Shown: positions 1-38,779 of the stretch, in pieces
How positions within the stretch are numbered: position 1 is the first letter of the stretch
Layout: each line of letters starts with the position of its first letter
Notes under the pieces: model-generated
Seen by the model: the letters and a program-made list of their open reading frames with translations, nothing else
Told to the model about the DNA's origin: nothing
Database searches by the model: none
Translations under genes and position numbers: made by a program
Virus record (IMG/VR): IMGVR_UViG_3300045741_000089
Location: 1 to 38,779 of that record
Reading direction: 5' to 3' (one strand)
DNA length: 38,779 bases
From: a virus

Positions 1-272
1 GCCAGTGTCGTACTGGGTGACCAGCACGACCGCCTACCCGTTGAATCCTGACGGCACTCGGTCAATCACGCCGTGGCCTACAAAGGCTGTCTTGCATGAG
101 CCTTGCGATTGCTCCGTTAAGGTGACACAGTTTGGCGCTACCTTCTGCAAGGTTCCAACCCTCAGCACTCCGGCCCTGGCGGTGGTCGCCGGTTGCGGAG
201 TTTCCAAGTGACCACCCAACTAGACCGCATCGAATCTTCGCTGGCTTCGCTGCATCGCAAACTAACCTCGTG
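1..272. repeat. Left copy of imperfect terminal overlap (pairs with 38508-38779)
   Basis: Bases 1-272 align without gaps to 38508-38779 (offset 38,507). I count 15 mismatches, all in bases 1-145; bases 146-272 are identical, exactly 127 bases. A shared run of exactly 127 bases at both ends is what a de Bruijn assembler with k=127 leaves on a circular contig. The divergent 145 bases in front of it look like a second strain allele. I infer a circular or circularly permuted genome sampled from a mixed population, not a biological terminal repeat. Confidence 0.85.
2..211 (+). CDS. 3' fragment, variant allele of the exported Cys-rich protein (37996-38718)
   Basis: This is the last 69 codons of the gene that is complete at 37996-38718, cut by the window edge. 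Compared with that copy, the 15 base differences cause only three amino-acid changes in the readable part (A/S, V/L and V/I), all conservative. Mostly silent change indicates two alleles of one gene under purifying selection, not a decayed duplicate. It should not be counted as a separate gene of the genome. Confidence 0.8.
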   Translation, partial: PVSYWVTSTTAYPLNPDGTRSITPWPTKAVLHEPCDCSVKVTQFGATFCKVPTLSTPALAVVAGCGVSK

Positions 273-552
273 GGGAACCCTCATCATGGCTACTTTTCAA
301 GAACTGCAAGCGTCGGCCGACGCGCTGGAAGCCAAGGCCGCTGCCGATCTGGCTCAGTCCACTACCGCTGTTCAACTGCTGCAGGCCCTTTCCGCGACCG
401 TTGCGGACCTGCGCAGCCAGCTTCCCGGCACCGCTGTGACGCAAGCCCAGCTTGACGCGCTGGCGGCTCAGATCGGCCGCATCACCGGCACGCTGACGAC
501 TTCGGACGCGCAGCTTGACGCCGGCATCGCGGCGGCTACTCCGGCGCCGTGA
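208..552 (+). CDS. Coiled-coil small phage protein, 114 aa
   Basis: The GTG start overlaps the stop of the upstream gene (GTGA), so translational coupling is likely. An internal ATG at 286 (protein starting MATFQELQ) is an alternative start giving 88 residues. The product is rich in Ala, Leu, Gln and Asp with heptad-like spacing, predicting a long alpha-helical coiled coil, and has no Cys. Similar MATxxELQ helical proteins occur near fibre and lysis genes of many phages. It probably has a structural or accessory role; no enzymatic motif is present. Confidence 0.7.
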   Translation: MTTQLDRIESSLASLHRKLTSWGTLIMATFQELQASADALEAKAAADLAQSTTAVQLLQALSATVADLRSQLPGTAVTQAQLDALAAQIGRITGTLTTSDAQLDAGIAAATPAP

Positions 553-713
553 TAGACCACAGCCTGATCCGTCAGCAGGCGCTGCGCAACCGGCAGCGGA
601 TGGATCAGGCTCCAAATCTGGAGCCCATTGACTTCATCCGCCAAGAGTTAGCGGAAGAGGCCAAGAAAGCCCGGGAACTGGCAGAGGCTTACGCCAAAAG
701 CAAAGACGCCTAA
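549..713 (+). CDS. Small charged helical protein, 54 aa; stop lies in attC1
   Basis: The GTG at 549 overlaps the stop of the preceding gene (GTGA). The protein starts VIDHSLIRQQALRNRQRMD and ends with an Ala/Glu/Lys helix (EEAKKARELAEAYAKSKDA). The TAA stop at 711-713 lies inside the GCCTAAC R'' box of attC1, the usual arrangement of an integron cassette gene with its recombination site. No family recognised. It is the last gene of the rightward unit when the genome is read as a circle. Confidence 0.65.
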   Translation: MIDHSLIRQQALRNRQRMDQAPNLEPIDFIRQELAEEAKKARELAEAYAKSKDA

Positions 714-763
714 CGGCAGTTCAAGCGGACGCCTTTCAGTCGCCGCTTAACTTTGGGTTAGCC
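708..763 (+). other. attC: attC1: integron-type cassette recombination site (59-base element)
   Basis: R'' is GCCTAAC (708-714), matching RYYYAAC. R' is GTTAGCC (757-763), matching GTTRRRY except for one base. Between them is an imperfect hairpin: TT pairs AA (720-721 with 749-750), AAGCGG pairs CCGCTT (723-728 with 743-748), and CG pairs CG (730-731 with 741-742), with loop 732-740. C722 and A729 are unpaired in the top strand, which gives extrahelical G and T in the bottom strand. These set strand choice in known attC sites. Total length is 56 bp, within the usual range. Confidence 0.8.
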
Positions 764-928
764 CGCTCTCTCACTTCGGGCTCTCTTGCGTGCCAGCTTC
801 TCGGCGTACTCCGTCAGCGCAGGCGCATCGGCAGGGTGAACCCAGCGCTTCCACTGCACGCGGCCTGCGGATAGTTCGCGGGCTTTGCGCTCGGCCTGGC
901 GCTGGGCTGCGGTCTTGGCAGTGGTCAT
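758..928 (-). CDS. Small basic protein, 56 aa; paralogue of 13361-13555
   Basis: Begins MTTAKTAAQRQAERKAREL and contains RVQWKRWVHPADAPAL. It matches the protein at 13361-13555 along its first 40 or so residues (shared MT-AKT-AQRQA-KAR-L-AG-V-WVH-D--AL pattern), so the phage carries two copies of this family, one inside the cassette-like segment. Its TAA stop uses the TTA of the attC1 R' box. The start codon overlaps the stop of the upstream gene (ATGA). The charged helix followed by a WVH segment could suit DNA or protein binding; function unknown. Confidence 0.7.
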   Translation of the reverse strand: MTTAKTAAQRQAERKARELSAGRVQWKRWVHPADAPALTEYAEKLARKRARSERAG

Positions 929-1068
929 CGCAATGTCAGCCTAAGCCAAGCGGCCCACGCGCTGCGCACATCTGGCCCCCAAGCAGTCCACCAGCCGCGA
1001 GAAACGGCCCAGCCCCATTGCAGGACTGCGCCGTTACACCTTTGAACTCTGCGCAGCGTCGGTTTCAC
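925..1068 (-). CDS. Trp/Arg-rich 47-aa peptide
   Basis: GTG start overlapping the upstream stop (GTGA), and stop overlapping the downstream start (ATGA), so it is coupled on both sides in the three-gene reverse operon. The product is unusually rich in Trp (about eight in 47 residues) and Arg, with segments such as GWAVSRGWWTAWGPDVRS. No signal peptide or clear hydrophobic segment. No family recognised. The tight overlap on both sides is the main evidence that it is real. Confidence 0.55.
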   Translation of the reverse strand: MKPTLRRVQRCNGAVLQWGWAVSRGWWTAWGPDVRSAWAAWLRLTLR

Positions 1069-1298
1069 ACAGCCACCTTGTAGCCGTTTGCGCGCAGTTG
1101 CTTGGCAATGCTCGGGGCCACTTCGGCGCGCTCGCCGCCAAACTCGGCGCGAACCATCTTCAGGCCAGTCGGGTAAACCACGCTCGTGAAGCTCGCGCCT
1201 TTGGCGGCCAGGCGGCAGAAATGCATTGCCGCTTCTTTGTTCCAGCGGGCGATTGTGAAGGCGACTTCGCGGCGGGTCGTAATGCTCAGGTTGCTCAT
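1065..1298 (-). CDS. Hypothetical 77-aa protein, first gene of the cassette operon
   Basis: The ATG is preceded by a GGAG ribosome site about 7 bases away, and by a good promoter at 1334-1362. The protein begins MSNLSITTRREVAFTIARWN and ends ANGYKVAV, a compact mixed alpha/beta sequence without signal peptide or metal-binding motif. I do not recognise it. The gene before it in the twin promoter arrangement (12592-12813) is the same size but shows no clear sequence match. Confidence 0.7.
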   Translation of the reverse strand: MSNLSITTRREVAFTIARWNKEAAMHFCRLAAKGASFTSVVYPTGLKMVRAEFGGERAEVAPSIAKQLRANGYKVAV

Positions 1299-1333
1299 GT
1301 TTTTTGCTCCGGGTTGCGTGTTGCGATGAATGA

Positions 1334-1362
1334 ATATTAGTCCACCGTGAGCACTCACGCAA
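1334..1362 (-). promoter_or_regulatory. Sigma70-type promoter of the cassette operon (twin of 12538-12566)
   Basis: On the reverse strand: -35 TTGCGT (1362-1357), a 17-base spacer, and -10 TAATAT (1339-1334). The spacer and about 25 bases upstream are nearly identical to the promoter at 12538-12566, although spacers are normally free to vary. In this copy the spacer region holds a GTGAG-TG-CTCAC inverted repeat, a candidate operator. Confidence 0.7.
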
Positions 1363-1404
1363 GCACTATTTTCACTGTTACATCTGCGCGCTTCGGACAC
1401 GGCG

Positions 1405-1462
1405 GGCTAACCCGCAATTCAAGCGGACTGCCTACGGCAGCCGCTTAATTGCAACGTTAAAC
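1405..1462 (+). other. attC: attC2: integron-type cassette recombination site
   Basis: R'' GGCTAAC (1405-1411) deviates from RYYYAAC by one base; R' GTTAAAC (1456-1462) matches GTTRRRY exactly. The arms pair almost perfectly: GCAATT with AATTGC (1414-1419 with 1447-1452), AAGCGG with CCGCTT (1421-1426 with 1441-1446), and CTGCC with GGCAG (1428-1432 with 1436-1440), leaving a TAC loop. C1420 and A1427 are extrahelical, the same bases at the same spacing as in attC1. Length 58 bp. It lies between the cassette promoter and the ninB stop, which falls in R'. Confidence 0.82.
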
Positions 1463-1843
1463 CTCTTCCTCCGCCACAAATGCCTGCGCATACTCAATCA
1501 AGCTGCTCATGCGCGCCTTGCTCATCCTGGCGGTGCTCTCGCGGATGTTCAGGAACTCGCCTTCCAGCCCTAGCACCATCTCTGCGCCTTGCTTTGTCGC
1601 TACTGAGTGGCCGCTGATTAGCAGCACCTTCCACTCCTCCAGCGACCTACGCTTACCGGCCCACTGCCGGTCAGACTTCGCAAGATCGCGGCACAGGGCG
1701 TGGAACTTGGCGTTCTGCTCACTATTCCTGCGCGGCTTTTGGAAGATGACCTCGCATCCTTCGGGCGCCTCATGCTCTGCATAATCGCAAGCCCGCTGCC
1801 GAGCCTGCGCGTGCGAAAACACGAAGTGGCGAAGGATGCTCAT
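1457..1843 (-). CDS. ninB: NinB-family recombination protein
   Basis: 128 residues, the usual length of NinB (lambda Orf), which aids phage recombination by interacting with single-stranded DNA and SSB. Family hallmarks are the RRNSEQNAKFHALCRDLAKS segment, WAGKRRSLEEWKVLLISGH, the LEGEFLNIRESTARMS stretch and a final SLIEYAQAF helix. It follows the Ref-like and ERF-like genes with overlapping stop/start codons, forming a recombination module. Its TAA lies in the attC2 R' box, so recombination there would cut directly behind the coding sequence. Confidence 0.9.
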   Translation of the reverse strand: MSILRHFVFSHAQARQRACDYAEHEAPEGCEVIFQKPRRNSEQNAKFHALCRDLAKSDRQWAGKRRSLEEWKVLLISGHSVATKQGAEMVLGLEGEFLNIRESTARMSKARMSSLIEYAQAFVAEEEV

Positions 1844-2109
1844 GCAAACACCTTCCGCAAAGTCTCGTTCAACGCCAGCAGCTCAGTCATCTTGCGCGCC
1901 TTCCACGCCATGCGCTGCCCGTGCAAGCCCCGGATGGTGTGACGGTGGCAGTCTGCGCACAGCGGGATGGACAGGAACCATAGCCCCTGCTCCGGTTCGT
2001 GTACCTCGCTCGGGCCGGGCAGCCAGCAGACAGCGCAGTCCATCTCGGCTATGCGCTTGATGTGCTTTTGTTCGGCTACGGTGGGCGCTGGCTTGTTCTT
2101 ACTTCGCAC
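1840..2109 (-). CDS. Ref/HNH-type small nuclease
   Basis: 89 residues from a GTG start that overlaps the end of the ERF gene. It has CAVC followed later by HEPEQGLWFLSIPLCADCHR, so CxxC, an internal His, then CxxCH: the zinc-binding and active-site layout of the Ref (recombination enhancement) and related HNH nucleases of phage recombination modules. The C-terminal GLHGQRMAW segment is also typical. It likely nicks or processes DNA alongside the annealing protein and NinB. The exact biochemical activity is inferred from the family. Confidence 0.75.
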   Translation of the reverse strand: MRSKNKPAPTVAEQKHIKRIAEMDCAVCWLPGPSEVHEPEQGLWFLSIPLCADCHRHTIRGLHGQRMAWKARKMTELLALNETLRKVFA

Positions 2110-2932
2110 GTTCTCTTTCCAACTTCGCCTGCGCTGCCTGCTCTTCTTCGCCCATGCGACTCAGCGCCCGCCGGCAGGCGGGATGAGGCCGGAGGATCGA
2201 CCAAAGCGCCAGCCGTTCGTCATGGTCTTCGATGGCGCACCATTCACCATAGGCGCCTACTTCGTTGTCCTCGTTGAACGCTTGGAGGATCGCGCCGGCC
2301 GCCTTGCGGATGATGGCGTAACGCTGCGGCGGCAGGGCTAAGTTCGTCGGCTGGGCCAGCGGTTCCGCGTCGGGATCCAACTTGCCGCGCCCACCGTCAT
2401 TGTCGTCGTCAGTCTCGGACAAGCCGGTGATCGCCTTGAGCGTGTAGCGCTCCAAGTAAGTGACGGTGCTGGCCCGCGCATGGATGGCGTTCTTCGCGCC
2501 GCCGGAGTCAGGCGGGCCACCCATAGAGACGGATTCGGAATGACCGCCCACATGCTTGATAGTGCATGTCACCTCGATCCAGTCCTTCTCATCCTTGGTC
2601 AGCTTCCAAGAGGCACTGAGCCCATGACGCGAAAGCGCCGGAGTCGCAGCCTCCACTACGTTGTAAAGGCTGGCGTACTTCTTCCCCTTCAGGGGGCCGT
2701 CCTTCACGGTCTGGTCTTTCAGGATCTGCACCGCTTCGGACTTGAAGGCCGAGAATGCCGCGTTGAACGTCTTGCGCGCTTCGTTTGCTTCCCAGCGTTC
2801 CTGAAGCGACATTAACTGCCCGATGTACTCCAGCGGCTTCCCGGTCTCGACCGCGATCTGAAGCAGATAGGCGGGAGTGCTGTCGATCCGCGCGGCCACA
2901 GCGTGCGGCTTCGATTCGATGACTTCGTTCAT
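2099..2932 (-). CDS. erf: ERF-family single-strand DNA annealing protein
   Basis: 277 residues. The central part (about 50-170) carries the ERF signature: FNAAFSAFKSEA, KGKKYASLYNVVEAATPAL, GLSASWKL, then TCTIKHVGGH and a YLERYTLKAITGL segment. ERF proteins form rings that anneal complementary single strands, for phage recombination and genome circularisation. The C-terminal tail is acidic, then charged and helical. The start at 2932 is chosen because its ATG overlaps the stop of the small upstream gene. Cytoplasmic; probably works with NinB and the Ref-like nuclease. Confidence 0.88.
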   Translation of the reverse strand: MNEVIESKPHAVAARIDSTPAYLLQIAVETGKPLEYIGQLMSLQERWEANEARKTFNAAFSAFKSEAVQILKDQTVKDGPLKGKKYASLYNVVEAATPALSRHGLSASWKLTKDEKDWIEVTCTIKHVGGHSESVSMGGPPDSGGAKNAIHARASTVTYLERYTLKAITGLSETDDDNDGGRGKLDPDAEPLAQPTNLALPPQRYAIIRKAAGAILQAFNEDNEVGAYGEWCAIEDHDERLALWSILRPHPACRRALSRMGEEEQAAQAKLERERAK

Positions 2933-3039
2933 TGTTCGATCCTTGATGCGATATGCCACGCACGCCGAAGAGCGTATGCAGTGGAGTGGTGGCGACGGTA
3001 GAGGGAAAAAACCTGCGCAAACTCGATGAGCTTGCGCAT
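2929..3039 (-). CDS. Small basic protein, 36 aa
   Basis: Begins MRKLIEFAQVFSLYRRHHST and ends RRAWHIASRIEQ. The stop overlaps the ERF start (ATGA) and the ATG overlaps the upstream stop, so it fits the overlap chain of the operon exactly. Arg/His-rich amphipathic helix. Short proteins of the RRLIEF-YRRHHS type are common just before recombination genes in phages, from memory. Function unknown. Confidence 0.6.
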   Translation of the reverse strand: MRKLIEFAQVFSLYRRHHSTAYALRRAWHIASRIEQ

Positions 3040-3218
3040 CACCACACCCCCATAAGCGCCAGCGTATACACCAGCAGGCCACACACAGACAGCAGCACCA
3101 GCACGCCGACGATAGGCACGACGACAGCGCCAGCGCCTTCTAGCGGGTCTTCGACCTCGCTCGCAGCGTGGGCGGCTTCCGGGTGGCGGCCTTGGTAATC
3201 GAGTCCGTTCTGTGTCAT
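3039..3218 (-). CDS. Single-span membrane protein, 59 aa
   Basis: Acidic N-terminal part (MTQNGLDYQGRHPEAAHAA) followed by one strongly hydrophobic segment (VVVPIVGVLVLLSVCGLLVY) near the C-terminus. Probably an inner-membrane protein with its N-terminus in the cytoplasm. Overlaps its downstream neighbour. Its place in an early leftward operon suggests host-takeover or exclusion roles, but nothing in the sequence proves it. Confidence 0.65.
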   Translation of the reverse strand: MTQNGLDYQGRHPEAAHAASEVEDPLEGAGAVVVPIVGVLVLLSVCGLLVYTLALMGVW

Positions 3219-3220
3219 GG

Positions 3221-3442
3221 CTACACCTTGATGATTGCGGTCACGATGATCCCGCCGACGCACACGCCAGCTAGGAACAGCATGAGCAGTTCAGGCCACT
3301 TGGCGGCCTTGTCCAGCTCGTAAGCGTGGACAGCCGTAGCCCGTTGCGCAGGCGTCATACCGTCGCGCGGGGCCTGGAGGTTGCGGCGCATCAGGTTGAT
3401 GTCGATGTGCGCGCGGTCGATGTCTTCGATGGTGCGGATCAC
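3221..3442 (-). CDS. Single-span membrane protein, 73 aa
   Basis: GTG start overlapping the upstream stop. The first 50 residues are hydrophilic and helical (RTIEDIDRAHIDINLMRRNL), then a transmembrane stretch LLMLFLAGVCVGGIIVTAII with KV at the end. C-tail-anchored membrane topology. No family recognised. Neighbours 3039-3218 and 3645-3728 are also tiny membrane proteins, so this operon section makes at least three. Confidence 0.65.
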   Translation of the reverse strand: MIRTIEDIDRAHIDINLMRRNLQAPRDGMTPAQRATAVHAYELDKAAKWPELLMLFLAGVCVGGIIVTAIIKV

Positions 3443-3648
3443 TTGGTGCGCTCCTTCAGCATGGCGTCTGCAATCACGTAAGCCGCTGTCCCGATAGCGT
3501 TAATGCTTTCTTGCGATGACGCTGAAAGACCAGGCACCACACAAGAAACGATAGATTGCATCGCCTTCGCCGCGAAGTAGTCGCGCAGGTTCATGCCGGA
3601 AAAACCAGGATCCACCGGAAACGCCGGGCCGCCGTTTTGTGTGCTCAA
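3439..3648 (-). CDS. Conserved phage protein with LRDYFAAKAM motif, 69 aa
   Basis: The start is taken at TTG 3648, because GGAGG lies just upstream and the TTG overlaps the stop of the tiny upstream gene (TTGA). The product begins STQNGGPAFPVDPGFSGMN and continues LRDYFAAKAM, a pattern seen in many small phage proteins (GGPAFP...GMSLRDYFAAKAM). The C-terminal half is helical (YVIADAMLKER). A longer reading from 3705 is possible but lacks a ribosome site. Function unknown. Confidence 0.7.
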   Translation of the reverse strand: MSTQNGGPAFPVDPGFSGMNLRDYFAAKAMQSIVSCVVPGLSASSQESINAIGTAAYVIADAMLKERTK

Positions 3649-3728
3649 TTGCCGCCTCCAATCTTCCAGCCGATGAGGAAACACAACGCCAGAAAGATGA
3701 ACCAAAGCAAGATGTCTGTATCGCTCAC
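3645..3728 (-). CDS. Tiny 27-aa membrane protein
   Basis: GTG start overlapping the upstream stop (GTGA) and TGA overlapping the downstream TTG. Nearly the whole product is one hydrophobic helix, LLWFIFLALCFLIGW, followed by KIGGGN. The exact double overlap and the sharp hydrophobic pattern argue that it is translated. It is too short for most gene callers. Confidence 0.55.
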   Translation of the reverse strand: MSDTDILLWFIFLALCFLIGWKIGGGN

Positions 3729-4030
3729 AGCTTCACTCCCCATGCCTTAGCGCGGTTCTCTTCAGCCCAAAGCGCGCCAGCCTCAAACCAATCGCCGTAA
3801 TTTTCGCCAGCGCGGCATGCGCAAAACGCCTCGATGATCTGCTCATTCGTCAACCGCTTTTGCTTTGCTGCTGGTTTCGCCTGCGGCTCTTCCGCTAGGG
3901 AGCGGAGAAGGGCGGCGGTAATCTCCACCGTTTCGGCCATGTTCTCAAAGCCGCGCCCCTTCAGAATCATGGCAATCATCGGAATCGCCATCGCAAGCTC
4001 AAGCGCCTGCTCTCGTTGCTGCTGATTCAT
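3725..4030 (-). CDS. Hypothetical helical protein, 101 aa
   Basis: The start at 4030 (MNQQQREQALELAMAIPM) is chosen because it overlaps the upstream stop. The N-terminal half is helical with a moderately hydrophobic stretch (AMAIPMIAMILKGRGF). The C-terminal half contains RLTNEQIIEAF and YGDWFEAGALWAEENRAKAWG, a pattern of small phage proteins found in early operons. Cytoplasmic; function unknown. Confidence 0.7.
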   Translation of the reverse strand: MNQQQREQALELAMAIPMIAMILKGRGFENMAETVEITAALLRSLAEEPQAKPAAKQKRLTNEQIIEAFCACRAGENYGDWFEAGALWAEENRAKAWGVKL

Positions 4031-4182
4031 TCGCTCTGCTCCTGTTCTTTCAGCGGGATCACCTGCGGCCAGTGCCAAGCCAACGAAGCGCACTGAGGCA
4101 CGCTCACGAACCCTGCGCGCTCTTCCTCAAAGGCTTCTGCGATCAGGGCGTCAATCTCGCGGGTGGTGTTTGCGGGGATCAT
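4027..4182 (-). CDS. Hypothetical 51-aa protein
   Basis: Begins MIPANTTREIDALIAEAFEE and ends PLKEQEQSE. Both ends overlap neighbouring stop/start codons. Acidic, helical N-terminus with a short Trp/His segment (LAWHWPQVI). No family recognised. Confidence 0.6.
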   Translation of the reverse strand: MIPANTTREIDALIAEAFEEERAGFVSVPQCASLAWHWPQVIPLKEQEQSE

Positions 4183-4430
4183 GATTCGGCCTTTGCGATG
4201 GCGGCGCGAGCTGCTTGGCCGATCTGCTGAAGCGCCATCAAGCGCGCAGACACGTCCTCTTCGGTGGCAAAGCAGCACCATTCATTGATGCGGTTCAGTG
4301 CCTCTATAAGTTCCGCTCTCAATGTGCACAATCGCCGAAGTTCAACGGCAGCACCTTCTGTGTCCGCCCTCGGTATTACTCTATTTTCAAGGCTATCAGC
4401 TAGCCGCAGCGCTTCCGGTTGCTTGCTCAT
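4179..4430 (-). CDS. Hypothetical helical protein, 83 aa
   Basis: Starts MSKQPEALRLADSLENRV and continues with AAVELRRLCTLRAELIEALN. The PEALRLADxLE opening and the helical LRxLxxxxxELxEAL pattern are common in short early phage proteins. Its function is not known. No membrane segment. Overlaps the next gene downstream. Confidence 0.7.
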   Translation of the reverse strand: MSKQPEALRLADSLENRVIPRADTEGAAVELRRLCTLRAELIEALNRINEWCCFATEEDVSARLMALQQIGQAARAAIAKAES

Positions 4431-4433
4431 GCT

Positions 4434-4691
4434 TCACTCCGTCTCAATGCCGTATACGTCGCGGTAGATCGCAGCGCGGATGTGCTTTGCAAACTCCGGC
4501 TTGAAGACCTCGCTGATGAGAAACCAGCGCTTGTCTTGCATATCGAAGCGGATCAGCACCGGGTCAACGTGCGGCGGATCTTTTGGCTCATCGCCCGCTT
4601 CGGTGACGAACGTCACTTCGAGATCAATGCCGCCGACGTTGACGAACTCCTGGCGCTCGCCCTTCTCGGGCAGGTAGGTGGGCCACTTCAT
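4434..4691 (-). CDS. Hypothetical 85-aa beta-rich protein
   Basis: Start ATG at 4691 overlaps the stop of the upstream gene. The sequence KWPTYLPEKGERQEFVNVGG then strands such as IDLEVTFVTEAGDE, DPVLIRFDMQDKRWFLIS, and a final helix with YRDVYGIETE. It reads like a small mixed-fold protein; no motif identifies a function. Confidence 0.65.
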   Translation of the reverse strand: MKWPTYLPEKGERQEFVNVGGIDLEVTFVTEAGDEPKDPPHVDPVLIRFDMQDKRWFLISEVFKPEFAKHIRAAIYRDVYGIETE

Positions 4692-5050
4692 GCGGGTTTT
4701 CCGGTGGCTTTTGCGATGGCGGCCAGAGCCCGATCCCTGACGCCCATCCACATCTGCACGTCATTGACTCCATAGACTCGCGCAAACTCTTGCAGTACCT
4801 GCAAAAGATCAGGAGCGGCAGCGATCAGGAGGGCGTTGGAAAGCGCTTCGTCATTGGTATCTCCAAATGCAATGGCGGGCGCCTTCTGCGTTTTGGAACT
4901 GATGACGTACGCAGGCAAATCGTTGACAACGCGACTATCTCTGACTGCGCGCTCCGCAATCGTCGCACATGCAGCGCTTGGCCCAGTTATCGAGTAACAG
5001 CCCCCTTGTTTTGTCCATGCAGCCCAAGGCCCTTCGGTATGCTTGCTCAT
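4688..5050 (-). CDS. Conserved phage protein of the HTxGPW / IAAAPDLL type, 120 aa
   Basis: Begins MSKHTEGPWAAWTKQGGCYS and contains NDEALSNALLIAAAPDLLQV and AIAKATGKP at the end. This combination (HTPGPW start, NAxLIAAAPDLL, C-terminal AIAKATG) is a widespread small phage/prophage family of unknown function. Start overlaps the upstream stop (ATGA). Confidence 0.78.
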   Translation of the reverse strand: MSKHTEGPWAAWTKQGGCYSITGPSAACATIAERAVRDSRVVNDLPAYVISSKTQKAPAIAFGDTNDEALSNALLIAAAPDLLQVLQEFARVYGVNDVQMWMGVRDRALAAIAKATGKPA

Positions 5051-5226
5051 ACGACCTCCACCAGAGTACCGAAGTCATCCATCACGGCGTTGAACTGAGT
5101 CCGAGGGCCGATGACGCGATACGTGCCGGGGCGCAGCAGCAGCGGGCCGCCATGGCGCCAGATGCCGACCAGCGCAAAGTATGAGTGCATCGGGTGGCTC
5201 TTGGGGTCGGAGTAGTCGCGGATCAT
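5047..5226 (-). CDS. Hypothetical 59-aa protein
   Basis: Begins MIRDYSDPKSHPMHSYFALV and has GTYRVIGPRTQFNAVMDDFG near the end. Compact beta-rich sequence without hydrophobic segments. Flanked by overlapping genes on both sides. No family recognised. Confidence 0.65.
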   Translation of the reverse strand: MIRDYSDPKSHPMHSYFALVGIWRHGGPLLLRPGTYRVIGPRTQFNAVMDDFGTLVEVV

Positions 5227-5342
5227 TGCTGCCCCTTGATAGCGCGAAACGTGGACAGCACAAAGCGCAGCGTGCGCAACTGAGCCGAGGCGTTGCCGAT
5301 GTCGCGGCGGCCTTTGGCGTTGAGGTGATAGCGGGAGATCAT
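5223..5342 (-). CDS. First gene of the leftward operon, 39 aa basic protein
   Basis: The start at 5342 (MISRYHLNAKGRRDIGNASA) has GGAG just upstream and lies about 30 bases behind the predicted transcription start. The longer reading from 5408 would begin inside the -35 box of the leftward promoter, so it is rejected. The product is basic and helical (RTLRFVLSTFRAIKG) and could bind nucleic acid. A simple arginine-rich early phage regulator is one possibility. No family match recognised. Confidence 0.6.
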   Translation of the reverse strand: MISRYHLNAKGRRDIGNASAQLRTLRFVLSTFRAIKGQQ

Positions 5343-5379
5343 CTTCGCTCCATGCGCCAGGAGTGGCGCGATGGGTTCA

Positions 5380-5408
5380 AGTATCGACACGGCCGGGGCA
5401 GAAGTCAA
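5380..5408 (-). promoter_or_regulatory. Leftward early promoter
   Basis: On the reverse strand: -35 TTGACT (5408-5403), 17-base spacer, -10 GATACT (5385-5380). It drives the operon 5342-1457. It is back to back with the rightward promoter at 5445-5473; only 36 bases separate the two -35 boxes, with palindromes between them. Confidence 0.75.
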
Positions 5409-5411
5409 GCA

Positions 5412-5443
5412 CTAAATCGCGGATTAGTGAAAACGCTTAAGCG
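5412..5443. promoter_or_regulatory. Operator-like palindromes between divergent promoters
   Basis: Two inverted repeats: CTAAATCGCGGATTAG (5412-5427, imperfect, with CTAA/TTAG arms around CGCG) and the perfect palindrome CGCTTAAGCG (5434-5443), which abuts the rightward -35 box. They could bind the small helix-turn-helix protein encoded at 5748-5936. The binding is inferred. Confidence 0.55.
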
Positions 5444-5444
5444 C

Positions 5445-5473
5445 TTGACAAGTGTAGGATGTGGCACTAGGAT
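5445..5473 (+). promoter_or_regulatory. Rightward early promoter
   Basis: -35 TTGACA (5445-5450, full consensus), 17-base spacer, -10 TAGGAT (5468-5473). Expected start near 5480, giving a short leader before the ATG at 5497. The CGCTTAAGCG palindrome ends one base before the -35 box, so a protein bound there would block RNA polymerase. Confidence 0.78.
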
Positions 5474-5496
5474 CGGCTGACCGATTGGGGAACCAC

Positions 5497-5748
5497 ATGG
5501 CAGCAAGCAAGAAAGACGGCGGTAAGAATCGCAAGTTCGGCCGACACTCGCGCAACCCGTCCAGCGTCAACCAGCCCAAGCGCACTGAGCGCAACCGGGC
5601 CAAGCGTGCGGCTAAGTCGCATGCGCTGAAGATCAACACTTCGCATGTGTGTCCGCCGCACAATGACCCGAAGCGCAGCAAGGAAGGCCGCCAGCGTTGG
5701 GACTTTGTGCAATGGCGCGGCGTTCGCGTGCGCTTCGAATGCCTGTGA
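5497..5748 (+). CDS. Highly basic 83-aa protein, first rightward gene
   Basis: Begins MAASKKDGGKNRKFGRHSRN and is full of Lys and Arg, with a middle stretch PKRTERNRAKRAAKSHALK. The C-terminal part (RWDFVQWRGVRVRFECL) looks folded. Similar basic GGKNRKxGRNxR proteins are common as the first early gene of phages, from memory. Nucleic-acid binding is likely but unproven. Its stop overlaps the start of the helix-turn-helix gene. Confidence 0.75.
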   Translation: MAASKKDGGKNRKFGRHSRNPSSVNQPKRTERNRAKRAAKSHALKINTSHVCPPHNDPKRSKEGRQRWDFVQWRGVRVRFECL

Positions 5749-5936
5749 TGGATCAAAAAGCACTCATCGCCCATGTCAGGCGCATGCCTGGCACGCAGCG
5801 GCAGATCGCCACGAAGCTCGGCGTATCCGAAGCGTACCTAAGCGATTTCCTCGCCGAGAAGCGCGAAGCGGGGCCAAAGCTGCTTCAGGCGCTGGGCATG
5901 GTGCGGGTGGTGACGTTCAAGCGAGGTAAGGCATGA
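5748..5936 (+). CDS. Small Cro-like helix-turn-helix protein, 62 aa
   Basis: Start ATG 5748 overlaps the previous stop. The sequence TQRQIATKLGVSEAYLSDFL is a typical helix-turn-helix (Gln-Ile-Ala...Gly-Val-Ser...Leu-Ser-Asp), followed by GPKLLQALGM. The size and position right behind the rightward promoter resemble Cro-type regulators acting on nearby operators. Probably regulates the divergent promoters 5380-5473. No separate repressor is visible, so lysogeny cannot be claimed. Confidence 0.75.
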   Translation: MDQKALIAHVRRMPGTQRQIATKLGVSEAYLSDFLAEKREAGPKLLQALGMVRVVTFKRGKA

Positions 5937-6562
5937 CCGCCCTCGTCAAGTACGAAGCCGCGCGCACTGCTCTTGCTGAGGCGCACCGTATCGACGAGGT
6001 GAAAGACATCCGCGACAAGGCGGAAGCGATGGCGGCCTATGCCCGGCAGGCGAAGGACACCGAGCTGATCCAGTACGCGACCGAAATCAAGGTGCGAGCC
6101 GAGCGGCGCTGCGGCGAAATGCTGGCCCGAACGGAGCGCGCGCCGGGTGCCAAAGGCGTGGGCACAAGTGCTGTCGAACGATACGACACCACTCCTCCGA
6201 CACTTTCGGACATGGGCTTGACCCGCGACGAGAGCAGCCGCTATCAGCAGTTGGCAGCGATGCCTGACGCCCATTTCGAGACTGCCGTAGCGACCGCAAA
6301 GGCGACGGCTGGCGAGGTGACTACCGCATTCATGCTGCGCGAGGCGAAGAAGGCCAAGCCGCACAAAAAGCTTTCTCAAGCCGACAAGAAGCGGATGGCC
6401 GACCTTGAGGCCGCACAGGCTCGGGGTGTTTCCATGCTGAGTACCTATGGGCGTTTGCTGTTGCAGACGATCAAGGCTCAGTCTGTGTTCACACAAGAAG
6501 AGCGCGAACTTCTCGCAGAGATTGCAGGCGCCATCTCACAAAAGGACTGCGATGCAAACTGA
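5933..6562 (+). CDS. Conserved prophage-type helical protein, 209 aa
   Basis: Begins MTALVKYEAARTALAEAHRI and has DEVKDIRDKAEAMAAYARQA, then a charged segment AERRCGEMLAR. The middle holds LSDMGLTRDESSRYQQLAAM, a helix-turn-helix-like segment. This architecture is common in phages and prophages beside ParB-like genes, as here with 6552-7412. Probably a DNA-associated protein; no enzymatic motif. Its end overlaps the next gene by 11 bases. Confidence 0.7.
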   Translation: MTALVKYEAARTALAEAHRIDEVKDIRDKAEAMAAYARQAKDTELIQYATEIKVRAERRCGEMLARTERAPGAKGVGTSAVERYDTTPPTLSDMGLTRDESSRYQQLAAMPDAHFETAVATAKATAGEVTTAFMLREAKKAKPHKKLSQADKKRMADLEAAQARGVSMLSTYGRLLLQTIKAQSVFTQEERELLAEIAGAISQKDCDAN

Positions 6563-7412
6563 ACTGGCAACGATCACGCCCGCCGTCGCGCGGGAAATGT
6601 TGAAACACAACACCGACAACCGAGTGCTGCGGCCCTCGCACGTCGAGACCCTGCGCGTGTCATTCGAGCGCGGAGAGTTTGTCACCACGCACCAAGGGAT
6701 CGCGTTTGACAAGAGCGGGAACCTGATCGACGGTCAGCACCGACTGACAGCTATCGCCATGATGCCCGAAACCTTCCGCGTCAGCATGCTGGTGAGCCGT
6801 GGACTTGACCGCACCAAGGTCTTCCCGGTGGTGGACTTCACGCAGGCCAAGCGCAACACTTCCGACGTGCTGCGGGTGGATCGCCACTTGGGCGAGACGG
6901 CGAACTTTCTGGCGCGCATGTATCAATCGTGGAGTCGGGCCGGCATGACTGCTACGTTCGTTGCGCCGTTCGTCGAGTACATCCAGCCCGAGATGGAAGA
7001 GCTGATGGCGTTCTGCGCCACTGCTTCCAAGACGTGGAGCAGTTCCCCCGTTCGCGCTGCCGCTGTGCTGCGGATGAAGATCGGCGATGCCGACTACGTG
7101 AAGCTGGTCTACAGCGCGATGGTTCGCAAGGACTTCGACGACATGCCGCGCAGCGCGCAGGCGTTGTTTAAGTCGTACATGAGCGGCACGGTTCGCGCAG
7201 ATGGATCTGCCAGCGCCGACCTGTTCGCGCGGTGCATGAAGGTCTTTGACCCGGCCTTCTCCAACGTGCAGAAGATCCAGATCAACGATGCCGGCGCTGC
7301 AATCAAGCAAGCCCGCGACATGATGGAAGAGTTTTTCCGCAAAAAGAAGGCCCCGACGAACGGGGCCGACTGGACTGCGAAGGCGCAGCATAGCACCAAG
7401 GGGCGCAAATGA
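6552..7412 (+). CDS. ParB/DGQHR-type domain protein, 286 aa
   Basis: Begins MQTELATITPAVAREMLKHN, then NRVLRPSHVETLRVSFERGE, which ends in the signature IDGQHRLTAI (residues about 60-70) shared by ParB-like nuclease and sulfiredoxin-fold domains. The region after it is helical and uncharacterised. ParB-like phage proteins may bind DNA, hydrolyse nucleotides or cleave DNA; which one applies here cannot be read from the sequence. It pairs with 5933-6562. Confidence 0.75.
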   Translation: MQTELATITPAVAREMLKHNTDNRVLRPSHVETLRVSFERGEFVTTHQGIAFDKSGNLIDGQHRLTAIAMMPETFRVSMLVSRGLDRTKVFPVVDFTQAKRNTSDVLRVDRHLGETANFLARMYQSWSRAGMTATFVAPFVEYIQPEMEELMAFCATASKTWSSSPVRAAAVLRMKIGDADYVKLVYSAMVRKDFDDMPRSAQALFKSYMSGTVRADGSASADLFARCMKVFDPAFSNVQKIQINDAGAAIKQARDMMEEFFRKKKAPTNGADWTAKAQHSTKGRK

Positions 7413-7606
7413 AGCGGACGCCATGGTTCCCGGTGTCTGTGAAGCCGGTACGCAATGGGCGGTACGAAATCCGCCATATGGGCAATCGGCAGCGGGACCG
7501 CATCTTCACCAATGGTGTTTGGCTGTCCACAGATGGCAGATTCAGCGTTATCAACTACATGGGCGACAGCGTTGAATGGCGCGGCCTAACGGAGCCCTAC
7601 AAGTGA
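7409..7606 (+). CDS. Small phage protein of the KPVRxGxYE...WRG type, 65 aa
   Basis: Begins MKRTPWFPVSVKPVRNGRYE and ends DSVEWRGLTEPYK. Short proteins with W-PxxxKPVRxGxYE near the start and WRGL near the end are common in phages and have unknown function. Overlaps its neighbours by 4 bases on each side. Confidence 0.7.
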   Translation: MKRTPWFPVSVKPVRNGRYEIRHMGNRQRDRIFTNGVWLSTDGRFSVINYMGDSVEWRGLTEPYK

Positions 7607-7812
7607 TCGCCCGCTGCAACGGCCGCACAAGCCCGAGCGGGCGCCCGGTGGCCTGCTGTGTCCTCTGCGAGCGCCGGTCCTATGCCCCTTCGACCCCGCA
7701 GACGGTGTGGGTCGAGCCCGAGGCAAAGCTCATCGGCAACGAGTGGCACTGCGTGAACCGGGTGCACTACCTGCAAGACAGCGGATTCGACGACGCTAAC
7801 GAGGGATCATGA
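7603..7812 (+). CDS. Cys-containing small protein, 69 aa
   Basis: GTG start overlapping the previous stop (GTGA). Contains CCVLCERRS and WHCVNRVHY, giving CxxC plus a later Cys and His, a possible zinc site. The remainder is hydrophilic. No family recognised. Confidence 0.65.
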   Translation: MIARCNGRTSPSGRPVACCVLCERRSYAPSTPQTVWVEPEAKLIGNEWHCVNRVHYLQDSGFDDANEGS

Positions 7813-8117
7813 AACTTCCGACCGAGCTTGAACTGTGGCACGAAGACACACCATTCAGGGTGCGCTTCGATTACGACCGTGGAGAAGCGCAGTGGTTCGA
7901 CGCGCGCGCCGGTGTCGGGAGTCCCGGACATGACCCGTCTGTCTGGATCAACGAGGTCAACTTCGGCAACGGTTGGCAATCGCCAGAGGTCTACCCGCAG
8001 TTGAACATCGAAGCCTGCGAGCAGGAGGTCATGGAGAAACTGGCCGAACTGGAAGCTGACGAGCAAGCGGCCCGCGACGAAGCGGAATACAACGCATGTA
8101 ACGAGCGCATCGCATGA
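7809..8117 (+). CDS. Hypothetical 102-aa acidic protein
   Basis: Begins MKLPTELELWHEDTPFRVRF and has aromatic and beta-type segments (DYDRGEAQWFDARAG). The C-terminal third is a Glu/Ala-rich helix (EKLAELEADEQAARDEAEYN). Overlaps the genes on both sides by 4 bases. No known motif. Confidence 0.65.
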   Translation: MKLPTELELWHEDTPFRVRFDYDRGEAQWFDARAGVGSPGHDPSVWINEVNFGNGWQSPEVYPQLNIEACEQEVMEKLAELEADEQAARDEAEYNACNERIA

Positions 8118-8335
8118 AGCCCAACAAACACGCCACCCAAGGCCGCCTGCTCATCGCCGAGCTGAAGCGCCGGCCGATGACCTATGCGCAGATGCTCGCG
8201 CACATGCAGCATGTGTCCACAAGCCCGTGGAAACGAGCTGTGGAGTGCCTGCGCCCCGGCGAAGAGATCATCCGCGTCAAGAACGAGCGCGGGCTTGTCA
8301 CTTGGCGCGTGCGGCAGACCTACAGGGTGGGCTGA
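8114..8335 (+). CDS. Possible winged-helix protein, 73 aa
   Basis: Begins MKPNKHATQGRLLIAELKRR, then PMTYAQMLAHMQHVSTSPWK and a beta hairpin-like RVKNERGLVTWRV. The order helix, helix, helix, hairpin resembles a compact winged helix. It could bind DNA. The assignment is by pattern only. Confidence 0.6.
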   Translation: MKPNKHATQGRLLIAELKRRPMTYAQMLAHMQHVSTSPWKRAVECLRPGEEIIRVKNERGLVTWRVRQTYRVG

Positions 8336-8517
8336 TGACCAGCGACGACACCCGATCCCCACCCGATGCCAAGTGGCAACCCACCGGAGTAGGCATGGCG
8401 CCCACGTTCCGCTGTGCGCTGTGCAGCAAGCCGCGAAGCCCTACGGGGCGCAAGCTGCAACGGGTGCAGGGGGTGAGGCAGTGGGTGTGCAAATACTGCG
8501 TGAAGGATGCGAAGTGA
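8335..8517 (+). CDS. Zinc-ribbon protein, 60 aa
   Basis: Contains FRCALCSKPRSPTGRK and WVCKYCVKDAK, two CxxC knuckles about 25 residues apart, a treble-clef or zinc-ribbon layout. N-terminal 25 residues are Pro-rich and probably disordered. ATG overlaps the previous stop and the next gene overlaps its own stop. Confidence 0.7.
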   Translation: MTSDDTRSPPDAKWQPTGVGMAPTFRCALCSKPRSPTGRKLQRVQGVRQWVCKYCVKDAK

Positions 8518-8840
8518 ACGACAGAGAGCTTCTAGAGGCTGCGGCTAAGGCGGCAGGCTACAAGGTGCGCACGGTTTCTGGATACGAAGAAGGCGGCACG
8601 GTGAGTTTCTACATGGAGCCAGGACAGCTTTGGTGGAACCCACTCCAAGACGACGGCGACGCGCTGCGGCTGGCGGTGAAGCTAAGGCTGACGGTGCATC
8701 ATTTCTTGCAGACGGAAGAAGTTGAGGTGTGCTTGCCGTATTGCGACAACGGCGTAAACGTGTTTTGGCGTGAGGACCCCTACGCCGCCACCCGGCGAGC
8801 CATCGTCCGCGCTGCTGCTGCCCTAGGAGGTGCGAAGTGA
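8514..8840 (+). CDS. Conserved WNPLxDDGDALRLAVKL protein, 108 aa
   Basis: GTG start at 8514 overlaps the previous stop. Starts VNDRELLEAAAKAAGYKV and includes WWNPLQDDGDALRLAVKLRL and ATRRAIVRAAAALGG at the end. This layout marks a widespread phage/prophage family of unknown function. The 218-residue longer reading through the two upstream genes is in another frame there and is rejected. Confidence 0.78.
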   Translation: MNDRELLEAAAKAAGYKVRTVSGYEEGGTVSFYMEPGQLWWNPLQDDGDALRLAVKLRLTVHHFLQTEEVEVCLPYCDNGVNVFWREDPYAATRRAIVRAAAALGGAK

Positions 8841-9127
8841 GCAAGATTGAACTAGCGCCGCTGCCAAAACCTTGGATCAAAGGCGGCGTGCTGCATACGC
8901 CACTGGAAGGCGTGTTTACGGCCACTCAAATGCGCTCCTACGCAGAACAGGAAGTCGCCAGGGAGCGGGAGCGGTCCCGTATGGCTTGCCACGATGCCGT
9001 GTGTAAAGCTCTGAACGAGGCTGGCGTTCGCAATGAGGTGTTGCGCGGCATGTGTATCGAGGTGGCGATGGAGACGTTTCTGGATCTGGTTGCGGTGAAG
9101 CGCGTCAGCAAAGGCACCGAAGCATGA
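8837..9127 (+). CDS. Hypothetical 96-aa protein
   Basis: The GTG start at 8837 is preceded by a full AGGAGG at 8825-8830, with ideal spacing. Product begins SKIELAPLPKPWIKGGVL and has YAEQEVARERERSRMACHDA in the middle and a helical C-terminus. It is the last gene of this early block before the non-coding stretch. Confidence 0.7.
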   Translation: MSKIELAPLPKPWIKGGVLHTPLEGVFTATQMRSYAEQEVARERERSRMACHDAVCKALNEAGVRNEVLRGMCIEVAMETFLDLVAVKRVSKGTEA

Positions 9128-9702
9128 GGGGGCTTGACAGCCGTCTGTGTGGAGCGATAGCATGATGACAGTCATCGTGGCAGCGATGGAAGATACTGAG
9201 GCCCCGGGCCTTCGTTTCGACCCCTTGAGTGGGGACCGCTGCTGCCACAGTGGGGAACGGAGACCCGGGGCCTTCGTTCGTTCTGGATTGCTTTGTGGTG
9301 GCGCGAGCGGAGAAGGATTCGCGCCGTCCTCTGGTGAGCGCCGCAGGCATGCGGAAGCAATAGTTCTAGGGGCGACAGACAGCAAGGACTGCCGTTATGC
9401 AGTTCAAGTCCCCGGCCGGGCTTGTTGTCAGCAGGTTTCGAGTCCTGCCGCCACCACAAAGCAATCCACCCATGACTCGCACTCCGCGCGCAGTAGGGGC
9501 CTGAATGGGCTGCTCGGAAGAAAACACCGATTCGCCAACTCGGAAGGCGCTGCGTGCCGGGGTGCAACTCCCATACGGTGCAGGCGTGGTTAACCAAGAA
9601 CGCCGGGGTCGGTTAGAAGCCGCAAGTCTTGGCTCTGCAAATTGGAACCTTCCCACTTCTTGCCCTGCAATGGGGTAGGGGGTGGGTTTGCTTGGAACCT
9701 CA
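9128..9702 (+). other. Long non-coding, structure-rich interval
   Basis: No credible gene on either strand in about 570 bases of an otherwise gapless genome. It contains two near-identical GC-rich blocks (CCCCGGGCCTTCGTT near 9202 and CCCGGGGCCTTCGTT near 9264), the inverted repeat element 9284-9468, and several hairpins. It also has T-loop-like strings (GTTCAAGTCCCC near 9402, GGTTTCGAGTCC near 9434). Three tRNA-like motifs occur but I could not fold any complete tRNA. A structured RNA or a decayed tRNA or mobile region are the main options. Confidence 0.6.
9284..9468. repeat. 185-bp element bounded by perfect 20-bp inverted repeats
   Basis: TGGATTGCTTTGTGGTGGCG (9284-9303) and its exact reverse complement (9449-9468) enclose 145 bases. 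Inside, 9300-9327 forms a GGCGCGA/TCGCGCC hairpin, ACTGC/GCAGT (near 9389-9404) forms another, and CCCGGCCGGG near 9411 is a palindrome. GCAGG/CCTGC with loop TTTCGAGT abuts the right repeat, like a T-arm next to an acceptor strand. No target-site duplication is evident. It could be a miniature mobile element or a non-coding RNA closed by a 20-bp stem. Confidence 0.7.
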
Positions 9703-9930
9703 ATGAGATACGGCGCTAGAGACAACGGGATAGCAGCAGCGCTTAGAACTGCTGGCACTTCGTTCATTGAAAGCAAAGAGTGGAAGCAGTTACGGCGCGC
9801 GGTTGTCAACACATACGGGCGCAAGTGCATGAAGTGCGGCACGACGCCACGCAATCCTCGACACACGCCGGCCGACTATCGAACCCTTGCAGGGGCTATG
9901 GTTGAAACAGAAAAGATGGCCTGTGGATAA
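9703..9930 (+). pseudogene. Truncated or frameshifted HNH endonuclease
   Basis: The reading from ATG 9703 (an in-frame GTG lies at 9682) gives FIESKEWKQLRRAVVNTYGR followed by KCMKCGTTPR. This is the entry helix and CxxC of phage HNH nucleases, which normally continue with the catalytic DH and a second Cys pair. Here the frame instead ends after about 25 unrelated residues. In the +1 frame, near 9840-9956, the sequence reads AILDTRRP and later WPVDNLQ, echoing HVDHIKP and DNLQ of the family but without the catalytic His. I read it as a decayed gene. Confidence 0.6.
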
Positions 9931-9950
9931 CTTGCAAGCGAGGCTTATCA

Positions 9951-10676
9951 ATGGCTGAGAAAGTAGTGATCGGGAGCGCGGAACTGTGGCACGGCGACTG
10001 CTTGGAGATACTGCCGCAGTTGCCCCGGCTTGGCGCCGTGATAACTGACCCACCCTACGGCATAAACACCAAGAGCGACGGCAGCGGCAAGCTGAGCCCA
10101 TGGGGCGATTTGGTGAACTCGGCGCATTGGTACGCGGCATGGATGCGTGAAGCGCGCGGCCGGCTTGCCCAGGATGGCGCGTTGTGGACCTGCCTAAACT
10201 GGCGTTCGATGGTAACGTTTCAGAAGGCCGCATGCGACCTGGGCTGGCCGATTGACTCGCTGATGGTGTGGGACAAAAAGTGGATTGGCCCAGGCGGTAC
10301 GCGTGGCCTGCGCCCGAGCTATGAGCTTGTGGCGTTGTTCGGCATGCCGAGCTTTGCCATCAAGGACCGTGGGCTGCCAGATGTGCAGCCGTTCCCTGTG
10401 GGTTCGTACAAGGCGACAGGGCACCCTGCCGAGAAGCCGGTGGCGCTGCTTGACTTCTTGGTGAAGCACACGCCCGGCGACCTGATTTGCGACCCGTTCA
10501 TGGGCAGCGGAACAACGGCGGTTGCTTGCGCTGCGGCCGGGCGGAGATTCATCGGCATTGAGATGGACCGCCAGTGGTTCGACCTGACGTGCGAGCGCAT
10601 CAGCCGCGCCCAGGCTCAGGGTGCGCTACTACCGGCCGAGGAACCGATACAGCCAGTGCAGGGCGAGATTCTGTGA
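9951..10676 (+). CDS. Beta-class DNA (N6-adenine or N4-cytosine) methyltransferase
   Basis: 241 residues, complete. The catalytic DPPYG is at residues 33-37, a GHPAEKP segment near 157-163, and the SAM-binding DPFMGSGTT at 181-189. Catalytic motif before the SAM motif is the permuted beta order. It transfers a methyl group from SAM to an exocyclic amino group of A or C in DNA. No cognate restriction enzyme is adjacent, so protection of phage DNA from host restriction, or regulation by methylation, are likely. Target sequence unknown. Confidence 0.88.
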   Translation: MAEKVVIGSAELWHGDCLEILPQLPRLGAVITDPPYGINTKSDGSGKLSPWGDLVNSAHWYAAWMREARGRLAQDGALWTCLNWRSMVTFQKAACDLGWPIDSLMVWDKKWIGPGGTRGLRPSYELVALFGMPSFAIKDRGLPDVQPFPVGSYKATGHPAEKPVALLDFLVKHTPGDLICDPFMGSGTTAVACAAAGRRFIGIEMDRQWFDLTCERISRAQAQGALLPAEEPIQPVQGEIL

Positions 10677-11026
10677 TCCCCCTGCCCGCCTGGATAGACC
10701 CCGAAGCCTGGGCCGAGTTCGTAGACATGCGCAAGCGCCTGAAGAAGCCGCTAACCCAGCGATCCGCCGAGCGCCAGTTGTTCCGCCTGTTCGAGTTGAA
10801 GAAGGCGGGCCACGATCCGAACGCGGCGCTGATCCAGAGCGCGGATCACTACTGGCAGGATGTCTACGAGCCGAAGGACGTGAAGTTCGAGCCCAAGGCA
10901 AAGGCGCCAGTTGACGAGAGCAAAGCATGGGCCGCAGAGTACGAGAGAGCCCGCATAGCTTCTCAAACGCCAGAGGCGAAAGAGGCAAAGCGCAGGGCTA
11001 TGGAAGCGCTTAGGAGTCAAGCATGA
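10673..11026 (+). CDS. Conserved phage protein with WxEFVxMRKRLKKPLT start, 117 aa
   Basis: GTG start overlaps the previous stop. Begins VIPLPAWIDPEAWAEFVDMR and continues KRLKKPLTQRSAERQLFRLF. Has ALIQSADHYWQDVYEPKDV, a motif familiar from the C-terminal part of phage replication initiators (O-like) and neighbouring small proteins. The rest is charged and helical. A role in replication is plausible but inferred. Confidence 0.7.
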   Translation: MIPLPAWIDPEAWAEFVDMRKRLKKPLTQRSAERQLFRLFELKKAGHDPNAALIQSADHYWQDVYEPKDVKFEPKAKAPVDESKAWAAEYERARIASQTPEAKEAKRRAMEALRSQA

Positions 11027-11436
11027 GGACAGTGCTTAGGCCGCGCTACTACTGCGACCACTGCAACAAGGGCAATGGAAGCCCAAGCGCCATGCGACGC
11101 CATGAGCGAGGATGCACCATGAACCCGCAGCGCGTATGCGGCATGTGCAAGATGCTGGCCGAAAATGGCGGCCCGGCGCCTGCGCCTCCTCGCGATGAAC
11201 TGGTGAGGATCATGGACACAGAAGGGTTTTCGGCGATGTGCGCTGCGGCCGAACAATGCCCGGCGTGCATCCTGGCTGCGCTGCGCACGAAGAACTTCAA
11301 AGGCGATGCCGAAACGCCTCCGGGGGTTCTAGGCCCCGAAGATGGCCGCGAATCGTGGAGCTACAAGCAGGCCAAACAGGAATGGTGGAGCGAGTGGAAT
11401 AGCGCGGCGTCGGAGCGAGAATATCCGGGTTACTAG
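11023..11436 (+). CDS. C2H2-type zinc finger phage protein, 137 aa
   Basis: Residues about 9-31 read YYCDHCNKGNGSPSAMRRHE and then RGC: CxxC followed by His and Cys, like a C2H2/C2HC finger. Two further CxxC pairs (CGMCKM and CPACIL) follow. The C-terminus is Trp-rich (EWWSEWNSAASE). DNA or RNA binding is likely. Confidence 0.7.
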   Translation: MRTVLRPRYYCDHCNKGNGSPSAMRRHERGCTMNPQRVCGMCKMLAENGGPAPAPPRDELVRIMDTEGFSAMCAAAEQCPACILAALRTKNFKGDAETPPGVLGPEDGRESWSYKQAKQEWWSEWNSAASEREYPGY

Positions 11437-11446
11437 GAGCTAACTC

Positions 11447-11635
11447 ATGATGGCCGCAGACGTTCAGGACGTAGAAGACTCCCCCGAAGTCGCGCGGCGC
11501 CGATGGCAAGAAGAGTTCCGCGAGATCGAGCGCATCCTCGCCGAAGAGAAGCGCTGCTGCTACTGCGGGATGACTGGACACCTGTCCAAAGACTGCAAAC
11601 AACCGAGAAACGACAATGCCTTCTGGGTCATTTGA
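11447..11635 (+). CDS. Zinc-knuckle (CCHC) protein, 62 aa
   Basis: Near residues 37-50 the sequence CCYCGMTGHLSKDC fits Cx2Cx4Hx4C exactly, the retroviral-type zinc knuckle that binds single-stranded nucleic acid. The preceding 35 residues form a charged helix (RRRWQEEFREIERILAEEK). AGGAG lies upstream of two successive ATGs (11447 and 11450). The end overlaps the next gene by 20 bases. A nucleic-acid chaperone or RNA-binding role is plausible. Confidence 0.75.
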   Translation: MMAADVQDVEDSPEVARRRWQEEFREIERILAEEKRCCYCGMTGHLSKDCKQPRNDNAFWVI

Positions 11636-12188
11636 GGACTACGCAAGAGTGATCGCCGCGCTTCCCGGTACCGGGGCTGAGGTAGCAGAGAGAAGCGGTC
11701 TTACCGAGTGGGGAGCGAAGATGCTCCTGAGGCAGTTCTGGGATCTTCGGATGGTTCACCCTGGCGGGGTGACTGAAACCGGCCCGCGCGCGGCCCACAC
11801 GGCAGTCTGGCAGATAGGAGACGGTGAACGCGCTCCAGGACTGCGGGTGAAGAAGCACAAGCCAAAGCTCAATCACTATTCATTCGCCGTGCTATGGCGG
11901 TGTCTAGAGGACGGCGCGACGAAGACCGAGGCCATCGAGGCATCCGGGCTCAATCACAACACGGTCCGCCGGACGCTGGAAGCGCTGCATACGGGCGGCG
12001 CTATCCGGGTGTCAGCGTGGGAGAAGGACAGTATGGGCCGCAGCGTGATACCCGTATGGATTGCTGGCGCCGGCAAAGACGCCAAGAAGCCGAAGCCGAA
12101 AAGCGCAAACGAGAGCGAGCGCTGGCGACGGACTTACGAGCGCAGGCAGATTCATCTGGTGACGATGCTGGCGCAGGCTGGAGCTTAA
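11616..12188 (+). CDS. Two-domain winged-helix protein, 190 aa; stop lies in attC3
   Basis: Two helix-turn-helix-like units can be read: residues about 17-50 (TGAEVAERSGLTEWGAKMLL) and 95-130 (TKTEAIEASGLNHNTVRRTL), each followed by a wing-like segment. The C-terminus is basic (KKPKPKSANESERWRRTYER). Tandem winged helices suggest DNA binding, possibly as a replication initiator or regulator. The TAA stop (12186-12188) is inside the R'' box of attC3. Confidence 0.7.
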   Translation: MPSGSFEDYARVIAALPGTGAEVAERSGLTEWGAKMLLRQFWDLRMVHPGGVTETGPRAAHTAVWQIGDGERAPGLRVKKHKPKLNHYSFAVLWRCLEDGATKTEAIEASGLNHNTVRRTLEALHTGGAIRVSAWEKDSMGRSVIPVWIAGAGKDAKKPKPKSANESERWRRTYERRQIHLVTMLAQAGA

Positions 12189-12236
12189 CCAAGAATTGAC
12201 GCGCACCGAAGGTGTCGCGTCCAATGGACGTTAGGC
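12183..12236. other. attC: attC3: third attC-like site
   Basis: R'' GCTTAAC (12183-12189) and R' GTTAGGC (12230-12236) both match consensus. The stem pairs ATTG with CAAT, ACGCG with CGCGT, and CACC with GGTG around a GAA loop. T12215 and C12221 are unpaired on the right arm, so this site would be functionally oriented opposite to attC1 and attC2. Length 54 bp. The extrahelical pair is T and C where G and T are usual, so it is less typical. Confidence 0.62.
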
Positions 12237-12237
12237 C

Positions 12238-12534
12238 ATGAGAACCGCAGCCCGAGCCGACGACAACCAAGCCGAGATCGTGGAAGCGCTGCGGGCTGAA
12301 GGCTGCTACGTGGTCAACATCCGCTGGCCTGTTGACCTACTGGTGGGCGTTCCAAGTGCAGGCTGGCTTGCCGTAGAGGTAAAAGACGGCTCAAAGCCCA
12401 CCAGCGCCCGCAAGCTGACCGAAGTCCAGCTTGCGTTTATCGGCAGCGCTCCGCCAGGCTGTCCGACTGCGGTGGTGACGGATGTGGAATCGGCGCTAAG
12501 GGCTGTGCGGGCAATGTGTAACAGTGCAAAATAG
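12238..12534 (+). CDS. PD-(D/E)XK-type nuclease, 98 aa
   Basis: Starts RTAARADDNQAEIVEALRAE (after Met). It has VDLLVG (catalytic Asp) and AVEVKDGSKP (Glu-x-Lys), the core of a small restriction-fold nuclease of the VRR-NUC/resolvase-like kind, then SARKLTEVQLAFI. Small proteins of this layout are frequent in phages. It begins immediately after attC3 and lies just upstream of the twin promoter. Substrate unknown; junction or flap processing is possible. Confidence 0.75.
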   Translation: MRTAARADDNQAEIVEALRAEGCYVVNIRWPVDLLVGVPSAGWLAVEVKDGSKPTSARKLTEVQLAFIGSAPPGCPTAVVTDVESALRAVRAMCNSAK

Positions 12535-12537
12535 GGC

Positions 12538-12566
12538 TTGCGTGAGCGCTAGCGGTGGACTATAGT
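12538..12566 (+). promoter_or_regulatory. Sigma70-type promoter (twin of 1334-1362)
   Basis: -35 TTGCGT (12538-12543), 17-base spacer, -10 TATAGT (12561-12566). The spacer (12544-12560) and the preceding TAACAGTG-rich stretch are nearly identical to the cassette promoter on the other strand. Conservation inside a spacer suggests a bound regulator. Drives 12592-13962. Confidence 0.72.
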
Positions 12567-12591
12567 TCAGTCATCAACACCGGAGCACGAC

Positions 12592-12813
12592 ATGGCAACC
12601 TTCCAGCAAATCCAGACCGCAACGATGGCCGCAAGGCGCGCGACTGGCATGCCCGGGATCGGGACGCAGGTGAATGCGGGCCGGTTCCAAGTGGTGAATG
12701 TTTCCTACGGCAAGCGCGGCAAGTCTGACGTGCTGGCGCTGTCCGACTGGATCAGCGTTGACGCGGCCATCGAAGTGCTGCGCCAGATCGAAGCCGACAA
12801 GGGTTGGCACTAA
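12592..12813 (+). CDS. Hypothetical 73-aa protein
   Basis: CGGAG precedes the ATG and the twin promoter precedes that. Begins MATFQQIQTATMAARRATGM and ends VDAAIEVLRQIEADKGWH. It ends one base before the cytosine-methyltransferase-like start. Function unknown; it occupies the same position behind the conserved promoter as the 77-aa gene does in the cassette. Confidence 0.72.
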   Translation: MATFQQIQTATMAARRATGMPGIGTQVNAGRFQVVNVSYGKRGKSDVLALSDWISVDAAIEVLRQIEADKGWH

Positions 12814-13364
12814 TGCGCGTGCTTGTCGCTTGCGAGTACAGCGGCCGGGTTCGCCAAGCGTTCCGGGCTCGCGGGCACGATGCGTGGTCCTGCGACTTGC
12901 TGCCGGCTGAGGATGGAAGCGCGTTCCATTTGCAGGGCGATGCTGTGTTCATGACGACGCACGCCGAATGGGACTTGATGATCGCCCATCCGCCGTGCAC
13001 CCGCCTTGCTGTCAGTGGTGCCCGCTGGTGGGCAGACAAAGCCAAAGAGCAGGCCGAGGCGCTGGAGTTCGTGCGCGCCTTGATGGCCGCTCCTATCGCG
13101 CGAATCGCCATAGAGAACCCGGTTAGCAAGATCAGCACCGCCATACGCAAGCCTGACCAGATCATTCAGCCGTGGCAGTTCGGGCACGGTGAAACCAAGG
13201 CGACATGCTTATGGCTGAAGAACTTGCCGCCGCTGAAGCCGACGGACGTGGTCGAAGGGCGGGAAGCAAGGGTGCACCGGATGTCACCCGGCCCGGATCG
13301 ATGGAAAGAGCGCAGCCGGACCTATCAAGGGGTCGCAGAAGCGATTGCTGAGCAGTGGGGATGA
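12813..13364 (+). CDS. Cytosine-C5-methyltransferase-like phage protein, 183 aa
   Basis: Begins MRVLVACEYSGRVRQAFRAR (SAM-binding start, FxGxG-like), then GHDAWSCDLLPAE, AHPPCTRLAVSG (the PC catalytic motif of C5 methyltransferases), IENPVS (ENP motif) and QPWQFGHGETKATCLWL. It keeps motifs I, IV and VI but is about half the size of a full enzyme and lacks an evident target-recognition domain. Such short forms are frequent in phages. Whether it methylates DNA is uncertain. Confidence 0.82.
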   Translation: MRVLVACEYSGRVRQAFRARGHDAWSCDLLPAEDGSAFHLQGDAVFMTTHAEWDLMIAHPPCTRLAVSGARWWADKAKEQAEALEFVRALMAAPIARIAIENPVSKISTAIRKPDQIIQPWQFGHGETKATCLWLKNLPPLKPTDVVEGREARVHRMSPGPDRWKERSRTYQGVAEAIAEQWG

Positions 13365-13555
13365 CCGCCAAAACCTCCGCCCAACGCCAAGCCAACCTGA
13401 AAGCCAGGCGCTTGGCCGCAGGCATGGTGAAGTTCACCCACTGGGTGCATGCTGACGATGTGGCGGCGCTTAGGGCGATGACTGGCGAATTGCAACAGCG
13501 CCGCGCCTTTCGACTTCTAGAAGCGACTGTGCGGGCGATACAGGAGAAGAAATGA
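13361..13555 (+). CDS. Small basic protein, 64 aa; paralogue of 758-928
   Basis: Starts MTAKTSAQRQANLKARRLAA and reads on GMVKFTHWVHADDVAALRAM. It matches the cassette protein at 758-928 in the N-terminal helix and the WVH-D--AL core, then diverges. ATG overlaps the methyltransferase stop. It may act with the methyltransferase or as a small DNA-binding protein. Confidence 0.72.
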   Translation: MTAKTSAQRQANLKARRLAAGMVKFTHWVHADDVAALRAMTGELQQRRAFRLLEATVRAIQEKK

Positions 13556-13962
13556 GCGAAAAAATCTACGCCTGTGACGGCGAATACGTAGGCATGGCTC
13601 CGCCGACAGAAGAGGAGGTCGAAGAGCTGCGCAGGGACGCCGAGCGCTATCGCTGGCTGCGCGACAACCCTTGGACGCCTGAAGTGAGGGCGGCGGAGAT
13701 GTTTTTGTGCGAATGGAAACTTTCCGAGGCTGACTCGATGGCGGCAGAACTGGCGCAGCGCTACCACCGGTTGACGGAAGCCTATGACCGCACTGTGTGC
13801 ACTGGGCCGATACGTGATGGTTCGATCATGCCGATGGGTGCGCATGAGATGGCGCTTGTGAACCGTATCGCGATCACGGTGCGAAAGCAGATCATGGTCG
13901 AGGCCGCGGCGGCCGGTATCAGCGCGGCAGACATGCGGCGCGCAATTTCGCGTGCTGCTTGA
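13552..13962 (+). CDS. Hypothetical 136-aa protein
   Basis: Begins MSEKIYACDGEYVGMAPPTE, then EEVEELRRDAERYRWLRDNP, a helix-plus-WLRD pattern seen in many small phage proteins. The C-terminal half is helical and Ala-rich (ISAADMRRAISRAA). It ends at the promoter of the late leader. No motif gives a function. Confidence 0.68.
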   Translation: MSEKIYACDGEYVGMAPPTEEEVEELRRDAERYRWLRDNPWTPEVRAAEMFLCEWKLSEADSMAAELAQRYHRLTEAYDRTVCTGPIRDGSIMPMGAHEMALVNRIAITVRKQIMVEAAAAGISAADMRRAISRAA

Positions 13963-13986
13963 CGAAAATGCAGCAAATGTGATAAT
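13959..13986 (+). promoter_or_regulatory. Late-operon promoter with extended -10
   Basis: -35 TTGACG (13959-13964), 16-base spacer, and -10 GATAAT (13981-13986) preceded by TG at 13978-13979, the extended -10 form. The -10 is also within the palindrome GTGATAATCAC (13979-13989), so a repressor could bind over it. Expected start about 13993. It is the only good promoter just ahead of the terminase and structural genes. Confidence 0.68.
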
Positions 13987-13992
13987 CACGCA

Positions 13993-14091
13993 TGCGCAAA
14001 GAGCCCACGCCCGAAACGAAGAGACGGACGGCGGCCAGTGTTCGCGACACCGGCAGGGCTCGGCACACGGCTGGCTGACGCTGGCCGTTTT
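13993..14091 (+). ncRNA. Possible leader RNA or small RNA of about 100 nt
   Basis: The interval between the predicted start (about 13993) and the terminator has no start codon with a ribosome site and no useful reading frame. It contains a small hairpin (CCAGTGTTCGCGACACCGG, near 14034-14052) before the terminator. It may be an attenuator leader or a free small RNA. Ends are inferred. Confidence 0.4.
14067..14091 (+). terminator. Rho-independent terminator in front of the terminase genes
   Basis: ACGGCTGGC pairs with GCTGGCCGT (9 bp with two G-U pairs), loop TGAC, followed by TTTT. It lies only about 75 bases after the predicted promoter start, so read-through (antitermination) would be needed for the structural genes to be expressed from that promoter. 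Confidence 0.65.
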
Positions 14092-14116
14092 GCTTTGTGC
14101 GCGCTAAGATAGCGCC

Positions 14117-14174
14117 GCCGGGCGTTTCCATCAGTGCGGCCCCTCCCTTGATCAACCCGCACTGAGCGCCCGGC
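14117..14174 (+). other. Two-part long hairpin upstream of terS (candidate packaging or regulatory site)
   Basis: GCCGGGCG (14117-14124) pairs with CGCCCGGC (14167-14174), and TCAGTGCG (14131-14138) pairs with CGCACTGA (14158-14165). A 6-versus-1 internal loop separates the stems and a 19-base apical loop (14139-14157) closes them. It ends 27 bases before the small terminase start. Packaging initiation sites commonly lie in or next to terS; an RNA element is the alternative. Confidence 0.55.
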
Positions 14175-14201
14175 CCCCTCAGGACACTCCGCGAGGAATC
14201 C

Positions 14202-14597
14202 GTGGCAAGACCGAAGAAATCCGACGCCCTAGACGCTGATGCAGTAATCAGCGCCATCCGCGAGGGCAAGACGCAAACCGAGGTCGCCAAAGAGAGCGGA
14301 CTTTCAGTATCAAGGCTCAACGAGTGGCTTCACTCAGACCCCGAAAGGTCCGCGCGCGCGCGTGAAGCGATGGAAGCCAGCGCCGAAGCATGGCTTGACC
14401 GAGGGCACGCTTACCTAGTGGACGCACTGCCTGACAACGCCGAAATAGCCCGCGCCAGGGCTCTTGAGCAGCACTGCGCTCGCCGGGCGGCGATCCGCAA
14501 TCCGAAGCGCTACGGCGACAAGATCGAGCAGACCATCGAAGTGGGCGAGAAGCTCGAAAAGATCGTCCGAACCGTGGTCGATCCCGCCAAAAGCTAG
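14202..14597 (+). CDS. terS: Terminase small subunit
   Basis: GTG start with GAGGAA upstream; 131 residues. Residues 20-45 (REGKTQTEVAKESGLSVSRL) form a helix-turn-helix that recognises the packaging site, followed by a helical middle part (AREAMEASAEAWLDRGHAYL) that in this family oligomerises. The C-terminal tail has AAIRNPKRYGDK and TIEVGEKLEK, as in other small terminases. Directly upstream of the large subunit. Confidence 0.85.
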   Translation: MARPKKSDALDADAVISAIREGKTQTEVAKESGLSVSRLNEWLHSDPERSARAREAMEASAEAWLDRGHAYLVDALPDNAEIARARALEQHCARRAAIRNPKRYGDKIEQTIEVGEKLEKIVRTVVDPAKS

Positions 14598-14675
14598 CCC
14601 AATGCAGCCCAATGCGATGTATCGGTGTCGGAAAACACGGGCCGAGACTCGCGGAACAGGCCCAAAGCCGGCCCA

Positions 14676-15974
14676 ATGATCCTGAACATCCCCGTTGCGC
14701 GGGTTTTCCTGCCTTTACTGGCCCCGGCTAGATACAAAGGCGCCCACGGCGGCCGGGCTGCGGCCAAGTCGCACTTCTTCGCCGAGAAGCTCATCGAGGA
14801 CTGCGCCGCCGAGCCGGGGGACTTCGGCGAGGGGCTTCGGGCTGTCTGCATCCGTGAGTACCAGAACGACCTAGCCCAATCGTCCAAGGCCCTGATCGAG
14901 ATGAAGCTGGAGCGCTTCCGGCTAGGTGAGGCACAGGGTTTCAAGGTCTTCCGGGACGTGATCCAGACCCCGAAGGATGGAATCATCATCTTCAAAGGGA
15001 TGAACGATTACAACTCGGACAGCATCAAGTCGCTGGAGGGTTTCAAGCGTAGCTGGTGGGAAGAGGCCCAGACCGCGACCGCTTCGAGCCTGAACATGCT
15101 GACCCCGACGATCCGGGCGCCCGGCTCTGAGAAGTGGTTTAGCTGGAACCCTCGCAGGCGGACAGATGCCATTGACCAGCTCCTGCGTGGCAAAGAGGTG
15201 CCGACCGGGGCTGTAGTGATTCAGTCGAATTGGCGCGACAACCCCTGGATGACGTCGGAGTCCGAGCAGGAGCGCTTGGACTGCCTGCGGATCAAGCCGG
15301 ACCAGTATGCGCACATCTGGGAAGGCGACTACGTAACCGTGATCGACGGTGCCTACTACGCCGCCCAATTGGTAGAGGCAAAGGCTCACGGCAGGATCGG
15401 CCGGGTTGCGGCTGACCCGCTCATGACCCGCCGGCTCTTCTTCGACATTGGGGGCACCGGGGCGCGGGCGGATGCTGTCGCTGTCTGGGTCGCACAGTTC
15501 ATCGGCAAGGAAATCCGGGTTCTGGACTACTACGAGGCTGTCGGCCAGCCGTTAGCGACTCACGTAGCTTGGATGCGAGAGCGCAACTACCTGCCGAAGC
15601 ATGCCCAGGTCTGGCTTCCCCACGACGGGGAAACTCATGACAAGGTGCATGATGTGTCTTACGCCAGCGCGCTCCGGGAAGCTGGCTATCACGTCACCGT
15701 GATCCCGAACCAAGGCAGGGGAGCGGCGAAGGCGAGAATCGAGGAGGGTCGCCGGTTGTTCGGTTCCATGTGGTTCAACGAGGAAACCACCGAAGCCGGG
15801 CGGGCTGCGCTCGGGTGGTATCACGAGAAGAAGGACGAGGCGCGGGGTATCGGTCTAGGCCCCGAGCATGATTGGGCCAGTCACGGCGCGGATGCTTTCG
15901 GGCTCATGTGCGTTGCATATGAAGAGCCGTATGAGTCAAAGCCGCTGGCATATCCGAGGATTGCAACGGTCTGA
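14676..15974 (+). CDS. terL: Terminase large subunit (ATPase/nuclease)
   Basis: 432 residues from ATG 14676 (an in-frame GTG at 14625 gives 449). The ATPase has a Walker A-like HGGRAAAKS (residues about 24-32) and SWWEEAQTA as the Walker B region. The C-terminal RNase-H-type nuclease has LFFDIGGTG, WLPHDGETHD and HDWASHGADAFG with the metal-binding aspartates. The Walker A has Ala in place of the usual Gly-Ser (GGRGSGKS), otherwise conserved. It packages DNA into the procapsid and cuts it. Confident family assignment. Confidence 0.92.
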   Translation: MILNIPVARVFLPLLAPARYKGAHGGRAAAKSHFFAEKLIEDCAAEPGDFGEGLRAVCIREYQNDLAQSSKALIEMKLERFRLGEAQGFKVFRDVIQTPKDGIIIFKGMNDYNSDSIKSLEGFKRSWWEEAQTATASSLNMLTPTIRAPGSEKWFSWNPRRRTDAIDQLLRGKEVPTGAVVIQSNWRDNPWMTSESEQERLDCLRIKPDQYAHIWEGDYVTVIDGAYYAAQLVEAKAHGRIGRVAADPLMTRRLFFDIGGTGARADAVAVWVAQFIGKEIRVLDYYEAVGQPLATHVAWMRERNYLPKHAQVWLPHDGETHDKVHDVSYASALREAGYHVTVIPNQGRGAAKARIEEGRRLFGSMWFNEETTEAGRAALGWYHEKKDEARGIGLGPEHDWASHGADAFGLMCVAYEEPYESKPLAYPRIATV

Positions 15975-16027
15975 ATTAGGCTACACTCCCCGCAAACTTA
16001 AAGGCTCCGCCGTGAGGCGGCCCGAAC

Positions 16028-18481
16028 ATGGCAAAAGGGCTCACGCAGGACGAACTGCTAGCGCTGACCGATCTGGAGATTCGGAACGCGGTAGGCTATT
16101 CCGGCGGCAAGATGTCCGAAATGCGCCGGAAGGCCGAGTATTACTACCTTGGGCTTCCGAAGGGTGATCTGGCTCCCCCCGAGGTGGAGGGACGGTCATC
16201 GGTAGTCGATACCTACGTTCGCAACACCATCGAGGCCATGTTGCCTCAGCTCATGGTTCGCTTCACGGGCTCCGATACCGTGGTGGAATTCGAGCCAACG
16301 AAGCCGGGCGACGAACAAAAGGCCAAGCAGTGCACCGACTACCTGAATTACCTCTTCTGGAAGCAGAACCGTGGTCACATGATCGCTGAAACCTGGATGC
16401 GCGACGCGCTGCTTCAGAAGAACGGGATTCTCAAAGTCTGGTGGGATACTCGAACCGAAGAGACGAAAGAGGAATACAAGGCTCTTACTGAGGTTGAACT
16501 CGCCCAGTTGATGGATGATGAGGAAATCGAGGTAACCGCCAAGACATCCTATACCGACGAGGAAGACGCCGAGCAGCGCAAGGAGGCCATGGCGCATCTT
16601 GGACCGCAGATGCAGCAGGCCATGCAAGCCGCGCAGCAGGGCAACAAGCAAGCCGCTGCCGCTGCCGCGCAGATCGCAATGCAGATCAAGGCCATCAACG
16701 ACAAACCGCCGGTCATGCTGTACGACGTGACGGCCGTTCGCTCGAAGAAGGGTGGGAAACTCTCCCTCGAAAACGTGCCACCCGAGGAATTCCTCATCAG
16801 CCGCAAGGCAAAGGACATCCGCACGTCGCCGTTTTGTGCCCATCGGGTCGCTCGCACGATCAGCGACCTGAAGTCGATGGGTTACAAGAATATCGACACC
16901 GTTTCCGGTGACGCGGACGGCACGAACATGAACCTTGAGCGCATCGAGCGCTTGAGCTTCGATGACGAGTTGGCCTACCTGAACGTAGATACCCCGAGCG
17001 GTGACGAATCGCAGCGCATGGTGTGGGTTGTCGAGTGCTACATCCGCTGCGACTGGGACGGCGACGGCATCAGTGAACTTCGCAAGGTCACCCGGTGCGG
17101 CAATACCGTCCTCGATAACGAAGAGGTAGACCTAGCCCCATTCGTTGACATCTGCTGCATCCGTCAACCTCATAAGTTCGCCGGGCTTTCCATCGCTGAC
17201 CTCGGCATGGAAACGCAGAAGATCAAGACGGGCCTTCTGCGCTCGGTGATCGACAACCAGCACCTGCAAGTCAATGGCCGTTACTTTGCGGTCGAGGATC
17301 AGGTGAACCTTGACGACCTGCTGACATCCCGCCCGGGTGGGGTGGTGCGGATCAAGAACCCCGGCGCCGTCGGAAGGCTCGATCAGGCCGCCTCCGACAT
17401 GCAGGGCACGATGGGTCTGCTGGAGTATGTCGAGGGATTCGGTGAATCCGCTACCGGCTGGACCCGCTACAGCCAAGGGAACTCCGCCGGCAAGCTCGGT
17501 CAGTCCACGGCGACGGGCATGGACATCATCGCGAACAAGGACGACATGCGTGTCGACCTGATCGCGCGCAACTTCGCAGAAGGGTTCGTCGAACTCTTCC
17601 GTCAGATGCTAAAGCTCGTTTGTCAGCACCAAGACAAAGAGCGCCAGATCCGCCTGAATGGTCAGTGGGTCGATATGGACCCGCGAGAGTGGAAGAATCA
17701 GTTTGACGTGAGCATCAATGTCGGGCTCGGCGTCGGCTCGAAGCAGCAGCAATTGCAGCAATTGATGGCGATCATCATGCAGCAGGAAAAGGTCCACGCC
17801 ATCGGGGCCGCGTCGCCCGAGAATATCTACCAATCGAGCGTGGAACTCACCAAGCTGGCCGGATTCAAGTCGCCGGATCGCTTCTTCTCCGATCCTGCCA
17901 AGGCGCCCCCGCAACCGCCGAAGCCTGACCCGCTCATGGTGAAGGGCCAGATCGACGTGCAAGTCGAGCAGGCGAAGGGCCAAGTCGCCGCGCAACTCAA
18001 GCAACTGGATGTGCAGGCCACGCAGCAAATCGAGGCGCTGAAAGCGAAGTACAAGCAGGAAACCGACCTTGCGGCGCAGCAATTCCAGCAAGCTCAAGCA
18101 GAGGCTCAAATGCAGATGCAGGCCCGGCTGAAAGAGCTGGAAGCATCCATGCAGGACGCCCGCGAACGGGACCGCATGTCGCAAGAGGCAGCGCTCGAAC
18201 AATTGCGCATTCAGAATGAGCAGTGGGCCAAGCAACTGGACAGCAATACCCGGATCGCAGTCGCCGAAATTCAGGCCAATGCTGCCGGACAGGCCGCGAC
18301 CGTAGACGCGCAGGCTCAAGTCGCCAGCGCTCAGGCTGCTTCTGCAAAGGTTATGGGCGGCGACACCAAGGCCGACGGAATGGCGCAGGCCATTGCTACT
18401 TTGTCGCTGATGGTCGAGAAACTTTCACAACCCAAACAAGTGATTCGCGGCCCTGATGGGCGAATTGTCGGAGTCCAATAA
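16028..18481 (+). CDS. Portal protein, 817 aa
   Basis: Begins MAKGLTQDELLALTDLEIRN. It has the portal core: AEYYYLGLPKG, SSVVDTYVRNTIEAMLP, and the KIKTGLLRSVIDNQHLQVNG wing region, then the QGNSAGKLGQSTATGMD segment. The C-terminal 250 residues form a very long Gln/Ala-rich coiled coil (QQFQQAQAEAQMQMQARLKE and neighbours), like the barrel of P22-type portals. Twelve copies form the DNA channel and connect head and tail. The next gene overlaps it by one base. Confidence 0.9.
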   Translation: MAKGLTQDELLALTDLEIRNAVGYSGGKMSEMRRKAEYYYLGLPKGDLAPPEVEGRSSVVDTYVRNTIEAMLPQLMVRFTGSDTVVEFEPTKPGDEQKAKQCTDYLNYLFWKQNRGHMIAETWMRDALLQKNGILKVWWDTRTEETKEEYKALTEVELAQLMDDEEIEVTAKTSYTDEEDAEQRKEAMAHLGPQMQQAMQAAQQGNKQAAAAAAQIAMQIKAINDKPPVMLYDVTAVRSKKGGKLSLENVPPEEFLISRKAKDIRTSPFCAHRVARTISDLKSMGYKNIDTVSGDADGTNMNLERIERLSFDDELAYLNVDTPSGDESQRMVWVVECYIRCDWDGDGISELRKVTRCGNTVLDNEEVDLAPFVDICCIRQPHKFAGLSIADLGMETQKIKTGLLRSVIDNQHLQVNGRYFAVEDQVNLDDLLTSRPGGVVRIKNPGAVGRLDQAASDMQGTMGLLEYVEGFGESATGWTRYSQGNSAGKLGQSTATGMDIIANKDDMRVDLIARNFAEGFVELFRQMLKLVCQHQDKERQIRLNGQWVDMDPREWKNQFDVSINVGLGVGSKQQQLQQLMAIIMQQEKVHAIGAASPENIYQSSVELTKLAGFKSPDRFFSDPAKAPPQPPKPDPLMVKGQIDVQVEQAKGQVAAQLKQLDVQATQQIEALKAKYKQETDLAAQQFQQAQAEAQMQMQARLKELEASMQDARERDRMSQEAALEQLRIQNEQWAKQLDSNTRIAVAEIQANAAGQAATVDAQAQVASAQAASAKVMGGDTKADGMAQAIATLSLMVEKLSQPKQVIRGPDGRIVGVQ

Positions 18482-18837
18482 TGGATATTCTTCTGCCGAA
18501 GTACCCCGAAGTCAGCTATGAAGGCTGGATCGGCTTCGAGTGGATTCTCCCCGCCGGTTATCGGCACGTCGCATCGGTCGAAAGACCTGACAGTGATGGC
18601 CAGTGTTCTGGCAAAGGCGAAATCTACGACCTCGGCCAAAACGCCGAAGGCAAGTTCCGGCTTTTCCGTCGCGGTCGCGGAGAGCTAGAAAACTCTCATG
18701 TCGGGCGTGGCGAGCCATTGTCCGACGTTGACTTGGCGGGGTTTGGCTTGACCCGCGAGCAGTGCGTAAGCGAGCCCGAAGACTTCCTCAACGAAGGTGA
18801 GTTTTCGTCCCTGTGTCGTTCTAACCTCCTCACCTGA
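18481..18837 (+). CDS. Hypothetical 118-aa protein after portal
   Basis: Starts MDILLPKYPEVSYEGWIGFE and has aromatic, charged segments (FRLFRRGRGELENSHVGRGE). Overlaps the portal stop by one base. No signal peptide. It could be a small head-assembly protein or regulator; no family is recognised. Confidence 0.68.
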   Translation: MDILLPKYPEVSYEGWIGFEWILPAGYRHVASVERPDSDGQCSGKGEIYDLGQNAEGKFRLFRRGRGELENSHVGRGEPLSDVDLAGFGLTREQCVSEPEDFLNEGEFSSLCRSNLLT

Positions 18838-18847
18838 AAGGCCCACC

Positions 18848-19318
18848 ATGGCTGTTTTCTCCATGCGCAAGGCGGCAGCCACACCGGCGGCCGATACTGG
18901 CACTGTCACTTTCCTGTCGGCTCTCGCGGCCACCACCCGTGCACTCCGCGTGCAGGAGTTCGGCGCCTCGGGACATGGCACTGCAAGCGGCTTCAACAAC
19001 TTCCGGGTTGCGCCGGGTGACGCTGGCACCGGCGCCCTGACGAACCTCACGCCGTTCCCGCTGCAACCGATGGCGACTGCCGTCGCTGGCTTCACGGCTG
19101 GCACGACCTACGCCACGGCGATCCCGACCGTCAACACGAACGCTGGCATCGACTGGGGCGTCAACAACAATGGCGGCGTCTATCGCTGGCTGGCGAAGAC
19201 AAACTTCGAGCTGTACGCTGCGCAGGCGACCGCGGGCTATCAGTCGATCAACTGGAAGTGCGTTTCCACTAGCGGCACCGCGAACGTCAGCGGCTACATG
19301 TTCTTCGAGGAGCTGTAA
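18848..19318 (+). CDS. Virion-associated beta protein, 156 aa
   Basis: Thr/Ala/Gly/Asn-rich with alternating strands: MAVFSMRKAAATPAADTGTV, LTNLTPFPLQPMATAVAGF, GIDWGVNNNGGVYRWLAK. The C-terminus (GYQSINWKCVSTSGTANVSG) resembles decoration-type beta sandwiches. Its start follows a short gap with CACC. It is followed directly by three similar proteins, so this block probably encodes surface or decoration proteins. Confidence 0.68.
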   Translation: MAVFSMRKAAATPAADTGTVTFLSALAATTRALRVQEFGASGHGTASGFNNFRVAPGDAGTGALTNLTPFPLQPMATAVAGFTAGTTYATAIPTVNTNAGIDWGVNNNGGVYRWLAKTNFELYAAQATAGYQSINWKCVSTSGTANVSGYMFFEEL

Positions 19319-19867
19319 ATGGCACTGTCCGTACTCGTCGGCCCGCTGGCCTGGGCCGTCGGCGACGGTACGGCCAACAGCAACACGGCGTCAGAAACAT
19401 CGCTGCTTCTGGGCACGGCGGCGAGCGGCAAATGGGCCATGCCTGGGGGGTTTTTCATCGCCCCGGGGCAGACCATCCGCATCACCGCTACGCTGCGCCT
19501 GACGACTACGACCGGCACGAACAATTCAACCTTCAAGGTGAAGATAGGATCGGTCGCCGTCGCCACCTCGCCGACGTTCGTGAATCAGGCTTCGCAGACG
19601 AACCTCACCATGCGGCTGACGTGGCTTCTGACGCTACGAGCGGTCGGCGACGGTACGTCAGCGAACTTCATGCACGTCGGCACCTACACGGGCGCGGCAG
19701 TGTCGGCGACGAACCAGATCAACCCCATTCCGGCTACCGCTCCGGCAGTCGGCACGGGTTTTGATTCTTCGACGGCCGCAACGCTTGACCTGACCCATAC
19801 GTGGTCAGCCGCTAGCGCTTCAAATTCGATGACCCTGCATCAGTACGTTCTCGAATCGGTGGTTTGA
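19319..19867 (+). CDS. Virion-associated beta protein, 182 aa
   Basis: Low-charge, Thr/Ser/Ala-rich beta sequence: WAVGDGTANSNTASETSLLL, IAPGQTIRITATLRLTTTTG and SFKVKIGSVAVATSPTF-like strands. The C-terminus reads LDLTHTWSAASASNSMTLHQ. It starts directly after the previous stop. It resembles head-fibre or decoration folds; precise role unknown. Confidence 0.68.
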   Translation: MALSVLVGPLAWAVGDGTANSNTASETSLLLGTAASGKWAMPGGFFIAPGQTIRITATLRLTTTTGTNNSTFKVKIGSVAVATSPTFVNQASQTNLTMRLTWLLTLRAVGDGTSANFMHVGTYTGAAVSATNQINPIPATAPAVGTGFDSSTAATLDLTHTWSAASASNSMTLHQYVLESVV

Positions 19868-19868
19868 T

Positions 19869-20243
19869 ATGGCGACGAAACTCCTTACTACGCTCGATAG
19901 TCGGGCCGAGAGAAACTGGCCTGCCGGTCAGAATGCCACTGGAAATCTTCAGGTCCCTGATGGCACGCTGACGTTTGACATTGCGCTCACGCAACCGGGC
20001 TGGCCCAGCGTCAGCGACGGCACGATCAAGATCGCCGCTCTGGTGTCGCGGCAAAATGGACCTTTCACCGAAGAGTGGTCGGATACGTTCGAGCATCAGC
20101 AGGTGCTGAAGGGGGGCGTTCCGGTAGTCGATTTGCATTTTGGCTGTACGATCCAGGCCCCGCTGGCGACCGGCGACCGTATGCGGGTCGAATTCACTTC
20201 TGCCAATGCATTCCGATCTGCGCTTAGTGTAGCGGCGGGCTAA
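19869..20243 (+). CDS. Virion-associated beta protein, 124 aa
   Basis: Begins MATKLLTTLDSRAERNWPAG and continues with strand-rich GTLTFDIALTQPGWPSVSDG and VPVVDLHFGCTIQAPLATGD. Short beta-sandwich type. Its stop abuts the next start. It is one of four consecutive proteins of this kind. Confidence 0.65.
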   Translation: MATKLLTTLDSRAERNWPAGQNATGNLQVPDGTLTFDIALTQPGWPSVSDGTIKIAALVSRQNGPFTEEWSDTFEHQQVLKGGVPVVDLHFGCTIQAPLATGDRMRVEFTSANAFRSALSVAAG

Positions 20244-21004
20244 TGGCTACTCGAATCGGCACCGGAGTTACCGGAAGCGCCGATTCGGCTGCGTCTAGTA
20301 TTGCTGCGGCTGCCAAAGACACGACAGGTGCGCATCTGCTTGTGTGCGCCGTCAAGTGGGAAGCCAGCGGACCCACGCTAAGCAGCGTTACCGATTCGCA
20401 AGGTAATAGCTGGACCATCGCAAGCCAGCTGGCACACTCCACTGGGGGCGAACCTCACGGCGCTGTCGCTTATTGCATAGCTCCGACAAACAATGCAAGC
20501 CTGGTTGTCACGGCCAATTTCAGCGCCAGCACGCCGACTTTTCGACGCATCCAAGTAGAGGCATTCAGCAGTGCGCTGGGCGCGTTTGCTTTTGACCTGA
20601 CCTATACGGCGGCACAAGGGACAACGGGTCCTTACTTACTTGGGGCGCAGACAACTACGGCTGCTGGTGTCGTTTTCGCTGGCATCGCCGATTTCTCTAC
20701 GCTCACGTCGCCGTCGGCGGCGGGAACTCCGACGTTCTCCCTAGGCGCTACAAACACAGACTCATTCTGCATTTACTTGCTATCTGGCTCCGGGCAGTCA
20801 GTCACCCCTTCTGCGACAGTTATAAGTGGGATAACGCGCTGGGTTATGACTGGCATGGCAGTAAAGGAAGTTGCGGCAGCCGGCAGCGGCAAGTTGTCCC
20901 TCATCTTCCCGCTCGCCCGCGACGAAAGGGGCGAATCCGACACCGGAACAGAGTCCGGCACGCAGTTTTCACTGCAAAGGTTCGGGCTGCTGAGCCGGTG
21001 GTGA
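20243..21004 (+). CDS. Virion-associated beta protein, 253 aa
   Basis: Begins MATRIGTGVTGSADSAASSI and has AHLLVCAVKWEASGPTLSSV, TDSQGNSWTIASQ and later TRWVMTGMAVKEVAAAGSGK. The SVTDSxGNxW pattern followed by a beta sandwich is common in phage and bacterial surface proteins. The C-terminus (LFPLARDERGESDT-like) is charged. Role on the virion surface is inferred. Confidence 0.68.
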   Translation: MATRIGTGVTGSADSAASSIAAAAKDTTGAHLLVCAVKWEASGPTLSSVTDSQGNSWTIASQLAHSTGGEPHGAVAYCIAPTNNASLVVTANFSASTPTFRRIQVEAFSSALGAFAFDLTYTAAQGTTGPYLLGAQTTTAAGVVFAGIADFSTLTSPSAAGTPTFSLGATNTDSFCIYLLSGSGQSVTPSATVISGITRWVMTGMAVKEVAAAGSGKLSLIFPLARDERGESDTGTESGTQFSLQRFGLLSRW

Positions 21005-21005
21005 A

Positions 21006-22400
21006 ATGTCGCAGTTCTGGCTTCCCCGACCGCTAGGCAGCCCGGGCGCAGCGGCGCCTGACGATGGCGTCTATTCGTGGGAGGACGGCAGTCTTTTCGA
21101 CCGTACCGAAGACGCCGGAAGTGCAGATACGTCGGTGTTTGACTTCTACTTTGACCAGTCAACGCCGAACCGCGAAGACAACTACGGCGCCCTGGGGATT
21201 GATCTGCCGCAGTCGTTCGAGTGGGACGACCCGGACGCCGACGGCGTGCTGTGGCCGGACTATTGGGCCATCCCTCCTCCGATTGACGACAACTACGAGT
21301 CATTCGCTCGCGTCGAAGACTCGTCAGGCCAGCCGGAATACCTCGAAGATCAGGATCAGCTTGGCTTCGAGGTATTCCCGCTTGCGGACGACAATGATGT
21401 CTCGACGGCGCGGGTATATGACTCGTCGGACCAGTTTGAAGAGCCGGACGAAGACTTCGGTTTTTACGACTGGCAGGACGAAGACCTCGTTTTAGATGGT
21501 GTTGCGCCATCGGAGCTTTCAGAAAAGCAACCCGAGGACGAGGAAGAGCCGTTCGACTTTTCCGCCGGGCCGCTTTCCGACGACGCGGCGCAGGTGGATT
21601 CGAGCTTCCCGCTGCCCGAGCTTGGAAACTACGGGCTTGCGGACGAAGACGAGTTCCTCGAATCAGAATCCTCCTGGCCGACACCCGACGATAACGACAT
21701 CGGCTGGGTTTCCTACTTCCCGGACCAGTCGGAAGAGCCAGAAGACGAGGACTTCAGTTTCTATGCCGGCACGGTGTGTGACGATAACGACGTCGCCGTA
21801 CAGCCGTGGTTCCCGGATCAATCCGAAGAGCAGCCGGACGAGGATTTCAGCGCCAGCGGTTCCCCGGCGCCGGATGATGTCCAGTCGGATCAGGTCTTTG
21901 CAGATACCGCAGACTGGTGGCCTGACGATGTAGTCGAAGAGCCCGAAGGTTTCATTGACAACCCGCTACCGGCGGACCCTGTTTTTGAAGAGCCGCTGTG
22001 TTTCTGCGAGTTCCCAGCCCAGGCGGAAGAGCCGGAGGACGAGCCGTTCGGGTTTGACTTCAACGTCACCCCGGATGATGCCGCCCCTGACGCCGTTCCC
22101 GGTGGCGGGCGGCACAAGCGACGCTATCAAATCAGGATCGGCAAGCAGGTTTTTGAGGGCGACAAGCAAGAAATTGAGCGCGTAGCCCGAGAACTGGCGA
22201 TTGCCGAGTATGAGAAAGGCAACACCGCTGCGCCAGATGTAGCCGAAGTCATCGTCCCGGCGAAGAAGAAAAAGGCGCCTCTGGTCGCGGCGACTGAAGT
22301 AGCAATAGACGTCCGAAAAGCGTATATTGCCGCCATATTGCGCGAGATGCACCGTCTCGCCGAGGAAGACGACGAAGAGGCGCTGATCGCACTGCTATGA
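21006..22400 (+). CDS. Very acidic repeat protein, 464 aa
   Basis: Residues about 15-370 are a string of degenerate 35-45-residue repeats rich in Asp, Glu, Pro and aromatics, built around units like FPDQSEEPEDEDFSFYAG and PDDNDIGW. Negative charge is extreme. Residues about 375-464 change abruptly to a basic, folded-looking domain: RHKRRYQIRIGKQVFEGDKQ, then EIERVARELAIAEYEKGN, a Lys cluster and a helical acidic end. The position just before scaffold and capsid suggests a head-associated or DNA-mimic-like protein. I do not recognise it. Confidence 0.75.
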   Translation: MSQFWLPRPLGSPGAAAPDDGVYSWEDGSLFDRTEDAGSADTSVFDFYFDQSTPNREDNYGALGIDLPQSFEWDDPDADGVLWPDYWAIPPPIDDNYESFARVEDSSGQPEYLEDQDQLGFEVFPLADDNDVSTARVYDSSDQFEEPDEDFGFYDWQDEDLVLDGVAPSELSEKQPEDEEEPFDFSAGPLSDDAAQVDSSFPLPELGNYGLADEDEFLESESSWPTPDDNDIGWVSYFPDQSEEPEDEDFSFYAGTVCDDNDVAVQPWFPDQSEEQPDEDFSASGSPAPDDVQSDQVFADTADWWPDDVVEEPEGFIDNPLPADPVFEEPLCFCEFPAQAEEPEDEPFGFDFNVTPDDAAPDAVPGGGRHKRRYQIRIGKQVFEGDKQEIERVARELAIAEYEKGNTAAPDVAEVIVPAKKKKAPLVAATEVAIDVRKAYIAAILREMHRLAEEDDEEALIALL

Positions 22401-22681
22401 CACCTGAGCAGGAAATCTACCTTGCGAACCGTGCCGCCGAGGTGCTCGAAAATGAGGCATACCTCAAGGCATACGACGCCATCCGAGAGGAGTTGACCCA
22501 GCAATGGAAGCATTCACCGGCAAGAGACGTGGAAGGCCGCGAAAAGATATGGCTCATGCTCGCGATGCTGGAAAAGGTCCAGGCGTGCCTGAAAGCGACA
22601 ATGGACGGCGGGAAACTGGCGAAAGCGGAACTCCAGCACCGGCAGACGCTGCTGGAGAGAGCGAGAGACTACTTGCGATAG
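22397..22681 (+). CDS. Helical 94-aa protein before scaffold
   Basis: Start overlaps the previous stop (ATGA). Sequence is fully helical: TPEQEIYLANRAAEVLENEA, LKAYDAIREELTQQWKHS and EKIWLMLAMLEKVQACLKAT. The HSPARDVEGREKIWLML pattern is typical of a small protein near phage head genes. Presumably an assembly factor. Confidence 0.72.
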   Translation: MTPEQEIYLANRAAEVLENEAYLKAYDAIREELTQQWKHSPARDVEGREKIWLMLAMLEKVQACLKATMDGGKLAKAELQHRQTLLERARDYLR

Positions 22682-22800
22682 CGAGGAAGCGACGGGAAAT
22701 GATGCGTATCGCCGACTTCCTGAACCGGAATTTCAGATGAAGCGTGACGGTCGCCCACCGTCGTTTGCCCAGCGCAGTGATGCGTCGGCAGGAGTAGAAA

Positions 22801-23748
22801 TTGGACAATCCCGCAGCGGAATCCAGTGACCTTTCGGTAGACGACGCCGCTAAGGCGTTTGCAAGCCTGATAGACCCCGAACCGCCTAAGGAGGAAGATC
22901 CTCCCAAGGTGGACACGGAGGTCGATCCGCCCAAGGAAGAGGAACTCAAGGAGCCCGAGCCGAATGCGGCCGAGGAAGGCGATGACGCACCGCTTACCAT
23001 TGAGGTGGACGGCAAGCAGATCACGCTGACCAAGGAGCAGATCGCCGAGGCTTACAAGAACGGTCTTCGCCAGAGCGACTACACGCAAAAGACGATGGCC
23101 GTGGCCGAGCAGCGCAAAGCCGCAGAGGCCGAAACCGCGAAGGCGCGTGAAGAACGCGCCCGTCTTTCTCAGGAACTGCAACGCACGCAGACCCTGCTGG
23201 AAGGCGCCATTGAGCAGCAGTCAAAGATTGACTGGCCTGCCCTGATCGAGTCGAACCCCGTCGAAGCCCTACGGCAGCAGCACCTCTTGCAACAGAGGCA
23301 AGCAGCGCTGAAGGAAGCGAACGACGCGCAGGCCCGGCTCGCGCAGCAAATCCAATCCGATCAACTCAAGGCCTACCAAAGCCATCTCGCTACGCAGCAG
23401 GAACAACTTCTTGCCAAGCTGCCCGAGTGGAAAGACGAGGCCAAGGCGACGACGGAACGCGCGGCGCTCAAATCGTACCTGCGAGAGCAGGGCTTCGAGG
23501 AAAGCGACGTCAATGCAATCTCAGATCATCGCGCCGTGATTCTGGGTCGTAAGGCGATGCTGTACGACCAGATGATGGCGAAAGCGAAAGCCGCAGCGAA
23601 GAAGGTGGAAAACGTGCCGACCAAGGTGGTCCGGCCCGGCGTCCCCAACGAAGGCAACACGCTCGATGGCCGCACCCAGGCGATGCGCAGGCACGCCAAG
23701 GAAGGATCCATTGAGTCTGCCGCCGCTGCTTTCGCGCAAATCCTCTAA
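22801..23748 (+). CDS. Head scaffolding-type protein, 315 aa
   Basis: TTG start preceded by AGGAG at a suitable distance. N-terminal 60 residues are Pro/Glu-rich and acidic (PKEEDPPKVDTEVDPPKEEE), followed by a DGKQITLTKEQIAEAYKNGL segment. The body is a long Gln/Glu/Lys coiled coil and the C-terminus is basic (RTQAMRRHAKEG). Composition, length and the place directly before the capsid gene match phage scaffolds. Two signals (YTQKTMAV, LDGRT) also occur in similar proteins. Confidence 0.8.
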   Translation: MDNPAAESSDLSVDDAAKAFASLIDPEPPKEEDPPKVDTEVDPPKEEELKEPEPNAAEEGDDAPLTIEVDGKQITLTKEQIAEAYKNGLRQSDYTQKTMAVAEQRKAAEAETAKAREERARLSQELQRTQTLLEGAIEQQSKIDWPALIESNPVEALRQQHLLQQRQAALKEANDAQARLAQQIQSDQLKAYQSHLATQQEQLLAKLPEWKDEAKATTERAALKSYLREQGFEESDVNAISDHRAVILGRKAMLYDQMMAKAKAAAKKVENVPTKVVRPGVPNEGNTLDGRTQAMRRHAKEGSIESAAAAFAQIL

Positions 23749-23781
23749 CCCCTAACGCCGAGAGGCGCAGGAGAGAAAGAA

Positions 23782-24720
23782 ATGGCTGTCCCAAGTGGAA
23801 CCTTTACCACCGCTGCGGCGATTGGTAACCGTGAAGACCTCACGGACATGATCTATCGGATCACCCCGACCCTTACCCCGTTCCTGAACCTGTGCGCCAA
23901 GACCAAGGCCACGAGCACGCTGCACGAGTGGCAAACCCAGGATCTCGCCTCCGCCGCGAACAACACGCAGACGGAAGGCGACGATGCTGCGGCCGCTTCT
24001 CACACGGCGACCGTGCGCCTGAACAACAAGACGCAGATCAGCGCCAAGACCGTCCGCGTGTCGGGCACTCAGCAGGCAATGAACCCGGCCGGCCGCAAGG
24101 ACGAACTGGCGTATCAGATGTCTCTGAAGTCGCTGGAACTGAAACGCGACATGGAGTTTGCGATCACGCAGAACAACGTGACCGCAACCTCCCCGCGCCA
24201 GACTCGCGGCCTGGTGGGCTGGGCCGGTGACAACACCGACGGCTCGACATCGGGCACGTCCTACGTGGCTCCGGTCTACACCGCGAACCCCGGCACGGCG
24301 CAAACCGACGGCACGCAACGGGCCTTCACCGAAGCGCAACTGAAAAACGTCCTGCAACTGGTCTACACGGCCGGCGGCAACCCGGACACGATTCTCTTGC
24401 CGCCGAAGGCGAAGCAGACCTTCTCGACCTTCACGGGCAACGCCTCGCGCATTGACCGCTCGGAGGACGCGAAGCTGTATGCCTCGATCGACGTCTACGT
24501 GAGCGACTTCGGTGAACTGAAAGCGGTTCCGAGCCGCTTCAGCCGGACCCGCGATGTGTGGGTGCTGGAGTCCGCAAAGTGGGCCGTGGCCTACCTGCGG
24601 CCGTTCCAGACCATCGAGCTGGCGACGACCGGTGATGCGCTGCAACGCGAGATCATCGTGGAGTACGCGCTCGAAGCCCGCGCCCCGAAGGCGAACGGCG
24701 CCGTGGTTGACATCCTCTAA
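23782..24720 (+). CDS. Major capsid protein (SU10/DUF5309 type)
   Basis: 312 residues with the family start NREDLTDMIYRITPTLTPFL, then TKATSTLHEWQTQDLA and TQISAKTVRVSGTQQAM. Later parts DTILLPPKAKQTFSTFTGNA, SIDVYVSDFGELKAVPSRF and REIIVEYALEARAP fit the HK97-fold capsid of this group. It forms the icosahedral or elongated shell. AGGAG precedes the ATG, and the hairpin 24724-24745 follows. Confidence 0.9.
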   Translation: MAVPSGTFTTAAAIGNREDLTDMIYRITPTLTPFLNLCAKTKATSTLHEWQTQDLASAANNTQTEGDDAAAASHTATVRLNNKTQISAKTVRVSGTQQAMNPAGRKDELAYQMSLKSLELKRDMEFAITQNNVTATSPRQTRGLVGWAGDNTDGSTSGTSYVAPVYTANPGTAQTDGTQRAFTEAQLKNVLQLVYTAGGNPDTILLPPKAKQTFSTFTGNASRIDRSEDAKLYASIDVYVSDFGELKAVPSRFSRTRDVWVLESAKWAVAYLRPFQTIELATTGDALQREIIVEYALEARAPKANGAVVDIL

Positions 24721-24723
24721 CCC

Positions 24724-24745
24724 ATAGGGGCCACCCGGCCCCTAT
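24724..24745 (+). terminator. Hairpin behind the capsid gene
   Basis: ATAGGGGCC pairs perfectly with GGCCCCTAT around ACCC, 4 bases past the capsid stop. No T-run follows, so it is more likely an mRNA-stabilising or partial terminator element that sets capsid expression apart from the downstream genes. Confidence 0.5.
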
Positions 24746-24759
24746 AACCAAGGAAAACC

Positions 24760-25179
24760 ATGGCATACGATCTCGTTCAAACCGCCACCCCGGGCGTTGT
24801 CCTGATCGAAGAGCAGTCGAGTGCGGTGGGCGCCATCGTTCAGGCACTGACGTGGACCGTTGCGCGCGGTGCGACGAATACGGCACTGGTGGGGACTCTC
24901 CCTGCCTCGGCCCGTATTCTGCGCATCGACGTGACGGTAGCGGTGGTGTCGAACGCCGCGACCACGGCAACCGTGTCTGTCGGCCTGTCCGGCGGATCGG
25001 CGACGTTCTTCTCGGCGGCGCAAGACGTGAAGGGCGCAATCGGCAACTTCTCGCAAGCGGCGACCGCGAACTGGGCCGTTTCGGGCTCGAAGCAGGCGAT
25101 TACCTGCACCTACACGGAGACGGGCGCGGCATCGAACGCCGGCACGTTCTATGTGGCGGTGTACTACGCTGCGGTCTAA
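24760..25179 (+). CDS. Capsid decoration-like protein, 139 aa
   Basis: Ala/Thr/Val-rich beta sequence (LVQTATPGVVLIEEQSSAVG, LRIDVTVAVVSNAATTATVS, GSKQAITCTYTETGAAS). AAGGAAAA precedes the ATG. Position directly behind the capsid protein and its low charge fit a decoration or minor capsid protein. No enzyme motif. Confidence 0.68.
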   Translation: MAYDLVQTATPGVVLIEEQSSAVGAIVQALTWTVARGATNTALVGTLPASARILRIDVTVAVVSNAATTATVSVGLSGGSATFFSAAQDVKGAIGNFSQAATANWAVSGSKQAITCTYTETGAASNAGTFYVAVYYAAV

Positions 25180-25181
25180 CC

Positions 25182-25201
25182 AAAGGGGCTTCGGCCCCTT
25201 T
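25182..25201 (+). terminator. TTCG-loop hairpin with partial T-run
   Basis: AAAGGGGC pairs with GCCCCTTT around the stable TTCG tetraloop, followed by CTTC. An imperfect rho-independent terminator or attenuator between two small capsid-region genes. Confidence 0.55.
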
Positions 25202-25215
25202 CTTCGGAGCTAGAA

Positions 25216-25530
25216 ATGTCGAATGTCTTCATGGCGTCTGGAATCACGGTCACGAAGACCGGCGTCCAGACCGCCACAAGCGGAGTTTCCGCTGGCGGCA
25301 CCCTCCCGACGTGCTCTTCCGGTGAGGTGCCTCGCTGGATCCGCGTCGCGGCCACGGCGGCGGCCTGTATCCGCATCGGGTCAGGCGCTCAAACGGCAGT
25401 CACGACCGATCTTCAGGTGCAGCCTGGCGACGCGGTGATTCTCTCCGTGCCTTCTGGCTGCACGAACTACGCCGTCATTCAGGTGTCGGCCGCTGGTGTG
25501 GTGCAAATCAGCCCGCTGGAGAACATGTGA
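25216..25530 (+). CDS. Small structural-type protein, 104 aa
   Basis: Beta-rich, low charge: MSNVFMASGITVTKTGVQTA, WIRVAATAAACIRIGSGAQT and VQPGDAVILSVPSGCTNYAV. Stop overlaps the next GTG start. Similar short proteins sit between capsid and neck genes in podoviruses. Possibly a minor head or spike-like protein. Confidence 0.68.
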   Translation: MSNVFMASGITVTKTGVQTATSGVSAGGTLPTCSSGEVPRWIRVAATAAACIRIGSGAQTAVTTDLQVQPGDAVILSVPSGCTNYAVIQVSAAGVVQISPLENM

Positions 25531-25832
25531 AGATCATCGGCGACCAAGACGGGGTACAAGCCTTCGTCGCCGTCGAGGACGACAAGGAAGTCCACGGCAC
25601 CCTGCAAGACTGCACGCCTATCGCAGAACATGCGAAGGCGCGGCAGGCTCTCGGGGATTACGGCTCGAAGGACATGCGGCTCGCCGCTTCTCTTCCGGCC
25701 GTTGCCGTAGAGACGTACATGAACCTCAATGGGATTGACCTCGCCGAGTTCCTTCAAAACCCTGTCCATGTCCGCCGGATGTGCAATGACCCGGCGCTCA
25801 GGGACTTCCGCATCTGGCCGGGGCGCGTGTGA
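25527..25832 (+). CDS. Head-completion-region protein, 101 aa
   Basis: GTG start overlapping the previous stop. Contains VAVETYMNLNGIDLAEFLQN and RMCNDPALRDFRIWPGRV at the C-terminus, a pattern (LNDPxxRxFRxxPGRV) found in small proteins encoded next to head-tail adaptors of podoviruses. Function not established. Overlaps the adaptor gene. Confidence 0.68.
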   Translation: MKIIGDQDGVQAFVAVEDDKEVHGTLQDCTPIAEHAKARQALGDYGSKDMRLAASLPAVAVETYMNLNGIDLAEFLQNPVHVRRMCNDPALRDFRIWPGRV

Positions 25833-26440
25833 GCATCGCCACCTATTCGGACCTTCAGACCTCGGTGGCAAACTGGCTGCACCGCAGCGACCTGACAGCG
25901 CTAATTCCTGACTTCATCACCATCGGCGAGACGATGCTGAATGGTGATCTGGACAGCCGCTCGCAGGAAATTCGAACGAACCTGACCTGCGACACGGCAA
26001 CCCGGCTGCTGACGTTGCCGTCTGACATGGTTGAAATGCGCCGGCTGTCCCTGCTGAGCGCAGACCCGATCCGGGTGCTGGAATACAAGTCTCCCGAACA
26101 ACTATACGCGGACAACAACTACATCAACTCGGCGCAGATGCCTGACTCGTTCACGGTGATCGGCGGCTCGATTGAGCTGAACTGCCTGCCGGATTCAACC
26201 TACACGGTGGAGCTGATCTACCGGCAGAAACTCCCCGCACTGAGCAACTCCAATACGACGAACTGGCTGCTGACGGGATACCCGAACGCCTACCTGTTCG
26301 CCTCGCTTCTCGCGTCTGCGCCGTACACGCAGGACGATGATCGCATCGCCACTTGGCAGAAGGCCTACTCCGATGCCGTAGATACGGTGAACAGCATTGA
26401 CTGGTATTCCGGTTCAGGTCTTCGGGTCCGGGCGCGATGA
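25829..26440 (+). CDS. Head-tail adaptor protein
   Basis: 203 residues; starts SIATYSDLQTSVANWLHRSD, with LIPDFITIGETMLNGDLDSR and TLPSDMVEMRRLSLLS, the layout of the phage adaptor family (SU10/P22 gp4-like) that docks under the portal. The C-terminal helix is RIATWQKAYSDAVDTVNSID. GTG start overlaps the previous stop. It should form a ring connecting portal and nozzle. Confidence 0.82.
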   Translation: MSIATYSDLQTSVANWLHRSDLTALIPDFITIGETMLNGDLDSRSQEIRTNLTCDTATRLLTLPSDMVEMRRLSLLSADPIRVLEYKSPEQLYADNNYINSAQMPDSFTVIGGSIELNCLPDSTYTVELIYRQKLPALSNSNTTNWLLTGYPNAYLFASLLASAPYTQDDDRIATWQKAYSDAVDTVNSIDWYSGSGLRVRAR

Positions 26441-27972
26441 CCTACAAGACGATTCCTTCTTCGGGGCAGTTCGGCTATATCGCCGATGCTGCCCCGCAGG
26501 AATTGCCTGCAAATGCTTGGAGTTACGCTCGGAACATCCGTTTTCGTGATGGATACGCGGAGCGTTTTGCTGGGTCTGGTCAGGTCTTCACGACGCCTAG
26601 CGTTACCCCGTACTGGATCGCGCCTTTCAGAAACGGGAACTCGAAATTCTGGATTCACGCCGGAATCGCCCGCGTCTACGTTGACGACGGCACGACCCGC
26701 ACGGACCTGACTCCAGCTTCGACCTACACCGGGGCGATTGACGACCGCTGGACCGGCGGCTCTGCATCTGGGGTCATGGTTATCAACAACGGGATCGACC
26801 AGCCGCAGTTCTGGGCAGGTAATCCTGCCGTGAAGTTCGCGAACCTTACCGCGTGGGATGCCAACTGGCGCTGCGCGTGTCTGCGGCCGTTCAAGCAATA
26901 CCTCGTCGCCCTGGACATCACCAAGAGCGGGACGCGCTACCCGCACATGGTCAAGTGGTCCGCCGCTGCCGTGCCTGGGGCCGTCCCCTCCAGCTGGAAC
27001 GAGGCCGACCCGACGAAAGACGCTGGCGAGCAGGATCTTGCCGAGACGACGGATTTCCTCGTTGACCAGCTCCCTCTAGGTGACTTGAACGTCATCTACA
27101 AAGAGCGCTCGATGTACGGAATGCAGTACATCGGCCAGCCGTTCATCTGGCGCTTCTTCAGGCTTCCGGGCGAAGTGGGGATGTTGGCCCGTGGCTGTGT
27201 CGCAAACACTCCGAAAGGGCATGTCGTTCTCACCTCGGGTGACCTTGTGGTGCATTCGGGTCAAGGTCCCGAGAGCATCATCACGGGCCGGATGAAGAAG
27301 TGGCTCTTCAACCAGATCGACGCCACGAACTACCGGCGGGCTTTCGTCTTTGCGAGCTACCTGACGAATGAGTGCTGGGTCTGCTTCCCTGAATCTGGGC
27401 AATCCGCGTGCACTCTTGCCCTCGTGTGGAACTGGCAGGAGGACACATTCACCACCCGTCAACTCCAAAACGCTACCTATGGGGCAGCGGGGCCGGTTGT
27501 TTCAAGTTCCGCCATCTGGTCCACTGAAACGCGGACATGGAACACCGATACGCGGACATGGGGCAACGAGTCTCTCGCCTCGACGCAAAGCCGCGTCCTG
27601 TTGTCCACGACGGCGCCTCTCATCACGATGACCGAGGCGGCGCAGACGTTCGATGGGACTTCCCCCACCGTTACCCTGGAGCGCACCGGCATCACCCTTG
27701 ATGCGCCGGACACGGTAAAGACGGTCCGATCCATCATCCCCCGTATCGACGCGGTAGCAGGGACTCAGGTGAGCATTCAGGTGGGCGGATCAATGGACGC
27801 CGAAGTCGCCCCTACTTGGAGCACTCCCATTACCTACACCGTCGGGACAACCAGGAAAGCGGATGCCTTCGCGGCGGGCCGTTTCCTGGCTTTCCGAATC
27901 ACGGGGACGACGACGAATCAATGGCGCCTTCGGAGCTTCGACATGGACATCCGAGGGTCTGGGGCCTACTGA
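26437..27972 (+). CDS. Tail nozzle-like protein, 511 aa
   Basis: Begins MTYKTIPSSGQFGYIADAAP and has NAWSYARNIRFRDGYAERFA. This start, a repeated beta structure (VMVINNGIDQPQFWAG, LVVHSGQGPESIITGR, WVCFPESGQSACTLA) and the end in beta strands (FLAFRITGTTTNQWRLRSFD) agree with beta-propeller nozzle or tail proteins of podoviruses. Overlaps the adaptor stop. The DNA exit channel continues through it. Confidence 0.78.
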   Translation: MTYKTIPSSGQFGYIADAAPQELPANAWSYARNIRFRDGYAERFAGSGQVFTTPSVTPYWIAPFRNGNSKFWIHAGIARVYVDDGTTRTDLTPASTYTGAIDDRWTGGSASGVMVINNGIDQPQFWAGNPAVKFANLTAWDANWRCACLRPFKQYLVALDITKSGTRYPHMVKWSAAAVPGAVPSSWNEADPTKDAGEQDLAETTDFLVDQLPLGDLNVIYKERSMYGMQYIGQPFIWRFFRLPGEVGMLARGCVANTPKGHVVLTSGDLVVHSGQGPESIITGRMKKWLFNQIDATNYRRAFVFASYLTNECWVCFPESGQSACTLALVWNWQEDTFTTRQLQNATYGAAGPVVSSSAIWSTETRTWNTDTRTWGNESLASTQSRVLLSTTAPLITMTEAAQTFDGTSPTVTLERTGITLDAPDTVKTVRSIIPRIDAVAGTQVSIQVGGSMDAEVAPTWSTPITYTVGTTRKADAFAAGRFLAFRITGTTTNQWRLRSFDMDIRGSGAY

Positions 27973-28697
27973 TGTTGATCGAGTCGCCGGTCTGGAAACT
28001 TCAGCGGGCGCTGTCTCTCATGCCCGCCGTGGATCTTCCGACCGAGCATTTCTTTGCCGATGGCATGTATTGCCGTTCCGTCTTCCGGGCGGCGGGCGTC
28101 GTGATCGTCGGCAAGGTGCACCGCAAAGAGCACCTCTACATCGTGGCTCGAGGGCTTGTCAGGGTGACGACGGACGACGGGGTGCGGGATGTGCCTGCCG
28201 GATCGGTGATCGTTTCACGGCCCGGGACAAAGCGCGCCGTCTTGGCGATTCAAGACTCGGTGTGCATGACCGTGCACCGGACGGACAAAACTGACCTATC
28301 GGAGATCGAGCGCGAGCTTCTGGAAGAGGATGACTCTGCGGTCATGGATTCCGAAAACCGGGTGAAATTCGACGTGCCGGCTTTCCGGGAACTGACAGCG
28401 AGGGTCATCAAGGCTGAAAAGCCGGGCTTTTGGTCCGATTGGACCGAGGCCGAGCGGGCGCTTTACACCTCGGGCGATTGGCGGGCTTTTTCCACCTCTC
28501 GCGGGTACACTTCCGCAGAAATTGACGATTACGGGCGCTGGCTGGATTCCATCGCTGAAGCAAAGAATAAAGGCGTCAACCCGTATCTGTTCATCGGCGA
28601 TCTGGCGTTACCTGCTGCTGCCAAGAATATGGCGCTGGACACGAAAGGCGAAATCATGAAGTCATCGCATCTCCCGCACGAATCGAGGCAATCATGA
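27972..28697 (+). CDS. Cupin-domain virion protein, 241 aa
   Basis: Residues about 35-110 have VHRKEHLYIVARGLVRVTTD, then DVPAGSVIVSRPGTKRAVLA, a cupin-type barrel with GxPxxVxSxxGTKR wording, followed by MTVHRTDKTDLSEIERELLE. The C-terminal half is helical with FSTSRGYTSAEIDDYGRWLD. Related cupin-like proteins occur in other podovirus structural modules. Metal-binding residues look partly absent, so a structural role is more likely than catalysis. Confidence 0.72.
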   Translation: MLIESPVWKLQRALSLMPAVDLPTEHFFADGMYCRSVFRAAGVVIVGKVHRKEHLYIVARGLVRVTTDDGVRDVPAGSVIVSRPGTKRAVLAIQDSVCMTVHRTDKTDLSEIERELLEEDDSAVMDSENRVKFDVPAFRELTARVIKAEKPGFWSDWTEAERALYTSGDWRAFSTSRGYTSAEIDDYGRWLDSIAEAKNKGVNPYLFIGDLALPAAAKNMALDTKGEIMKSSHLPHESRQS

Positions 28698-29326
28698 GTT
28701 GGGCTGCAGTCGCAGGTGCCGTTGTCGGCGCCGTCGGTTCGATGGCGAACAGCGGAAGCGGGGGGATCAATAGCAGTTCCCTCACCGCACAGCAGATGAT
28801 CGACCCCCGGATGGCCGATTACCTCTACGGTAACGGCCTGGGCGGTCTTCTCGGCGGGGTAAACAACCTTTACAACCTGCAGAACTCGCAGGGCGGCCTG
28901 AACCCGATGCAGACTGCTGGCCTGGAAATGCAGCGCCAGACCCTCATGAGCCCCGGCTATACGCAAGGCTACGACGCCATGCGATCCATGGGGATGGGGC
29001 TCATGGGGCAAGGGGCGGCAGGGAACCCATTCAGCGGCGGGTCTACAGCGATGCCTAGCGGTGTGACCCAGCCGAACATGGGCAACCGGACCGGCCCTGA
29101 CATGACCATCATGCCCGTGACCCGCTCGGGTGACTCTTCGCTCGGTTTCAACCCAATGTCTGCGGCATATCAGCCGATCCAGATGGGCACCGCTGCGCCG
29201 CAGTCTTCGCCTTACCCTGGCGGCACGGACTTCGCCGAACTCCTGCGGCAAATTGCCGCACAGCATGGGCCTAGTGATCCTGGGAATCCGTTGTTCGAGC
29301 CCGGGAACGTGAAGACCGGAGGCTGA
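28694..29326 (+). CDS. Ejection or internal virion protein, 210 aa
   Basis: Begins MSWAAVAGAVVGAVGSMANS, a hydrophobic Gly/Ala start typical of proteins that leave the head with DNA. The rest is Gly/Met/Pro-rich and low in charge (GYDAMRSMGMGLMGQGAAGN). The C-terminus has FAELLRQIAAQHGPSDPG. Together with the next three genes it forms an ejection-protein cluster. Confidence 0.72.
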   Translation: MSWAAVAGAVVGAVGSMANSGSGGINSSSLTAQQMIDPRMADYLYGNGLGGLLGGVNNLYNLQNSQGGLNPMQTAGLEMQRQTLMSPGYTQGYDAMRSMGMGLMGQGAAGNPFSGGSTAMPSGVTQPNMGNRTGPDMTIMPVTRSGDSSLGFNPMSAAYQPIQMGTAAPQSSPYPGGTDFAELLRQIAAQHGPSDPGNPLFEPGNVKTGG

Positions 29327-29327
29327 C

Positions 29328-29966
29328 ATGCCGACGAACCCATACGACCTGAGTGCCGCATCGAACCCGTACCTCGCCGATGCGGCGCGGGCGTTGACTA
29401 ACAACGTCAACAACAACCTCAATACGAACATCCTGCCGGGGATCGACTCGAACGCCGTCGCGGCGGGCGGTTACGGTGGCTCCAGACAAGGTGTTGCCGA
29501 TTCGCTCGCCATCGGCCAAGCGAACCTGGGGCTGAGCACGGGTCTGGCGAACCTCTACAGCAATGCTCTAGGTCAAAACCTGAATTTCTACACCCAGCAG
29601 CGGGGCCTGGACCAGTCCGGGGCGCAACTCGGGGCTAACCTCTTCAGCTTGGGAAATCAGGGCTTGATCGGCCAGGGCACTGGAATCGCCGGGATCGGCA
29701 ACACCCAGCAGCAGGCCCCGTGGCTCGTAAATCAAAACGCGGGGAACATCTTTTCGCAGTTCTCGGGCCTGGGCGGCACACAGACCCAGACTCAGAACGG
29801 CTCACCGCTCGGAGCAGCCATCGGCGGCGGGATCGCTGGCGCACAAGTAGGCGGGACCATCGGTCGGAACCTCGGGCTGACGAACAACAATCAATACGTG
29901 AACATGGGCACGACGGGTGGCTGGGGATCCAATCCCGCCAGTGATCCGTACTATCAGGGGCCATAA
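29328..29966 (+). CDS. Ejection or internal virion protein, 212 aa
   Basis: Asn/Gly/Gln-rich and helical: NPYLADAARALTNNVNNNLN, GYGGSRQGVADSLAIGQANL, then SGLANLYSNALGQNLNFYTQ. The Gly-rich end (GAAIGGGIAGAQVGGTIGRN) could insert in a membrane. This start and the GSRQGxAxxLA segment are common in podovirus DNA-transfer proteins. Function inferred from context. Confidence 0.72.
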   Translation: MPTNPYDLSAASNPYLADAARALTNNVNNNLNTNILPGIDSNAVAAGGYGGSRQGVADSLAIGQANLGLSTGLANLYSNALGQNLNFYTQQRGLDQSGAQLGANLFSLGNQGLIGQGTGIAGIGNTQQQAPWLVNQNAGNIFSQFSGLGGTQTQTQNGSPLGAAIGGGIAGAQVGGTIGRNLGLTNNNQYVNMGTTGGWGSNPASDPYYQGP

Positions 29967-31679
29967 ATGGGACTGCTTGACGGCCTGACCGACCCGCAAT
30001 CCATGGCGACGCTGCAACTCGCGGCGGGGCTTCTATCTCCAGGGTCTTTCGGGCAGGGGCTCGGCCGGGGCTTGTCCGGGTATCAGCAAACGCTGTCGAA
30101 CGCCCAGGACATCGCGGCAAAAGCCCAGGCGATGCGCCTTCAGCAGATCCAGATGGCGCAACAACAACGGATATTTGACCTCCAGACGCCGTTTCTTGAG
30201 GAAGCCTTCAGGCGCATGCAGAGTGGGCCTGCGGCGTCTCCCGATGCACAGATGCCTGCCGTGCAGGCCGCTCTTGCTGCTGGCGCTCAGGCTGGGAGCG
30301 TAGGCCCGACCGTCGCCAACGCGCAGCGGATGGTTGAGCCAACGCCGCAACAGGTGGCGCCACGGCAATCCATGTTCCCCGGACTTCCCGATGACGTGGC
30401 ATTTGGCATGATCGGCACTGGCGGGTTTGCGAAGATTCCCGAGGCGATCATGAAGAACGCCGAGCCGACCGGGGAAATGAAGAACATCGCGGCCGCCTAC
30501 GGGATGAACAGCCCGCAATATCGGGCGGCGCTTCAGGCGGTAGCCGAGAAGGCCGGATACATCGCGCCGGTCAATGCTCGGCCGGGTTCGATCCTACGTA
30601 ACCCCGTCACTATGCAGCCGATGGCGTTCAACCCTCACGTTCCCGAGGGCGGAACTCCGGTTTTCGATGCGTCCGGCAACGTGGTGTCGTTTCAGGATAT
30701 TCCCGGCGCAACGAAAATCATTAGCGCCGCAGCCGCAGCAAAGGCGGCCGGCGAGGGAACGGCGCTCCCTTACGCTGGCTTCGATTCTCAAGGCAGGCCG
30801 CTACCTGTTGTCAGCCGCACGCGGGCCGCTACGCAAGGGGCGCAAGCGCCGTCCGAAATGGTAACGCCGGAGCAACAAGCAGCCGCGAATCTGGAGTTAA
30901 TCAAGATCCTGAAGGCAGAGATCGCCACCGAGAAAGACCCGGGGACGAAAGCCGCGTTTCAGCGAGAGTTGTCCCGGGTGAGTCAGGCCGCCGCATCTGG
31001 GAAGCCGTTCACGGTGACAACGAAAAGCGCCATCTACGCCGCACCGCCTCTCGGCGCGGAAGCGACCGCCAACACCTCGGCTAAGGATGCTGTCGAGTCG
31101 TGGAACGCGATCCACACGACGGCACAGAACGCGCTTCGGAGCATTGGCCTGCTTCAGACGATCCAGCAACTGGCCGACAAAACCATGATTGGCCCGGGCG
31201 CCGACAAGCTGCAATTCATCAATGGGGTTCTGAATACACTCGGCATCAAACCCGGGATGGATCAGGCGCAGAACTACCAGATCATGAAGAAGAATCTGAA
31301 CATGCTGGTCGGTTCCCAGCGTGTCGGGGCCGGTGGTGGTGGAACGGATGCCCTTCAGGCTCTCTTGGAGGCGTCGAACCCGAACGTCAAGGAAATGAAC
31401 GGGCCAGCGGCGAAAGAAGCCGCCGAAGAGTTGATTGCCTATCAGCGCATGATGATCGCCAAGGATCGAGCGCTACCGAACCCGAACACCACATCGACAC
31501 AGGACTATCAGGCCAAAGAGTCAGAACTCGTGCCATTCTCTGACCCTCGTCTGTGGCAGCTTGAGCACGCCGCGTCGGATCAGGAGCGGCTGCGTATCCT
31601 TAGCCTGATGCCTGAATCGCAACGCGCCTCTTTCATCGAAAAGGCTCGCCAAGCCAGAAAACTTGGCCTGTTTGACTGA
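29967..31679 (+). CDS. Large ejection/internal virion protein, 570 aa
   Basis: Starts MGLLDGLTDPQSMATLQLAA, followed by GLLSPGSFGQGLGRGLSGYQ and a Gln-rich helix, the typical opening of podovirus internal proteins. The middle region is Pro/Gln/Gly-rich and the last 200 residues helical (NALRSIGLLQTIQQLADKTM, LRILSLMPESQRASFIEKAR). No peptidoglycan hydrolase motif is visible. Its stop overlaps the next start. Confidence 0.75.
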   Translation: MGLLDGLTDPQSMATLQLAAGLLSPGSFGQGLGRGLSGYQQTLSNAQDIAAKAQAMRLQQIQMAQQQRIFDLQTPFLEEAFRRMQSGPAASPDAQMPAVQAALAAGAQAGSVGPTVANAQRMVEPTPQQVAPRQSMFPGLPDDVAFGMIGTGGFAKIPEAIMKNAEPTGEMKNIAAAYGMNSPQYRAALQAVAEKAGYIAPVNARPGSILRNPVTMQPMAFNPHVPEGGTPVFDASGNVVSFQDIPGATKIISAAAAAKAAGEGTALPYAGFDSQGRPLPVVSRTRAATQGAQAPSEMVTPEQQAAANLELIKILKAEIATEKDPGTKAAFQRELSRVSQAAASGKPFTVTTKSAIYAAPPLGAEATANTSAKDAVESWNAIHTTAQNALRSIGLLQTIQQLADKTMIGPGADKLQFINGVLNTLGIKPGMDQAQNYQIMKKNLNMLVGSQRVGAGGGGTDALQALLEASNPNVKEMNGPAAKEAAEELIAYQRMMIAKDRALPNPNTTSTQDYQAKESELVPFSDPRLWQLEHAASDQERLRILSLMPESQRASFIEKARQARKLGLFD

Positions 31680-33484
31680 TGGCAAACTGGGAAGATCGCC
31701 TCGCTCCTGTTGTCCAGGCCCCCAAAAAGAATTGGGAGGACCGACTCAATGCCGTGGACCTGACGCCGATGTCGGGGCCGGCCGAGTCTGGCGGCACGGT
31801 GCAGGTGCTCAACCCGTTCGGCGCTAACTTCGATACTGGCATCCCGCTTTCCGTGGGCGCAAACAACTACTTTGCTGGCGCAGGGAAGTCTCTGACGGAC
31901 TACTGGAACGGCCTGAAGCAGAAGGTCGGCGCCTATTCGTTTGCTGACGCCCAAGAGGCGAAGAAGCTAGACGCGCCCCTTATGAAAACCAAGGCCGGCA
32001 AAGCTGGCGCCATTACGGGCGCAGTCGCTGGGGTTTTGCCGATAGCGTTTGTGCCAGGCGCGAATACGCTTCTTGGTGCCGGTGCTGTCGGGGCTGGAAT
32101 GGGTCTAGCCGCGCCAGCTACGGGCTGGGGTGACATGGCGCTCAATACCGGCGCCGGTGGTGCTGGTGGTGTCGCCGGTAACCTTGCCGGCCGGGCCATC
32201 GGGGCTGGCTATGGGCTTGTCAAGTCAACGCTGATGCCGTTCTTCAAATCCGGGCAACAGTCGATTGCCGATGACATGCTCAGGGCGTTCACGCCGGACG
32301 TTCAAACCGCCGTCGGCAACATCGCCAGGGACGCCGGGGAGATCATCCCTGGGTCTCTCCCGACCGCTGCTGAGGCGGCTCAGACTCCTGGGCTTGCGCA
32401 ACTGACAAAGCAGGTCCGGCAAACCCCCGGGATTCAGGCGCAGGCGGATTTTGTCGCCCGAGAGCAGGCCAACAACGCGGCTCGGGTCGCGGCCGTGCGA
32501 ACCGTTGCGGGAGACCCTGGGCAGCGGGCTCTTCTGGAAGCTGACCGTGGCGCCGTCGCGGATCAACTGTATGGCGCCGCCCGGAAAGCCGGCATTGACC
32601 CCGCCGCACTGACGCCGCAAGCGTTGACCGACATTGCTGCGCTGCAAAATCGCATGCCCAAAGAGGTCATTCGAGAGGCTCGTGAAATCGCCAAGATGAG
32701 AGGCGAGCCCATGACGGATGCAACTTCTATCGACGGCATGCACTGGGTCAAAAAGGCGCTGGACGGTCTTATCAAAAAAGAGGCCGGGCCGAACGGAAGC
32801 TCCGCCCGCCTTGAGTCCTATGTCGGACTAAAGAATGATCTCGTATCGACCATTGAAAGCCTGAGCCCAAAATACGCTTCCGCCCGCGCGACGTTTGAGC
32901 AGATGTCAAAGCCCATCAATCAGATGGATGTCGGGCAGGCTGTTGCCGATAAGCTCATCCCTGCTATTCGAGACTTCGGCGGGAATGCAAACCTGCGCGC
33001 CTCCGGGTTTGCTGACGCCATGCGTAATGGTGACGTCGTGGCCCAGCGAGCGCTAGACATGCCGCGAGCTACGATGGCGGATGTTTTGGGGGATACGCAC
33101 ATGGCGACCCTAAACGCTCTCGGCCAGGATCTGGCGCGCACCCAGAACGCCACAAACCTTGCCCGCGCGGCCGGTTCGGACACGATCCAGAACGCGCTGA
33201 GCCAGAACATCATCCGCAACACGCTGGGGCCGCTGGGGCTTCCGCCGAGCCTTGCAGAAAACACGCTGCTTGCCACACTGCTCCGGCCGGCGCAGTTCGT
33301 TGGCTCTCTTGCTGAGCCGCAAGTGATGAACCGCCTTGGGCAGACTTTGTTGTCGCCGCAAGAAACTGTAGCGGCGCTGACGCGGGCTCAGAGGCAGGGG
33401 CTGCTGACTCAGGCCGGGAAGGGTGCATTGAAGTACACCGCGCCTATCGGGTCAGGGCTTCTTGCCGATCTCCGTGAAAAGTAG
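31679..33484 (+). CDS. Large ejection/internal virion protein, 601 aa
   Basis: Starts with a short repeat, NWEDRLAPV and NWEDRLNAV, then an Ala/Gly hydrophobic region (residues about 115-180: AGAITGAVAGVLPIAFVPGA, VGAGMGLAAPATGWGDMALN, GGVAGNLAGRAIGAGYGLV) able to enter membranes. Residues 200-600 are helical and Ala-rich. It looks like a DNA-ejection protein. Its last 33 bases overlap the small reverse-strand gene. Confidence 0.75.
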   Translation: MANWEDRLAPVVQAPKKNWEDRLNAVDLTPMSGPAESGGTVQVLNPFGANFDTGIPLSVGANNYFAGAGKSLTDYWNGLKQKVGAYSFADAQEAKKLDAPLMKTKAGKAGAITGAVAGVLPIAFVPGANTLLGAGAVGAGMGLAAPATGWGDMALNTGAGGAGGVAGNLAGRAIGAGYGLVKSTLMPFFKSGQQSIADDMLRAFTPDVQTAVGNIARDAGEIIPGSLPTAAEAAQTPGLAQLTKQVRQTPGIQAQADFVAREQANNAARVAAVRTVAGDPGQRALLEADRGAVADQLYGAARKAGIDPAALTPQALTDIAALQNRMPKEVIREAREIAKMRGEPMTDATSIDGMHWVKKALDGLIKKEAGPNGSSARLESYVGLKNDLVSTIESLSPKYASARATFEQMSKPINQMDVGQAVADKLIPAIRDFGGNANLRASGFADAMRNGDVVAQRALDMPRATMADVLGDTHMATLNALGQDLARTQNATNLARAAGSDTIQNALSQNIIRNTLGPLGLPPSLAENTLLATLLRPAQFVGSLAEPQVMNRLGQTLLSPQETVAALTRAQRQGLLTQAGKGALKYTAPIGSGLLADLREK

Positions 33485-33601
33485 GCGCTTGAGCGGCCCG
33501 TCTTTCATGAGCCTGAACACTAGCGCCTTGATGGGCCACACGATGCACACGAAAACCGCCAGCGTGGCGAACGGTCTCAGAAAAGCAGCAGCGAACGTCA
33601 T
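33452..33601 (-). CDS. Small membrane protein on the opposite strand, 49 aa
   Basis: Begins MTFAAAFLRPFATLAVFVCI and reads on VWPIKALVFRLMKDGPLKRL. It has one hydrophobic segment (FATLAVFVCIVWPIKALVF) and then a basic tail ending LLFTEIGKKP. No good ribosome site is seen upstream and the end overlaps the forward gene by 33 bases, so it is uncertain. It reads like a genuine one-span membrane protein, and fills a 132-base gap in an otherwise gapless operon. Confidence 0.5.
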   Translation of the reverse strand: MTFAAAFLRPFATLAVFVCIVWPIKALVFRLMKDGPLKRLLFTEIGKKP

Positions 33602-33616
33602 CCCAGGAGTTTAACC

Positions 33617-34294
33617 GTGACCGTCGAAACCGCCACCTACATCAGCGACCTGAACGCCGCATTGCCTGGCGCCTCGGACAACGAGAGCGAGGGCGATGAC
33701 CACATGCGGCTTATCAAGGCCGCGGTCAAGGCGACGTTTCCTAACGTCACCGGGGCAGTGACGCCGACGCACACGCAGCTGAATCAGCTTGCGACGAATA
33801 CGTTCACGAGCGGAATGTCAGGGACCACGCACGTCCTGAGCGCGCAACCGTCCTTCAACGCGCAGAGAACCGGATCGACGCTCGGCATCAATGGTGGAGT
33901 CGTCACTGACATCCTCTTCAACACCGCGAACTCGAACGTATCGTCATCCTACGCAACTGGCACGGGCATCTTCACAGCGCCGACGACTGGTGTCTATGCG
34001 TTCGCCGCCGGAGTGATTCTTCAGAACAGCAGCCTGAATACAGCCACGATCAATGACCTTTACCTGTCGAAGAACAACGACACGGCAGGGACGACCGGCC
34101 TCTATTTCCCGATGAATATGACAGTGGCGCAAGGCGCAAGCCTTGGACCGTCCGGCGGGGCCTTCACAACCTCCGGCACGGTCGTCGTTGCAATGACCGC
34201 TGGCGACACCATGCGCGTCAAGTGCAGCATGGGCGGCAGTTTTGGTATCGGCTGCAAGGTCGGCAGCTACTTCTGCGGGTATCAGTTGTGCTGA
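33617..34294 (+). CDS. Tail fibre-type protein with adaptor start and C1q-like C-terminus, 225 aa
   Basis: GTG start with AGGAG. N-terminal adaptor: YISDLNAALPGASDNESEGD, DHMRLIKAAVKATFPNV and VTPTHTQLNQL are the common start of short podovirus/siphovirus fibre proteins. Residues 95-225 are beta-rich (GTGIFTAPTTGVYAFAAGVI, VVAMTAGDTMRVKCSMGGSF), resembling a C1q/TNF-type trimer. It probably binds the virion and a surface ligand. Confidence 0.78.
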   Translation: MTVETATYISDLNAALPGASDNESEGDDHMRLIKAAVKATFPNVTGAVTPTHTQLNQLATNTFTSGMSGTTHVLSAQPSFNAQRTGSTLGINGGVVTDILFNTANSNVSSSYATGTGIFTAPTTGVYAFAAGVILQNSSLNTATINDLYLSKNNDTAGTTGLYFPMNMTVAQGASLGPSGGAFTTSGTVVVAMTAGDTMRVKCSMGGSFGIGCKVGSYFCGYQLC

Positions 34295-34295
34295 G

Positions 34296-34421
34296 CTACT
34301 GGCACAGCGCGGGAGATTCCTTGCAGGCCGGAGGATTGATTTGTTGATCCGGCTGGTCTTCGGGATCGCCACCACCACAGGCCGACAGAAGCAACGCGCA
34401 AATCAGAACTAGCAGTCTCAT
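34296..34421 (-). CDS. Small lipoprotein on the opposite strand, 41 aa
   Basis: Begins MRLLVLICALLLSACGGGDP: a charged start, short hydrophobic core and the lipobox LSAC, so the mature lipoprotein starts at Cys15. The rest is short, acidic and Pro-rich with a possible disulfide (PPACKESPALCQ). AAGGGGG precedes the ATG at good spacing, and a promoter lies at 34443-34470. A lone reverse lipoprotein next to receptor-binding genes resembles superinfection-exclusion lipoproteins; Rz1-like spanin is an alternative but no Rz partner overlaps. Confidence 0.72.
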   Translation of the reverse strand: MRLLVLICALLLSACGGGDPEDQPDQQINPPACKESPALCQ

Positions 34422-34442
34422 GATGTCCCCCTTGATGCCATA

Positions 34443-34470
34443 AGCATAGGCGACAGACGGCAACAGGCAA
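34443..34470 (-). promoter_or_regulatory. Likely promoter of the lipoprotein gene
   Basis: On the reverse strand: -35 TTGCCT (34470-34465), 16-base spacer, -10 TATGCT (34448-34443), giving a leader of about 15 bases to the ATG at 34421. This is a moderate match, but it lies in the only intergenic stretch here. Confidence 0.5.
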
Positions 34471-34481
34471 GCCCCTAGATC

Positions 34482-36347
34482 GTGACTTACACCCCTTCAG
34501 CCGTCCCACTTGATGCCGGTCAACTCTCCGAGTTTGTTGACGGTGAACTGCGCTCGATCTCACGCTCGCTGGCGCTCCAAGACGCTTTCAATCCGGCGCT
34601 GAACTACGGGAACGGAACGGTCGGGCTTTTCCTGAAGCGCGTCTACGGGACGACCGCGGCGGAAACTGCGGCGGGCATCACGCCGACGAACTACTACTAC
34701 CCTCCCGGGCACGTCTACCGCTACGGCACGAACACCACGCCCGGCACCACCGACATGACCACGGCGCTTGCGGCCAGCATCTCGCAAGCGAAGCAATCCG
34801 GCGGGGCAGATGCGTTCTGGCCGGCCGCTACATTGCTTGTCAGCACGCTGACGCTTGACGGCAGCGGATACAACATCCGCACGGCGGGCGGCCGAAAGAC
34901 GATCCTGAAACAGACGACGGGCACCGACCCGAGCTTCGGACAAATCATGATCGTTACCGGCTCGAACATCAACATCGGAGACTTGGCGTTTATCGGGAAT
35001 ATTGCCACTGACGTCGCTGGCGGCGGGGAGTTTCATCATTGCGTCTATTGCTACGACGACAACAACGTCAAGAACGCGCGAAACATAACTTTTGGGAACC
35101 TGTACGGAACAGACATCCTTGGCGATGTTTTGTACGCGGGGACAAATGCAGCGGCGTCCGGTGTCTGTGAGGGCATCCGCTTCGGTACGGTTTCAGGCAC
35201 GAACGTCTATCGCAACTTGGTGTCGTGCGTAGGCGCCGAAATGATCGGCGAGGCCATCATCAACGATGGGCCTGTAGGGTATCGTGACTTCGACGTTGAG
35301 CCGAACGCCGCTACCACGAACCCGAGCGACTTCCGCGTCAACTACATCAAAGCAGGCTGCACGCAGATCACGTCTGGCAATTCGTCGATTGCGAACGTCG
35401 TGCGCATTGGAACGCTGGATTGCAAGTTCGGCCGCATTCAGGCGACGACCCCTGGCTACCCGAGCGCTCCGGGAACCAACGGTCAGGCGCTGCTGGTAAT
35501 GTACTGCCAGACGCTGACCATCGACTACCTGAAGTGCAGGGATTACAACTACATCCCGGTCTTCTCCACTACGGCCAGCATCAAATCTCAGATTCAGATC
35601 GGCGTGGCGGATATCTCGAATTGCTGCGTCACGGAAACCACGTACAAAGCGCTCTTCGCCGATCAAGGGTCTGGCGGGATCGGTACGCTGGAAATCGGCA
35701 ACCTGATTGCCACGCTGTTTTCCACCTCGAAGATGGTCTTCAACGGGAATGGCATGCGGGCCATCGTGCGGAGTGGAACTGTGTCCGGTGGACTGCTGGC
35801 GACGGCGATCCCGAACGGCATCTATCAAAATCTCACGCTGGACGTGAACAGCGCGACCGGCAACATCCTGGACACCTGCACCGACTCGGACTTGAGCAGC
35901 GTCAGCTTCACGAACGCGGGTTCCGCAACGCTTCTCAAGAGCTGCACCGGCACGATGCTTGAGCGGGTGTCGGGCACGTTCGGCACGGTGGAGGGCTCCG
36001 GGTGTGCTGACAACTCGGCCTATCGCTGCAACATCAATGGGGTGAAGTACACCGGTGATCTGCTCAATGGCTACATCATGAATAAGGCCATGGCGGACGC
36101 GAATCAAACGCTGTCCGCTACCGAGTCAGAAGGCAAGATACTGCATTGCACCGGGGCATTGACTGCCCAGAGAAATCTGGTGGTGAACGCCGTTAATCGA
36201 ATCTACATCGTGGACAACTCGACGACCGGAGGTTTCGGTATTCAGGCCATCGGGCCATCTGGCGTCGGGGTTGTGATCGCTGGCGGCAAAAGGGCGACCG
36301 TCTACTTCGATGGAACTAACATGGTGAGGGCAACGGCGGACGTATGA
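34482..36347 (+). CDS. Beta-helix tail spike, 621 aa
   Basis: GTG start. N-terminal virion-binding part TYTPSAVPLDAGQLSEFVDG and ELRSISRSLAL, then a PxHVYRYG-like turn. Residues 80-560 are repeated short strands with many single-residue turns (ITSGNSSIANVVRIGTLDCK, MIVTGSNINIGDLAFIGN), the look of a right-handed parallel beta-helix. The C-terminal part (NAVNRIYIVDNSTTGGFG, ATVYFDGTNMVRATADV) is a typical trimerising end. Such spikes bind or degrade surface polysaccharide; catalytic residues cannot be assigned. Confidence 0.82.
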   Translation: MTYTPSAVPLDAGQLSEFVDGELRSISRSLALQDAFNPALNYGNGTVGLFLKRVYGTTAAETAAGITPTNYYYPPGHVYRYGTNTTPGTTDMTTALAASISQAKQSGGADAFWPAATLLVSTLTLDGSGYNIRTAGGRKTILKQTTGTDPSFGQIMIVTGSNINIGDLAFIGNIATDVAGGGEFHHCVYCYDDNNVKNARNITFGNLYGTDILGDVLYAGTNAAASGVCEGIRFGTVSGTNVYRNLVSCVGAEMIGEAIINDGPVGYRDFDVEPNAATTNPSDFRVNYIKAGCTQITSGNSSIANVVRIGTLDCKFGRIQATTPGYPSAPGTNGQALLVMYCQTLTIDYLKCRDYNYIPVFSTTASIKSQIQIGVADISNCCVTETTYKALFADQGSGGIGTLEIGNLIATLFSTSKMVFNGNGMRAIVRSGTVSGGLLATAIPNGIYQNLTLDVNSATGNILDTCTDSDLSSVSFTNAGSATLLKSCTGTMLERVSGTFGTVEGSGCADNSAYRCNINGVKYTGDLLNGYIMNKAMADANQTLSATESEGKILHCTGALTAQRNLVVNAVNRIYIVDNSTTGGFGIQAIGPSGVGVVIAGGKRATVYFDGTNMVRATADV

Positions 36348-36439
36348 ACACGATCAAGCGAGCAGCAAAGTGGGTCTGGGACAAGATCGTTAAGCTCTTG
36401 GGTGGTGGCGGTGGTCCTCCCCCGATCAAGCCGGACTGA
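36344..36439 (+). CDS. 31-aa cationic amphipathic peptide
   Basis: ATG overlaps the spike stop (ATGA). Sequence: an amphipathic helix MNTIKRAAKWVWDKIVKLLG followed by GGGGPPPIKPD. Lys/Arg on one face and Trp/Leu/Ile on the other resemble membrane-active peptides. It opens the row of small membrane proteins, so a lysis-related role is conceivable. Confidence 0.55.
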   Translation: MNTIKRAAKWVWDKIVKLLGGGGGPPPIKPD

Positions 36440-36444
36440 CCGAT

Positions 36445-36663
36445 GTGGACGACAAGAAAAAGAAGCAGTTGTCCGACAGCGACCTCGCCAGGCTTGAGGA
36501 GCTGGCGACCGAGAAGGAGCACCAGGAGTGGCTGAAGGAGCGCCGGGCGAAGATATTGGAGAGCATCAAGCGAGCGGCCCTGTGGGTTGGCGCGGTCGGC
36601 GCGGCCGTCACCTATACATGGCAAGCGTTAGAGCGCATCCTCACGTGGTTCAAGGGGCACTGA
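36445..36663 (+). CDS. One-span membrane protein (holin-like), 72 aa
   Basis: GTG start. Charged coiled N-terminus (DDKKKKQLSDSDLARLEELA, EKEHQEWLKERRAKILESI) and one hydrophobic segment ALWVGAVGAAVTYTWQALER near the C-terminus. Highly charged cytoplasmic part plus a C-terminal span is like some type-III holins or antiholins. Stop overlaps the next start. Confidence 0.65.
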   Translation: MDDKKKKQLSDSDLARLEELATEKEHQEWLKERRAKILESIKRAALWVGAVGAAVTYTWQALERILTWFKGH

Positions 36664-37133
36664 TGGCCTTTCTGCGCTGGATCGACAGTCTCATGGAGCG
36701 CTTCATTGTCGTCGGCTGGATCCTGCTCATTACCGGCGTGCTGTCGTTCATCGGTCTTGCCTTAGACCGCAAAGAGCCGTTCAAGGTCATCAGCTACCCG
36801 GAAACCTCCGCCCCCCGTGGGGGCGTGCTTCAGCTAACCGTGGACGTCTGGCGCGACAAGTCCCGCGACTGCAATGCAGTCTTCTCCCGCTATCTCTTCG
36901 ACGCCAAGGGAAGGCGGTTCGAGGACATCCAAGGCGCCATCGCTTCAGACGCCATGATCGACGCCATGGAAGCCCGCGCCCCGGGGAAAATGCTGCTGGC
37001 CGTCAACATCCCGCCGAACATGGAACCGGGACGGGCCTTGCTCGAAACCGTGCTGAAGTACGAGTGCAACAAGGCCCACGCGATATGGCCCATCGTCGTC
37101 ACCACGGACATCGCGTTCACGGTGACTGAGTGA
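36663..37133 (+). CDS. Anchored periplasmic-type protein, 156 aa
   Basis: Starts MAFLRWIDSLMERFIVVGWI with a transmembrane segment (RFIVVGWILLITGVLSFIGL), then a hydrophilic domain: GVLQLTVDVWRDKSRDCNAV, APGKMLLAVNIPPNMEPGRA, VLKYECNKAHAIWPIVV. Two Cys could form a disulfide. No hydrolase motif. It is probably anchored in the inner membrane with its domain outside. Confidence 0.68.
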   Translation: MAFLRWIDSLMERFIVVGWILLITGVLSFIGLALDRKEPFKVISYPETSAPRGGVLQLTVDVWRDKSRDCNAVFSRYLFDAKGRRFEDIQGAIASDAMIDAMEARAPGKMLLAVNIPPNMEPGRALLETVLKYECNKAHAIWPIVVTTDIAFTVTE

Positions 37134-37342
37134 GTGCCGTCTTTCCGGCTGTCACCACGGCTCTTGCGGGCCACCCGGACAAGGGGCTGATCGGGCGTGG
37201 TTCCCCATTGGACTTTTGGCGGCTGCGAACCCTGCCAAGTGGTCAACTTGGATGGCGCCAGCGTCTGACCAGACCGGCACTCCACAGGTTAGTCGAGAGC
37301 CGCGAGCTCTCCGTAGACAGTGACTTCGACAGCAACGCTTAG
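37130..37342 (+). CDS. Uncertain 70-aa reading frame
   Basis: GTG start overlapping the previous stop (GTGA). The frame gives VFPAVTTALAGHPDKGLIGR and LRTLPSGQLGWRQRL, then Ser/Asp-rich residues. No family and no clear secondary-structure pattern. The overlap and the need to fill this gap support it, but it may not be translated. Confidence 0.4.
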   Translation: MSAVFPAVTTALAGHPDKGLIGRGSPLDFWRLRTLPSGQLGWRQRLTRPALHRLVESRELSVDSDFDSNA

Positions 37343-37354
37343 AAGCATAGCCCA

Positions 37355-37717
37355 ATGAACCGCGCTTTGCTACTCCTGATGCTCGCTTCCCGGCACTACG
37401 GCTGGGCACTGGCAGCACCGGAGCAGCAGGCACGGGTCTGGAACATTCTGGGCGCGGCGGTGATCTGCGCATTCATCCTTGAGCGCATCAGGCGAACAAC
37501 AGGCGTTGAACTCTTCGTGCTGCTGTGGTTTCTGGTCGAAGAGCTGATGGTGATCGAGTGCTCCAGCCTGCGCATGTGGCTGGACTGGTGGACGCCACCG
37601 GGGCAGGGCATGTGCTCGGGCCTGATCCGCTATGACCTAGGCACCATCGGGCTCGCTATCATAGGTTTGCTCGCGGCGCTAGCTGTAAGAACGTCTAGGT
37701 CCTCAAATGGTGACTAA
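37355..37717 (+). CDS. Multi-span membrane protein (holin candidate), 120 aa
   Basis: Begins MNRALLLLMLASRHYGWALA. Hydrophobic segments at residues about 28-45, 50-68 and 95-112 (WNILGAAVICAFILERI, VELFVLLWFLVEELMVIEC, TIGLAIIGLLAALAV) suggest three spans. WFLVEELMVIECS and RYDLGTIGLA in a lysis-type cluster fit a phage inner-membrane protein, plausibly the holin. No ribosome site is obvious. Confidence 0.65.
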   Translation: MNRALLLLMLASRHYGWALAAPEQQARVWNILGAAVICAFILERIRRTTGVELFVLLWFLVEELMVIECSSLRMWLDWWTPPGQGMCSGLIRYDLGTIGLAIIGLLAALAVRTSRSSNGD

Positions 37718-37725
37718 GGGTGACA

Positions 37726-37863
37726 ATGGCCACCATGAAGGTCATCCGCTGCCGGCGCCGTATGAGAATGCCACGGTTCGAGGATGTCGTCGCGTGGGCG
37801 GTGCCGATCATCTGTGGGATGTCGGCTCTTGCCTACTTCATTCACTGGCTCACCACTGTGTAA
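37726..37863 (+). CDS. Small cationic one-span membrane protein, 45 aa
   Basis: AAGGGTG precedes the ATG. Cationic start (MATMKVIRCRRRMRMPRFED) followed by a single span (VVAWAVPIICGMSALAYFIH). The positive N-terminus would stay inside. An alternative ATG at 37735 shortens it by three residues. It may act with the 120-aa membrane protein (antiholin-type) or in exclusion. Confidence 0.6.
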   Translation: MATMKVIRCRRRMRMPRFEDVVAWAVPIICGMSALAYFIHWLTTV

Positions 37864-37870
37864 GGACACC

Positions 37871-37996
37871 ATGAAGCAACTCCTGATTTCCCTTCTCCTG
37901 CTCGCCGCTACCGCTGCACAAGCGGGCATCTTCATGGCCGAGGAACTGCCGGACCCAGGCACGGACCCGGACGGCATCTTCATGGCTGAGGACTGA
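37871..37996 (+). CDS. Secreted acidic mini-protein, 41 aa
   Basis: AAGGA precedes the ATG. MKQLLISLLLLAATAAQAGI is a textbook signal peptide with AxA cleavage (AQA|G) at residue 18. The mature peptide of about 23 residues is acidic and contains GIFMAE twice (GIFMAEELPDPGTDPDGIFM then AED), a tiny internal repeat. Stop overlaps the next start. No family recognised. Confidence 0.68.
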   Translation: MKQLLISLLLLAATAAQAGIFMAEELPDPGTDPDGIFMAED

Positions 37997-38718
37997 TGGA
38001 CCGCGCGGCCGGCTGGATCATCGTGCGCGGCCTGCTAGTGCTGGCTGGCCTGTTCTGGCTGGCCGGCAGGGCTGACGCATGGTGCACGATGCCGCCGCCT
38101 GCAAACCCCGGGCCGGCGCAGCCTCAACTTCCGAACGTGGCGCACAAGTGCTGGCCGCAAAAGTGGGGGCTGTCGTTCCTGAGCGGCCAAGGCTACGTCG
38201 AAGGCGACATTGCAGCGGTGCCAGGCGCAACCACGGAAGGCGGCCATTGCGCTGCGTGGTGGTGCAAGGATTCCGCTGGCGCGTGGAACGTGGAAAGCCA
38301 TTGTGCGCTGACCAGCTATACGGTAGGCGGTGTCATGTCGGGCATTACTTCCGCGCTGGGAGCGACCGATCCGGTATCTGCTCTGCAAGCCTTTGCCGAC
38401 AAATACGTGGTCACGCTGACCGATCCGGGGCAGATCAACTCGTACAACTGCCTGCACTGGGCCATCCAGCAGCAGGCGCAAGCCACGAAGCCAAGTGCTG
38501 TGCCGCCACCAGTGGCGTACTGGGTGACCAGCACGACGGCCTACCCGCTGAACCCGGACGGCACTCGGTCAATCACACCGTGGCCTACCAAAGCGCTGCT
38601 GCATGAGCCTTGCGATTGCTCCATTAAGGTGACACAGTTTGGCGCTACCTTTTGCAAGGTTCCAACCCTCAGCACTCCGGCCCTGGCGGTGGTCGCCGGT
38701 TGCGGAGTTTCCAAGTGA
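37996..38718 (+). CDS. Exported Cys-rich phage protein, 240 aa
   Basis: ATG overlaps the preceding stop. N-terminal signal MDRAAGWIIVRGLLVLAGLF with ADA cleavage-type end (ADAWC). The mature part has about ten Cys (HCAAWWCKDSAGAW, YNCLHWAIQQQ, HEPCDCSIKV) and Trp-rich motifs, so it is a disulfide-bonded periplasmic or outer-surface protein. It contains no known hydrolase motif. Its 3' part has a divergent allele at 2-211. Function unknown; position suggests lysis, adsorption or exclusion. Confidence 0.72.
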   Translation: MDRAAGWIIVRGLLVLAGLFWLAGRADAWCTMPPPANPGPAQPQLPNVAHKCWPQKWGLSFLSGQGYVEGDIAAVPGATTEGGHCAAWWCKDSAGAWNVESHCALTSYTVGGVMSGITSALGATDPVSALQAFADKYVVTLTDPGQINSYNCLHWAIQQQAQATKPSAVPPPVAYWVTSTTAYPLNPDGTRSITPWPTKALLHEPCDCSIKVTQFGATFCKVPTLSTPALAVVAGCGVSK

Positions 38719-38779
38719 CCACCCAACTAGACCGCATCGAATCTTCGCTGGCTTCGCTGCATCGCAAACTAACCTCGTG
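38508..38779. repeat. Right copy of imperfect terminal overlap (pairs with 1-272)
   Basis: Aligns to 1-272 with 15 mismatches, the last being 38652 against 145. From 38653 to the end the 127 bases are identical. See the left copy for interpretation. Confidence 0.85.
38715..38779 (+). CDS. 5' fragment of the coiled-coil gene (208-552)
   Basis: The first 65 bases of the same gene that is complete at 208-552, cut by the window edge. GTG overlaps the stop of 37996-38718. On the circle it is one gene. Confidence 0.75.
   Translation, partial: MTTQLDRIESSLASLHRKLTS

Follow-up and report, generated by a model that had tools for sequence, protein, structure and literature searches.

Location and gene content of the segment

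The window, i.e. the whole stretch of 38,779 bases that was analysed, is the virus record IMGVR_UViG_3300045741_000089. Terminase, portal and other structural genes occupy its right part, and a leftward operon of erf, an 89-aa gene (p89) and ninB its left end. Two attC sites are located between ninB and the end of the rightward gene set, and enclose a short segment. The features of this region, and the single related element elsewhere in the window, are:

549..713, plus strand: flanking gene of 54 aa (codon score +9.7), with its stop codon in the R'' box of attC1
708..763, plus strand: attC1, R'' GCCTAAC and R' GTTAGCC, cut 757/758 (36.8 bits, E 2e-7; bottom-strand fold z -3.0)
758..1456, no strand assigned: gene cassette, 699 bp from G/TT to G/TT, with 10-nt complementary ends
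758..928, minus strand: ORF of 56 aa, possibly a small basic protein (weak codon score of +2.6, no clear ribosome-binding site, two-helix model)
925..1068, minus strand: ORF of 47 aa (codon score -10.7)
1065..1298, minus strand: main cassette gene of 77 aa, inverted relative to attC (Shine-Dalgarno sequence, codon score +11.6, phage homologue)
1318..1382, minus strand: phage-type promoter element of the cassette
1405..1462, plus strand: attC2, the cassette's own attC, R'' GGCTAAC and R' GTTAAAC, cut 1456/1457 (56 bits, E 1.7e-12; fold z -4.95)
1457..1843, minus strand: ninB, flanking phage gene (Pfam NinB, E 1.4e-33), with its stop codon in the right half of the attC2 R' box
12517..12580, plus strand: second copy of the promoter element, preceding an unrelated 73-aa gene that starts at 12592

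The record ends (2-272 and 38509-38779) have about 271 bp in common at 95.6% identity, inside a 240-aa gene, which probably reflects either an imperfect terminal repeat or the joining of two strains in the assembly of a circular genome. A DNA methyltransferase is encoded at 9951-10676. Its relatives are cassette genes of other phages (L276, L274, L226), some of them with the common start MAEKVVIG.AELWHGDC, and no detectable attC flanks the copy in the window.

The two attC sites

A covariance model trained on 26 attCs, all of them from bacterial genomes or plasmids and none from the window or other viruses, retrieves just attC1 and attC2 from the whole window, both on the plus strand, besides their weaker mirror images on the minus strand (15.9 bits for attC2 vs 56 on the plus strand, 20.3 for attC1 vs 36.8). 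According to the scores by strand, both sites possess the R''-L''-L'-R' boxes and the asymmetric extrahelical base. Their bottom strands fold better than all of 200 shuffles, and BLAST places them beside plasmid attCs, including those of aadA5 cassettes at 76-78%. attC2 differs from other viral attCs by 2-4 mismatches in 54, vs at least 12 in 54 from the bacterial and plasmid loci examined. attC1 is the weaker of the two sites, and no cassette belonging to attC1 itself is visible to its left. With two nearby attCs and no intI, the window contains a single-cassette CALIN. The original prediction of a segment bounded by two attCs of the same orientation, with cuts that give 758-1456, is borne out by the covariance scores and by the 699 bp between the cuts.

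In an Rfam search nothing comes close to the gathering score of any family, and the phage isolate collection contains no convincing copy of attC2, nor of a second viral attC. In one plasmid, 42 nt (L092:5001-5042) match the core of attC2 at 93% identity; the R boxes there do not seem to be intact, and the gene of a group II intron reverse transcriptase is nearby.

Cassette edges and circle signature

In an excised cassette circle, the first bases of the cassette supply the R' box. In the window, the 10 nt at 757-766, GTTAGCCCGC, match the reverse complement of 1402-1411, GCGGGCTAAC, without a mismatch, as do 3 of 200,000 random placements at such geometry; the R'' box of attC2 pairs over 4 nt with its present right-hand R' partner. 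The cassette ends are perfect inverted complements over these 10 nt, so that R' and R'' would pair fully in the excised circle, and the segment thus combines G/TT edges with an R'/R'' complementarity that circularisation restores. The rebuilt circle site folds at -29.1 kcal/mol, vs -18.0 for the site in place. The same signature has a mean of 9.0 nt in 119 viral cassettes (5.2 nt with random starts) and of 7.9 nt in 133 bacterial cassettes (5.7 nt); the viral cassettes pair on average over 5.3 nt with their present right-hand partner. Use of the signature as proof of the attC strand was rejected because it is strand-symmetric.

Judged by its sequence, the segment 758-1456 of this bacterial virus is a true integron gene cassette, and the earlier proposal of a phage-borne cassette in reverse orientation is well supported by both the attC model and the circle signature. 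A relative with an empty site was sought in the collections, where none was close enough; the closest ninB relative is 69% identical and differs in gene order.

Genes and promoter of the cassette

Three overlapping genes had been proposed for the cassette. The 77-aa ORF is its sole well-supported gene, with a Shine-Dalgarno sequence and a positive codon score. One other phage (L083/L084) encodes a homologue of 83% identity, which is situated outside any cassette, no attC being detected there. The 56-aa ORF is a weak candidate, and the 47-aa ORF, with its negative codon score, is probably not coding. No homologue of the 77-aa protein occurs in the phage isolate collection, and none was found in plasmids or in bacterial genomes, the latter scanned with two short peptide patterns only, so that more distant homologues could be missed. 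Homologues among integron cassettes, which the original prediction led us to expect, are thus absent from the plasmids and bacterial genomes searched; if the cassette pool is phage-specific, a missing bacterial homologue does not refute a cassette.

Searches of the cassette proteins against Pfam, PHROG and PADLOC return no match, hence none to a known toxin, antitoxin or defence protein, and the idea of an anti-defence or toxin-antitoxin function finds no support in this cassette. The structure model of the 77-aa protein has low confidence at residues 1-19 and matches nothing in the PDB better than E 0.27, and that of the 56-aa protein consists of two helices (pLDDT 72); neither predicted model points to a function.

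The promoter element at 1318-1382 recurs in this phage at 12517-12580, with 83% identity, and is therefore regarded as a phage-type promoter. The two copies may form a phage regulon. No sigma-70 match at scan threshold is present in the promoter region of the cassette, and the promoter pattern has no match in the viral contigs searched. Of the strong reverse promoter proposed earlier, the repeated element stands, but the attribute "strong" lacks the support of a sigma-70 consensus.

Integrases

The window record contains no tyrosine recombinase or Phage_integrase domain and no IntI match, i.e. the element does not include the intI gene of a complete integron. Several other viral records encode IntI relatives, one of which is intact:

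L277:15264-16214 (record G033): intact integron integrase beside an array, recognised by all five catalytic residues and the IntI-specific insertion

Partial or intact relatives of this integrase are present in L276, L235, L228 and L234. G033 has intI and attC on opposite strands, the usual arrangement in integrons. Its platform is therefore classical, and it is the cassette genes that are turned round, running with intI.

attC arrays in other viral records

Viral and bacterial sequences were picked with a pattern of one attC subtype, which matched 56 stretches of viral contigs and, in bacterial genomes, 118 or more. The viral sample is thus chosen by a single subtype, consists of metagenomic records and includes some near duplicates (G033 and G034 have a common array). 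A regular-expression attC finder was dropped because strands are not distinguishable with it. Among 50 IMG/VR records searched whole, 49 possess attCs at E 0.01 or better, with up to 16 sites per record. Their large ORFs encode portal (G005, G019, G048, G028), terminase (G026, G010, G019, G038, G004), head closure (G026) and virion structural proteins (G047), as well as a tail fibre and DnaB (G033), which identifies the array-bearing records as phages. Many viral attCs adjoin terminase, portal or tail genes.

Phage G009, with an array of about 14 sites, has 71% and 84% identical matches to two ORFs of the window. The terminase of phage G003 is 69% identical to that of the window; two attCs are present in this phage, and its genes are called antisense to them, though not confidently (score difference 1.1). 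In two more loci with ninB (L004, L006), this gene is followed by an attC on the other strand.

In the bacterium MS502-43 (L146), cassettes are alike at 90-95% in their last 160-250 bases and different in the remainder, as if genes had been exchanged inside cassettes.

Gene polarity relative to attC

In integron cassettes the gene usually reads toward its own attC, but this is not obligatory. In the window, the candidate genes are on the minus strand and attC is on the plus strand. Orientation was called with a codon model trained on the long ORFs of the same records, which replaced counts of longest-ORF orientation, and the attC strand from extrahelical bases, spacer asymmetry and integrase position. 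The best ORF is reverse relative to attC in 104 of 119 viral cassettes and forward in 15 (91 and 5 among confident calls), vs 13 reverse and 120 forward in 133 bacterial control cassettes (confident calls: none and 45). Genes predicted no more than 700 bp from viral attCs fall 520 times on the opposite and 23 times on the same strand. G009, G026 and G004 possess oppositely oriented arrays on two divergent arms, with each attC antisense to its genes; a single founder orientation therefore cannot explain the inversion.

The viral attC is commonly situated just before the start codon (within 40 nt in 68 of 99 cases). In 17 cases, comprising 16 of 43 long attCs and one of 56 short ones, the start codon is inside attC, the arm of which therefore encodes the first residues. 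Long attCs such as L276:15709-15810, L254:1703-1804 and L262:8525-8627, among others, have a loop whose bottom strand includes an ATG and a ribosome-binding site, and PLEPSVRP is an example of N-terminal residues encoded by a long attC arm. Transfer of the cassette body together with its own attC is a trend only (12 of 19 pairs).

We define inverted phage cassettes as those in a phage record with attC antisense to both the cassette gene and the flanking operon. The window belongs to this group, with ninB and the 77-aa gene on the minus strand and attC2 on the plus strand. The kinship with reverse cassettes of chromosomal integrons assumed in the original prediction gives way to one with other phages, in which inversion is the rule.

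Origin of the cassette

Built on features read from the nucleotide data themselves (both attCs, the cassette edges, the circle signature, the inversion, the phage context and the generality of inversion in the sampled phages), our explanation is that 758-1456 is an inverted integron cassette put in at attC1 by attC x attC recombination with an outside integrase, a reading to which we assign a probability of roughly 85%. The insertion would have taken place between two converging phage operons. Since the record itself lacks an integrase, the reaction would have to depend on an integron integrase from elsewhere, encoded by the host or by a co-infecting element. As attC2 is upstream of the gene, the gene is read along the leftward recombination operon of the phage (erf, p89, ninB), and would be expressed from this ninB operon in addition to the internal promoter.

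The two palindromes could also be two-way terminators between converging operons that resemble attC, and the segment an ordinary phage moron: attC1 is indeed located between converging genes, both sites form hairpins, and another phage has the 77-aa gene with no detectable attC. We regard this as very improbable, given the full R''-L''-L'-R' architecture with the attC extrahelical base at E 1.7e-12 and 2e-7, the lack of a U-run terminator at the attC cores, the complementarity of the ends over 10 nt (3 in 200,000 by chance) and the arrays of up to 16 such sites in related phages; moreover, attC2 is not between converging genes, ninB and the cassette gene being co-directional. Against an ordinary bacterial reverse-oriented cassette, picked up by chance from a host integron, stand the greater closeness of attC2 to viral than to bacterial or plasmid attCs, the homologue of the 77-aa protein in a phage with none found in plasmids or bacterial genomes, the promoter common to the same phage, and inversion as the rule in phage arrays. 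Such an origin would agree with the self-promoted reverse cassettes expected originally and with the 13 of 133 bacterial cassettes that score reverse, albeit none confidently, and we consider it improbable.

A fossil, i.e. a cassette once inserted by an integrase and now immobile, is unlikely, if less so. The R'' and R' boxes of attC2 pair over 4 nt, attC1 is weaker, and an integrase is not present in the phage. However, poor pairing is normal in the integrated state, as the mean of 5.3 nt in viral cassettes illustrates, and published phage attCs without intI recombine with IntI1 (PMC9892861).

Relation to known cassette systems

A survey of 10,705 phage genomes described integrons and 17 CALINs (Qi et al. 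2023, PMC9892861); of six phage attCs assayed, five underwent IntI1-mediated recombination with attI1 (PMC9892861). Genes in attC direction, as in TJE1, were called the typical structure (PMC9892861). TJE1 as re-scored here has attCs at 244-293 and 1016-1075, both on the plus strand, with genes likewise on the plus strand, i.e. forward. The window resembles these phage CALINs in having attCs without an integrase inside a phage, but it is inverted, as is nearly the whole sampled set. Phage CALINs are thus already known and the inverted polarity of phage arrays is the new part; in the literature searched, which covered few subscription papers or preprints, no description of inverted phage arrays was found.

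Bacterial cassettes (class 1 of the aadA5 type, Rhodanobacter and other chromosomal arrays) are alike in attC architecture, G/TT edges and circle complementarity, but have attC after the gene (45 confident forward calls, none reverse), whereas it precedes the gene in the cassette of the window. Phage morons, too, are small gene units with their own promoter between phage genes; their edges arise by illegitimate recombination, in contrast to the site-specific attC sites that set the edges here.

The inverted polarity would place the recombinogenic bottom strand of attC on the coding strand, which would serve as lagging-strand template if transcription and replication run in one direction. The lagging-strand reasoning follows work in Vibrio, where excision was higher with the bottom strand of attC as lagging-strand template (PMC11023631). 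The likeness to the inverted sedentary integron of Vibrio cholerae, in which the bottom strand is likewise on the lagging-strand template, holds here only if replication follows transcription; moreover, a whole array was experimentally inverted relative to the fork in V. cholerae (PMC11023631), whereas in the phages each gene is naturally inverted relative to its own attC. A bottom strand that is also the coding strand might be exposed more as single strand, with more folding and frequent swapping of small accessory genes.

Implications for phage biology

Integrons are treated as bacterial devices, and their occurrence in phages as rare pick-ups. From the sampled arrays we infer that phages keep their own cassette pool in inverted polarity. 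A phage-carried pool of opposite gene direction suggests that phages run their own version of the gene-swapping system. We consider it somewhat probable that environmental phages of several terminase types keep such a system, with attC 5' of a gene that is read against attC polarity, cassettes moved by IntI of phage or host, a pool separate from the bacterial one, and the recombinogenic strand as the coding strand.

If arrays of opposite polarity are a standing feature of many phages, these would possess a site-specific means of swapping small accessory genes, including methyltransferases. Phages would then own a separate cassette pool, which might be a possible source of the reversed cassettes seen in bacteria, and a small replicating genome would be at hand in which to test how attC strand, transcription and recombination rate are linked.

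Follow-up and report, generated by a model that had tools for sequence, protein, structure and literature searches.

The window, by which we mean the whole stretch of DNA analyzed, is a viral record, 38,779 bp long, with genes for terminase, portal, scaffold, major head and tail. At its left end lie two hairpins that an earlier note had described as integron attC sites, which raises the question whether these are genuine recombination sites and whether the DNA enclosed by them is a mobile cassette of the phage.

attC sites at a junction of phage gene blocks

The hairpins are located where plus-strand genes, ending at position 713, meet the minus-strand block at the left end of the window, which consists of NinB, a phrog_1588 gene and an ERF annealase. 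The last of the plus-strand ORFs (549 to 713) overlaps the stop of the preceding ORF. No tRNA genes were found in the window, a profile search of the window gave no match to the PF00589 recombinases, and the record, which may be incomplete, contained no match to the integron integrase model TIGR02249. Among the nearest phage records in INPHARED nothing usefully similar to the attC region was detected. The early region of the window includes a phrog_67 DNA methyltransferase gene (9951 to 10676). The features at and around the sites are the following, where R1 is the covariance model described below.

549 to 713, plus strand: last gene on the late-gene side (gene call), with its TAA stop inside R'' of attC1; boundary of the array
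708 to 763, plus strand: attC1, with R'' at 708 to 714, R' at 757 to 763 and an inferred crossover between 757 and 758 (model R1 and structure)
1405 to 1462, plus strand: attC2, with R'' at 1405 to 1411, R' at 1456 to 1462 and an inferred crossover between 1456 and 1457 (model R1 and structure)
1457 to 1843, minus strand: NinB gene beyond attC2 (PF05772, E 1.4e-33; phrog_72), with its stop inside R' of attC2
12183 to 12236, minus strand: attC3 (structure finder alone), directly before the ORF at 12238 to 12534 and opposite in orientation to attC1 and attC2

The consensus boxes of attC sites are RYYYAAC for R'' and GTTRRRY for R', and the extrahelical bases and stem features are what IntI uses for choosing the bottom strand. 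The R' consensus is also given in PMC9892861. In attC2, R'' agrees with the consensus at 6/7 positions and R' (GTTAAAC) at 7/7, and the stem comprises 17 pairs. On the top strand, its 5' arm carries two extrahelical bases exactly six pairs apart, which correspond to T and G on the bottom strand. An identical extrahelical pattern was present in attC1. The anatomy given in the earlier note, a 17-bp imperfect stem with an exact GTTAAAC in attC2 and two unpaired bases six pairs apart shared with an attC1 of the same orientation, is thus reproduced here, the latter part also by the structure finder.

This finder, which looks for both R boxes together with an imperfect stem that has, on one of its arms, two unpaired bases at a spacing of six pairs, reported three structures in the real window (708-763, 1405-1462 and 12183-12236) as compared to three in 300 dinucleotide-preserving shuffles of it, none of which contained two or more. 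In 80 other phage loci, selected by their NinB gene and amounting to 688,580 bp, it reported none. The claim that such a pair is very unlikely to arise by chance therefore held against shuffled as well as unrelated phage sequence. Model R1 was built from 38 sites, all from bacterial contigs, that have the core of attC1 and attC2 in common; the model is therefore narrow, and E-values from it are approximate. It scored attC2 at 52.4 bits (E 3.9e-11) and attC1 at 51.2 bits (E 8.3e-11), in agreement with the earlier assignment of both hairpins to attC, and did not report attC3 even at E 10. Its only two matches in the 688,580 bp of phage loci, located near NinB on the strand opposite to it in L028 (6158-6220) and L030 (4677-4734), are probably real attCs. 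Folded as single-stranded DNA, the bottom strand of attC2 reached -17.3 kcal/mol (z -5.66), with 0/200 shuffles as good; an Rfam scan matched no family. A chance hairpin that happens to resemble attC is ruled out by the shuffles, the model score and the folding z-score, leaving it a practically negligible probability, and we conclude that attC1 and attC2 are integron attC sites.

In the loci compared, the stem was most similar to other phage sites: one in L005 (94% over 53 bp) and one in L007, with which attC2 aligned at 75% over 159 alignment columns, leader included. A search of INPHARED with the attC2 sequence gave nothing beyond one 26-bp chance match.

Since attC1 and attC2 lie within a few kb of each other and the record gave no match to an integron integrase, the locus has the makeup of a CALIN, a cluster of attC sites without integrase; a complete integron has intI and attI in cis, and the window contains no intI. 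Phage CALINs are known, for example from Tetrasphaera phage TJE1, and IntI1 has been shown to use the bottom strands of phage attCs (PMC9892861). Like the window, TJE1 is a tailed phage with integron-type attC sites, short genes between them and no integrase in cis.

A complete cassette with reversed genes

The crossover points of the two sites delimit the first of the features listed here, which also include the ORF next to attC3.

758 to 1456, minus strand: cassette of 699 bp between the crossover points of attC1 and attC2, as defined by the sequence
758 to 928, minus strand: cassette gene 2, 56 aa (codon-based call), with a TAA stop that is the last triplet of the cassette
1065 to 1298, minus strand: cassette gene 1, 77 aa (codon-based call), reversed relative to attC2
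1334 to 1362, minus strand: promoter-like site predicted from sequence, with -35 TTGCGT at 1357 to 1362, a 17-bp spacer and -10 TAATAT at 1334 to 1339
12238 to 12534, plus strand: 98-aa nuclease-like ORF (tblastn to phage genes), directly after attC3 and opposite to it

In an integron the sequence after the G↓TT of one site (the arrow marking the cut) and the R'' of the next site were the two ends of one circle and hence match. In the window, GTTAGCCCGC (757-766) and GCGGGCTAAC (1402-1411) form a 10-bp perfect complement, which identifies 758-1456 as a complete cassette, the only one in the window. Since R'' of attC2 matches the R' of its neighbour and its own R' less well, the outer stem of attC2 looks imperfect. 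This 10-bp match had not been mentioned in the earlier note, nor had the reversed cassette genes or attC3.

In a canonical cassette the gene runs toward its own attC with its stop facing R''. Both genes of the cassette, 1065-1298 and 758-928, instead have their starts facing R''. The 77-aa protein has two viral relatives at 83% identity, neither of them near an attC, and ten other viral contigs encode relatives of the 56-aa protein (69-93%); neither protein matched Pfam, PHROG or NCBIfam or had relatives in INPHARED. A palindrome, GTGAGTGCTCAC (1347-1358), overlaps the predicted cassette promoter, and the cassette leader resembles the leaders of other phage cassettes as well as positions 12517-12580 of the window. 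The promoter-like region with its palindrome is thus present in two copies that are 83% identical, 1318-1382 and 12517-12580, the second of which precedes an ORF at 12592-12813, and the two may possibly form one phage regulon. The 98-aa ORF after attC3 gave tblastn matches to phage genes, some of them annotated as endonuclease, and has homologues in two attC-bearing contigs, G001 and G005; a pattern search of IMG/VR for its relatives returned none.

Reversed genes were the rule in other viral records. An IMG/VR pattern scan provided a first set of 24 stretches in other records carrying this attC type, and the codon-based caller placed the R''-side gene opposite to attC at 30/31 called places among 32 structural sites. 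When sites were defined by the model (111 sites in 25 viral records), the R''-side gene was opposite to attC at 96, in the same direction at 3 and uncalled at 12, while the R'-side gene was opposite at 92/94 called sites with 17 uncalled. These 111 sites comprise the 108/131 model matches with E <0.001 and the three sites of the window, added by hand; the 23 weaker matches, reverse-strand duplicates among them, were left out. The exception in the window is attC1, which faces the late-gene block and marks the edge of the array. In a second set, based on a different attC pattern, the gene was opposite to attC at 28 of 35 sites, in the same direction at 2 and uncalled at 5. This count covers the pattern sites of the set alone and not its 126 model matches; one of its loci, L284, sits in a record of the first set. 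Ten loci picked by the 56-aa protein instead of by attC contained attC in 9/10, with 43/44 matches opposite to the gene and the 44th a weak reverse duplicate. Among 132 bacterial sites of the first pattern, in contrast, the same caller found the R''-side gene in the same direction at 47, opposite at 12 and uncalled at 73.

A caller that takes the longest ORF was rejected as uninformative in the viral sets, phage genes being short and GC-rich: it gave 102 same and 20 opposite for the bacterial sites and no clear bias for viruses, with opposite-to-same counts of 14:11 and 13:10 in the two sets. The coding strand was therefore decided by homology. The ORFs opposite to attC (132, that is 134 minus two half ORFs truncated at the border of a piece) matched 66 PHROG and 18 Pfam families, compared to 0 and 2, respectively, for the antisense ORFs (125/132 after duplicate removal). 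As a positive control, all three sites of TJE1 were found, in canonical direction. In two further published phages the strict finder detected no site: P12002L (48 of 48.7 kb covered) and MW202573 (30 of 34.6 kb covered).

The reversed genes start mostly 18-36 nt from R'' or, as in the window, past a promoter-bearing leader of ~106 nt, and in 14/96 cases the start is inside the attC. Examples of the latter are G003 28123-28218 and G011 16666-16767, and several have a ribosome-binding-like sequence ahead of the start, in the loop. Phage-like reversed cassettes also occur in three bacterial contigs (L162 6023-6078, L115 4071-4485 and L206 5104-5161, from Rubrivivax and Rhodanobacter), which are perhaps proviruses. 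A 4.5-kb record listed as viral (L009) has 11 model-defined attC sites and no called gene and may be a bacterial integron fragment.

These counts bear on the explanation that the phage merely picked up a fragment of a host chromosomal integron, as in published Vibrio prophages, with nothing phage-specific about it. The attC sequences do resemble those of Rhodanobacter, Rubrivivax, Polaromonas and Nevskia, host integron fragments have been reported in phages before (PMC9892861), and the two exceptions of the second set, L260 and L282, fit such an origin. In both, gene direction is canonical and an IntI scoring above the cut-off is encoded close to a contig end of the record. They resemble host integrons located at the border of a provirus, possibly through border errors of provirus calling. 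A captured cassette, however, keeps its gene direction, and bacterial sites are mostly canonical (47 same to 12 opposite), which the array of the window is not. In addition, relatives of the cassette proteins were found in viral contigs, within a search of viral sequences, and the phage IntI group described below stands apart from 28 sampled bacterial IntIs. On balance we consider a captured host fragment improbable. It is instead very likely that attC2 is the site of a mobile phage cassette that is moved in trans by an integron integrase and belongs to a pool of cassettes with reversed genes.

Traces of cassette movement

The circle signature of the window is shared by related arrays. Across 75 pairs of adjacent viral sites, R'' matches the R' of its neighbour at 507/600 positions, as opposed to 370/600 for R'' versus its own R' and 357 after shuffling (sd 8.8, highest value 391 in 5000 shuffles). 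Such a match is compatible with a cut in either R' or R''. Breakpoints in relatives coincide with the crossover. Seven of the 11 copies of the 56-aa gene, including that of the window, end with TAA↓C, and the sequence changes there: mean pairwise identity drops from 0.81 in the 18 nt before this point to 0.31 in the 18 nt after it. Among the ten other contigs with this gene, the change falls exactly at the crossover in six, as in the window; 4/11 copies end away from any crossover. Single cassettes are also common to otherwise different contigs (G002/G018 and G003/G023), with ends 0-5 bp from the crossovers.

G001 and L273, about 90% alike over 4.6 kb, are distinguished by a block that lies between two sites. 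On the right this block ends exactly at a crossover, and its left breakpoint is inside an attC, not at R', so that some of the exchange may be homologous. The attC at 4601-4657 of L273 is chimeric, with a left half as in G001 and a right half of another type.

That left breakpoint, together with the ERF and NinB genes adjoining attC2, would fit a different role of the sites, namely as short repeats for homologous recombination by the phage and not as substrates of an integron integrase. A crossover in the attC core would spoil pairing within the stem, yet the stems are intact, and the pairing of R'' with the neighbour's R' is what a cut between L' and R' leaves behind; we regard this alternative as quite improbable. 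A further proposal is that the hairpins, sitting where operons converge, act as bidirectional terminators or as mRNA structures and have ceased to be recombination sites. Here attC1 ends the plus-strand genes and attC2 ends NinB, with stops in the R boxes, and attC sites are thought to hold weak terminators (PMC9892861). A terminator, however, needs neither extrahelical bases nor R boxes nor a match to its neighbour, and relatives show, by their breakpoints at the crossover, that cassettes have moved, which makes a purely terminating role very improbable.

No clean empty site was found among the NinB relatives, attC being present in L028 and L030 alone of the 80 loci. In L027 the gene order beyond NinB differs, as judged by eye.

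Under the interpretation that attC2 belongs to a mobile cassette, an integron integrase would bind the folded bottom strand of attC, cut it at G↓TT of R' and move the cassette as a circle. Because the record is without an integrase, the enzyme would act in trans, supplied either by the host or by a related or co-resident integrase-bearing phage. In phage cassettes the bottom strand is the coding strand and the TAA stop often sits at the crossover point itself, so that successive cassettes would line up head to tail as an operon and each insertion would extend a phage operon in this manner. Among the cargo of the arrays are Mom, Lar, DNA methyltransferases and an Acb2/Tad1 hairpin domain; this suggests a counter-defence role through which the cassettes may help against host defences, most cassette genes, including the two of the window, being without an assigned function.

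Integron integrases in related phages

In G008 an integron integrase is encoded beside the array. The C-terminal open frame of its gene (L240 2796-3876), in which a tandem duplication of about 19 bp causes a frameshift, scored 360 bits against TIGR02249 (cut-off 265). Its relatives are distributed over 23 viral loci, G008 included, and in most of the others the gene is a single long open frame. Three of the intI records contain tape-measure and tail genes, two of these also terminase. The record 3300044640_001880 carries both the integrase and a relative of the 56-aa cassette gene, thereby linking the window to integrase-bearing phages.

The 21/23 intI loci scanned (L315 and L316 were left out) gave 37 attC matches, every one of them on the other strand from intI. 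Where loci were read in detail, the attC sites lie before intI, which is the usual geometry, and the genes run with intI; in the related viral contigs intI directly follows reversed cassettes. Gene directions, read in 17 loci covering 35 of the 37 sites, placed the R''-side gene opposite to attC at 34/35. An element consisting of GCCTAAC, AATTCGACCGC and GCGGCGTAACAC, in this order, precedes intI in most loci and is a candidate attI.

In an unrooted tree of 28 bacterial and 14 phage IntIs, the phage sequences formed one side of a branch with support of 97/95; in the tree with 18, likewise unrooted, the phage branch was supported at 99/99. The bacterial rows L347-L350, which are long or partial, were left out of the trees. 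Among 300 genomes of the order of G047, 113 had a match at E <1e-60, the best of them 61% identical.

The reverse integron of Treponema denticola has its integrase turned round and canonical cassettes. As described for that integron (PMC4909258), the integrase gene of the phage loci is co-directional with the cassette genes. The phage loci differ from the Treponema type in that attC keeps its canonical geometry to intI and it is the genes that are turned round, as the 34/35 sites with an opposite R''-side gene indicate. Complete integrons with intI and an attC array are known from the temperate phages Vibrio anguillarum p16 and Shewanella M16-3 (PMC9892861 Table 1), which the related intI phages resemble in this arrangement and from which they differ by reversed gene direction. 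Moreover, the Vibrio phage integron was described as a subset of the host integron (PMC9892861), whereas the phage IntI group is separate from the 28 bacterial sequences. TJE1, with three attCs canonical to its genes, likewise differs from the window and many related records, in which the genes are reversed. Vibrio superintegrons contain single cassettes that have, like that of the window, their own promoter (predicted in our case) or antisense transcription; those are gene-less and part of bacterial arrays (PMC11014356), whereas whole phage arrays have genes opposite to attC here. Phage CALINs and phage integrons are accordingly already known; for reversed phage cassettes and a phage IntI group we found no report in the literature searched (open-licence articles, preprints excluded), and the main text of PMC9892861 contains no word beginning with "reverse" or "opposite". 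Earlier reports may exist elsewhere.

Integrons have so far been seen as bacterial devices, pieces of which phages sometimes carry off. We think it likely that tailed phages have an integron lineage of their own, comprising the IntI group, the conserved attI-like site, reversed cassettes and an operon ended by intI, and that integrase-bearing and integrase-less phages have in common one pool of cassettes, rich in counter-defence genes and apart from that of bacteria. Phage and bacterial cassettes would be kept apart because each is antisense in the other's array, and the reversed direction thus predicts which cassettes pass between phage and bacterial arrays and stay expressed. If this is true, the phage-adapted integron with reversed cassettes is a means to gather and swap small counter-defence genes, and its arrays hold a large unread catalogue of them.

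A second recombinase gene is located at 4178-5386 of L240, the locus of the G008 integrase, and suggests that this record is a provirus.

Follow-up and report, generated by a model that had tools for sequence, protein, structure and literature searches.

Efficient attC exchange involves the bottom strand only and takes place between the A and the C of RYYYAA|C. In recombination the bottom strand is preferred about a thousandfold (PMC8946536). It is already known that phages can carry attC: clusters of attC lacking an integrase (CALIN) have been described in TJE1, P12002L, PH101 and MW202573, and two attC of TJE1 recombined with attI1 through IntI1 (Qi et al. 2023, PMC9892861). What is at issue is whether such phage-borne sites are passive debris or in use. 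The phage CALINs of Qi et al. consist of two or more attC within 3 kb, a criterion that would miss the single site studied here, hereafter site 3; the IntegronFinder authors accept that a CALIN with a single attC may be a true positive (PMC9024848). Like the latter, site 3 is one isolated predicted attC, while it differs from them in its phage operon setting and in the gene stop codon located in its R' box. As in the phage CALINs, the attC of our locus come without a local integron integrase. The known examples differ in orientation: in the depositors' annotation of MW202573 the genes are on the plus strand and all four attC on the minus strand, an antisense arrangement like that of site 3, whereas the TJE1 attC are sense to the genes.

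The source DNA, a viral record from IMG/VR, is 38,779 bases long; it was analysed over its full length and is referred to as the window. It displays a terminal direct repeat of 271 nt (2–272 and 38509–38779, 95% identical), possibly reflecting a genome that is circular or has terminal redundancy, together with a strain difference, and a perfect 20-nt inverted repeat (9284–9303 and 9449–9468) whose arms are 145 nt apart. Site 3 (12183–12236, 54 bp) reads GCTTAAC CAAGA ATTGACGCGCACC GAA GGTG T CGCGT C CAAT GGAC GTTAGGC on the plus strand, and its ends form the sole exact RYYYAAC...GTTRRRY pair of the window at 45–150 nt spacing. With DNA parameters, the plus strand folds as (((((((.....(((((((((((((...)))).))))).))))....))))))), that is, a 7-bp R stem, a central spacer of 5/4 nt, an L stem, a 3-nt loop and two extrahelical bases on one arm; by its fold it therefore resembles a textbook attC bottom strand. 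The R' box (12183–12189, GCTTAAC on plus) and the R'' box (12230–12236, GTTAGGC on plus) both match the RYYYAAC/GTTRRRY consensus perfectly. They enclose the unpaired central spacers of the L'-R' side (12190–12194) and of the R''-L'' side (12226–12229, GGAC on plus), and between these the L'/L'' stem (12195–12225) with its GAA loop (12208–12210). The extrahelical bases, T12215 and C12221 (or C12222) according to the fold and the model alignment, are both on the 3' arm of the plus strand; in a minus-strand reading they occupy the canonical attC places, 6 positions apart, the second of them coinciding with the conserved GAC. On the bottom strand, a C replaces the usual G as first extrahelical base, and the L boxes differ from the common TTCAAGC/GCTTAA type. 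All these elements are assigned to the minus strand, which is the predicted top strand, the plus strand being the predicted recombinogenic bottom strand. An intrinsic terminator was considered at this position and rejected, as the sequence after the stem is GGACGTTAGGCC and no T run follows the GC hairpin.

Upstream of the hairpin lies a winged-helix-type HTH gene (11616–12188, plus strand, 190 aa; weak HTH matches below cut-offs), whose TAA stop at 12186–12188 falls within the R' box, at R-box offset 4. Downstream, and separated from the site by one base, the ATG at 12238 opens a small endonuclease-like gene (12238–12534, plus strand, 98 aa), which was assigned to PHROG 93 (phrog_93 endonuclease, 5.6e-8) and has homologues, while a Pfam search with the protein gave zero matches. 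The first-pass annotation had described the two consensus R boxes with a sound stem, the location between these two genes, and extrahelical bases on the arm that implies an orientation opposite to the two other sites, attC1 and attC2; the exact boxes, the DNA fold, the gene boundaries and the minus-strand model match reported below bear out this description.

A covariance model was built from canonical attC of bacterial contigs (119 stretches) and of 20-kb regions around integron integrases, to which more training attC located by R boxes and fold were added; the final set, in which the variable loop was shortened, comprised 45 non-redundant sites, all of them bacterial and none from phages. 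Covariation in support of the structure is strong across this set: 151 cells changed on both sides, compared to 51 in shuffles. The first-pass annotation had proposed a scan of both strands, and when run it returned three confident sites, and no others, in the window: attC2 (1405–1462, plus, canonical; 47.9 bits, E 1.2e-11), attC1 (708–763, plus, canonical L boxes; 37.3 bits, E 1.3e-8) and, as the weakest of the three, site 3 (minus strand, full model length 1–60; 27.2 bits, E about 1e-5), these E-values being rough since the model is our own build with a short calibration and not the published attC model. On the plus strand site 3 scored 10.4 bits, and the best noise 10.8. A separate pair/PWM scoring trained on the same 45 sites gave 41.0 for site 3, with 26.4 as the best of 400 dinucleotide shuffles; the score was thus matched by 0/400 shuffles (extrapolated P about 2.5e-5), while a looser hairpin criterion taken alone was mildly significant, with 0.23 matches per shuffled window (45–130 nt). 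For comparison, about 50 model matches adjoining intI in bacterial loci range from about 22 to 70 bits, and the three sites found by the same model in TJE1, which may include the two assayed attC, score 27.0, 28.6 and 39.2 bits; site 3 therefore falls within the accepted attC range, at its low end. Other viral loci, about 1.9 Mb in total, contained 14 confident matches (E ≤ 0.01): the array-bearing contigs L091, L150 and L154 accounted for ten, and L155, L130, L047 and L393 for one each. An Rfam scan of site 3 returned nothing at gathering thresholds.

Judged by all the sequence and structure features tested, except the unusual L boxes and the first extrahelical base, site 3 is a predicted member of the attC family, and it is very probably an attC by descent. 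The covariance model detected no second attC within several kb, the nearest being about 11 kb off. Site 3 is thus not a CALIN under the two-site rule, while attC1 and attC2 are close enough together to count as a CALIN or cassette array (at least two attC). It is not an integron either: the tyrosine integrase domain PF00589 (Phage_integrase), by which the intI of a complete integron would be recognized, is absent from the window.

The two plus-strand sites bound a gene cassette of 699 bp (758–1456, plus strand, from sequence and model), a self-consistent unit that spans the predicted crossover points of attC1 and attC2. Its genes are on the minus strand, namely an orf at 1065–1298 and a 56-aa ORF ending in the R' box of attC1; in attC2, the TAA stop of NinB lies within the R' box on the bottom strand. 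The TTAGCC that opens the cassette can base-pair with the cassette's own R'' box GGCTAAC, and this pairing would be the signature of a cassette that was once circular. No match to the 1065–1298 orf was found in Pfam, in PHROGs or in six integron-bearing genomes, the last search having been run without a positive control. A promoter/operator-like 23-nt sequence, TTGCGTGAGNGCTNNCGGTGGAC, occurs at 1340–1362 (minus strand) within this cassette and again at 12538–12560 (plus strand) behind the nuclease gene; two copies were seen in 0/100 shuffles, and with its plausible -35/-10 spacing the repeat suggests that a cassette gene may be under a phage regulator. The TTCAAGCGGAC...CCGCTTAA boxes of attC1 and attC2 are shared with gammaproteobacterial sedentary chromosomal integrons (including Burkholderiales and Rhodanobacter types), with which site 3 has in common the R boxes, the spacer and the extrahelical layout. 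Unlike in these integrons, intI was not found in the window and the genes run against the attC orientation. Indeed each of the three sites in the window runs antisense to its local operon, so the opposite orientation of site 3 is less special than it sounds.

The canonical attC pattern was present in 28 IMG/VR stretches, with up to 12 attC each, and orientation was called from the longer ORF between neighbouring attC. Bacterial integron loci gave 232 sense, 12 antisense and 60 undecided intervals, as against 7, 32 and 23 in viral contigs; with one count per locus, the figures (sense/antisense/undecided) were 51/0/4 for bacteria and 2/11/10 for viruses, four terminase relatives being added to the latter, and since the longer ORF is an imprecise indicator in GC-rich DNA, and the set may include bacterial contigs and does include near-copies, the size of the effect is uncertain while its direction is clear. 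Recognisable gene homologues near attC were antisense in each of six loci (L449, L451, L453, L456, L459 and L460). Viral attC arrays (L449–L475, and L476, which is MW202573) are mostly antisense, with TJE1 as an exception, and a limited literature search found no earlier report of an attC inversion in phages. One 4.5-kb viral contig carries 12 consecutive attC with units of about 240–890 bp (L456:110–4153).

Relatives of the window were gathered by similarity of their portal, terminase or methyltransferase genes; searches of IMG/VR with only the nuclease or only the winged-helix protein retrieved none. Five attC were counted in L091, three in L150 and two in L154, and L155, L130 and L047 also carry attC; in these six contigs none of them shares its strand with the anchoring phage gene. 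The L091, L150 and L154 sites have the layout of site 3, with a minus orientation, an R' box that in several cases holds a stop codon, and the next start at or inside the hairpin. Start codons inside the attC hairpin, some with a possible ribosome-binding site, were seen at L091:2223–2316, L150:3058–3162, L154:5825–5924 and L155:91–177, so that the hairpin encodes the first residues of the following protein. The contigs L150 and L154 are near-identical, with a left flank of 99.2% identity up to GCCTAACGC and a right flank of 89.7% from within the last attC, and they share nothing in between: the same backbone holds different contents between attC, two cassettes in L150 (2593–3805) and one in L154 (5825–6442). 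A second pair, L455 and L472, is 91–100% identical over shared blocks, but one of the two has an additional unit of about 428 bp, which lies between two attC and carries a 120-aa ORF (L455:9010–9522, L472:7029–7976); concomitantly, the L455 attC combines the left flank of one L472 site with the right flank of the other. These whole-cassette differences make cassette gain and loss visible in phages. As the hairpin interiors are mosaic, either an integrase or homologous recombination between attC could have driven the differences in both pairs. BLAST of the array regions against public phages gave zero matches.

The minus-strand match of site 3, together with known attC biology, predicts a crossover at 12188|12189 (GCTTAA|C on the plus strand, the attC bottom strand), just 3' of the winged-helix TAA. 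Insertions would then be expected on the left of the hairpin, behind the winged-helix stop, so that the advice of the first-pass annotation to look for insertions or deletions after 12236 pointed to the wrong side. The comparison of relatives that it proposed gave no support for exchange at this place, since the winged-helix to nuclease order is kept in L154 and L150 (winged-helix 32% identity, E 3e-12, in L154; nuclease 43–44%), where the two genes overlap (GCATGAGACG...) and the hairpin is absent from the junction, and no relative with a different gene content at this junction was found. Hence the repeated cassette-type exchange that it had suggested holds for the relatives, which gain or lose cassettes at attC, while none was seen at site 3 itself. 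Two further contigs, L142 and L039, have the nuclease with other neighbours and are uninformative on this junction. Among 84 nuclease homologues, the start is at most 10 nt from, or inside, the preceding gene in 75, and no attC adjoins or precedes the nuclease in any. A winged-helix protein search among phages gave zero matches. The only R-like box nearby downstream, GCCCAAC at 13379–13385, was considered as the far cassette end and discarded, being within a reading frame and without a hairpin; no credible far boundary for site 3 was found downstream. The conserved junction without hairpin in L150 and L154 makes site 3 a lineage-specific lone attC, either inserted in the window's lineage or lost in others.

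We put at roughly 60% the probability that site 3 is an integron attC by descent which would also still be competent for recombination. In this phage lineage, a lone attC without local integrase would have entered the junction of the winged-helix gene and the nuclease gene. When single-stranded, probably during phage replication, the plus strand would fold into the site 3 hairpin, and an integron integrase from the bacterial host would act in trans to cut it at GCTTAA|C; the exact crossover, the host IntI and the continued activity of the site are what we infer from its features. Modules made of an attC and an ORF could then enter or leave behind the winged-helix stop with neither neighbour gene damaged. 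In the phage operon such modules would have the attC first and the ORF second, the hairpin either containing the next start codon or shortly preceding it. More tentatively, and at somewhat less than even odds, phages of this kind may use an inverted cassette format in general, attC-then-ORF and antisense to the bacterial one, with the crossover behind the upstream stop and the following gene starting inside the hairpin or behind it; host integrases would then shuffle operon genes, and site 3 would be a docking site.

The main rival explanation is that the site is dead, a scar left by a past attC or cassette insertion of which the rest was lost, with a decaying hairpin at which exchange would be impossible. 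We consider it less likely than a site that is still competent, even though the site is single, has the lowest score in the window together with a non-canonical first extrahelical base and L boxes, lacks a detected downstream cassette boundary and sits in a gene order that is unchanged relative to L150 and L154. Decay is at odds with the perfect R boxes, all seven R pairs of which form on the plus strand, and with the intact extrahelical spacing, spacer sizes and GAC triad; besides, TJE1, a phage with experimentally active attC, has similar-scoring sites (PMC9892861). Well behind comes an early-operon element that would act at the RNA or translation level, in coupling, processing or stability, and be attC-like by convergence. 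The hairpin is positioned exactly between two genes, it also forms as RNA (-29.8 kcal/mol for a wider stretch, z -2.0), and the GGAC of the unpaired spacer may provide ribosome-binding bases for the nuclease. Such an element is nonetheless improbable: it would require neither the R-box consensus nor a strand-specific match (27.2 against 10.4 bits), it is missing at the L150/L154 junction with attC beside none of the 84 nuclease homologues, and site 3 shows neither a T run nor a terminator match. A chance inverted repeat is the least credible of all, for although site 3 was selected out of many observations and loose R-box hairpins do arise in shuffled windows, the failure of all shuffles to reach its score, its E-value and the scarcity of confident matches in other viral loci argue strongly against it.

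Site 3 and other lone attC would offer docking points to which detectors requiring at least two sites are blind. The reversed gene orientation suggests a cassette pool adapted to phages, and it offers a testable route to where cassettes originate and how they enter and exit phages. Two near-identical pairs demonstrate cassette gain and loss within phage lineages. Altogether, given the whole-cassette differences between near-identical relatives at attC, phages of this kind appear to exchange genes via a recombination system borrowed from their bacterial hosts.
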